A stretch of DNA of 33,577 nt, taken from positions 1 through 33,577 of the IMG/VR virus record IMGVR_UViG_3300021509_000008; one strand, 5' to 3'. The notes beneath the pieces are model-generated. The model was given only the letters and a program-made list of their open reading frames with translations. It was not told the origin of the DNA and did no database searches. The translations under genes were made by a program, and so were the position numbers. Position 1 is the stretch's first letter. Every line of letters begins with the position of its first letter. Positions 1 through 33,577 of this stretch are shown piece by piece. The stretch is from a virus.

Positions 1-152
1 AGGCTCTTCACCTTTTATCTCGTAGATTGGCGCATCTATTTTCTTTGTATAAAATGTTTCATCTTCTACATCTGCATCAATACCAAGATCAAACCCAAAA
101 TCCGACATGTCAATGCCTGAAATATCCCCGAGCTCCAAGTCTAAAATTTCAG
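1..152. repeat. Left copy of terminal overlap
   Basis: These bases match 33426-33577 over 152 positions. The only differences are at 127 (C versus T at 33552) and 133 (C versus T at 33558). The repeat lies inside the ParB-like gene, and joining the two copies keeps that gene open. It therefore reads as an assembly overlap of a circular or circularly permuted genome, not as a functional terminal repeat. Confidence 0.93.
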
Positions 153-450
153 TGTCAAACCCCGTGTTCATCGTCAGCTTATTATGCGCAAGGATATAAG
201 CTTTCTTCTGCTCATCCGTCATGTGGGAAAGTATTATTACCGGAATCTCTTCCATGCCAAGCTTGATGGCCGCAAAATAACGGCCGTGACCTTCGATAAT
301 TATCCCGGCTTCATCGACGGCAATTGGATCATTGAAACCAAATTCCTGAATAGATTTCACAATCTGGTCAATCTGCCATTCGGGATGCTCTTTTGCGTTG
401 TGTGCATAAGGAATAATTGAGTCAATCGGCATGTTGGTTATTTTCATCAT
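1..450 (-). CDS. ParB/Srx-like domain protein, N-terminal part (continues at 33425)
   Basis: This is the N-terminal 150 residues of a 248-residue protein whose remainder is at 33129-33425 across the circular junction. It has a ParB N-terminal fold: an opening like 'IPYAHNAKEHP', then 'SIQEFGFNDPIAVDE', then the GHGR box at residues 54-57 followed by 'AAIKLGMEEIPVI'. The ParB/sulfiredoxin fold binds nucleotide and DNA; phage members often sit beside terminase and DNA-modification genes. GAAGGAG lies just upstream of tandem ATGs at 450 and 447, and 447 has the better spacing. The gene sits between the kinase-TerS fusion unit and the glycosyltransferase. The exact activity (nuclease, CTPase switch or DNA-site binding) cannot be read from sequence. 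Confidence 0.88.
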   Translation of the reverse strand, partial: MMKITNMPIDSIIPYAHNAKEHPEWQIDQIVKSIQEFGFNDPIAVDEAGIIIEGHGRYFAAIKLGMEEIPVIILSHMTDEQKKAYILAHNKLTMNTGFDTEILDLELGDISGIDMSDFGFDLGIDADVEDETFYTKKIDAPIYEIKGEEP

Positions 451-464
451 TTTCTCCTTCTGGT

Positions 465-647
465 TCATTTTGAAACTATTGTGCACATAAACCCGTGAGA
501 CGAAAGGATCGAAAAAGCAATGACGGCCTGGCTTTCTCGCATGCACAAGGCTTCATTTCGATCGCTGGTCATCACTGGAAGCTTCTTACCACGCATTTTG
601 CAGATGTAACCATTGCCCGATTTAACTATAAATTTTTTACTCATCAT
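465..647 (-). CDS. Small basic phage protein, unknown function
   Basis: About 60 residues, starting 'MMSKKFIVKSGNGYICKMRG' and ending 'CTIVSK'. The start overlaps the end of the kinase-TerS gene: the sequence encoding that gene's C-terminal acidic tail also supplies an AAGGAG ribosome site. Candidate ATGs are at 653, 647 and 644; 647 gives usual spacing. It is basic with two or three Cys and no recognised domain. The overlap with the gene before and the ParB gene starting 15 bases after its stop suggest translational coupling in the packaging operon. It may be a small nucleic-acid-binding accessory protein, but this is only a guess. Confidence 0.6.
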   Translation of the reverse strand: MMSKKFIVKSGNGYICKMRGKKLPVMTSDRNEALCMRESQAVIAFSILSSHGFMCTIVSK

Positions 648-1554
648 TATCATCTTCTCCTTCAACTGAAACGACAAAGCCGGTAATCTTGTCACCGCCC
701 GATGTTAAGTCATGTTTGACAGGCCGATGCAACCCCAGGAGCTTGTTTTTTTCTGCGGTAATCGAGAGACATGTCCGGAAATCCTGCAAGCCCATACTGC
801 GCCGGTAAAGATCGTCCAACCGCTCGCATTGTTCCGATATTGCCATCTCAATGTCCCTGTTGTTAATATCGCTTATCAATTCTCTGGCTTTTCTCAGGTA
901 GTTTTCTACCTGCCGGCTTGTGATGTTCCAGTCTTTTTTATCCCGGATAAATTCATGGACGTAAAAAGTAGAAGCGCCACCGATAAGGAGTTTTGCAACT
1001 TCACGGACTCGCATGTCGAGCTCGTGTTTGCTGCAGCGCTTATATGATACTTTTGCAACCATATCAGATCCGGAATAAGTAAATTTATTATCGATAAATG
1101 TTAGTGCATTTTCAATATCTTTATTATTTTCTATGACAAAATTATTGGCCTGGCCGTCGTCGGCTTGATACGATTTATTCATCACTAAAATCCGCTGATA
1201 GCTGACATTGTGCTTGTTATATTTTGCGTGAACACGTAACGCTTTTGGCTTGAATGAAAACAAGAAACACTCGAAGCCCTCACTTTCCGCCTTATCTATA
1301 ATCCATTTATAGTTTTTTGGCACAAGGTTCATATTATCGATGACGATAAAAGACGCAGTGTTGAGCAACGATAAAACTTTCTCTTTGAACTTATTTTTGA
1401 CCGCATCTTCTCTCTTGCTGTCAAAAACATATTTCCCGTCAATATACCGGAAATCGTCCAGGGATGCGACTTCGGGGTGCGGTTCAACATGATTAACCCA
1501 GTATGATTTACCGGAGCCTGGCAGCCCCCTGTTGATGATCAGGATTTTTTTCAT
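637..1554 (-). CDS. P-loop kinase fused to small-terminase-like domain
   Basis: One 305-residue frame with two parts. Residues 1 to about 165 are a P-loop kinase: Walker A GLPGSGKS at 10-17, a 'SLDDF' acidic motif near 31-35, and a second strand 'FIVIDNMNL' near 72-80. This is the layout of AAA_33 polynucleotide-kinase-like and N4BP2L1-like proteins. Residues of about 175-305 resemble phage small terminase proteins: a helical DNA-binding region ('EVAKLLIGGASTFYVHEFI') and a late 'EKNKLLGLHRPVKHDL' motif. The start at 1554 follows GGGAG and makes an ATGA overlap with the PLD-like gene. The fusion is unusual. The kinase might act on DNA ends or on a modified base; the substrate is unknown. Confidence 0.8.
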   Translation of the reverse strand: MKKILIINRGLPGSGKSYWVNHVEPHPEVASLDDFRYIDGKYVFDSKREDAVKNKFKEKVLSLLNTASFIVIDNMNLVPKNYKWIIDKAESEGFECFLFSFKPKALRVHAKYNKHNVSYQRILVMNKSYQADDGQANNFVIENNKDIENALTFIDNKFTYSGSDMVAKVSYKRCSKHELDMRVREVAKLLIGGASTFYVHEFIRDKKDWNITSRQVENYLRKARELISDINNRDIEMAISEQCERLDDLYRRSMGLQDFRTCLSITAEKNKLLGLHRPVKHDLTSGGDKITGFVVSVEGEDDNDE

Positions 1555-2123
1555 AACAATCTCCCTATCCATTCAAGATGGAAGTCGTAAAGCTCTCTTG
1601 ATTTCGTTACCAGGAACTGTTCGATCCTAACATTCCGACTGAAATTTGCAGAAGCTTCATAAACATAAAATCCAGTTTCGCATTCGAGCAACATAACTTT
1701 CGAGTGGAGTCCGTTAATTAGTTTTATGAGAAAATTACTGCGGGATTCTGCGAATATTCGCAATCTGCCATAAAAAGCCGCTTTTCTGCCAATGATTGAC
1801 TTGTCACACAGAAAAACTACTTTTTCGGGGTTGATTTCTTTCATAACATCGATAAACTCATCGTTGAAGCTCCAGGTTGTGATGTATAGAGTTTTTACGT
1901 TATTTTTTCGATGGAAAGCAAGCAGTAATTCATTGCTCCCAAAACTCCCGTTGCTGATTATGTGATGGGTCTCGTTGTCGCCCAGACGTACAAGGTGCTC
2001 CGAAATAGCGTCAGTGCGTGCAACGAATGACATCCGGCGCTTGTTTTTCGTGACAAGAAAGCTAGGAGAAATGTCACTTGCCGATTTCTGCTTTTTTGCA
2101 GAATCGTTGAAAAAATCAAACAT
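1551..2123 (-). CDS. Phospholipase D-like (HKD) phage protein
   Basis: A 190-residue protein with one HKD-like motif near residue 145: 'HSKVMLLE', with Glu where Asp is usual, followed by 'ASANFSRNVRIEQF', which matches the GSxN-type loop of the PLD superfamily. A single motif implies dimerisation if active. Phage members of this type are commonly near packaging genes; they may be nucleases or DNA-binding remnants. The start at 2123 has GGAGG seven bases upstream, so the longer frame to 2159 is not needed. Its stop overlaps the start of the kinase-TerS gene (ATGA), and a promoter-like element lies just upstream at 2155-2183. Confidence 0.7.
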   Translation of the reverse strand: MFDFFNDSAKKQKSASDISPSFLVTKNKRRMSFVARTDAISEHLVRLGDNETHHIISNGSFGSNELLLAFHRKNNVKTLYITTWSFNDEFIDVMKEINPEKVVFLCDKSIIGRKAAFYGRLRIFAESRSNFLIKLINGLHSKVMLLECETGFYVYEASANFSRNVRIEQFLVTKSRELYDFHLEWIGRLL

Positions 2124-2154
2124 AGAAAATCCTCCAAATGAAACTATATGAACC

Positions 2155-2183
2155 AACATAAAATATAGAGAAAAACATGTAAA
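2155..2183 (-). promoter_or_regulatory. Candidate sigma70 promoter for packaging genes
   Basis: On the minus strand, TTTACA (2183-2178), a 17-base spacer and TATGTT (2160-2155) precede the PLD-like gene by about 30 bases. The -35 matches 5 of 6 and the -10 matches 4 of 6 consensus bases. The same TTCTTTACA string also occurs upstream of two other transcription units in this window. Confidence 0.5.
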
Positions 2184-2201
2184 GAAATAATTTCATAAAA
2201 A

Positions 2202-2474
2202 TTAACTATTCTTCTTCTTTACTTCGCTCTCTAATGTTTCAAACTGTATCAACGATCCGGGCATGATCCGGTATCTGATAGTTGTTCTGGTAAGTGGAAC
2301 GGTTTTTATGACGTGGGATATTCTCAGGTCAACATCTTCAGGATTGCCCTGGATCACTTCCTGTGTGCTGAACAGATACATACATGAAGGACAAAGGCAG
2401 TATCTGATAACGCTTGTTTTCGAGTATCCGCCTTGAATGCGTTTAGCTTTTTTCCCACACTTCGGACAATTCAT
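2202..2474 (-). CDS. Zinc-ribbon protein (Ogr/NrdR-like finger)
   Basis: A 90-residue protein beginning with CPKC (residues 3-6) and a second pair CLCPSC near 27-32, which together can bind one zinc. The arrangement recalls the Ogr/Delta late-gene activators and the NrdR zinc ribbon, but no second domain is visible to choose between them. The rest is basic and Thr/Ile-rich. The start follows GGAGG with seven-base spacing. Being the first gene behind the promoter-like site at 2492-2533 and upstream of the packaging genes, a role as late-transcription activator is possible but unproven. Confidence 0.7.
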   Translation of the reverse strand: MNCPKCGKKAKRIQGGYSKTSVIRYCLCPSCMYLFSTQEVIQGNPEDVDLRISHVIKTVPLTRTTIRYRIMPGSLIQFETLESEVKKKNS

Positions 2475-2491
2475 TTTTTAGCCTCCATAAA

Positions 2492-2533
2492 ATTGTAGCA
2501 CACTATCCGAGTTCAAGAAAATGAAATCGGATA
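2492..2533 (-). promoter_or_regulatory. Extended -10 promoter candidate with inverted repeat
   Basis: On the minus strand, TGC-TACAAT (the hexamer at 2497-2492) forms an extended -10 box about 20 bases before the zinc-ribbon gene. Immediately upstream is a 7-base inverted repeat, TATCCGA (2504-2510) and TCGGATA (2527-2533), which would overlap the -35 region. This layout suits a regulated promoter, or an intercistronic RNA hairpin. Confidence 0.4.
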
Positions 2534-2550
2534 AAATTTGTCAAAAGTTT

Positions 2551-2766
2551 TCACAGGGTATCCCTCATCTTGCCGTGATCCAAGGTAATTTCAGCTTTCG
2601 CATAGAATACAGCTTTCATCACAAAAAACTTTGTTCCGGGATGTTTCTTGGCCATTTCTTGGCACTTTTCGGTTACGCACCAAGGCGAGTAATACCGTTT
2701 CGACAGGTTCATGATGTTATTGTTAGATCCTTCGGCCATGATTTTGTAGAATGCTTTCTCTTTCAT
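2551..2766 (-). CDS. Small phage protein, unknown function
   Basis: A 71-residue protein, 'MKEKAFYKIMAEGSNNNIMN' at the start, with an internal 'KCQEMAKKHPGTKFFVMKAV' segment. AAGGAG lies five to six bases before the ATG, supporting the call. It is basic, soluble and without a recognised domain. It is the last gene of the replication-side cluster before the promoter-like site at 2492-2533, and it starts 19 bases after the stop of the Cys-rich gene at 2785. No function can be assigned. Confidence 0.65.
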   Translation of the reverse strand: MKEKAFYKIMAEGSNNNIMNLSKRYYSPWCVTEKCQEMAKKHPGTKFFVMKAVFYAKAEITLDHGKMRDTL

Positions 2767-2784
2767 CTCTTCTCCTTTTTTGAT

Positions 2785-3036
2785 TTATAGCCCTTTTATA
2801 ATGGAAGGCAATCGCAGATACCATTTTTGTTTTGGTTCAAAATGCTTACAATTCAAATCAGCGTTTACAATAAAACAATCTTCATCTCCTTCTGTAATTG
2901 TTTCGCCTACAGGGTTTCTTTTTTCTTTTACATTTCGCATACAGCGGTGTGGGCCTCCCCCGCTATACCCAGGAAATAATATTTTATAACTAATATACTG
3001 ATAGTATTTACAGTTTTTGCAATAAACTTCTTTCAT
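2785..3036 (-). CDS. Small Cys-rich protein, unknown function
   Basis: An 83-residue protein with CKNC at residues 6-9, a single Cys near 32, another near 54 and 'LNCKHFEP' near the C-terminus. The spacing 'YCKNCKYY...NCKHFEPK' is typical of short metal-binding phage and bacterial proteins of unknown role. AAAGGAG sits seven bases upstream of the ATG, directly after a GC-rich hairpin (3050-3063). It is one of at least six small Cys-rich proteins in this genome. Confidence 0.7.
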   Translation of the reverse strand: MKEVYCKNCKYYQYISYKILFPGYSGGGPHRCMRNVKEKRNPVGETITEGDEDCFIVNADLNCKHFEPKQKWYLRLPSIIKGL

Positions 3037-3049
3037 TTCTTACTCCTTT

Positions 3050-3063
3050 CCGCCTACTGGCGG
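3050..3063 (-). other. Intercistronic hairpin before a ribosome site
   Basis: Minus strand CCGCC-AGTA-GGCGG, a 5-bp stem with 4-base loop, lies between the stop at 3080 and the AAAGGAG of the gene starting at 3036. There is no U-run after the stem in the minus direction, so it is not a terminator for these genes. It is one of a family of such elements. Confidence 0.6.
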
Positions 3064-3079
3064 GCTTTTTAACATTTTA

Positions 3080-3445
3080 TCACACATTTTGGTTGATAGA
3101 AATATGTTCTGCATCTTTTATGAAAAGTGCCTCTAAAACATTAACATCGTATCTTTTAACGAAGGTACGCATAGCATTTTCTGTATCGAATACGCCGAAG
3201 TCGATACCTCCTTCATCTAAATATGTGAGCAGATATTTTTTATTCATTTCGTTCCCTTCCTTGATGTTTTTTTCTTCTGAAGAGCGCATTACTTGCCTCT
3301 CTATCCAGCGATCAGCCATCCATTTAGAATAAATGTCGCTAAACCCTAATTCAAGATACTTGAGATAAATGTCTGTCCAGCTATCCTCTTTTATCGGTTC
3401 CGCACTAAAAGCTCTTACGCTTTTTGAAAATGTCATACCAAACAT
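3080..3445 (-). CDS. Phage protein of unknown function
   Basis: A 121-residue protein. The N-terminal half carries a helical 'WTDIYLKYLELGFSDIYSKW' segment; the C-terminal 55 residues ('MNKKYLLTYLDEGGIDFGVF' onward) look like a compact alpha/beta unit. AAGGAG lies six bases before the ATG at 3445. An internal ATG at residue 67 also has an AAGGAAGGG sequence upstream, so the second half might also be made alone. No family is recognised. It sits behind a GNRA-loop hairpin (3459-3472). Confidence 0.6.
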   Translation of the reverse strand: MFGMTFSKSVRAFSAEPIKEDSWTDIYLKYLELGFSDIYSKWMADRWIERQVMRSSEEKNIKEGNEMNKKYLLTYLDEGGIDFGVFDTENAMRTFVKRYDVNVLEALFIKDAEHISINQNV

Positions 3446-3458
3446 CCCTTACTCCTTT

Positions 3459-3472
3459 CCACCTTTCGGTGG
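3459..3472 (-). other. Intercistronic hairpin with GNRA loop
   Basis: Minus strand CCACC-GAAA-GGTGG followed directly by AAAGGAG. It sits 12 bases after the stop of the PolX-like gene and just before the ribosome site of the gene starting at 3445. The stem sequence differs from the copy at 3050-3063 while the shape is kept, which argues that structure matters. Confidence 0.6.
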
Positions 3473-3484
3473 GGTTATGTGGTG

Positions 3485-3976
3485 TCATATTATTCGGTCA
3501 ATTGGTTCAACCCAATCAATACCGAGCAAATTAAATAAATCAATTTCTTCTCTTATCGGTAACTGCTCCCCGAATTGATTATGGAGCATGCCGTCTTTTG
3601 AATGATAGCCCTGTTTAACCCATCTCATTGCTAGTTTCTGATGAGAAAATTCTGCACTTCCTGTTCTGATTGCATAAATCAAGCCCCAATTATCCTCTGT
3701 TGCAAAGAATAAATCCAGCTTTATTCCTTCTGGAAGTATCCGCTGCGTATATCTGCAAGGCAAAGTTCCTTTCACTCGCTCCCATTTATTAACCACAGTT
3801 GCAATCCCCGATTCAAATAAATCTACATCATAAGGTTTTGGTATTGCTACAATTTCAATATCGTTTGGATATCCCTTTTTTCGACGTATAGAGCCCGCAA
3901 TCTCTATCCTTTTGCAATGCGGTTTGAGATCTTGCAATACGGAATCAGCAATCTTTTTAGCTTTTGAATATTCCAT
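3485..3976 (-). CDS. PolX-like minimal nucleotidyltransferase
   Basis: A 163-residue protein with the palm core of the DNA polymerase beta (PolX) superfamily: 'EIAGSIRRKKGYPNDIEIVA', with GS at 28-29 and metal-binding candidates Asp39 and Glu41, then Asp88 in 'IKLDLFF', and 'RTGSAEFSHQKLAMRW' matching the thumb-proximal PolX motif. The N-terminal 8-kDa and HhH domains and the PHP exonuclease of bacterial PolX (about 570 residues) are absent. The second metal ligand is Glu where PolX has Asp. It starts 23 bases after the DnaC-like gene. Gap filling during recombination, or nucleotide transfer to another substrate, are both possible. Confidence 0.75.
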   Translation of the reverse strand: MEYSKAKKIADSVLQDLKPHCKRIEIAGSIRRKKGYPNDIEIVAIPKPYDVDLFESGIATVVNKWERVKGTLPCRYTQRILPEGIKLDLFFATEDNWGLIYAIRTGSAEFSHQKLAMRWVKQGYHSKDGMLHNQFGEQLPIREEIDLFNLLGIDWVEPIDRII

Positions 3977-3999
3977 TTCTTCTCTCCTTTGCCTTCATC

Positions 4000-4686
4000 C
4001 TACCCCTCGATTACTTTCTGGTTTCTCAGCCTGAAAGAATCATTTGTGAACTTGCAAAATGTGTATTGATCCAGCATTCTGTCAACAACACGCTCCCCAT
4101 AAATTGTTATAAGATCGGTTGTGGGAAGGTTCGTTGTGATTATTGTGCTGCATTCCGGGTGTTTGCTCCAATACTCGTAACGTTCTTGGATTATTCCGGC
4201 TATCCAGGAATGGGCGGCGTCTGTTGATGGTTTCTCATCACCGACGTCATCGATAAAAAGAAACTGGCATTTTGTGTCCGGGTGGTAGGTGGAGTCTGCT
4301 CTTCTGGCCTTGAGGTATTGGTCATAATCTTCAATACAGTTGATGCTGTTAGTTTTGTGCATAAGCCCACAATTATAGACACCGCCTTTTACGATCCGCA
4401 TAAGATACGTTTTTCCAACCCCAGCCCTGCCGGTAAAGCAGAAGTTGAACGTCAGGGTTTTGAATGCTTTTTTTACCGCATCGATGATATTCGGATTTTC
4501 TATAACGTAAGAAGGCGGAAATATCAATTCTGCGGCGTTCAATTTCTCAATCTGTCCTTGCATATCTCTCACGTAGTTATCTTCCCACAGAGTAACAGGA
4601 TTTGAGCCTGAGGGGTTTTCAATCCGTTCCAGCTCCTCAGCAATCCGGGTCTCAAGGTTTTTTATCAGCTTGTCATGGTAATTCAA
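4000..4686 (-). CDS. DnaC-like helicase loader (AAA+ ATPase)
   Basis: A 228-residue AAA+ protein: Walker A GRAGVGKT at residues 86-93, Walker B 'FLFIDDVGDEK' near 143-153, sensor-1-like 'STIITTNLP', and arginine region 'RVVDRML'. This is the DnaC/DnaI/IstB loader layout, and with the initiator at 5710 it should recruit the host replicative helicase to the phage origin. The start appears to be TTG at 4686, behind AAGGAG with five-base spacing, overlapping the stop of the previous gene by 4 bases; the next in-frame start would lose the N-terminal helix. No phage helicase or primase gene is visible. Confidence 0.85.
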   Translation of the reverse strand: MNYHDKLIKNLETRIAEELERIENPSGSNPVTLWEDNYVRDMQGQIEKLNAAELIFPPSYVIENPNIIDAVKKAFKTLTFNFCFTGRAGVGKTYLMRIVKGGVYNCGLMHKTNSINCIEDYDQYLKARRADSTYHPDTKCQFLFIDDVGDEKPSTDAAHSWIAGIIQERYEYWSKHPECSTIITTNLPTTDLITIYGERVVDRMLDQYTFCKFTNDSFRLRNQKVIEG

Positions 4687-5279
4687 TTTCTCTCTCCTTT
4701 TTTTATAATTTGCGAACCTCTTATGACGGTTTTAAACGTAACCTTATCCCCGATCCTAACAATCCCGTAGTAAGGTGTATAGGATATATTGAGGCGATCA
4801 GCATCACCATCAAAGATTTTTTCTGAAAATTTAGAAAGGTGTTTTATGTCAAAATCATTCAACATTTCCGAATCCAAAGTAATTGCAACGTAGATTTTGT
4901 TTCCCCGCCCGCCTAGCACCCTTGCTTTTGTTTCTATGTGTTTGCTAACCCTCATTCTTGTTGCTGAAACATTATATCCGTCGCATCTTTCTGAAAACTT
5001 ACAATTATCGCAATCATTGTCATACAGTGGGCAGGGGAATGTGTAATCTTCCAAATATCTACCAATGCCGAACTTTACATAAAGAGTATCTATGTGATTA
5101 TACTTATTGTCATAAAAAGGACAGGTAAGTTCAAACTCTGTTTCCATTTCTATGGTGTTATCCCAATCGGCTTTTTTGGGGCTGATAGTTTTTGCTAAAT
5201 CCCTAAACTTTTTCTTAATTTCGCATCCTGTAGAATTCATGCAATTGTAGCAATTTATTCTAATTTTAGTTAGTTTCAT
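4683..5279 (-). CDS. Cys-rich phage protein, unknown function
   Basis: A 198-residue protein with about ten Cys in clusters: 'CYNCMNSTGC' near 10-19, 'CPFYD' near 53, and 'CPLYDNDCDNCKFSERC' near 82-98. The pattern suggests one or more metal-binding knuckles, or an Fe-S site of the CxxC type. The C-terminal half is Cys-free and probably beta-rich. AGGAGG precedes the ATG in the recurrent GAGGAGGGAGATG context. Position between a membrane protein and the helicase loader gives no clear hint. The family is not recognised. Confidence 0.65.
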   Translation of the reverse strand: MKLTKIRINCYNCMNSTGCEIKKKFRDLAKTISPKKADWDNTIEMETEFELTCPFYDNKYNHIDTLYVKFGIGRYLEDYTFPCPLYDNDCDNCKFSERCDGYNVSATRMRVSKHIETKARVLGGRGNKIYVAITLDSEMLNDFDIKHLSKFSEKIFDGDADRLNISYTPYYGIVRIGDKVTFKTVIRGSQIIKKGERN

Positions 5280-5345
5280 CTCTCCCTCCTCATTTTAGCA
5301 GTTCCGGGTTATCGTGGATATTGCCAACAACATACAACAATCCGC

Positions 5346-5699
5346 TTAGTCTTTATGTTTCATTATTTTGTCGTGCCAATTAAGAAACCACTTTAACTTA
5401 CCGGACATGTCAAATTTCAATGTTCCGGTGAAAAGCCACTTAAAAGGCAAAATCAAAATAAACATAATACACATTGGTAGCCACACCAAATAAGATAATC
5501 TTAACAAAAAGTTCGACGATACATCTTGTGGCTTGTATACAGAAAACGCCCTTATTTCTTTGTTTATAATATTGATTATTACATCATCACCGGTTCTGTC
5601 ATATTTTCCAGAATTATTTATAATTTCTTCTGTTATTAAAGAATCATAAATTTTATGAGCTAATTCTTTACGTGCTGTTCTTTTTTTATTCCAAATCAT
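5346..5699 (-). CDS. Small membrane protein, unknown function
   Basis: A 117-residue protein starting 'MIWNKKRTARKELAHKIYDS'. The basic helical N-terminal part is followed by one long or two short membrane segments near residues 65-90 ('LLRLSYLVWLPMCIMFILIL'). The start at 5699 has GAGGAGGGAG just upstream; the open frame to 5792 runs into the previous gene and is not needed. It could anchor a replication protein or affect the host envelope; neither is shown by sequence. Confidence 0.6.
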   Translation of the reverse strand: MIWNKKRTARKELAHKIYDSLITEEIINNSGKYDRTGDDVIINIINKEIRAFSVYKPQDVSSNFLLRLSYLVWLPMCIMFILILPFKWLFTGTLKFDMSGKLKWFLNWHDKIMKHKD

Positions 5700-5709
5700 C
5701 TCTCCCTCC

Positions 5710-6477
5710 TCAAATATGTATCTTGCTTGCATAGTCTTCACCAACCCAGGGCTTCGTAGAAGACCTGGCTGGCTTTCTCGAATTATTACCACCCTCCCAG
5801 GTGATAACCTTCTGCTTCCAGCTTAGGACTTTCTGGCCTTTGCTATCTACCCAATCAGCAGTTTTATAAAAGTCAAAGAATTGTTTAGGATCAACATCGT
5901 TGTTTCTGGATTTGCAGTATTTTTTGACCTCTTCCAGTGTTGGTGGTGTGAATTTCTTTTTTTTATATACTTTTTTCTTTTTCTCTACTTTACTTTCCTT
6001 TACTTTACTTTGTGTGTTTTCGGGTGTAGAAATGCAAGCAGAAGTGTCATTTTCGGGGTTATCACCAGTAGAAACGTCAGCGTGGCGGGGTTTCTGGGTG
6101 TAGAAACTAGGGCGTGGCGGGGTTTCTACCTTTCGATTCCGGTATACATCACTAATCCCATCAACGAAATTTTGACTCCAAATTACCCCATTTTCCCATA
6201 ATTCTGCATCAATTGCGCCCAATCTACTCAACAAATCAAGCAATCTACCGCAGGAATCCGAGCTCAGGTGGGTTATCGCCAGTAGAAACTCCCACTCAGG
6301 TGAGTTTCTATCAGTAAAAACTAAATAATGGCCGGGTGCACTACCTAAAAGTTCTAATAATTTGAACCAAAATGCGTAACCATCATTTCCGAAACGTTGT
6401 TCTAAAATAAAAAGAGTTTTCCCGCTTTTGCACTGATGGGGAAAGTAATCAACAGTATTCTTTTTAGGCCTTGCCAT
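5710..6477 (-). CDS. Phage replication initiator/replisome organizer (DUF4373-like)
   Basis: A 255-residue protein. The N-terminal 110 residues ('MARPKKNTVDYFPHQC', then 'LEQRFGNDGYAFWFKLLELL') match the Lin1244/Lin1753-type DUF4373 domain, a winged-helix found in phage and plasmid replication organizers. A low-complexity Ser/Lys linker follows (about 135-175), then a C-terminal 'FFDFYKTADWVDSKGQKV' region typical of DnaD/DUF4373 proteins. It likely binds the origin and recruits the DnaC-like loader encoded three genes downstream. The start overlaps the stop of the HTH gene (TAATG). The origin might lie in this gene's linker region but is not identifiable by eye. Confidence 0.8.
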   Translation of the reverse strand: MARPKKNTVDYFPHQCKSGKTLFILEQRFGNDGYAFWFKLLELLGSAPGHYLVFTDRNSPEWEFLLAITHLSSDSCGRLLDLLSRLGAIDAELWENGVIWSQNFVDGISDVYRNRKVETPPRPSFYTQKPRHADVSTGDNPENDTSACISTPENTQSKVKESKVEKKKKVYKKKKFTPPTLEEVKKYCKSRNNDVDPKQFFDFYKTADWVDSKGQKVLSWKQKVITWEGGNNSRKPARSSTKPWVGEDYASKIHI

Positions 6478-6656
6478 TATACACCTCTGCGTCTTTTACG
6501 GTTCCTTAGCCAGTTTTTTACATTTTCCCAGTAAAATCTTCTTGGCTGATTTGTCTCGAATGGACACCCTTCCTTAACCCACAAACTAACCGCAGCCCTT
6601 GTAACGTTTAGCTTCTTGCAAAGCCACTGAGTGCTAACAAGTTCTTTGTTTTCCAT
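6477..6656 (-). CDS. Small MerR/AlpA-like HTH protein
   Basis: A 59-residue protein with a winged-helix signature: 'STQWLCKKLNVTRAAVSLWV' at residues 8-27, then 'CPFETNQPRRFYWENVKNWL', and a basic tail of RKRRR. This is the layout of AlpA/excisionase and Nu1-type DNA-binding domains. GGAGG precedes the ATG. It is the first gene behind a promoter with a palindromic spacer (6675-6703), so it may regulate its own operon or aid initiation; its stop overlaps the initiator's start. Confidence 0.75.
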   Translation of the reverse strand: MENKELVSTQWLCKKLNVTRAAVSLWVKEGCPFETNQPRRFYWENVKNWLRNRKRRRGV

Positions 6657-6674
6657 TTACGACCTCCGCATAGA

Positions 6675-6703
6675 TATAAAGTAAATCACGTTTACCCTGT
6701 CAA
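6675..6703 (-). promoter_or_regulatory. Early promoter with operator-like palindrome
   Basis: Minus strand TTGACA (6703-6698, perfect -35), 17-base spacer, TTTATA (6680-6675). The spacer contains the palindrome GTAAA-N5-TTTAC at 6681-6695, placed exactly between the two boxes, as in repressor-controlled promoters. It would drive the replication unit from 6656 downward. Confidence 0.65.
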
Positions 6704-6724
6704 GAGTGTAATTGGCTTTTTCCT

Positions 6725-7060
6725 TCATTCATCACCTCCGTTATCTGACTTATCCTGTTGTTCCCCACATCGAGGACAAAACAAACCATTCCAGTCTTCT
6801 TCAAAACAGGTATAGCCGCATTTTTTACATTGCATAATTTTCTTAATTTCTAATCCCCCCGATATTTCCATGCTGATATTCCGATAATATCGAGCCGACC
6901 TGTTCCATTCCCTGATGGCTTCGTCAGCGCTAGGCATTCCTACACCCTGATGATGACATGCTTGGCAGACAACTCTACGAAGGTTATCATCGCCAAGATC
7001 GATTACGGGGTCATACTTCCCGCAAAGCGGGCAAGATTCAATTTTTTCTTTCATTGCCAT
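6725..7060 (-). CDS. Lar-like zinc protein with second zinc ribbon
   Basis: A 111-residue protein. Residues 9-55 fit the Lar restriction-alleviation family: CPLCG, 'VVCQACHHQG' and 'SADEAIREWNRSA'. The C-terminal part adds a second ribbon, 'MQCKKCGYTCFEEDW...FCPRCGEQ'. Lar proteins in lambda-like prophages ease type I restriction; many phage relatives are only known by the zinc motif. The ATG at 7060 follows an AAAGGAG about ten bases upstream. It is the last gene of the unit above the promoter at 6675-6703. Confidence 0.7.
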   Translation of the reverse strand: MAMKEKIESCPLCGKYDPVIDLGDDNLRRVVCQACHHQGVGMPSADEAIREWNRSARYYRNISMEISGGLEIKKIMQCKKCGYTCFEEDWNGLFCPRCGEQQDKSDNGGDE

Positions 7061-7085
7061 ATTATTTACTCCTTTGTGTTGCGAA

Positions 7086-7391
7086 TTAAAATAAAATATC
7101 TCCAGTTACTATCATAGCTTCTTCTATTTTCTTTACTGAAAATAATGATTTTAATTCAGATTTCAATCGAACAAGATTTGCCCTGCATTCTTTTAATGTT
7201 TTATTTTTTATTGTTCCTCTAATTGCGATGTTTCCTTTATTGTTAATCCCAATTTCTTCAATCCCAAATTCTATGGAATGTATTCCTTTTTGCGTTGCTT
7301 TGTCTTTTGAAAACTTTTGAACTGAGCGAGATTCAGGTGTTAGGCCTTCTTCTCCGACTCCTGTATCAAGCACATATTTTAAAAATTTCAT
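7086..7391 (-). CDS. Phage protein of unknown function
   Basis: A 101-residue soluble protein, 'MKFLKYVLDTGVGEEGLTPE' at the start, with a beta-rich centre ('IHSIEFGIEEIGINNKGNIA') and a C-terminal helix. GAGGAGGGAGAT precedes the ATG, which overlaps the previous stop by 4 bases. No catalytic motif or family is recognised. It lies between a short helical protein and the Lar-like gene. Confidence 0.65.
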   Translation of the reverse strand: MKFLKYVLDTGVGEEGLTPESRSVQKFSKDKATQKGIHSIEFGIEEIGINNKGNIAIRGTIKNKTLKECRANLVRLKSELKSLFSVKKIEEAMIVTGDILF

Positions 7392-7618
7392 ATCTCCCTC
7401 CTCAAAAAAATTTCGATCTCGCTTTTTAACTTTTCGCTCAAGCCATTGATCCCGTAAAGCTGCATCATTCCGGTTGCATAGTTCAGGGAGCTATGGTTAC
7501 GGAAAAACCACAAAAACGATCTTTCTATTTCCACCAGGCGCTTATGCAACAATCGATATTCCGGGGTGTATTCCTGCATCTTTCGCAACCTGTATGCCTT
7601 GCCGTATTTTCTTCTCAT
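7388..7618 (-). CDS. Small basic helical protein
   Basis: A 76-residue protein starting 'MRRKYGKAYRLRKMQEYTPE'. It is strongly basic at the N-terminus and helical throughout. The ATG at 7618 makes an ATGA overlap with the preceding HTH gene and has a GGAG upstream; the open frame up to 7633 adds five residues from a weaker start. Coupling to the HTH gene suggests a partner, perhaps a DNA-binding accessory, but nothing more can be said. Confidence 0.55.
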   Translation of the reverse strand: MRRKYGKAYRLRKMQEYTPEYRLLHKRLVEIERSFLWFFRNHSSLNYATGMMQLYGINGLSEKLKSEIEIFLRREI

Positions 7619-7974
7619 AATACTTTTCTCCATGCTTCAAGCCATTTGAGGGCAATTTCCCGTGTTTCCTTTACGGTGGTTGCTCCATATCTTCCGATTT
7701 CGTACCCGGCGGCGACACACGCAGCGTCGATTTGCTCTAAACCCGGAACGTGATCCCCGGGGATGCCGGATGTACTCTCGGCACGACCTTTTACTTGCCG
7801 GATGCCTTCTCTCTGCGTGAAATTGAACACATCCCCGCTATTGAATGTGACCGGGGTGATACCCGGAATGCGTTTAAAACCATCCTTTTCTTTTTCCCAA
7901 TTTCTAACGGTCGTTACCGATACTCCGAACATATCGGCGACCTCAGATACCGTCATTCTGTTTTTAATTGCCAT
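7615..7974 (-). CDS. MerR-like helix-turn-helix protein
   Basis: A 119-residue protein. Residues 1-55 form a MerR/Nu1-like winged HTH: 'MTVSEVADMFGVSVTTVRNW' then 'GITPVTFNSGDVFNF'. The C-terminal part ('IDAACVAAGYEIGRYGATTV') is helical. GGAG lies eight bases before the ATG at 7974. It may be a transcription regulator of the early unit or an origin-binding protein; the HTH family also includes small terminase subunits, but a better TerS candidate is at 637. Confidence 0.7.
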   Translation of the reverse strand: MAIKNRMTVSEVADMFGVSVTTVRNWEKEKDGFKRIPGITPVTFNSGDVFNFTQREGIRQVKGRAESTSGIPGDHVPGLEQIDAACVAAGYEIGRYGATTVKETREIALKWLEAWRKVL

Positions 7975-8018
7975 TTTTAGCTCCTTTGTTTTGTGTGGCA
8001 AATTGGCGTTATGCGAAT

Positions 8019-8246
8019 TTAGCCTTTTAGTAATTTTCTTTGATTAAAAATGCTTTTATAGTTAGTATGGCAAAACTCACATTGTACCTGTACTGGATAA
8101 AATTCTTGATGGATATAACCTTCTCCATCCATAAATTCATTTATCCCTTGCTCGACATAATATCCAACATCTCCGCAAGCTTGACAAGCTTCCCAGTATT
8201 TTTGCGGTATTTTGGTTTTCATTAAATCCAATTCTTTCATTGCCAT
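8019..8246 (-). CDS. Small zinc-knuckle protein
   Basis: A 75-residue protein with two CxxC pairs, 'ACQACGD' at residues 20-26 and 'CEFCHTN' near 55-61, able to bind one zinc. The segment between them is acidic and aromatic. AAGGAG precedes the start, behind the hairpin at 8262-8275. The pattern resembles DnaJ-type or 'Com'-type single-zinc phage proteins but is too short to place. Confidence 0.65.
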   Translation of the reverse strand: MAMKELDLMKTKIPQKYWEACQACGDVGYYVEQGINEFMDGEGYIHQEFYPVQVQCEFCHTNYKSIFNQRKLLKG

Positions 8247-8261
8247 TTTATTTTCTCCTTT

Positions 8262-8275
8262 CCGCCCGCTGGCGG
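8262..8275 (-). other. Intercistronic hairpin before a ribosome site
   Basis: Minus strand CCGCC-AGCG-GGCGG, one base after the stop codon of the methylase-like gene and directly followed by AAAGGAG. Its stem is identical to the copy at 3050-3063, with a different loop. Confidence 0.6.
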
Positions 8276-8276
8276 G

Positions 8277-8900
8277 TTATATCTTTCCCCATTGCTCGGC
8301 CATTGCTTTTGCTATGCCGGTGAAGGTTTTGCTTCTCAGTTTTGCTCTTTCAGAATTAGGTAAATTCCAGGAGTCTGCATACCATGCCGGCATAGTATTT
8401 CCAGATTTATATTTCTTACGTGGTTCCGGCTTCACAATTTTTGTCGGTTTCAATTTTGGTAAACCTTTTAGCCATAGGCAGGTTCTTTTTTCATAAGGAT
8501 CACCGAATTGCCACGGTTGTATTATTTGGTCAGGCTTACGCCATTTTGTTGACATTATCCCAACGGGATTTTCTATTGCAATATTTGGGCAATCAGCGTT
8601 TGCAAATTGCATGAAGAATTTAACCGCCTTTTCTCGGTCTTCATATCTTTTTATTGCCCTTTCCCCATATTTTTCAATATTAAACCAACGGTTGCACGTT
8701 GTAGTTAGATATGTGCATGGCGGGAAGGCAATTATCATATCCCATTTTTCATTCAATAAAGGCAAAACATCCTGCTGAAGATGCCATTCCGGGTGACCAC
8801 CACAACAGGGCAATATGTCACAAGAATATGCTTCATGCCCTAATCTTCTAAACTCTTTTGTGACAGCCTGGCTTTCTTCGCAAGCGACTAATATTTTCAT
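8277..8900 (-). CDS. Cytosine-C5-methyltransferase-like protein
   Basis: A 207-residue protein of a common phage family related to DNA cytosine methylases. Seen: an N-terminal SAM-site-like 'VACEESQAVTKEFRRLG', 'CDILPCCGGHPEWHLQQD', a 'FPPCTYL' motif in place of the PC motif with the catalytic-type Cys, and 'IENPVG' in place of ENV. There is no clear target recognition domain, and the protein is about 100 residues shorter than standard C5 methylases. It may protect phage DNA from restriction or supply a base for further modification. Activity cannot be judged from sequence. It ends one base before an intercistronic hairpin. Confidence 0.7.
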   Translation of the reverse strand: MKILVACEESQAVTKEFRRLGHEAYSCDILPCCGGHPEWHLQQDVLPLLNEKWDMIIAFPPCTYLTTTCNRWFNIEKYGERAIKRYEDREKAVKFFMQFANADCPNIAIENPVGIMSTKWRKPDQIIQPWQFGDPYEKRTCLWLKGLPKLKPTKIVKPEPRKKYKSGNTMPAWYADSWNLPNSERAKLRSKTFTGIAKAMAEQWGKI

Positions 8901-8901
8901 T

Positions 8902-9630
8902 TTACACCTCCACCGTTTTTGTTTTCAAAGGATCATATACAATGAGCCCGGTCTCTTTTGCTATATAATCACGGGCTGTTTCAATGTTAAGGTTTCCTGA
9001 GCTCATATGGATTGGAATTACTATCGTTGTGAATTTAAGATCGCTTGCGTTGATGAAATCGACCGTATCCTGTAATTCCATGTGGGATTCTTTGAGCCGT
9101 GTTTCGAGTGAACCTGGGACTTTCCCTGCTTCAACGTTTTTCTTCAAAATATGATACATGTAATTACATTCAACCATGAAAACGTCAACATCACTGAATT
9201 TGTATTTTACAAAATACGTATCAGTGGCAAAAACAATTTTGACGCATTCATTTTTGCTGATTATCTCAAAACCGAGAGGTTCAGCAGCATCATGATTTGT
9301 AGAAAACGGGGTAAAACTATAGCTGGGAGTTTCATATTTCCGCAAAGCTTTTACCGGCTGGGAAAAATAATCATTCAGCTCCAGGGCGTTAAGCGTACCC
9401 TTAGAAGAGTAGAGATTGATGCCGAGGTTAACAAGATGCCCTGCAGACTTGGCATGGTCCTGATGCTCGTGTGACAATAGACAACCCTCAATGCCCGACA
9501 TGTTGAAATTCAAAGCTTTCTTGATGCGGTCAATGGATATTCCGCATTCGATCAGTAATCTTGCGCCGGAAATATCTTCCAGGATGTAGAAATTCCCCGT
9601 GCTACCTGTAGCAACTATGTCAATTTTCAT
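8902..9630 (-). CDS. Metallo-beta-lactamase-fold hydrolase (RecT partner)
   Basis: A 242-residue MBL-fold protein with the HEHQDH metal motif at residues 54-59, 'STNHDA' as the next His motif, 'FATDTYFV' with the bridging Asp, and a late 'VIPIHMSSGN'. It resembles YycJ-type phosphodiesterases. In many phages such a gene sits directly beside RecT and is thought to act as the exonuclease or processing nuclease. GGAGG lies five bases before the ATG, behind the hairpin at 9649-9666. With the SbcC-like ATPase upstream, it may replace SbcD. Confidence 0.8.
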   Translation of the reverse strand: MKIDIVATGSTGNFYILEDISGARLLIECGISIDRIKKALNFNMSGIEGCLLSHEHQDHAKSAGHLVNLGINLYSSKGTLNALELNDYFSQPVKALRKYETPSYSFTPFSTNHDAAEPLGFEIISKNECVKIVFATDTYFVKYKFSDVDVFMVECNYMYHILKKNVEAGKVPGSLETRLKESHMELQDTVDFINASDLKFTTIVIPIHMSSGNLNIETARDYIAKETGLIVYDPLKTKTVEV

Positions 9631-9648
9631 ATGTACCTCCGAAAATAC

Positions 9649-9666
9649 GGGGCGGCGAACCGCCCC
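9649..9666 (-). other. Strong intercistronic hairpin with UUCG loop
   Basis: Minus strand GGGGCGG-TTCG-CCGCCCC, a perfect 7-bp stem with the very stable UUCG tetraloop, seven bases after the RecT stop. GTATTTTCGGAGG follows, so a partial terminator is possible, but the next ribosome site begins within 12 bases. Confidence 0.7.
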
Positions 9667-9672
9667 TGATTG

Positions 9673-10533
9673 TTACTGATCAAGATTGAACACTTCCGGG
9701 ATTTCCTGTTTTTGCTCTTCTTCTTCGGAAATCTCGCCTGTTTCGTTGTCGATAATTTCTTTTTTAGTGACTGCCTCGGAAAATGATTCTGAATTAGCAT
9801 TATCTTTTTCACTTTCGAATTCATAGGATTCACGCTCAAGTGAAACGGCTTGCTGCATTTCTGTTGTCATTGGGCCATATTTTGAAATAAGCCGCTTTAA
9901 CAAAGCATCCTGAGCACGAGATTCAAAATGTTGCGCCCAATTTCCCACTAATTTTTTAGCTTTTTTGCATTCTGGGTTATAAGCTATTGCATGTTTTTCA
10001 GCCTGGATTGACTTCCAATACAAGCATTTCTCGAAACCATTAATAAGCCTGATATATGCGAAAAACCCCGTTACCTTATCACTTATAGGTTTACCGGAAA
10101 TAGAAATATCACCAGTAATCCTGTCAAATGACACGGATTCTCCTTCGAAAACTACGCCGCTATTGATGCGGCTATATTGCCCTGTTCTCAATGCAAGTTG
10201 AGTTATTCCATTTTTCCCTATCTGAAAAGCAGGGACATAGCGGTTAGCCTTGCTTGACCAGCGGCCAATAATCCAGGCAAAACCAAGATTTTTGTTGATT
10301 GGCAAATCTAGGGTTGCCGCCTCCATTGCGCAACTTATTACATCTTTTGGCTCGCATTTCGAAAGGCTGTTGTCGGTAGCATACAGATCTAGAATTGAGG
10401 CCATGAATGCGGATGATTTCTTACCGAGCACGGCGCTAAACCGCTCTTGAACAGATTCAACTGAAAGTACAGATTTCATCTTGGCGATTGGTGTGCCTTG
10501 TTTGACGGATAACCGTCTTTCTTCTCGTGACAT
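9673..10533 (-). CDS. recT: RecT-family single-strand annealing protein
   Basis: A 286-residue protein with the RecT core at about 25-215: 'FMASILDLYATDNSLSKCEP', 'AMEAATLDLPINKNLGFAWI', 'PAFQIGKNGITQLALRTGQY' and 'SRAQDALLKRLISKYGP'. The acidic, Glu-rich C-terminal tail is typical of phage annealing proteins. It anneals complementary strands during recombination-dependent replication or repair. AGGAGG precedes the ATG, and a hairpin (10553-10577) separates it from the SbcC-like gene. It is followed by the MBL-fold hydrolase, a likely nuclease partner. Confidence 0.92.
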   Translation of the reverse strand: MSREERRLSVKQGTPIAKMKSVLSVESVQERFSAVLGKKSSAFMASILDLYATDNSLSKCEPKDVISCAMEAATLDLPINKNLGFAWIIGRWSSKANRYVPAFQIGKNGITQLALRTGQYSRINSGVVFEGESVSFDRITGDISISGKPISDKVTGFFAYIRLINGFEKCLYWKSIQAEKHAIAYNPECKKAKKLVGNWAQHFESRAQDALLKRLISKYGPMTTEMQQAVSLERESYEFESEKDNANSESFSEAVTKKEIIDNETGEISEEEEQKQEIPEVFNLDQ

Positions 10534-10552
10534 TGTTCCTCCTTTTTTGTAT

Positions 10553-10577
10553 GGGGTAACTTCTAAAAAATTACCCC
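10553..10577 (-). other. Intercistronic inverted repeat before recT
   Basis: Minus strand GGGGTAA, 11-base loop, TTACCCC, between the SbcC-like stop (10591) and the recT ribosome site. A TTTACA lies just upstream on the minus strand, but no good -10 box follows, so an RNA hairpin or an operator are both possible. Confidence 0.5.
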
Positions 10578-10590
10578 AAATTTGTAAAGT

Positions 10591-12510
10591 TTAAATTATG
10601 GTTAATTGGCGATATGTTTTCATGAATTTCAGATGGATTTGCTGAGAGCCCGTATTGGTGATGTTTCCCACCGACTCGGCATGGTCAATCCATAGAGGTA
10701 ACCGGATACCCTTCAGATGTGAGATAACCCGTATTACTTCAAGCCCGGCATTGATACGCCCGGCAGTGTTGGCATCACCGTAAGGCACAAGAGCACCGTC
10801 TTTGGATTTCACAAGGATTTCGCAGGTCTCCTTGAATCCGCCGTTGAGTTGCATGTCAAACAGCTTGACTTTCACGTTGCGCCCAAAAAGCCTGTTCATG
10901 TCATTGTCGATAGTTTGGATGTAATCTAATTTCAAGTCATTAAGTAGAGAAATCCTACCTTCAAGCACAACTTTCAAAGCGCCGGATTCCGATCTGTCGG
11001 TTGAAAGTTTTTTTATGGATGCTTTTGCCTTTTCAGATTCATCCCATGCAGCAAGCTGCTTTGAGATGTCGTCAAACCTTTCCTGCAGTCGGCTGATTTG
11101 ATCGCTTATATCTTCAGGGACTTCCGTTTGGCTTAGCTCTTCGATCTGTTTCTGGATAGCTTTATAGCGTTCCATCAGGGAATCTCGCTTATCCCTAGCT
11201 TTAGCTAATTCCTTATCGGCGACGTTTAGTTTTTTCTCGCAGTCATCAATCTTTTTTGCAAATTCGATTTTGCGCAGGTCGGCAATATCTGTCATGATTT
11301 TAGCAATCTCAGCCTTACTTTCTCTTAGGAGATTTTTAAGGTGGCTCGCTTTCTTTGCGAGTTCTACAAGCCGCTCATTTCTATTCTGCACCCATTCAAC
11401 TTTCTTATCGTTCAACTGATCTTCCGGCAATTCCTGGCCACAGGTCGGGCATATTGCCCCGGAAAATTCCTCAGCCTGAAGCTTCATGTAGCTTTCGCGA
11501 AGGGTGATGATCATCCTCTTGCGTGAATCTTCATATGATTTACATTCTTCAAGGCGCTGGCTTAACTGCTTGCTCTTGAATTTTCCTGCTTCAAGATTAT
11601 ATTTCGCCTGTTCTAAATCATTCCCTGCATTAGAGGAAGTTTTTAATTTTTCTGCAATGTCGAGTTCTGCAATGCCGATCTGATGCTGTATTGATTTAAG
11701 CTCAGATCGAAGTTTTGAGATTTCATCCGATTCAACAGGCATGGATTGCTTGCGGAGCATTTCAATCTGATCCTTGATTTCGTTTCGCTCTTTTTCGAGC
11801 CGTGACGTGTCGATATCAGACGAGATGATGTGTGTGCTCTCTTGGTCTATTCTTGCCTGGAAAGAGATTTCATCACGGTTAAGTTTAGTGATTCGATCTT
11901 TTAACATTATCAGGGATTTTTCGATCCCATGCTGCATAACATCTTCTGCAATTGATGAATATTTTCTTTTTCTGGCGATGCTTTCGATTGTAACACCGTC
12001 CACAAGTGCAGATAACATTCTGCGCCGCTCCTGCCAGTGGAGTTTCTCGTTAAAATACGAGTATGAAGACAGGATTTTGAAATCGTCTTCATTGCAGACG
12101 CCATTCACCGATTCGGAAAATTCCCCGGCTTTTGCAGGGACGTCATCGACGTAATACGAGAAATCATGGCCAGTAAGAGTTTCATCTGAATCCCCGTGTT
12201 TTTTGCCCCACTTTTCCGTCATCGTTCGCTGGAAAGACTTGCGTTGACCATCGATGTCAAAGTCAATGCACACTAATGTTTCGATGTTGTGGATGGGGTT
12301 GTTGTCAGCGTCCAGGGGTTTCACCCCGAACTTAGAGTCGAATTCTGCATTTTTACCGAATAAGCACCAGAAAAAAGCATCCGATACGGTGGTTTTCCCG
12401 GCTTCATTTTGGCCTGCAATTACAGTTACCTCATCATTGAACTCAATTTCACGGGATTTGATACCCTTGAAATTCTGGATGTACATTTTGCGTAACTTAA
12501 TTTCTTTCAT
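10591..12510 (-). CDS. SbcC/Rad50-like SMC ATPase with zinc hook
   Basis: A 639-residue protein: Walker A GQNEAGKT at residues 33-40; two long coiled-coil arms (about 190-340 and 370-520); a zinc hook 'CPTCGQELP' at residue 354 in the middle; and a C-terminal half with a signature-like 'NTAGRINAGLEVI' and Walker B 'LPLWIDHAE'. It is shorter than E. coli SbcC (about 1050) but complete in plan. SbcC/Rad50 proteins tether DNA ends and drive a nuclease. No SbcD/Mre11 gene is visible; the MBL-fold protein at 8902 is the only candidate nuclease nearby. The start follows AAGGAG and overlaps the previous gene by 14 bases. Confidence 0.88.
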   Translation of the reverse strand: MKEIKLRKMYIQNFKGIKSREIEFNDEVTVIAGQNEAGKTTVSDAFFWCLFGKNAEFDSKFGVKPLDADNNPIHNIETLVCIDFDIDGQRKSFQRTMTEKWGKKHGDSDETLTGHDFSYYVDDVPAKAGEFSESVNGVCNEDDFKILSSYSYFNEKLHWQERRRMLSALVDGVTIESIARKRKYSSIAEDVMQHGIEKSLIMLKDRITKLNRDEISFQARIDQESTHIISSDIDTSRLEKERNEIKDQIEMLRKQSMPVESDEISKLRSELKSIQHQIGIAELDIAEKLKTSSNAGNDLEQAKYNLEAGKFKSKQLSQRLEECKSYEDSRKRMIITLRESYMKLQAEEFSGAICPTCGQELPEDQLNDKKVEWVQNRNERLVELAKKASHLKNLLRESKAEIAKIMTDIADLRKIEFAKKIDDCEKKLNVADKELAKARDKRDSLMERYKAIQKQIEELSQTEVPEDISDQISRLQERFDDISKQLAAWDESEKAKASIKKLSTDRSESGALKVVLEGRISLLNDLKLDYIQTIDNDMNRLFGRNVKVKLFDMQLNGGFKETCEILVKSKDGALVPYGDANTAGRINAGLEVIRVISHLKGIRLPLWIDHAESVGNITNTGSQQIHLKFMKTYRQLTII

Positions 12511-12727
12511 CTTTTACTCCTTTTTCGTAACGTTTTTTCCAAAAATCACGCTCTTTTGCGCATTCCTCATAACGGGCGAATAGCCAATCGTGGGCGATTT
12601 CAAGTTTACGTTTCTCAATCCTCAAATCTTGAATTTCACCCAATAGACGCCCGGTTCTGGCAAGGACGTAAACAAGTAATGCAGCGAGCACAGATAACGC
12701 AATTACCGCTACGGTTAAAACATTCAT
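12497..12727 (-). CDS. Membrane-anchored coiled-coil protein
   Basis: A 76-residue protein: an N-terminal membrane segment at about 4-23 ('VAVIALSVLAALLVYVLA') and then a charged coiled coil to the end. The topology is that of an inner-membrane spanin (Rz-like), yet it lies behind the lysis terminator as first gene of the recombination unit and overlaps the SbcC-like gene by 14 bases. It could anchor DNA-processing proteins instead. GGAGGGATC precedes the ATG. The two options cannot be separated by sequence. Confidence 0.7.
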   Translation of the reverse strand: MNVLTVAVIALSVLAALLVYVLARTGRLLGEIQDLRIEKRKLEIAHDWLFARYEECAKERDFWKKRYEKGVKDERN

Positions 12728-12753
12728 GATCCCTCCTTTTTTTTCTGATTACA

Positions 12754-12781
12754 AATTTAAAAAGTTTAAATTTTCTGTAAA
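12754..12781 (-). promoter_or_regulatory. Candidate promoter of recombination unit
   Basis: Minus strand TTTACA (12781-12776), 16-base spacer, TAAATT (12759-12754), in an AT-rich stretch between the late terminator and the membrane coiled-coil gene. It shares the TTCTTTACA string with 2155-2183 and 30848-30875. The -10 box is weak. Confidence 0.4.
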
Positions 12782-12810
12782 GAAAAATCTTCAAAAATAG
12801 TGATTTATTT

Positions 12811-12843
12811 TAAAAAAAGCCCCGGCAAGGAGTGAACCGGGGC
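12811..12843 (-). terminator. Rho-independent terminator after endolysin
   Basis: Minus strand GCCCCGG (12843-12837), 11-base loop, CCGGGGC (12825-12819), then seven T. It lies 41 bases after the endolysin stop and closes the long structural unit. Confidence 0.9.
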
Positions 12844-12883
12844 GGGGGCTGGGGGTCAGGTAGGCTCGGTAGAGCCATTATTT

Positions 12884-13324
12884 TCAGGGCGAGAACAGGA
12901 AAAGCCCTTTGTGATTTCTGGTGTCGAAATGAAGCCAGGGAACTTTCAACTCAAGCCCGGTGATGTATCTAAATTCTTTCGGGTGATCTATGATGTATTG
13001 GCGGACGTTATCCGTAGAAGATTCGATGAAGTCACAATCGAAAGCACGGCCGTGTCTATGCTGGCTATTAGCGGCGCCAATCCTGCACGAAATGGGACGG
13101 TAGCCGGAGTATTTATCGGGACGTCTATTCTCCCGGCCGATCTTTTTTAGAAATTCCTTGCTGAAGCCATAATCGTTGATGATGCAGGCTCCGAATTTAT
13201 CTCTTAATTTGTCCAATGTTCTCAGGGCTCTTTCATCCAGAAATTCCCAGGCCTGATCACCGTATTGATTGATGATACTTGGCGGAACTAGCTCCCAGAG
13301 CTCAAAGTATTTGCATTTATACAT
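12884..13324 (-). CDS. M15-type peptidase endolysin
   Basis: A 146-residue protein of the M15_3/M15 DD- or LD-carboxypeptidase type. The zinc ligands are visible: His89 in 'SQHRHGRAFD', Asp96 at the end of that motif, and His132 in 'WLHFDTRN'. There is no signal peptide or membrane segment, so export would depend on a holin. It is the last gene of the late unit, directly before a strong terminator, which fits a lysis enzyme cutting the peptide part of murein. The start has AGGTAAC upstream, nine bases after the previous stop. Confidence 0.85.
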   Translation of the reverse strand: MYKCKYFELWELVPPSIINQYGDQAWEFLDERALRTLDKLRDKFGACIINDYGFSKEFLKKIGRENRRPDKYSGYRPISCRIGAANSQHRHGRAFDCDFIESSTDNVRQYIIDHPKEFRYITGLELKVPWLHFDTRNHKGLFLFSP

Positions 13325-13332
13325 GTTACCTC

Positions 13333-14013
13333 CTATGCTGGATTGATTGTGTATTCCTCGGACATTATTCCGGATCGGATCAGGCCGTCCTTATATGCCC
13401 GAGCTTTTATTGTTACTGTGCCGGTTGAAATTAATATTGACAGTGAATATTTCGCTGATGCCCGTGTTGGCTCGCTTCCGTCTAATGTGTACCGGATTTC
13501 AGCATCTGCGGTGCTGCATGAAAGCGAAACGTAAAATGGATCGGTGCTGGTGGTGCTGGTCGGGTCTGCGGTAGGTGTTGCAACGGTGTTAAATGTCTGG
13601 CTGACATACGAGTCAGATTCAAGCTCCAGGATATACGCATCGCAGAAAATGTTGTTTCGGTGATAATAAGGTTTGATGTTTTTCACGTAACATTTCACCG
13701 AATACCCGAGATCAGACGTGGGGAAAAACGTAACGGTAGGGGCGGATTTCAAGAGATTATAGACCCTGCCGTAATGCGAATTAAAACGGTCTTTGCTCCA
13801 TGACGCAGGCGAGACGACCGTCAATTTGAATGCTGCATAGTCACCTTTTTTGTGAATGATCCGGGCCCCGGTTAGGACGGATTTATTGATCACGTTGTCT
13901 GGTTTCAGGTACGAATAATCAATGTTGATCAGGCATCCCAGGTCATCGCCGGAGCTGTAATCGATAACATCTGAACCGATCACTATTTTAGGTTTTCCAT
14001 TTCCGAAAATCAT
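13333..14013 (-). CDS. Distal tail protein with chitobiase-like C-terminal domain
   Basis: A 226-residue protein. The C-terminal 75 residues match the chitobiase/beta-hexosaminidase C-terminal repeat (CHB_HEX_C): 'YVSLSCSTADAEIRYTLDGS', 'EPTRASAKYS', 'TIKARAYKDG' and a closing 'SEEYTI'. This Ig-like domain often binds carbohydrate or acts as a spacer. The N-terminal 140 residues are beta-rich and phage-tail-like. The start overlaps the previous stop (ATGA). Placement after the hub and before the endolysin suits a distal tail or adsorption component. Confidence 0.7.
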   Translation of the reverse strand: MIFGNGKPKIVIGSDVIDYSSGDDLGCLINIDYSYLKPDNVINKSVLTGARIIHKKGDYAAFKLTVVSPASWSKDRFNSHYGRVYNLLKSAPTVTFFPTSDLGYSVKCYVKNIKPYYHRNNIFCDAYILELESDSYVSQTFNTVATPTADPTSTTSTDPFYVSLSCSTADAEIRYTLDGSEPTRASAKYSLSILISTGTVTIKARAYKDGLIRSGIMSEEYTINPA

Positions 14014-15188
14014 CTGACTTCCTCATAATGCGTTATTTTGCTATTGCCACTTTTGAAATCAATATTGTTCACGAGAGCATCCTTTTCAGCAGTCCCTGAA
14101 AGTACAATATCGATCTGATTATACGCCGTATTGTAGAAATCGGCATAAGCGGTTGCGAACTGTTCAAGAAATTCAGTGTTATCATTGAACGATATTTCAC
14201 GTAAAAGATAACTTGCTGATGGTCTGTAATGTAGGACAAAATGTTTAGGAAGCGTTATAGACCTTTTTGTGAAATTACCTGTATTTGTGGGCTTGGTGAA
14301 CTCAGAAACAGGGCTCTCGGTGAACGTTGCATAATAATCTGTAAGTGAAGATAATTTAGCGACCTGAGCCTGCAACGAGTCAACGGTATCCATCTTTTTA
14401 GCCCTGTATCCGTCCAGGTCGGCAGATGGGATGTTGAATGCACTGATGTAGCTGAATCTCAAGGTTCTGGTTTCTGAAACGATCGTCCATTCCCAGCGGA
14501 TTCTGAGGGTTCGGCAAATCTCCAGGAATACATCCAGGAAGGTTGCGCCATCATAAAAAGGATCAGCTGATTTAGACAGCCCGATAGCTTTAAGTTGCTT
14601 CCATTGGAATAGTATGTATTTTCTGGCAAGCAAGGCCGGAGTTGCTCCACTGGTAGACTTGTATTTCAGCCAGTTGGTTGTGTAGTCTTTTACGTAAGAA
14701 TCGGTGATATCTTCTAGGTCAATGTTACATGCGTTATGTATCATCACACGAGCCAGAAAAAGAGCCTGGATATATTGTTCATCGTAGTAAGAAGAACCGC
14801 CTGAAACGTACTTGTAAAGCTCCTGTTGCTCCTGGCTGGAAAGGCCTGTCCAATACGATGTCGTGTCAAAATCTGAAGGTAAAATATTAGAGATGTAGAA
14901 TTTGTCTAATTTCTTTATCAAATCATAGCATTCTGCGTCAAACGTAAATTTGTCTGGATTAGGGGCTATCTTATTCACGTACAAAACCATTTCAAGGGAT
15001 GAATCGATCCAGATTTCGAGTTCATCTCCTTCGCTGAGGCTGACAGTGTCGTCAAAAGTGATGGTTGGATGCGGGATGGTGGGGTAGAAACTTCTGTCAC
15101 GCCGAAATGTAAAGCCTGAAATATTCAGAACGTAGTCAGAAAGTTCAGTGTAAACCCCTGAAACGACTTTATAAAGGCTGGCCGTCAT
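14010..15188 (-). CDS. Tail hub/baseplate-like protein
   Basis: A 392-residue protein directly after the tape measure gene. The first 90 residues ('VYTELSDYVLNISGFTFRRD' and 'LEIWIDSSLEMVLYVNKIAP') look like the OB-like opening of gp27/gpD-type tail hubs, which ring the tube tip. A 'TLRIRWEWTI' segment lies in the middle. ATG at 15188 is preferred over GTG at 15191 because AGAGGAG is six bases away. It overlaps the tape measure gene by 20 bases. The family assignment rests on position and general character. Confidence 0.6.
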   Translation of the reverse strand: MTASLYKVVSGVYTELSDYVLNISGFTFRRDRSFYPTIPHPTITFDDTVSLSEGDELEIWIDSSLEMVLYVNKIAPNPDKFTFDAECYDLIKKLDKFYISNILPSDFDTTSYWTGLSSQEQQELYKYVSGGSSYYDEQYIQALFLARVMIHNACNIDLEDITDSYVKDYTTNWLKYKSTSGATPALLARKYILFQWKQLKAIGLSKSADPFYDGATFLDVFLEICRTLRIRWEWTIVSETRTLRFSYISAFNIPSADLDGYRAKKMDTVDSLQAQVAKLSSLTDYYATFTESPVSEFTKPTNTGNFTKRSITLPKHFVLHYRPSASYLLREISFNDNTEFLEQFATAYADFYNTAYNQIDIVLSGTAEKDALVNNIDFKSGNSKITHYEEVR

Positions 15189-17136
15189 CACCCGCTCCTC
15201 TCATAATGTTTATGATTTCATTATCATTTCTAATTCGTGTTTCTGGATCGGTTGTTTCGATCGTAACGGAAAGATTGAGTGCTGCAATGTTGGCGTTTAC
15301 GGCCTGAATTGCTTTCAGGATTAGATCGAGCTGTTTGCTTTCACCGCCGCCGCTCTTCATTGTCACCGGGATAGATTTTCCATCCGGGAGTGGTACGGCT
15401 GCTTCGGGGCCAGCTTCACCGAAAATTGACGGCTTGTCTGCGATACCGCCTTTGCCATATTTAGGCAGTGGTGTTCCTAAAATTACCCCTGCCTGCGTAA
15501 CGCCCATTGCTGCAATAATATCAGTCCAGGGTTTACCAAACGATAACGGAAAAGCTGCAAGGGCCTTCATGTAGGCTATCACTGTATTGAATGTTACCTG
15601 AGCAAGGGCGTTGGCACGTTCTGCGATAGCGATCTTTCTTTTCTCTTTTGCGTATTTATCACGGATTTTCTTCTCCATCGCAGCCTGCTCTTCTGCTGAT
15701 GCCTTCTTGAATATCGTTGTATTGTGGAGCTTATTAAGCTCAAGATTCATCTCCTGGTCTGTTCTTGCTTTTGCCATATTCAGCAATGAGGAGTTAAGGC
15801 TTAGGGCTTGAGCTCCCAGGGTTTGGTTCATCTGAGATTCTCTGGCTTCCAAGTCTTCCTGGCTGAAGCCATGCCAAGCAAAGAACGGGTCAACATCTTG
15901 CTCTGGCAGGTAATCAGGTTCATCTTTTTCTGTCCGTAATTTTACAACATATTCTTTGCCTGTAATTTGTTCTAATTTAGACAATAATTTGTCTAACTCT
16001 TCTTGTTCCTGTTCAAGTCTTTCCGTTTCAGCTTCTTGTGCTTTTTGGGATGCTTCTTGCGCTCTTTCCCATTCTTCCGCCATTTCCCTGAGAACCTGCA
16101 TGGCAAGTTTTGTTTCTTCTGTCTGCTTTTGCATCCTGTAAACATCATAAAGAGCCCGCATTTTGACAATATCACCCTGTAGCCCAGCCATGCGGGTTCG
16201 CATCTGTGCATATTTTTGATCAGCATCATCTAGAACACCTAAAGCCTGACCCCATCCGATAGCGGCCTCCATGAAGAAACCGCCGACCTTTTCTTTTAGG
16301 TCTCCATATTTATTCTGGAGTTGAATGATCTTGCCGGTGTTGGTCGTTATCGCATCAGACGCCATATTAAATCCGCTTGCCATCTCACGCTGAAGGATTG
16401 CCATCTTTTCAGATGCTGTTGAAGCAGATTTAAGTTCCGGAATATATCTCTGCAACTGGTTGAAGTCCCCCTCATAAGCGAGTGCAATGCCTTTCATTGC
16501 AGTTTCCTGAGAAAGTCCAACATCTTTGAATTTTTCGGATAAACCAATAGCGCCCTTGGTAGCATCTGCAACTTGATCAAGCGATATTCCCATGTTTGCA
16601 GCGGCTGTCATAAGTTTTTGTGATTGCTCATCGCCAACTAATGTTATTTGTTGGATTTTGTCAGCTTCTTGTGCTAAAAAATTAAAATATTGAGCATGGG
16701 CATTAGTTTTATCTTTTAGCGCAGACAGCAACCTTTGGTCTGATTGCTCTTGAACGCCATAAAGTTCTATCGTCTCCGATATAGCTCCCGAAACCTTGCT
16801 GTAAATGGCAGAAAGCCCCTGATAAGCCATTCCAAGTTTTGCTAAAGTGTTTAGGGCGGATTTCCCTTCTGCTTTTATCTTTGTTGTTTTTTCATCTGGA
16901 ATAGATTCAACGGCATCAGATACAGTTTCAGCTTCACCTTCGGCCTGTGATCCGTCCGCCGTAATCTCGACATCTTGACCAGATAAATTTTCAAGCTCAG
17001 AAGCTAAAGACCGAACCTCCGAGTCATCAATATTGATGCCGTATTTTTCACGAAGAGCTGCGATAAGACCTTCAAGTTTCTTTGCGTTTTTCAATGCAAA
17101 GTCAATAGTCATTTGAAGCTTTTTATTCATTGCCAT
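15169..17136 (-). CDS. Tail tape measure protein
   Basis: A 655-residue, Ala/Lys/Glu-rich, mostly helical protein with long coiled-coil stretches (about 330-460) and two hydrophobic segments near 110-130 and 510-555. Segments such as 'MTAAANMGISLDQVADATKG' and 'GFFMEAAIGWGQ' are typical of tail tape measure and minor tail proteins, as is the late 'GKGGIADKPSIFGEAGPEAA' motif, which marks many tape measure C-termini. It fixes tail length and leads DNA ejection. By the lambda rule (about 0.15 nm per residue) it would imply a tail of roughly 100 nm. No sheath gene is visible, so a siphovirus is likely. Start at 17136, or 17130. Confidence 0.88.
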   Translation of the reverse strand: MAMNKKLQMTIDFALKNAKKLEGLIAALREKYGINIDDSEVRSLASELENLSGQDVEITADGSQAEGEAETVSDAVESIPDEKTTKIKAEGKSALNTLAKLGMAYQGLSAIYSKVSGAISETIELYGVQEQSDQRLLSALKDKTNAHAQYFNFLAQEADKIQQITLVGDEQSQKLMTAAANMGISLDQVADATKGAIGLSEKFKDVGLSQETAMKGIALAYEGDFNQLQRYIPELKSASTASEKMAILQREMASGFNMASDAITTNTGKIIQLQNKYGDLKEKVGGFFMEAAIGWGQALGVLDDADQKYAQMRTRMAGLQGDIVKMRALYDVYRMQKQTEETKLAMQVLREMAEEWERAQEASQKAQEAETERLEQEQEELDKLLSKLEQITGKEYVVKLRTEKDEPDYLPEQDVDPFFAWHGFSQEDLEARESQMNQTLGAQALSLNSSLLNMAKARTDQEMNLELNKLHNTTIFKKASAEEQAAMEKKIRDKYAKEKRKIAIAERANALAQVTFNTVIAYMKALAAFPLSFGKPWTDIIAAMGVTQAGVILGTPLPKYGKGGIADKPSIFGEAGPEAAVPLPDGKSIPVTMKSGGGESKQLDLILKAIQAVNANIAALNLSVTIETTDPETRIRNDNEIINIMRGAGDDGQPL

Positions 17137-17752
17137 CTGTAACCTTCTCCATAAGCCGGAATGACAGGCCAACTTTGACCTGCCAGTCGAATTTTGAATA
17201 ATATTGTTCACGAAATTTGACGTATGCAGAAACGATGGAAGTCAAAGCCCCTGATACAGTTACCGTAGATTCATGTTGCCATTGCTTGAAATCTCTGGAA
17301 ATAACATCCGACTTGCTATCCAACTGGAAATCCGTTACACCCGGAAGTCCAATCTGTTTTGTGTATTTTGTGCCAGCCACAAACGCAACCGATGGGTGCA
17401 AATCCCAGACCTCAGCGATGCCGGCCGTAAACCCAACATGAGACACTCTCAAGTCCAGCTGGTAAATGTTGGCATCCGCAGATTGATTGTAAACACGCTT
17501 GCCGGCAATCCTTATAAATTTCCACTGTTTCTGCAGGTCGATGAGCAGGTTTTGATATTGCTCCCCGTTTTCCCGCTCAAACTCAATTTCTATTTCGGCG
17601 GTATTACGCTTGAAAAACTCAGCGGAAACCTGATAATCGGCTGGTTGGTTATCTTCCTTCGGATTCCTGATGCTTATGGCGGTCTTAAATTCCACGCAGT
17701 GCGCCAGAATCAGCGCACATGCGAAGATTATCGTAAAGGTTAGTCTTTTCAC
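17123..17752 (-). CDS. Secreted beta-rich protein with signal peptide
   Basis: A 209-residue protein with GTG start at 17752, one base after the previous stop. Residues 1-20 are a signal peptide ('MKRLTFTIIFACALILAHC'), with a poor lipobox (LAHC). The rest is beta-rich with alternating polar and hydrophobic residues, ending 'WQVKVGLSFRLMEKV'. It sits between a holin-like gene and the tape measure, an unusual place for an exported protein. Options are a lysis or spanin-like factor, a superinfection-exclusion protein, or a host-derived envelope protein. Not recognised beyond that. Confidence 0.6.
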   Translation of the reverse strand: MKRLTFTIIFACALILAHCVEFKTAISIRNPKEDNQPADYQVSAEFFKRNTAEIEIEFERENGEQYQNLLIDLQKQWKFIRIAGKRVYNQSADANIYQLDLRVSHVGFTAGIAEVWDLHPSVAFVAGTKYTKQIGLPGVTDFQLDSKSDVISRDFKQWQHESTVTVSGALTSIVSAYVKFREQYYSKFDWQVKVGLSFRLMEKVTDGNE

Positions 17753-17753
17753 C

Positions 17754-17951
17754 TTAGTCGCCTTTCTTGTGTGAGAGATAGCCTTTTGTGGCATGGTGAG
17801 CCAAGGATAGGCCGCATATGGCCTGAACGACTATTGAGACAACCGATTTCCAGTCACCCAATAGATTCACAATAGCCGGCTCATCCATGATTTTCAGCAG
17901 GACGAGCCCAACTATTGTTTTATTGCCGTTTAGGATTTTCCAAAGCTTCAT
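17754..17951 (-). CDS. Small membrane protein, holin candidate
   Basis: A 65-residue protein, 'MKLWKILNGNKTIVGLVLLK' at the start, with a hydrophobic stretch at 13-22 and another near 35-52 ('SVVSIVVQAICGLSLAHHA'), then a basic tail. The 'LNGNKT' opening with a later amphipathic segment is seen in small phage proteins called putative holins. The start overlaps the previous stop (ATGA). If it is the holin it is far from the endolysin (12884), which is uncommon but known. Confidence 0.55.
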   Translation of the reverse strand: MKLWKILNGNKTIVGLVLLKIMDEPAIVNLLGDWKSVVSIVVQAICGLSLAHHATKGYLSHKKGD

Positions 17952-18217
17952 TTTTTCAGGTTGGCAACAATCTTCAAGATAACACCAATGATTTCAATCA
18001 GCTTTGTGGTAAGTTGCTGGATTTCATCAAGGCTCAAATCTTTCAATTCTGCCTTAATTTCCTCATAATCCTTACCTTCGTTTATGACTTTCAGGATTTC
18101 CGGGTAATTCCCCAAGATTTCAAAAACGGTAAGTTTACCATCTTCAGAATCTCTCTCAACTTCTTTAGCTAGACTGATGAGCGCATCAATCAGTTCCATT
18201 GTTTCTTTAACGTCCAC
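17948..18217 (-). CDS. Small helical phage protein
   Basis: An 89-residue acidic, fully helical protein, with a late hydrophobic stretch ('LIEIIGVILKIVANLKK'). The start is GTG at 18217, with AGGAGG five to six bases upstream; it overlaps the small basic gene before it. The C-terminal amphipathic helix could sit on a membrane. It is coupled to the holin candidate by an ATGA overlap, so it may be part of the same lysis step. Confidence 0.6.
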   Translation of the reverse strand: MDVKETMELIDALISLAKEVERDSEDGKLTVFEILGNYPEILKVINEGKDYEEIKAELKDLSLDEIQQLTTKLIEIIGVILKIVANLKK

Positions 18218-18332
18218 TTTTACCTCCTACTTGATTTTTGTGTTTACGAGCCGGTAGCTTACTCGTGCCATACTTTGCTTTATGTGTTGCTTTCCGTTGT
18301 GCATCTGTTTTTCTCGGTCTTGTCCGTGCCAT
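18207..18332 (-). CDS. Very small basic protein (41 residues)
   Basis: A 41-residue protein, 'MARTRPRKTDAQRKATHKAK' in its first half, more than one third Lys/Arg/His. AGGAGG lies five bases before the ATG. Its 3' end carries the ribosome site of the next gene. Similar tiny basic proteins occur in many phages and could bind nucleic acid or be ribosomal-protein-like mimics; the function is unknown. Confidence 0.65.
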   Translation of the reverse strand: MARTRPRKTDAQRKATHKAKYGTSKLPARKHKNQVGGKSGR

Positions 18333-18345
18333 ATTTACCTCCTAC

Positions 18346-18561
18346 CTAAACGGAATTATCACCAAATTCGCTGTCAAGGGGAAATTCATATCCATGCTCA
18401 GTCATGAAAGCCGTCATCTCTTCTTTCGTATCGAACTCAAAGCCCTGCTTCGGTGCACGATAGTAAGTTACGCTGTTGGTGCTATATTCCCCGCCTGAGA
18501 CGACAATGCTATCCAACACGATTATCCTGTATCTTTTCGTTAACTTCTTAGATTCTGACAT
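18346..18561 (-). CDS. Small phage protein, unknown function
   Basis: A 71-residue protein starting 'MSESKKLTKRYRIIVLDSIV', beta-rich in the first half and with 'FDTKEEMTAFMTEHGYEFPL' in the second. AAGGAGG lies six bases before the ATG at 18561; the open frame to 18615 overlaps the leucine-rich gene and is not needed. No domain is recognised. It falls between the surface-type proteins and the small lysis-like cluster. Confidence 0.6.
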   Translation of the reverse strand: MSESKKLTKRYRIIVLDSIVVSGGEYSTNSVTYYRAPKQGFEFDTKEEMTAFMTEHGYEFPLDSEFGDNSV

Positions 18562-18571
18562 ACAAACCTCC

Positions 18572-19513
18572 TTATGGTTGTGCAGTGACTGTAACCGTCC
18601 AACCCTTAGCTTCAAGTGATGCTACCGATGCCAGTCCTGCGGGGTCAGATGGCGGTGCATTGCCATCTAATTTTAATTCTTTCGTGCTACTGACAGATGA
18701 AGCGTCAAGATCAGCTAAAAAGGCATCAACCATCGTTTCTGTCCAGTGGCAATTGTGGCCGATTATATTGCAATTATCCCAATTCGGCAGAGTCGTAGAT
18801 GTGTATGTAACAGCAGTGCCATGGAAATCAAGCGTTTTAAAATTCGTTAAGCTCGATAAGCTCGATATATCACCAGTAACATCAGAGTAAGAACAAACTA
18901 TGCTCTCCAGCTCCGTTAACCCCGATAAGCTCGATAGATCGACAGTAATATTGGAGCAACTATAAAAACTTAAATACGTTAGCTCCGTTAACCCCGATAA
19001 GCTCGATAGATCACCATAAGAATCAGAACTGGAAAGGAAGAAAAATGTTATCCCTACTGGTATATTTACATTAGTCCAATAGAAATTATTGTTGGTACTT
19101 AGGAAAAACGTCAGCGTCCGAGTTCGACTGTATATAGTTACAACGGAAGGAATAACAGGGCTTTCGGTTTCAGTATCGGTGCTAATAACCTGAAAATCAC
19201 CATCCCCCGTCCAATCAACAATGCAGGCTTCAGCATTGCCATCTTTCAGCTTCAAAGTAGATGTTGTAGTGGTGCTGTCATTTATCGTCATCACGGGGTA
19301 GTATTTATTGCCTTCACCATCCACAACGTAGGCGTAAGGCTCACCCTGAGATTTTGGCTCTCCTGTATCGATATGCACCTGTGGTGCGGTGGGGTTGAGC
19401 ATCACCTTTGGTTTGGCGGGATTTATCATCACCCTTGGCACGATATACCCTGTCTGGGCAATCGCAAGAGAGAATAAGGCCAGGAGCATTGCTAGAAATA
19501 TATATCTTTTCAC
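18572..19513 (-). CDS. Signal-peptide protein with leucine-rich repeats
   Basis: A 313-residue protein. A signal peptide covers 1-20 ('MKRYIFLAMLLALFSLAIAQ'). A Pro-rich repeat follows ('PRVMINPAKPKVMLNPTAP'), then a Thr/Ser-rich region, then three leucine-rich repeat units of 23-24 residues around 'DLSSLSGLTELTYLSFYSC'. The C-terminal 55 residues ('ETMVDAFLADLDASSVSS', 'LEAKGWTVTVT') match a module often ending phage LRR proteins. It lies in the usual place of tail fibre genes, but a Sec signal is not expected for a virion protein. It may be a host-derived surface protein or a cell-surface modifier. Confidence 0.7.
   Translation of the reverse strand: MKRYIFLAMLLALFSLAIAQTGYIVPRVMINPAKPKVMLNPTAPQVHIDTGEPKSQGEPYAYVVDGEGNKYYPVMTINDSTTTTSTLKLKDGNAEACIVDWTGDGDFQVISTDTETESPVIPSVVTIYSRTRTLTFFLSTNNNFYWTNVNIPVGITFFFLSSSDSYGDLSSLSGLTELTYLSFYSCSNITVDLSSLSGLTELESIVCSYSDVTGDISSLSSLTNFKTLDFHGTAVTYTSTTLPNWDNCNIIGHNCHWTETMVDAFLADLDASSVSSTKELKLDGNAPPSDPAGLASVASLEAKGWTVTVTAQP
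18846..19015 (-). repeat. Tandem repeats coding leucine-rich units
   Basis: Three near-identical units begin at 18846, 18915 and 18987 (69- and 72-base periods), sharing the plus-strand core GTTAACCCCGATAAGCTCGA with few changes. The periods are whole codons (23 and 24), so unit gain or loss by recombination would keep the frame. Confidence 0.85.
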
Positions 19514-19522
19514 GATACCCCC

Positions 19523-20518
19523 TTAATCGAAAAATTCACAAATAGTTAGCTGGAAATCATAGAAGGTAACTTCATCACCAGCATCATCAGTTTTGACAAT
19601 CAGCTGTATCCAGTCACCTTTTGTCAGTTTCACTACCGCCATACTGGAAGCTGCGTAAGGAACTCCGGCAGATGAGCAGAAAACCGGCTTATAGGTGCAG
19701 GAGCAGGGCGTGCCGTTAAGTGAGAAATTGAGAACAGCGTTTACGTTGGGGGAGTCGCCGGAAATATTCGTGCTCCAGTCCAACTTGAACCATTGCTCAA
19801 TGTCTCCATCGTAGCGCATAGCCGGCTCATCGGTATTGACCGTAATCTGCGTGAAATCCTCTGCGAGAATGTCATTGAATACCCCTTCGACGTATTGATA
19901 TGTATCGGCGGTAGTAATAGTGGTCGTATCCTGTGCTGTAAGTATCGCAAAAGCGCCGCATTTCTTGCCTGAAAAATAGGTGGGAGATGATACATGGACT
20001 GAGTCAAGGCCACCGCTTGCATTTGCTATGCCCCTTATTTCCAGAAACTTAGTGGAATCGACACTGAAATAATAGCCGTATGGATTGCCGGGTATAGCTT
20101 CTGGTGTGATTTGCATATCCAGAGCGGGAACGTAGCCACTATTGGGGACAAACTCGTGAAGCCCGAACTCAGACTCTTGCCCAAGCTTGATGACATCGTC
20201 TGTATCGAGAGTCATTACGTTAGCTGTGTCGCCGACGCTGTTGAGCCATGTTGCCCATTCGCCGTTGGAAAGGGGGAAGCCATTCAGCTTGACGTCAGCC
20301 GTATCAGCCCAGGTGAGGAAGTCTATGAACAGGTTTTGATATGCCTTTTGGCCATCGGGGGCTGGCATGTTAGTCGTTCCGAGTGTCTGACTATTCATGA
20401 AATCAATGAAGTAATTATACAGCAGCTTTGCGCCATCTTCATTGTTGTAATTTGGAATTGCGATTAACGCCCCGAAAATCATCATGATTATCAAGGCGGA
20501 GATATAAACCTTTTTCAT
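19523..20518 (-). CDS. Exported phage protein, unknown function
   Basis: A 331-residue protein with an N-terminal signal or membrane segment ('MKKVYISALIIMMIFGALIA'). The middle is Asp/Thr-rich. The last 120 residues ('FTQITVNTDEPAMRYDGDIE', 'SFSLNGTPCSC'-like Cys pair, 'GDWIQLIVKTDDAGDEVTFY') look like a beta-sandwich of the C1q/fibre-head type. It is the second signal-peptide protein in the tail-fibre position, directly before the leucine-rich one. GGGAG precedes the ATG. A receptor-binding or surface-display role is possible; the family is not recognised. Confidence 0.6.
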   Translation of the reverse strand: MKKVYISALIIMMIFGALIAIPNYNNEDGAKLLYNYFIDFMNSQTLGTTNMPAPDGQKAYQNLFIDFLTWADTADVKLNGFPLSNGEWATWLNSVGDTANVMTLDTDDVIKLGQESEFGLHEFVPNSGYVPALDMQITPEAIPGNPYGYYFSVDSTKFLEIRGIANASGGLDSVHVSSPTYFSGKKCGAFAILTAQDTTTITTADTYQYVEGVFNDILAEDFTQITVNTDEPAMRYDGDIEQWFKLDWSTNISGDSPNVNAVLNFSLNGTPCSCTYKPVFCSSAGVPYAASSMAVVKLTKGDWIQLIVKTDDAGDEVTFYDFQLTICEFFD

Positions 20519-20520
20519 TT

Positions 20521-20787
20521 TTACTCCCTTACTTTAATTTCAACGATCGAATCAAATTTGCGCTCCAGGCGCTCGAATGCAGAGAAGATGTTTTTGTTGC
20601 GCTCTTTTGAGATGGCTATATCCTGTTTTACTTCTGCAAGTTTCTCGGCCATCTGTGCTTCAACTTCGTTCATTCTTTCATGCGTTTTTTTAACATCATG
20701 CGAAAAGCTGACTAAAAGTTTTATGAACCAACCAAGAACGAAAATAAAAACTGTCTGACCTACACCAAAAGCTATTTGCCAAGTCAT
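20521..20787 (-). CDS. Small membrane protein with coiled coil
   Basis: An 88-residue protein starting 'MTWQIAFGVGQTVFIFVLGW' with one membrane segment at about 5-25, followed by a charged coiled coil. GGAG lies six bases before the ATG at 20787; the longer frame to 20799 uses a worse start. The layout fits XhlA-type haemolysin-like or holin-accessory proteins. It follows a terminator-like hairpin after the tail tube gene. Confidence 0.65.
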   Translation of the reverse strand: MTWQIAFGVGQTVFIFVLGWFIKLLVSFSHDVKKTHERMNEVEAQMAEKLAEVKQDIAISKERNKNIFSAFERLERKFDSIVEIKVRE

Positions 20788-20796
20788 TATATGCTC

Positions 20797-20839
20797 CATA
20801 AGAAAAAGTAAAGGCGGCCGGAAATCATCTCAGCCGCCT
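20797..20839 (-). terminator. Terminator-like hairpin after tail tube gene
   Basis: Minus strand AGGCGGC (20839-20833), 14-base loop, GCCGCCT (20818-20812), then TTACTTTTTC. The T-run is interrupted, so this may be a partial terminator that leaves high expression of the capsid and tail tube genes and reduced expression downstream. Confidence 0.65.
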
Positions 20840-20846
20840 GATGTTG

Positions 20847-21386
20847 TTATGATCCAGCGACCAGGGTGTGAACAGTGTACACATCGGTCGGTTTCTTACG
20901 TTTTACGGAATACGAGAACGTGAAAGTTGTCGTATCGCCGCTGTTAGATTTTCCTTCACCCTTCGGGATGAGCTTGACGCCTTCAATGAAGAGCATCGTG
21001 TCACCAACGACAGGGTTTCCGTCCGTACAGGCGGTTTTAGGTGCGATCAGGACTGTGACCGTCTCGTTCAAGAGTTCATCGGAAAGCCAGATCAGAAATT
21101 CGCTGTTGACTTTCTTCACCATGACTTCGCCTGAAATCTCAAACTGAGAGACATCCTGCTCGTAGTCGAAATCCTCGGTAATGCCCTCAAAATTCCACGT
21201 GGGGGAATCTGCGGCATTGACCCCGACATTCTCGAGTTTAGCAATGAACGTATCCCAGGTGGCGACGGTTGGAAGGGTTTCGTCTTTCAGATCGCCTTTT
21301 GCAATCATAACATCGCAGGAATTGAGGAGAAGCCGGTTGAGCTTCTCCCGAATCAACGATGTGTCATCGAATTTTGTAAGTGGCAT
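20847..21386 (-). CDS. Major tail tube-like protein
   Basis: A 179-residue protein: 'LNSCDVMIAKGDLKDETLPT' early, 'WNFEGITEDFDYEQDVSQFE' and 'LIPKGEGKSNSGDTTTFTFS' later, mainly beta. Size, beta content, position (after the capsid genes, before the tape measure) and the terminator behind it fit a major tail tube protein of a siphovirus. No family match is certain. GGGGGA precedes the ATG. Confidence 0.55.
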   Translation of the reverse strand: MPLTKFDDTSLIREKLNRLLLNSCDVMIAKGDLKDETLPTVATWDTFIAKLENVGVNAADSPTWNFEGITEDFDYEQDVSQFEISGEVMVKKVNSEFLIWLSDELLNETVTVLIAPKTACTDGNPVVGDTMLFIEGVKLIPKGEGKSNSGDTTTFTFSYSVKRKKPTDVYTVHTLVAGS

Positions 21387-21396
21387 ATTTTCCCCC

Positions 21397-21849
21397 TTAG
21401 TTTACCGGTGCAAACGGCGAGAAAATTGCACTGACTTTATCGAGATGCTGATCACCTGAGCAGGTATATTTCAGCCCGATGTATGGTTTTTCATCAAGCA
21501 AAAGGGGATCGATAGCGAACCCGACCAGTAATGAGCCGGCGGGAATCGTACTACCGCCTGAATCGCCTGTGATCGTGTGCACGAGAGAGCCATTCGGGAA
21601 TGGCTGTGCAGCACTTCCGGGTGTATTGTCAGCATATGCGACCGGCTCAATGGCAATTGTCGCACTTTCTGCCAATGATATCTCTGTTCTGGCCCACACA
21701 AAGATGAAGCCGGGATTTGCGCCGACCCTGATCAGGGATGCAGCATCCGAACCAGCCTTGCTGATAGCAGATGTAGCGTTTGGCAGAGCTTCGTCCCAGC
21801 TTAGACGCAGGTTGGCGTCATGGGCTTGCATTTGGATTGTTCTGTTCAT
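21397..21849 (-). CDS. Candidate capsid decoration/cement protein
   Basis: A 150-residue, mainly beta protein directly after the capsid gene. Its 'ESATIAIEPVAYADNTPGSA', 'IPAGSLLVGFAID' and 'KPYIGLKYTCSG' segments recall the Bbp16-type capsid cement proteins, which follow the major capsid gene in many phages. ATG at 21849 is seven bases from GGAGG; the ATG at 21855 is too close. The two genes overlap (ATGA-type). The call rests on position and general likeness. Confidence 0.55.
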   Translation of the reverse strand: MNRTIQMQAHDANLRLSWDEALPNATSAISKAGSDAASLIRVGANPGFIFVWARTEISLAESATIAIEPVAYADNTPGSAAQPFPNGSLVHTITGDSGGSTIPAGSLLVGFAIDPLLLDEKPYIGLKYTCSGDQHLDKVSAIFSPFAPVN

Positions 21850-21851
21850 TA

Positions 21852-22808
21852 TCATACCTCCGTTGCGTCTTCATCAGACGAGATGTTGTCGTCAATCACG
21901 ATACGGATACCGGAAACAGTTTCGAGTTCACGGGCTGCCTCGGTGTCGTTAGGATCACGATAGATTGTTGTTGAAACGTTGTCGTCAATCAGTCCTTGCC
22001 CTGTGCTGTTCACGTAGAAATACGTATTGTCACGAGCACCAAGAACGGCACGTTTTGCCTTACGCATGAGCGCAAGGGTGGGGTAAAAACCGCTGGCGTC
22101 CTTCAGATTGTAAACCATCGAGACGTTGATGTTACTGAGGTTTTTCAGGGTCAGATAGGTTTCAACCATGAATTGGTAAACCCAGACACCGTTGCTGTTC
22201 TTAACCGGGCGGCCTCCATTCTGAACCTTTATCATGAATGCGCCTTTTTGGAATGCGCCGTCTTTGTACAGACCGCACATTTCGACGGGATCCCAGCGCA
22301 CGCAGTAGATGGAAGTTGTGCCGCTGGATGCAGCAGTGCCGGAAGGCTTGAAGCAGACAGTTACGCCGGTCTTGTTGTTGTTCTTAATTGCGATCTGGCG
22401 CAATCCTTCGAAGCCAATTTCAGATTCGCCATAAATGTACTGGCGAGCTAGTGCCTGTCCTGCACCTTCAGCGAATTGGGCGGCCTTGTCTTTCAGGTAC
22501 TGTGTCAATCCACCATTGTAGGTGTTGATGTAGGCTTGATCAATCTCATGTTCAACAGTGAAGGGACGGAGCTCATGCCGGACGGTGTGAGCCTGTGGAT
22601 TACTGGAGCTTATTCCGGCCCCAAACGCACGGAAAGAAGCCTCAACAACATTGTCGCTGACCATTTCCAGGTCGTAGCCGCTTTCGCTGTGGCTTGCCTT
22701 GCTGAAGATCATAGTCCGAAGCAGTCCCGAACGTTTGATTAGATCAGAAGTAAGTTTCTGATTTGTTTTTGATTTTGAGCGTGAGGCGATGTCAATTAAT
22801 GTAGGCAT
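21852..22808 (-). CDS. Major capsid protein
   Basis: A 318-residue protein following the protease/scaffold gene. Typical capsid features: N-terminal 'RSGLLRTMIFSKASHSESGY', 'HTVRHELRPFTVEHEIDQAY', 'ALARQYIYGESEIGFEGLRQ' and 'LRTLTLKNLSNINVSMVYNL'-like central strands with a C-terminal acidic tail. This fits an HK97-fold shell protein of Mu-like or related siphoviruses. AGGAGG precedes the ATG by seven bases. Identification is from gene order and sequence character, not a named motif. Confidence 0.8.
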   Translation of the reverse strand: MPTLIDIASRSKSKTNQKLTSDLIKRSGLLRTMIFSKASHSESGYDLEMVSDNVVEASFRAFGAGISSSNPQAHTVRHELRPFTVEHEIDQAYINTYNGGLTQYLKDKAAQFAEGAGQALARQYIYGESEIGFEGLRQIAIKNNNKTGVTVCFKPSGTAASSGTTSIYCVRWDPVEMCGLYKDGAFQKGAFMIKVQNGGRPVKNSNGVWVYQFMVETYLTLKNLSNINVSMVYNLKDASGFYPTLALMRKAKRAVLGARDNTYFYVNSTGQGLIDDNVSTTIYRDPNDTEAARELETVSGIRIVIDDNISSDEDATEV

Positions 22809-22819
22809 GCTTTACCTCC

Positions 22820-23740
22820 TTAGGTTGTCACGATGACTGAATCGTATGGATCAGACTCATCATCGGTCTTGTTATTTTTCTTGGGATCGAGTTTCTTTTT
22901 GGGAACGTGAGTTGTGTTTTTCACGAAAGTATCGAACTCGTCTTTGTTTGTTTTCCGCAAAAAAATTGCGGTGTCACGAAACGCCGGGGTGATTGTGCCG
23001 TTTGCGATCAGCAGATCAACTTCATTTTCAACAGCGGCGTTGGTCAGTGTTTGGTTTTCCTCGATAAGCTTTTCAGCGTTTGCCTTCAAATCGGCAATCT
23101 CTTTTTCAAGAGTATCGATTTTTTTGATGCTGTTCGCATGTTCGCTCTGGATGTCGGATAATGATTTCCGTTCAGAGTTAATCTTTGCGATTGCATCTTG
23201 CTCGGAACTCACACCGAGCAGCTTCAACAGTTCATTCATTTTTTCTACACCTCCTGTGGCGTTTTTGATTCTTAGACTGTTTGCTAGAATTTCCGGTAAT
23301 TCTTTTTGGAATGGGACGTTTGTAAGTGCAACGCTGTGAAGATATGTCCCTCTGAGAGCCGGATTATTATCATCTTCGTAATTGAAGATAAAAACATTGG
23401 AAAGATAACGATATTCTTTGTTCTCGATAGCCTCAAGGCCTGCCTTTGTCCATTCAACCTCTGCAACGAGCTTATTATCTTCAAGAGAAAGGGATTTACC
23501 CCAACCGGCGGCTCTACTTGAGCCGATAAAACAATCGTGGTCAAAATCGAACAAAACATCACGGCCTTCACGCTCAAAATTGGCAACCATGCTGTCGAGG
23601 TCTGCGGCGGTCAGTTCATAGTCACCCATGTAGTGACCTTTCCATGAGCCCGGGACGGCGATCACGATGTTTGATTTACCTTTTTTGATGTTAGCATTGG
23701 CAATTTCTTGCCGACAAATGAAAATTCTCTGGTTCTTCAT
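22820..23740 (-). CDS. Mu I-like capsid maturation protease with scaffold
   Basis: A 306-residue protein. Residues 25-160 match the Mu I-type protease: 'DLDSMVANFEREGRDVLFDF', 'DHDCFIGSSRAAGWGKSL' and 'EYRYLSNVFIFNYEDDNNPA'. Residues 168-260 are a coiled coil of scaffold type, and the C-terminus is Lys/Asp-rich. In Mu the scaffold Z is made from an internal start within I, and the same is likely here: an in-frame ATG at residue 168 has AGGAGGT upstream. GGAG precedes the main ATG. It cleaves itself and other head proteins during prohead maturation. Confidence 0.85.
   Translation of the reverse strand: MKNQRIFICRQEIANANIKKGKSNIVIAVPGSWKGHYMGDYELTAADLDSMVANFEREGRDVLFDFDHDCFIGSSRAAGWGKSLSLEDNKLVAEVEWTKAGLEAIENKEYRYLSNVFIFNYEDDNNPALRGTYLHSVALTNVPFQKELPEILANSLRIKNATGGVEKMNELLKLLGVSSEQDAIAKINSERKSLSDIQSEHANSIKKIDTLEKEIADLKANAEKLIEENQTLTNAAVENEVDLLIANGTITPAFRDTAIFLRKTNKDEFDTFVKNTTHVPKKKLDPKKNNKTDDESDPYDSVIVTT
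23237..23255 (-). promoter_or_regulatory. Internal ribosome site for nested scaffold
   Basis: Minus strand AGGAGGT (23255-23249) followed by nine bases and ATG at 23239-23237, in frame with the protease. It would make a 139-residue scaffold protein matching the coiled-coil half. Such a strong site inside a coding region is unlikely by chance. Confidence 0.6.
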
Positions 23741-23742
23741 AG

Positions 23743-24159
23743 TTACGCTCCGAATTGTTTTAATGTGACACCGACCCTGCTAATAGTGCCGGCTTTATCG
23801 TTTCTGATTGGCGTTACCTGGCTTGCGATGGTATAGCCTCTTATTTTCAGGATATAATTTTTCAATAGTGCTTCAACGAGTGTAAGGTTCTGAAGATACC
23901 GCTGGTAGTTATTTTCCTTATTTCTGGTGGAAACGTAGATTGCAATATCGTTATTATGATTAAAATCTTCATAATCACAACTATTGCTAAAATTAGCATT
24001 TTCAATAACTATCAGGGCGGCTGTTGGTTGTCGCTTCATGCGTTCTTCATCAATCTCTGCTTGCAAGCCGGGGAACGTTGCAACGTCCACAAGTCCAATA
24101 ACATTATCGGAAACTGCCGCATCCAATGCCGCCTTAATAGCTTGTAATTCTGCTACCAT
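23743..24159 (-). CDS. Mu gp37-like head-tail connector
   Basis: A 138-residue protein starting 'MVAELQAIKAALDAAVSDNV'. The opening, the 'ALIVIENANF' strand and the 'IRNDKAGTISRVGVTLKQFG' ending fit the DUF1834/gp37 group of Mu-like phages. GGAGGTAAGA precedes ATG 24159; the frame to 24261 extends into the divergent promoter region. It heads the minus-strand structural unit. Its usual partner gp36 lies divergently at 24289, so the pair is kept side by side but on opposite strands. Confidence 0.65.
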   Translation of the reverse strand: MVAELQAIKAALDAAVSDNVIGLVDVATFPGLQAEIDEERMKRQPTAALIVIENANFSNSCDYEDFNHNNDIAIYVSTRNKENNYQRYLQNLTLVEALLKNYILKIRGYTIASQVTPIRNDKAGTISRVGVTLKQFGA

Positions 24160-24217
24160 TCTTACCTCCGGGAGTAAACAACCATAACAGGCAAAGCTTT
24201 CAAGCAAAATGAAGTTA

Positions 24218-24251
24218 CCCGCATGTACACAACTCAAAAGTTGTTTACGGG
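24218..24251. promoter_or_regulatory. Palindrome in divergent intergenic region
   Basis: CCCG, then ACAACT-CAAA-AGTTGT (24229-24244), then CGGG (24248-24251) form a nested inverted repeat between the divergent structural units at 24159 and 24289. A TGT-TATGGT extended -10-like box lies on the minus strand at about 24183-24191. This is the natural place for two late promoters and an activator or operator site. Confidence 0.5.
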
Positions 24252-24288
24252 CAATCAGCAAGGGCGTGAATAGGCACGGAGGTAAGAA

Positions 24289-24684
24289 ATGGCATATAAT
24301 ACTATTGCGGAGCTGATAGAGCGTTACACAACAAATGAGATCACGGAGCTGTCATCCAGCATAAATGGAGAAATGGACGAGAGCGTGGTATCTCAGGCAA
24401 TTGAAGACGCAGACGCCGAAATTGACATATACCTCAATGCAAAGTATGACACACCGATCGCCGAGCCCATTCCCGGCATCATAAAAAAACTATCAGCCGT
24501 CATAGCTTATCTGAACCTGAATCATCGTAGAAATATATGGAGTGAAGAGCTTCAATCTCTCCGTGGATGGTGTGATAAGCAACTCAAAAATCTATCTGAC
24601 GGCACAATTGTTCCGGATATTGCCGGCAACGATAACGGGACTGGCAGCGTCATGATAGAATCAGAAGAATTGAGGGGCTGGTAA
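24289..24684 (+). CDS. Mu gp36-like (DUF1320) connector protein
   Basis: A 131-residue protein with the DUF1320 signature: 'NTIAELIERYTTNEITELSS', 'AIEDADAEIDIYLNAKYDTP', then 'IPGIIKKLSAVIAYLNLNHR'. These proteins form the adaptor ring under the portal. CGGAGGTAAG lies one to two bases further than usual from the ATG, in a near mirror image of the site before gp37. It is the first gene of the plus-strand block, and its stop overlaps the next start (TAATG). Confidence 0.8.
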   Translation: MAYNTIAELIERYTTNEITELSSSINGEMDESVVSQAIEDADAEIDIYLNAKYDTPIAEPIPGIIKKLSAVIAYLNLNHRRNIWSEELQSLRGWCDKQLKNLSDGTIVPDIAGNDNGTGSVMIESEELRGW

Positions 24685-25118
24685 TGTCAATATTGAGTGA
24701 AAAGACGATGGATCTGATAAAGCGCAGGATTGATGCATCCATTGCGCAGAATTTCAGAAAGGAAGGACGCCCGGATAAATGGAAAAAATCAATACGGGCA
24801 AAAGCAACTGGCGGGAAAACACTTTCAGATACCGGGACTCTCAAAAATTCCATAGTAGTGGATATAGGAAAACGCCAGCAAATTATCGCAGGCACAGGGA
24901 CGGTATATGCTGCGGTGCACCAATTCGGGTTCAAAAAAACCGTGGACGTAAAAGCGCACACACGAAAATTAAAACACGGCTCAACTACGGTGAACGTAAA
25001 GGCGCATAAAATGAAAATGAACATCCCGGCACGCCCGTTTCTCATGGTGCAGGATAATGACTGGGAATACATAGCAGAAATAATCTTACAAGGAGTCGAA
25101 AATGCCTTCGGAAAATAA
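24684..25118 (+). CDS. Mu gpG-like virion morphogenesis protein
   Basis: A 144-residue protein of the Phage_tail_S / virion morphogenesis family: 'LSDTGTLKNSIVVDIGKRQQ', 'IIAGTGTVYAAVHQFG' and a closing 'IPARPFLMVQDNDWEYIAEI'. In Mu, gpG acts in head or tail joining. It overlaps the portal gene by 17 bases. The order gp36, gpG, portal, MuF differs from Mu, where the portal precedes MuF and gpG and gp36 comes after the capsid gene. Confidence 0.85.
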   Translation: MSILSEKTMDLIKRRIDASIAQNFRKEGRPDKWKKSIRAKATGGKTLSDTGTLKNSIVVDIGKRQQIIAGTGTVYAAVHQFGFKKTVDVKAHTRKLKHGSTTVNVKAHKMKMNIPARPFLMVQDNDWEYIAEIILQGVENAFGK

Positions 25119-26334
25119 AAAAATAAAAGAACAATTACCAATTACCGACAATACTACCTTCTGGTATTCCACGCCTTCGATAGACGCCACAATGACCGTA
25201 ACCGGCGTTAAAAATATAATAGAGTCAGGGCTTACGATTGACAGGCAAGACCTGATCGACAAATTCATAACGCTAGATGATTTCCTTCTGTCGAAATACA
25301 AGGATTGCCGCTCTGCTGTACGAAAAGCAGTAGTAAGCTATGATGTATCAATGCTTGATAATCCTGATCAGGTGCTCGAAGACCTAAAAACATATATCTC
25401 GCCAGTATTAACAAATGAAATATTGAAGCATTTCATGGATGCGTCTTTCCGGGGTTTCGCTCTTGCGGAGATATTCTGGGAGATTAAGGGCAACAAAGCA
25501 ATACCGGCTTCATTAAAACCAATCCAGCCACGTTCAATCGAATTTGACGATAACAGCACAACCCCGCAGCTTTACGACTCTGAAGCAAACGTGCTGACAC
25601 CGATTCCCCCTGACAAAACTATCCAGGTATTGAGCCCGATAGTTTTTGAGAATAAAGTTCTTTCGTTGGTGGAAGGTCTTTCATTGCTGCTGTTGGTGAA
25701 ATATTATGCTCAGCTGAAGGATTTCCCCCGTTTCATGGAAGTGTGCAGCGTCCCGGCAAGGATCGGCACACTTGAGGCCGGAGCAAGCAAAGAAGACGTT
25801 AGCATTCTGAAAACAGCATTAAAGTCTGTAGGATCAGATATGGCCGCAGTGATTACCGGCCTGTCGAAAATAGAATTCATGCAGCCAAAAAGCAATGATC
25901 CGAAGGTGTTCACTGAAGCAATCAAGATTGTAAATGAAGCGATTGCACGAGTAACAGTCGGCCAAACGGGAACATCAGAGGGCGGGAGTAAAGCGTCACA
26001 GGCATCCCTGAGAGTGCTAAACGGAGTAAGAGAAGACACGCTCGCAGATTACCTCGATGATATTTCAACAGCGATAAACCGTGACCTGATAGAACCATTT
26101 TGCCGCTTCAATTATAATCTTAAAGCAATTCCGAAATTCCAGCTGCTAGTGCCGGCAGCAAACACCGACAAAATAGAGCAGGACGTCAAATTGAAAGGCT
26201 TGGGTGTACAATTCAAGAAATCATATATTGCCCGTAGGTACGATATAAATGAAGATGAATTTGAAATGGTTGAATCTACGCCGGCAACTTCTTTCAATAG
26301 CGAAATGCTAAAAAAAAAAGCCAAATTTTCATAA
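25102..26334 (+). CDS. DUF935-family portal protein, ends at frame change
   Basis: A 410-residue protein of the Mu gp29 (DUF935) portal family: 'RQDLIDKFITLDDFLLSKYK', 'KHFMDASFRGFALAEIFWEI', 'PRFMEVCSVPARIG' and 'GQTGTSEGGSKASQASLRVL'. It forms the ring through which DNA passes. The frame stops at 26334, shortly after an A10 tract. Mu gp29 is about 510 residues; the missing C-terminal helical part ('PLYDYLKKNADNLE' to 'YYGRATYSDV') is encoded in the next frame. This makes a frameshift fusion or a homopolymer sequencing error likely. AAGGAG precedes the start. Confidence 0.88.
   Translation: MPSENKKIKEQLPITDNTTFWYSTPSIDATMTVTGVKNIIESGLTIDRQDLIDKFITLDDFLLSKYKDCRSAVRKAVVSYDVSMLDNPDQVLEDLKTYISPVLTNEILKHFMDASFRGFALAEIFWEIKGNKAIPASLKPIQPRSIEFDDNSTTPQLYDSEANVLTPIPPDKTIQVLSPIVFENKVLSLVEGLSLLLLVKYYAQLKDFPRFMEVCSVPARIGTLEAGASKEDVSILKTALKSVGSDMAAVITGLSKIEFMQPKSNDPKVFTEAIKIVNEAIARVTVGQTGTSEGGSKASQASLRVLNGVREDTLADYLDDISTAINRDLIEPFCRFNYNLKAIPKFQLLVPAANTDKIEQDVKLKGLGVQFKKSYIARRYDINEDEFEMVESTPATSFNSEMLKKKAKFS
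26310..26319 (+). other. A10 slippage tract, portal to MuF frame change
   Basis: Ten A in a row near the 3' end of the portal frame (CTA AAA AAA AAA GCC). Shifting back by one base reads AAA AGC CAA and continues open to 27293. Tracts of nine or more A allow RNA polymerase slippage in bacteria, and A-rich heptamers can shift ribosomes. The alternative is a missing or extra A in the assembly. Confidence 0.65.
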
Positions 26335-26375
26335 ATAAGAAAAAAGGCACGGCATCCACTGATCCACAAAAAGCA

Positions 26376-27293
26376 TTGCAACTCATGCTGGAAGCGCATC
26401 CTGACGTATTTGCACCGCTTTATGACTACCTGAAAAAAAACGCAGATAACCTGGAATCAATCAACCCGGATAAGTTGCCCGACCTTACCGAATATCGGCA
26501 GGTGGTGACAAAAATTATAGCTTATGGTCAATATTATGGGCGAGCAACATATTCAGACGTAAAGAAAAATGCAGAGCATCAAAAAGTTACTTACGACTTC
26601 GACATGCCATATCCCGTAGCAGCTGAATATTTCGCAGAGCTGAATGACATTGACGCTGAAACATTCTACGGTGACCTTGAAAAATATGCCGGGCAAGCAT
26701 TCACAATATCCAGGATTTCATCAATTGAGACCCTGTATAGTGTGCAGGAGTATATCGCAACCCAGCTTGACCTTGGAAACATAGACCCCAAGGAATTAGG
26801 AGAAGCAATCCAGGGCTACGCAGTAAGAAACGGAGACTCCCCGCTTGAGCCGTGGCACTTACAAACCGTTATCCGCACAAATTACCAAACCGCATTTTCA
26901 AAGGGGCGTTATGAAGAGCAGCGCAAATCAAGCTTGCCCCTGTGGGGTTATGTTGCAATTGTGGATGGAAGGGAAACCGATCTTTGTAATTCTCTCGATG
27001 GAAAAGCATTCCCGAAGGATGATCCTTTCTGGGATGAATATTATCCACCGAATCATTTCAATTGCAGGTCTGAGGTCGTTGTGTTGGACGAACGCTCGGC
27101 AAAGGATTTTGGCTACAAAGTACAAGAAGATGGTCAAAATTATCTTGCAGATCAGCAAAGCAAAAATCCAGATACAGTGCTTGAACCCGGGAAGGGATTT
27201 AACACTTCGCCGGATCGGGGATTGAGTAAATATCTTGAGCAAAAAACCGATGAACTGGGGATTGATAATGTAGAAAAAGCGGAGCCTGTTTAG
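26376..27293 (+). CDS. Portal C-terminal part fused to MuF-like minor head protein
   Basis: A 305-residue open region with no clear start: TTG 26376 and ATG 26385 lack any ribosome site, and the frame is open back to 26301. The first 60 residues look like the C-terminal helices of DUF935 portals. Residues of about 70-245 fit MuF/SPP1 gp7-type minor head proteins: 'QAFTISRISSIETLYSVQEY', 'HLQTVIRTNYQTAFSKGRYE', 'VDGRETDLCNSLDGKAFPKD' and 'PPNHFNCRSEV', with Cys/His positions of the family. With a minus-one shift at 26310-26319, portal and MuF would be one 730-residue protein. Confidence 0.8.
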   Translation: MQLMLEAHPDVFAPLYDYLKKNADNLESINPDKLPDLTEYRQVVTKIIAYGQYYGRATYSDVKKNAEHQKVTYDFDMPYPVAAEYFAELNDIDAETFYGDLEKYAGQAFTISRISSIETLYSVQEYIATQLDLGNIDPKELGEAIQGYAVRNGDSPLEPWHLQTVIRTNYQTAFSKGRYEEQRKSSLPLWGYVAIVDGRETDLCNSLDGKAFPKDDPFWDEYYPPNHFNCRSEVVVLDERSAKDFGYKVQEDGQNYLADQQSKNPDTVLEPGKGFNTSPDRGLSKYLEQKTDELGIDNVEKAEPV

Positions 27294-27301
27294 ACTCCGC
27301 T
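27278..27301. terminator. Bidirectional terminator at convergent ends
   Basis: AGCGGAG (27278-27284), 10-base loop, CTCCGCT (27295-27301). The MuF stop codon lies in the loop. On the minus strand it is followed by TTTTTC, a good terminator for the accessory unit; on the plus strand GTGTTTG follows, a weaker one. It separates the plus-strand block from the genes below. Confidence 0.8.
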
Positions 27302-27325
27302 GTGTTTGATTGACTATAATTTCCG

Positions 27326-27559
27326 TTATTCCTCATTCACGTAAACACGCCAATGAGGTTCTCTGCATTCAGCGCTTATTTCCGCATCTGCCTTATTATC
27401 TTGAAAATAAATCTTGAGAGGGTTGCCTTCCCAATCTTCGTATTCTGACCTTAATCTTTCTTCTGCTTCATAGATTTTTTCTTTTTTTGTTGTAGATAAC
27501 ATGAAGTCTTGAAACTCATACCAGTCATAGCTGATTCGCACTAAAGAGTAAATTTTCAT
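27326..27559 (-). CDS. Small acidic phage protein, unknown function
   Basis: A 77-residue protein, 'MKIYSLVRISYDWYEFQDFM' at the start, 'EERLRSEYEDWEGNPLKIYF' in the middle. Acidic, alpha/beta, no motif recognised. AAAGGAG precedes the ATG by seven bases. Short proteins of this look, reading like an incoming-signal 'KVYVVVRIDYDYYEF' type, are common in phages but without known role. Last gene of the accessory unit. Confidence 0.65.
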   Translation of the reverse strand: MKIYSLVRISYDWYEFQDFMLSTTKKEKIYEAEERLRSEYEDWEGNPLKIYFQDNKADAEISAECREPHWRVYVNEE

Positions 27560-27575
27560 AGTAGTTCTCCTTTAC

Positions 27576-27839
27576 TTACCTGAACCAATACCGCTTCGGG
27601 GTTTTCCCACTTCCATGCTTGCGCTTCCCGCCCTGTTTTTGCCGCTTGAAATAGACTTTGCCGTCTCTTGCAGCAGTTTCTATCGTTAGCGGGTTGCGCT
27701 TTGCCTTGGAATAGAAAATCTTTAAATTCCCAGAATACACCAAAGATTCGGCGGTTTTCGTGACAACATGCTCGCCGTTAACGACGTCACCTACTTTGAT
27801 TTCTTTCTTCAATTCTGTTAAGCTGAGTTGTTTTTGCAT
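27576..27839 (-). CDS. Small basic phage protein, unknown function
   Basis: An 87-residue protein starting 'MQKQLSLTELKKEIKVGDVV', with a small beta part ('VTKTAESLVYSGNLKIFYSK') and a very basic tail ('RQKQGGKRKHGSGKTPKRYW'). AAAGGAGG lies six to seven bases before ATG 27839; the frame to 27884 is an artefact of overlap with the Cys-rich gene. It may bind nucleic acid. Not recognised. Confidence 0.6.
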   Translation of the reverse strand: MQKQLSLTELKKEIKVGDVVNGEHVVTKTAESLVYSGNLKIFYSKAKRNPLTIETAARDGKVYFKRQKQGGKRKHGSGKTPKRYWFR

Positions 27840-27979
27840 TTTTGGCCTCCTTTTGTTTTTTCTTCTTTTTCCTGATATCTGCACTTAAAAGTAGCATTGC
27901 AATATTTCCTGTCAGCAGTAACAGCAGGACAAATGTATCCCTTTAATGGCATTCCATTACATTTACATTTAATTTTCAT
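27818..27979 (-). CDS. Tiny Cys-rich protein (53 residues)
   Basis: A 53-residue protein, 'MKIKCKCNGMPLKGYICPAV' then 'KYCNATFKCRYQEKEE'. Six Cys in a pattern that could bind one metal ion. GGAGAGAAAG precedes the ATG. It overlaps the following gene by 22 bases, and that gene's ribosome site lies within it. The function is unknown. Confidence 0.55.
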   Translation of the reverse strand: MKIKCKCNGMPLKGYICPAVTADRKYCNATFKCRYQEKEEKTKGGQKCKNNSA

Positions 27980-27995
27980 CTTTCTCTCCATTTCT

Positions 27996-28412
27996 TCATC
28001 TCATTCCAATGACAATATTCCCGGCATCTCTGGCATGTTCTGACGTTTCGCCCTGCCAGCCGGAAAGTCTCCTGAATAGTTTTGCATCCATCTTTTTCTG
28101 AGCACCACGGACAGAGGTCGGGATAAACTCTATCTCGTAATCCTTGCAAGCATCCCGCCATATCGCAAAGTCACGCTTCACAGAGCCCGCCCCTTGCTTG
28201 CGTAGATTGATTACCTTCTGCGATACTCCACGATATGGGATAAAGGTGTTCGGGTTTTCACAATACACGGCCGATATGGTGTCTTTCTCTTCACGTAGTT
28301 TTAGCAGTGCTCGGTGGATTGGCATCGTTGCAAGGAATTTAAACTCCTGCTTTTTCGTGTCCCAGACGGCCAAGCCGGTATGCGTGCCCGGGTCAATACC
28401 CCATATAATCAC
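27996..28412 (-). CDS. RuvC-like Holliday junction resolvase
   Basis: A 138-residue RNase H-fold protein with the RuvC acidic set: Asp7 in 'GIDPGTHTG', Glu52 in 'YCENPN', and 'SEHARDAGNIV' (His126, Asp129) near the end. Phage resolvases of this type cut branched DNA before or during packaging and after recombination. It lies in the accessory unit, four bases after the lipoprotein gene, and not next to the recombination unit. Confidence 0.85.
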   Translation of the reverse strand: MIIWGIDPGTHTGLAVWDTKKQEFKFLATMPIHRALLKLREEKDTISAVYCENPNTFIPYRGVSQKVINLRKQGAGSVKRDFAIWRDACKDYEIEFIPTSVRGAQKKMDAKLFRRLSGWQGETSEHARDAGNIVIGMR

Positions 28413-28415
28413 TTG

Positions 28416-28802
28416 TCAAAGCTCCGGATAAATCGATAACAATATCAATTCTCGTTGCCCGTTTTCATATTCAACCACAATCTCGAAATAAGTCCGGGAT
28501 AGATCCGAAACTACACCGAACGGATAGCTGACGTGGTTGCAAGCAAGGTTTACGCCTTTCCGGTCATGATCCCCGCCGACGTAATATATGACCTCGGTAA
28601 TGATCACATTGACGGCTTGGTCGCTCGATACATCGATCTGGTGGAAGCCTTCTGCAAGATACACGCTTGCATCAGGTGATACTTCGTTGCCGTCGATCAA
28701 GACGGTCGTTTCATTGGTTTCCGGGCTTGTTGTGTTGTTGCATGCTCCCAGGAATAGGGAAACAACAACGAGAATAAGAGCGTAACTGGTTAGCTTTTTC
28801 AT
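28416..28802 (-). CDS. Phage-encoded lipoprotein
   Basis: A 128-residue protein with a lipoprotein signal, 'MKKLTSYALILVVVSLFLGA' then Cys21 (lipobox LGAC) followed by Asn/Thr-rich residues, which in E. coli favours outer-membrane sorting. The mature part is a small beta domain. Phage lipoproteins often block superinfection at the receptor (as with phage T5 Llp) or act as spanins; no membrane-spanning partner is adjacent. GGAG precedes the ATG, which overlaps the previous stop. Confidence 0.8.
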   Translation of the reverse strand: MKKLTSYALILVVVSLFLGACNNTTSPETNETTVLIDGNEVSPDASVYLAEGFHQIDVSSDQAVNVIITEVIYYVGGDHDRKGVNLACNHVSYPFGVVSDLSRTYFEIVVEYENGQRELILLSIYPEL

Positions 28803-29041
28803 TTCTTCTCCTTTGTTTGTTTTTGGTTGGTGGTGCTCATCAAGATAACTCTTTTCCCGTATAATTTCCGGCAGACAAAGCCATCTTCAATATACGGTTG
28901 GGGCTGATGAGCGAAATAAGACCCGATGTAGGTATAACGCAACGGCTCTTTCCGTTGCTCACGCACCAATTCGCCGGCACGTTTGACGATTTTTTTCTCT
29001 TTCCTGTCATAAAAATAGTTGTAAGCTGAATATTGGTTCAT
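28799..29041 (-). CDS. Small basic phage protein, unknown function
   Basis: An 80-residue protein, Tyr-rich at the start ('MNQYSAYNYFYDRKEKKIVK'), basic throughout, with a very Lys-rich tail. AGGAGGGGAA precedes the ATG. Its end overlaps the lipoprotein start (ATGA). No domain recognised. It lies between two small unknown genes in the accessory unit. Confidence 0.6.
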   Translation of the reverse strand: MNQYSAYNYFYDRKEKKIVKRAGELVREQRKEPLRYTYIGSYFAHQPQPYIEDGFVCRKLYGKRVILMSTTNQKQTKEKK

Positions 29042-29049
29042 TTCCCCTC

Positions 29050-29259
29050 CTAGTTTATGATAGAAATTTTAGTGATCTCTTTTATTGGCCGCACTGTAGC
29101 ATTCAGATATGCAATCAATGCAAACTTATTCATCACTATCTTACCCTTATGAATGGCAAGGGCGTCATATGCGCCTTGAGATATTTGATACGTCGTCTCG
29201 TGAGACGCTTTCGTTTCGTTCAGATATTTAGCAAAATACTTGCTTTTAGATGTTTCCAT
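29050..29259 (-). CDS. Small phage protein, unknown function
   Basis: A 69-residue protein starting 'METSKSKYFAKYLNETKASH', helical with a hydrophobic 'FALIAYLNATVRPI' end. AAGGAGAGAAT precedes ATG 29259; the frame to 29292 extends through the hairpin (29279-29309) and is not needed. Not recognised. Confidence 0.6.
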   Translation of the reverse strand: METSKSKYFAKYLNETKASHETTYQISQGAYDALAIHKGKIVMNKFALIAYLNATVRPIKEITKISIIN

Positions 29260-29278
29260 TATTCTCTCCTTTTTTATT

Positions 29279-29309
29279 GGCGGGGATGGCAAAAGGATTC
29301 ATCCCCGCC
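29279..29309 (-). other. Intercistronic hairpin, 10-bp stem
   Basis: GGCGGGGATG (29279-29288) pairs with CATCCCCGCC (29300-29309) around an 11-base loop. On the minus strand it ends just before AATAAAAAAGGAG, the ribosome site of the gene at 29259. It is the longest stem of the intercistronic set and has no U-run. Confidence 0.7.
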
Positions 29310-29337
29310 GGGTTCACGGTTGTTTGCGAAGTCGAAC

Positions 29338-29499
29338 TCACACGGCTACGTCCGTATCATCAGGGTTGCTTGTACGCTGGTATTGACTTTCAATCAGCAG
29401 CCGGGAGCATGTTTTCATCAGATTCCGGCATATGCTGACAAGCAGCAACACAATCACGAGCAAAATCAAAATTACGACAAGGCAAATTGTCAAAGACAT
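29338..29499 (-). CDS. Small single-pass membrane protein (53 residues)
   Basis: A 53-residue protein with a membrane segment at 3-24 ('LTICLVVILILLVIVLLLVS') and a polar, acidic-ended tail. GGGGAG lies five bases before the ATG. The tail faces the cytoplasm or periplasm depending on topology. Such small proteins may affect the host envelope or act as antiholins. The function is unknown. Confidence 0.6.
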   Translation of the reverse strand: MSLTICLVVILILLVIVLLLVSICRNLMKTCSRLLIESQYQRTSNPDDTDVAV

Positions 29500-29509
29500 T
29501 TTTCTCCCC

Positions 29510-30202
29510 TTATTCCTTTATTTCTTTTGCGTAAATTCGATACGCCTTGCCGCCAAGAGTTTGGATATACTCTCTTTCTGAGCAATCCGGCGTATCGAAT
29601 ATTTCAACTTTGCCATCCTTGGCAAGCAGTGTTTGCCCTCGCCAAATTTCCCAAATTAATCCTATATCCTGGGGGTGTTTCTTCAAGAATTGATAGGCAC
29701 CGTATATATGTGCTTTGTTGTAGACAAGTCTATACACGGTTCCTTGGCTTGCCCATGTTTTCGGATCTCTGTATTTTTTTTCACATATCTCAGAGATCCA
29801 TTTTTGCGCTAGTCTTTTGGGGACACGCACTCCCCACATTACAATTTCTATTGGGATTATCTCCCAATCTTCAGGGAGATATATATATAGTTCTTGTGAT
29901 GAGTTATTTACTCCCATATAATCCTTTGCGATTGCGGCGGGATGTTTCCCGTCGTAATCATAATAGTAATCAGCGCTATCAGTATACTGGTCACTACTAT
30001 TTTTTTCTTGTTCTATTGATAACGACCCATGTGGGTCGAATTTTTTATGGGTTTCCCAATATCCGTGGTAGCCATCTCTTGTGGTACCATGACGAAAAGT
30101 AACTTTACTTTCAATGGGATAGTTTTCAATATATTTTTTCCATTTTAACTCTCTTTCCGGGATGGAAAGAGAATTTGCTATTTCCTTAAAACTTACTTGC
30201 AT
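29510..30202 (-). CDS. Phage protein of unknown function
   Basis: A 230-residue soluble protein: 'MQVSFKEIANSLSIPERELK' at the start, a Tyr/Asp-rich middle ('SADYYYDYDGKHPAAIAKDY'), then 'VRVPKRLAQKWISEICEKKY' and a beta-rich end. No catalytic motif is recognised. GGAGGAGAAAG precedes the ATG, behind a hairpin at 30228-30249. It is the largest unknown of the accessory unit, whose genes look like host-takeover functions. Confidence 0.6.
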   Translation of the reverse strand: MQVSFKEIANSLSIPERELKWKKYIENYPIESKVTFRHGTTRDGYHGYWETHKKFDPHGSLSIEQEKNSSDQYTDSADYYYDYDGKHPAAIAKDYMGVNNSSQELYIYLPEDWEIIPIEIVMWGVRVPKRLAQKWISEICEKKYRDPKTWASQGTVYRLVYNKAHIYGAYQFLKKHPQDIGLIWEIWRGQTLLAKDGKVEIFDTPDCSEREYIQTLGGKAYRIYAKEIKE

Positions 30203-30227
30203 CTTTCTCCTCCTTTTTTATAGATAG

Positions 30228-30249
30228 CCCGCCCGCTGGTGCAGGCGGG
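30228..30249 (-). other. Intercistronic hairpin
   Basis: CCCGCC (30228-30233) pairs with GGCGGG (30244-30249). The minus-strand order CCCGCC...AGCGGGCGGG is nearly the same as at 30616-30639. It lies 10 bases after one stop and before the GGAGGAG of the gene starting at 30202. Confidence 0.6.
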
Positions 30250-30259
30250 GATAAAACTC

Positions 30260-30532
30260 TTATTCTCCTATAAGGAAACGTCTTTCCTTTTCCGGAGAGT
30301 AGCGATCAATCCGGAAAATGAGTTCAAACAACTCACGATAGGTAAGATTCCGCATCTTACCCTTTTCGGGATCGAATTTTTGCAAGATGCCCTGCTTGGG
30401 TGTCCAATCGTGGAGTTCTTCTTCTTCACGGGCGAAAGACTCGTTCTCGCCCAGAATAAAGGACATGTTTTGGTGGGACAGCCCATCTGTCTTGTGCATA
30501 ATTTCTGCGGTTAATTCTTTTTTCGTTTGCAT
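30260..30532 (-). CDS. Small acidic phage protein, unknown function
   Basis: A 90-residue protein starting 'MQTKKELTAEIMHKTDGLSH', acidic in the middle ('GENESFAREEEELHDWTPKQ') and ending with 'LFELIFRIDRYSPEKERRFL'. AGGAGGAAAG precedes the ATG. Not recognised; it may be a small regulatory or inhibitor protein of the early type. Confidence 0.6.
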   Translation of the reverse strand: MQTKKELTAEIMHKTDGLSHQNMSFILGENESFAREEEELHDWTPKQGILQKFDPEKGKMRNLTYRELFELIFRIDRYSPEKERRFLIGE

Positions 30533-30615
30533 CTTTCCTCCTATGCCTTTCGGCTCTGGGTGGGCTCATCGTGGAGCCTCTTGCTTTCACCCTTTCAATC
30601 CTTGGTTTGGTGGAG

Positions 30616-30639
30616 CCCCGCCCGCTGATGCAGGCGGGG
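30616..30639 (-). other. Intercistronic hairpin
   Basis: CCCCGCC (30616-30622) pairs with GGCGGGG (30633-30639), 10-base loop. It lies ten bases after the stop at 30649 and is a near copy of 30228-30249. A further GGCTC/GAGCC stem lies nearby, at about 30566-30583, so the 83-base gap before the next gene is largely structured. Confidence 0.65.
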
Positions 30640-30648
30640 TGGGAAAAA

Positions 30649-30810
30649 CTAATAATCTTCATCACCAAAGGGCGTGTAGCCCTCGGCGTAAACGTCATAA
30701 TCATCCGGGCTTCGTAATTCTTGCCCGAATTGATTGAACCAATTTCCTTTTCCATCCGTCAATTCGACGGTTCCCGTGGGCGGGTAATAGGATTGATATA
30801 ACTTTTTCAT
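30649..30810 (-). CDS. Very small phage protein (53 residues)
   Basis: A 53-residue acidic, Tyr-rich protein: 'MKKLYQSYYPPTGTVELTDG' at the start and 'DDYDVYAEGYTPFGDEDY' at the end. GGAGGAGAAAG precedes the ATG. It is the first gene behind the promoter-like site at 30848-30875. It may be a small inhibitor peptide expressed early; no homologue is recognised. Confidence 0.6.
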   Translation of the reverse strand: MKKLYQSYYPPTGTVELTDGKGNWFNQFGQELRSPDDYDVYAEGYTPFGDEDY

Positions 30811-30847
30811 CTTTCTCCTCCTTTTTTTCTCTCACTCTCTAGGGACA

Positions 30848-30875
30848 AGTCTATATATCCGGTCAAAGTTGTAAA
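30848..30875 (-). promoter_or_regulatory. Candidate promoter of accessory unit
   Basis: Minus strand TTTACA (30875-30870), 16-base spacer, TAGACT (30853-30848). Upstream lie tandem GTGAAAAA-type repeats (30881-30905), resembling an AT-rich UP element. The 5' UTR of the following gene would be about 30 bases. Confidence 0.5.
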
Positions 30876-30919
30876 GAAGTTTTTTCACTTTTTTTCACTT
30901 TTTTTCATAAAAATGTAAG

Positions 30920-30943
30920 AAAAAAGCCCGGCTTCTGCCGGGC
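30920..30943 (-). terminator. Rho-independent terminator after TerL
   Basis: Minus strand GCCCGGC (30943-30937), AGAA loop, GCCGGGC (30932-30926), then six T. It closes the packaging unit 80 bases after the TerL stop. Between them nothing else is seen. Confidence 0.9.
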
Positions 30944-31024
30944 GTTAGAGTGAGAGTATCTGACCTGGAGGGATCAATCAGACAATGCAGAAAAAACAAG
31001 TGCTCAAAATGCGTCAACAAATAA

Positions 31025-32275
31025 TTAGAAGCGATCCCGTTTTATTACGGAATCGTATTTGATTCTAATTCTTTCAAATCTTCGCTTTTCAGCGGCATAA
31101 CGGAGCGCCGCCATTGCATCATCTCTGAATGGAACGGGTTCATCAAGCACGTTTCCGTCCTTATCTTCTTTCCATTTCCACTGCTGAATTTCGTTAATCG
31201 TGCCGGGGCAATTGGTGGCGTGGATATGAATGCGCTTTGTCTGCAAGACGTCGATCTGCTCCATGATTGAGCCTTTACCTTTTTTCGCAGCTGTGATTTT
31301 TGCGCCTGCTCTCTTAAATTCCATGATCCTGTCAGGCTCTGCGGAATCGGCGTTAATGTAGAAACCAAAACCCAACTTATCTCTGACCAGCTCTATCAGC
31401 TCGCCATTCGTCAGCCTGTTTCGATATACTTCATCCAGGATGTACCATTCTCCATCGTGCTCTGCGATCTTCAGGCATGCGCTGTAATGATTCCATCCGA
31501 AGTCCATCCCGCCGAAAACGTCATGTGAAAATTTTGGATCGTTAATATCAAAATCATGGATCACGTAGTTGGTCAGGATCAGGTTTCCGATCACGCCCCA
31601 TTTTCCGAGTGTGTAGATGTCGTACAATACGGCGTCGGTGTGCTTCAGTCCCTCAAGCTCTTTCTTGTACTCATCATCCAGCCAGGCGTTATCTTTGTAG
31701 GTAGTGTGCAGGATGGTTGTGCGTGGTTTCTCAAAATCGAAAAATTCTTTTTTCAGCCAGGATAAAGCAGAAATCGGGTTGAATGACAAGGTAATCTGAA
31801 ACGGTACGGATGCACGGCCACGAAGTCGCAGGTTCAGCTGTTTGAAATCGTCACGGCTGAACTCGCTCGCCTCTTCCATCCAGATGTCAGTCAGTACCCC
31901 GGTCTCAAAAGTAATAGATTTAATCTTTTCACGGTCGTCTAGTCCCATGAAAATCATCTTGCTGCCATTCACCATATTTGTAATTGACATCTCGCCAGAG
32001 TTGATTTTGTACCAGTCGGTCGGTAAGCCCCAATCCGAGATAATCTGCTTCGTAAGAGCGAAGGTGGAATGCCGGGAAGTGCGCCCGACTTTACGCAGGA
32101 TCAGGAAATTGTGTCCGCCCGCAAGCCACTTTATAATGTTTCGCTGAGCGACAAATACAGACTTCCCGGAGCCAGCGCCCCCGACCAGGACGTTGAACCT
32201 GTTGTGGTCATGTAAAAGCGGCCGGTATGCTTTGTTGAACACATCGGCCTTGATTTTTACGGGGATTGTGGACAA
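31025..32275 (-). CDS. terL: Terminase large subunit (PBSX-type)
   Basis: A 416-residue terminase: Walker A GGAGSGKS at residues 32-39, Walker B 'LTDIWMEEA' near 128-136, coupling motif 'LSFNP' at 163-167, and an RNase H-like nuclease with 'GGMDFGWN' near 255, a middle 'YINADSAEPDRI', and a late 'FRDDAMAALRYA'. This is the PBSX/Terminase_3 layout. It drives DNA into proheads and cuts the concatemer. The start is TTG directly after the previous stop (TAATTG), with GGAG six bases upstream. It is far from the portal gene, which is on the other strand. Confidence 0.93.
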   Translation of the reverse strand: MSTIPVKIKADVFNKAYRPLLHDHNRFNVLVGGAGSGKSVFVAQRNIIKWLAGGHNFLILRKVGRTSRHSTFALTKQIISDWGLPTDWYKINSGEMSITNMVNGSKMIFMGLDDREKIKSITFETGVLTDIWMEEASEFSRDDFKQLNLRLRGRASVPFQITLSFNPISALSWLKKEFFDFEKPRTTILHTTYKDNAWLDDEYKKELEGLKHTDAVLYDIYTLGKWGVIGNLILTNYVIHDFDINDPKFSHDVFGGMDFGWNHYSACLKIAEHDGEWYILDEVYRNRLTNGELIELVRDKLGFGFYINADSAEPDRIMEFKRAGAKITAAKKGKGSIMEQIDVLQTKRIHIHATNCPGTINEIQQWKWKEDKDGNVLDEPVPFRDDAMAALRYAAEKRRFERIRIKYDSVIKRDRF

Positions 32276-33139
32276 TTACGTCTCCATTTTTTTATGAGTT
32301 TCTCTTATTATACGCGGAACGGCAAACTTCCACTTGACCTGATGATGGATCCTTTTATGAGACAAGCCCATCATCATACATTTAACGCAGGACGGCGCAA
32401 ACATAACGGAATAAAAGCTTTTCACGTATGTCCCAAGCTCTAAATATATGTCGGTAAGGCCTCCAGTGTTGGACTGTGTTCTTTTTTGTGTTATCGATAC
32501 TTGCGGGACAGTAAAAAATAATACCCCACGGCTACCGTAAACTAATGGCGAAATAACATCTTCGTTAATCTTACCAAGAAAATTAAAACGTCTTTCTGTT
32601 GATAATATATGGGTATTCATGCATTTACGTCTTGCTCCCTTCCTGTTTTCAAAGCCGTTATCTGCACCTCCGATCCAGTCACCACCTTGAGCCATCGCAA
32701 GATCAAAAAACCCACCTGATTGGTAGTAGTCTATCAATATGTCAAAAATTCTATCTAGATTTTTTATCGGGTGAGCCCCAAACTCATTCCGGTGATTAAA
32801 TTTATACTCAATAGAAGAATAGTCATCATCATATTCCATGAAATATTTCAAACCTAGAGATTCCGCAATATCGAAACAGGCGTTCCTAGCATAGACTACA
32901 GCGTTATAGCTTTTAAAATTATCACCAACATCAAACTTACCTGCATACTTTGATTTGTCGAAAACTATAACCTGATCGCCGTATTTTTTCACATAAAGAT
33001 CATGCTGGTCATCTTCATTATCTATTAGCAAGTATATTTTCCCGGAATACCCAGCTGATCGCAGTTTTTTATAAGTTATGACATTGTCGGCTCTCCCGTG
33101 CGTAAGGATAAATAATGCAAAATCATTGCTATGCTTCAT
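32276..33139 (-). CDS. GT-A glycosyltransferase, TET-associated type (TAGT-like)
   Basis: A 287-residue protein with a GT-A fold: 'FALFILTHGRADNVITYKKL', 'GYSGKIYLLIDNEDDQ', 'VYARNACFDIAESLGLKYFM' and a metal-binding-type motif 'EYDDDYSSIEY' near 104-114. This pattern matches what I know of the TET-associated glycosyltransferases of phages, some of which add sugars to hydroxymethylcytosine in DNA. No TET/JBP dioxygenase or hmC/hmU synthesis gene is visible here. GGAGG precedes the ATG, which overlaps the ParB stop. It lies directly before TerL. Confidence 0.75.
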   Translation of the reverse strand: MKHSNDFALFILTHGRADNVITYKKLRSAGYSGKIYLLIDNEDDQHDLYVKKYGDQVIVFDKSKYAGKFDVGDNFKSYNAVVYARNACFDIAESLGLKYFMEYDDDYSSIEYKFNHRNEFGAHPIKNLDRIFDILIDYYQSGGFFDLAMAQGGDWIGGADNGFENRKGARRKCMNTHILSTERRFNFLGKINEDVISPLVYGSRGVLFFTVPQVSITQKRTQSNTGGLTDIYLELGTYVKSFYSVMFAPSCVKCMMMGLSHKRIHHQVKWKFAVPRIIRETHKKMET

Positions 33140-33577
33140 CCGGGTAATCCTCCAAGTATTGTTTCTTTATTTCGTCACTCAATTTAACGAAGCCGGACTC
33201 TATCGCTTTTTTGAAGTCGATTATAACGAGCGCCGAGTTTTCCATAAGCCGTTGGACTTCGGGGGTGGCGTGAGCATAATACTCAGCAATGTTTTCATAA
33301 TTAAAAACATTATGTCTTTGTGCGGCACAAATTAAAAAATCCTTCACTTTATCCGGTATGTCTGACGAATTAATCTCTTCGATTAACTCAATAGATTTTG
33401 TTGTATCAACTAAATCATCTTCACTAGGCTCTTCACCTTTTATCTCGTAGATTGGCGCATCTATTTTCTTTGTATAAAATGTTTCATCTTCTACATCTGC
33501 ATCAATACCAAGATCAAACCCAAAATCCGACATGTCAATGCCTGAAATATCTCCGAGTTCCAAGTCTAAAATTTCAG
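33129..33577 (-). CDS. ParB-like protein, C-terminal part (joins 1-450)
   Basis: Residues from about 100 to 248 of the ParB-like protein, overlapping the left copy within the terminal repeat. After the ParB core comes 'ELGDISGIDMSDFGFDLGID', an acidic linker, then a conserved helical C-terminal domain ('SSDIPDKVKDFLICAAQRHN', 'IAEYYAHATPEVQRLMENSA', 'IIDFKKAIESGFVKLSD') also seen in other phage ParB-like proteins. The frame is open off the end of the window and matches that of 1-450. The stop overlaps the glycosyltransferase start. Confidence 0.88.
   Translation of the reverse strand, partial: EILDLELGDISGIDMSDFGFDLGIDADVEDETFYTKKIDAPIYEIKGEEPSEDDLVDTTKSIELIEEINSSDIPDKVKDFLICAAQRHNVFNYENIAEYYAHATPEVQRLMENSALVIIDFKKAIESGFVKLSDEIKKQYLEDYPDEA
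33426..33577. repeat. Right copy of terminal overlap
   Basis: Matches bases 1-152 with two differences, both C to T on the plus strand (33552 and 33558). Both fall in third codon positions of the ParB-like gene (GAG/GAA and GGG/GGA). This points to two natural variants in a sampled population, joined at the contig ends. Confidence 0.93.

Follow-up and report, generated by a model that had tools for sequence, protein, structure and literature searches.

The glycosyltransferase gene beside the terminase gene of this virus belongs to a real, widespread two-gene unit in which a TAGT-family enzyme is paired with a conserved C-terminal domain (CTD) of the gene immediately upstream; the unit is under purifying selection and sits at a known kind of locus. 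The pairing is obligate, the two components co-diverge, the catalytic motifs of the enzyme are conserved, both the slot before the terminase and the alleles that fill it are exchanged between phages, and TET is absent from the records searched. As far as the examined literature shows, the obligate CTD partner and its exchange with TAGT as one block are new. Genomic context and family membership make DNA glycosylation the best-supported candidate function of the pair.

The window, by which we mean the whole 33,577-nt virus record, is circular, with bases 1–152 corresponding to 33426–33577 in an end repeat that contains two mismatches. Four features lie across and beside the circular junction:

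1..450 (conserved block 85–447), minus strand: N-terminal part of the partner gene, a ParB/Srx-fold domain (phrog_620, 209 bits; PF02195, 24.7 bits, cut-off 26.3)
33129..33425, minus strand: C-terminal part of the partner gene, the predicted helical CTD, continuing from 1..450 across the circular junction
32276..33139, minus strand: TAGT-family GT-A glycosyltransferase, 287 amino acids (PF20691, 108 bits, cut-off 27.5; phrog_842, 199 bits)
31025..32275, minus strand: TerL, the terminase large subunit, abutting TAGT (PF04466, 181 bits; PF17288, 51 bits)

The partner gene runs on the minus strand from 450 to 1 and then from 33425 to 33129, starts with an ATG behind AAGGAG, and overlaps TAGT by 11 nt; TAGT and TerL abut with 0 nt between them, and a ribosome-binding site is present for each of the three genes. 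Gene order and family matches bear out the first-pass annotation in so far as it had placed a ParB-like protein, a TAGT-like glycosyltransferase (32276–33139) and TerL in one unit running through the junction. This order is the layout of the ParB-TLS DNA-modification locus and is repeated in a Rac-like E. coli phage, jlb1, NTR1 and a Porphyromonas phage. Elsewhere in the record, the head-tail adaptor, neck, portal and minor head genes (24289–27293) are on the plus strand, while TerL, the head protease and the major head protein are on the minus strand; no exact inverted repeat of at least 11 bases was found around the ends of this block, which is either a real inversion or an assembly chimera.

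A scan of viral contigs with the single TAGT sequence returned no relatives, so that an alignment query was needed; the relatives from annotated phages, viral contigs and bacterial genomes made up 127 loci, including the window's own. A ParB-family gene lies no more than 200 bp upstream of TAGT in 102 of the 110 loci with enough upstream sequence, mostly overlapping it by 4–35 nt, and most of the eight exceptions can be put down to insertions, of a second TAGT in L097 and L103 and of a methyltransferase in L026, L028 and L058, or to the choice of start. The partner gene combines a variable ParB domain with the conserved CTD of about 100 amino acids, the consensus of which contains ...FLILAAERHTVFNYSKIADYYAHASKEVQELMEESALVIIDFDKAIENGYVKL.... 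The CTD gene immediately precedes the TAGT gene, with an overlap of a few bases, in all 202 cases (three apparent exceptions are alternative starts); these cases include 79 new loci retrieved independently with the CTD as sole query, and TAGT is the next gene in 79 of 79. The CTD stands alone in 62 complete cases and is fused to ParB in 128, meaning that about two thirds of the partners are fusions and about a third are without ParB. Sequence distances of CTD and TAGT are correlated (r = 0.53; maximum of 200 permutations, 0.21), whereas the correlation between ParB and TAGT (0.14) equals the permutation maximum (0.14). Because the CTD is always paired with TAGT and co-diverges with it, and ParB does not, the CTD is the obligate partner and ParB an exchangeable add-on.

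Structure prediction gave a high-confidence helical model of the CTD. No Pfam family matched it at the curated cut-off and PDB sequences gave only weak matches, all with E ≥ 0.03; the weak matches to PF23887 (Phage_Gene47) in 14 of 39 CTD members, with a best E of 0.0015, do not lead us to claim membership of that family. As it is mainly the ParB part of the partner model that determines its fold matches, we do not claim the CTD as a new fold either. No natural CTD–TAGT fusion was found among the partner/TAGT loci. Clustering of neighbouring genes within 10 kb of TAGT produced no recurrent family besides the partner and terminase genes, the next largest cluster being present in 19 of 127 loci, and a hidden third gene beside the pair was rejected on this ground. 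The methyltransferase inserted between partner and TAGT in the three loci named above is of class I and is optional; it might conceivably decorate the sugar. TAGT itself is found in tandem in L097, L103 and L200 and in three copies in L124.

A natural experiment in exchange is provided by a sister phage, L216. When compared with the circularised window by blastn, its flanks are 92–94% identical in nucleotide sequence, and the ParB domain and TerL are 93% and 97% identical in amino acid sequence, respectively. Between two window positions, however, both the CTD of L216 and its PF20691 protein (37.8 bits) differ from those of the window:

85: exchange breakpoint 1, at the end of the ParB domain
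32287: exchange breakpoint 2, 11 nt before the end of TAGT

Streptococcus phage Javan291 has an L216-type pair (enzyme 54% and CTD 51% identical) behind a different ParB domain and before TerL. On the basis of these two types, each enzyme type appears to travel with its own CTD.

The AlphaFold2 model of TAGT (pLDDT 92.6, pTM 0.90) displays a GT-A fold. Its best match is GnT-I (Z = 14.9, 3.8 Å over 196 residues), and the many other GT-A enzymes matched among known structures, at 7–14% identity, include protein O-glycosyltransferases, a likeness at the fold level only; a search by sequence for the structure of a DNA-acting TAGT recovered none. Matches of this kind do not discriminate between a DNA-modifying enzyme and a cell-wall or protein-modifying one. 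Across 70 relatives, residues D105, D106 and D194 never vary, and D104, N192 and E193 hardly do; the DDD and ED motifs can be aligned with those of T6 ggt. The gene is maintained, since dN/dS is mostly 0.05–0.16 in comparisons among E. coli-type genes; one near-identical E. coli-type pair has a dN/dS of 0.56, which derives from very few changes. We propose that TAGT is an active GT-A glycosyltransferase.

The ParB domain contains an invariant G52 and a GHxR-type motif, and the model of a relative's partner protein matches nucleotide-bound (CDP/CTP) ParB structures and Noc with Z scores of about 15–16. The predicted fold is that of a ParB N-domain with a nucleotide site, of the ParB/Srx CTPase-clamp type. 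Related ParB domains are fused to amino-methyltransferase-type enzymes in 37 of 80 loci, by a simple count of the xPPY motif, and to other tails too; ParB-methyltransferase fusions lie upstream of terminase genes in Javan380 (ParB 60% identical), ctGfd272 and T280. In L230, L234, L235, L250 and others, the ParB domain is followed by a long tail that is not a methyltransferase and that may be DUF4417-like; it is possibly another modification or counter-defence enzyme.

A packaging-linked modification locus is not a new concept, because Iyer et al. (2013, as cited in PMC6536676) had already put forward the ParB-TLS slot, in which ParB would direct DNA modification at packaging. Going by that citing text, the locus described here is like ParB-TLS in having a ParB-like gene, a DNA-modification-type gene and TerL in a row, and ParB may be fused to methyltransferases there too. 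Unlike in ParB-TLS as so described, the enzyme here has the CTD, not ParB, as its obligate partner, and CTD and TAGT are exchanged as one block.

We examined the records for enzymes that could supply a hydroxylated base. That no TET/JBP or hydroxymethyl-pyrimidine gene is visible had been noted on first inspection of the window; this was confirmed there and proved general across related records. TET/JBP (PF12851) was found in none of 42 records (the window and 41 related ones), with the TET phage Nigel detected as a positive control (E = 4.2e-8). Thymidylate-synthase-like PF00303 is not in the window and occurs in one of the 42 records, a Vibrio jumbo phage; PF00145 has a single, partial match in the 42; and neither 2OG-oxygenase PF13640 nor ThyX (PF02511) is in the window or in any of 27 records. 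Some viral records are fragments, which makes single absences weak, but not the overall pattern. In phage c5 the CTD–TAGT pair lies beside the cos site, and none of the 50 annotated genes of this phage is listed as a methylase or hydroxylase. Because no supplier of a hydroxylated base was found, the pair would act on an unmodified base, a host-modified base or a non-DNA target. As to the sugar, Microbacterium phage Quhwah (L297 3951–6346) has ParB, a small gene, a divergent TAGT-like enzyme and a UDP-glucose dehydrogenase central-domain protein in a row, and the last of these genes may hint at the donor.

Three further genes of the window had been considered as parts of a larger cassette and are judged to lie outside the unit:

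637..1572, minus strand: P-loop kinase and HTH protein (N-terminal half AAA_33, 25.7 bits, cut-off 27; phrog_505 polynucleotide kinase)
1551..2159, minus strand: PLD-like protein (HxK(x)4E motif only, HSKVMLLE; no Pfam match)
8277..8900, minus strand: cytosine-methylase-like protein (phrog_757 'DNA methyltransferase', 236 bits; PPC and ENP motifs)

The first-pass annotation saw in the kinase, PLD-like, ParB-like and glycosyltransferase genes a possible DNA-modification cassette, whose products would cooperate in base hypermodification, and these genes are indeed adjacent on one strand in the genome studied. The part of the proposal that stands is TAGT with the ParB-like gene beside the terminase; the remaining genes do not recur with TAGT homologues. 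Among the 127 TAGT loci, no homologue of the kinase-HTH, PLD-like or zinc-ribbon protein was found, and the only other relative of the kinase-HTH protein is in L216, where its C-terminal end lies at the start of the contig. Furthermore, its P-loop domain is closest to polynucleotide kinases, and its C-terminal half, with phrog_645 (named 'RNase E') as sole match, is plausibly TerS-like. We therefore reject the kinase-HTH gene as a conserved component and regard the larger cassette as highly improbable. The cytosine-methylase-like protein has one homologue in TAGT loci and occurs in two of 35 whole TAGT records, its own included, which rules it out as a general precursor supplier; PF00145 has no match anywhere in the virus record, 8277–8900 included. 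Other genes of the window encode a metallo-beta-lactamase-fold protein (8902–9630, phrog_392) that matches the anti-Pycsar protein Apyc1 below the threshold, a protein weakly matching Lar-like restriction alleviation proteins (6725–7060, phrog_599, 35.6 bits), and a 163-amino acid protein (3485–3976) that has no PHROG match and in which a GSxRR...DxE pattern, as in polymerase-beta-type nucleotidyltransferases, is recognisable by eye.

We give slightly better than an even chance to the explanation that the pair is expressed late and works as a two-component system for glycosylating DNA, of the ParB-terminase (ParB-TLS) type. We infer that CTD and TAGT form a physical complex, in which the CTD would be a dedicated docking or activating domain for the enzyme, and the ParB domain, where present, would be an exchangeable DNA-clamp or targeting module common to phage methyltransferases; the CTD would dock TAGT onto the DNA-bound ParB clamp. 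The two proteins would be translated together immediately before TerL and would put sugar on phage DNA around or before packaging, and the nucleases of the next host would then not cut it. Such DNA targeting is not universal, because about a third of the partners are without ParB. It is conceivable, if doubtful, that CTD and TAGT are self-sufficient and place the sugar directly onto an unmodified base, for example on an exocyclic amine, without a hydroxylated precursor.

The same missing base supply and ParB-less partners would also fit an enzyme that glycosylates a protein, be it the terminase, the partner or a host protein, with its place beside the terminase reflecting packaging or takeover. 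The PGAP name of the E. coli TAGT member is 'GREB1-related', GREB1, reportedly of the same superfamily, is described as a protein glycosyltransferase in a title cited in PMC9044904, and the fold-level neighbours among protein O-glycosyltransferases point the same way. We nevertheless consider a protein target unlikely, given the fusion to ParB, the fact that DNA methyltransferases can take the place of the enzyme in its slot, and the action of the T6 homologue on DNA; one conserved protein target is less likely because the unit is common to unrelated terminases and hosts. Rather improbable, too, is a conventional pathway of the TET or hydroxymethylase type, which would require prior hydroxylation of the base by an enzyme of phage or host that has escaped recognition. 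Characterised DNA-acting relatives do use hydroxymethyl bases, and the genome studied has its cytosine-methylase-like gene, but no third family recurs near TAGT and the candidate suppliers are missing or rare (TET 0/42, PF13640 0/27, ThyX 0/27, phrog_757 2/35), counts that leave room for host-encoded, highly divergent or locus-distant enzymes.

Of the known relatives, the PF20691 member of T6 adds a second sugar to DNA, according to PMC13216743 and PMC13390438. This beta-glucosyl-HMC-alpha-glucosyltransferase (ggt) shares family and aligned motifs with the TAGT studied here, but is only about 16% identical to it and lacks a neighbouring CTD gene in the T6 region as annotated; moreover, T6 has a dCMP hydroxymethylase and an alpha-GT, neither of which was found in the genome studied. 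'Solitary' TAGT homologues, PF20691 proteins without alpha-GT or beta-GT like the one described here, were counted in 288 of 753 phage genomes, and in its available text PMC13216743 (2026) leaves their role open. The present analysis adds a partner gene and a context to those counts, and the CTD–TAGT unit probably accounts for many of these homologues. ParBc-domain genes also flank a proven phage DNA-modification system, the CmoX/CmoY carboxymethylcytosine system (PMC12783734); unlike TAGT, CmoX is a C5 carboxymethyltransferase with an AMP-forming ligase, and the paper mentions no glycosyltransferase.

Carriers of the unit come from E. coli, other enterobacteria, Lactobacillus, Nocardia, Porphyromonas and Vibrio, as well as from the archaeon Haloarcula, Bacteroidales, Clostridia, Desulfovibrio and Spirochaetes. 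Of 5426 complete E. coli genomes, 990 carry the TAGT gene and 865 of these have at least 80% of it, so that roughly one genome in six is a carrier; the gene resides there in Rac-like prophages, and related phages have been sequenced from E. coli. At the place where an intact Rac-like prophage has ParB, TAGT and terminase, the Rac prophage of E. coli K-12 has only ynaK (L215 7378–7641), annotated as ParB-like, and neither TAGT nor terminase. Judging by position and name, ynaK would be what is left, in truncated form, of the partner gene from a ParB-CTD/TAGT unit that has been lost.

Solitary TAGT homologues can thereby be assigned a partner of their own and a minimal unit of two genes, and E. 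coli is a tractable host for them. If the target is DNA that needs no hydroxylation, the unit would represent a different DNA glycosylation chemistry and a widespread anti-restriction layer; with an unmodified base as acceptor, this would be a DNA modification class spanning phages, prophages and archaeal viruses, and the CTD would be a new kind of docking domain. If the target is instead a protein, the phage would have, next to its packaging motor, a system for glycosylating proteins.
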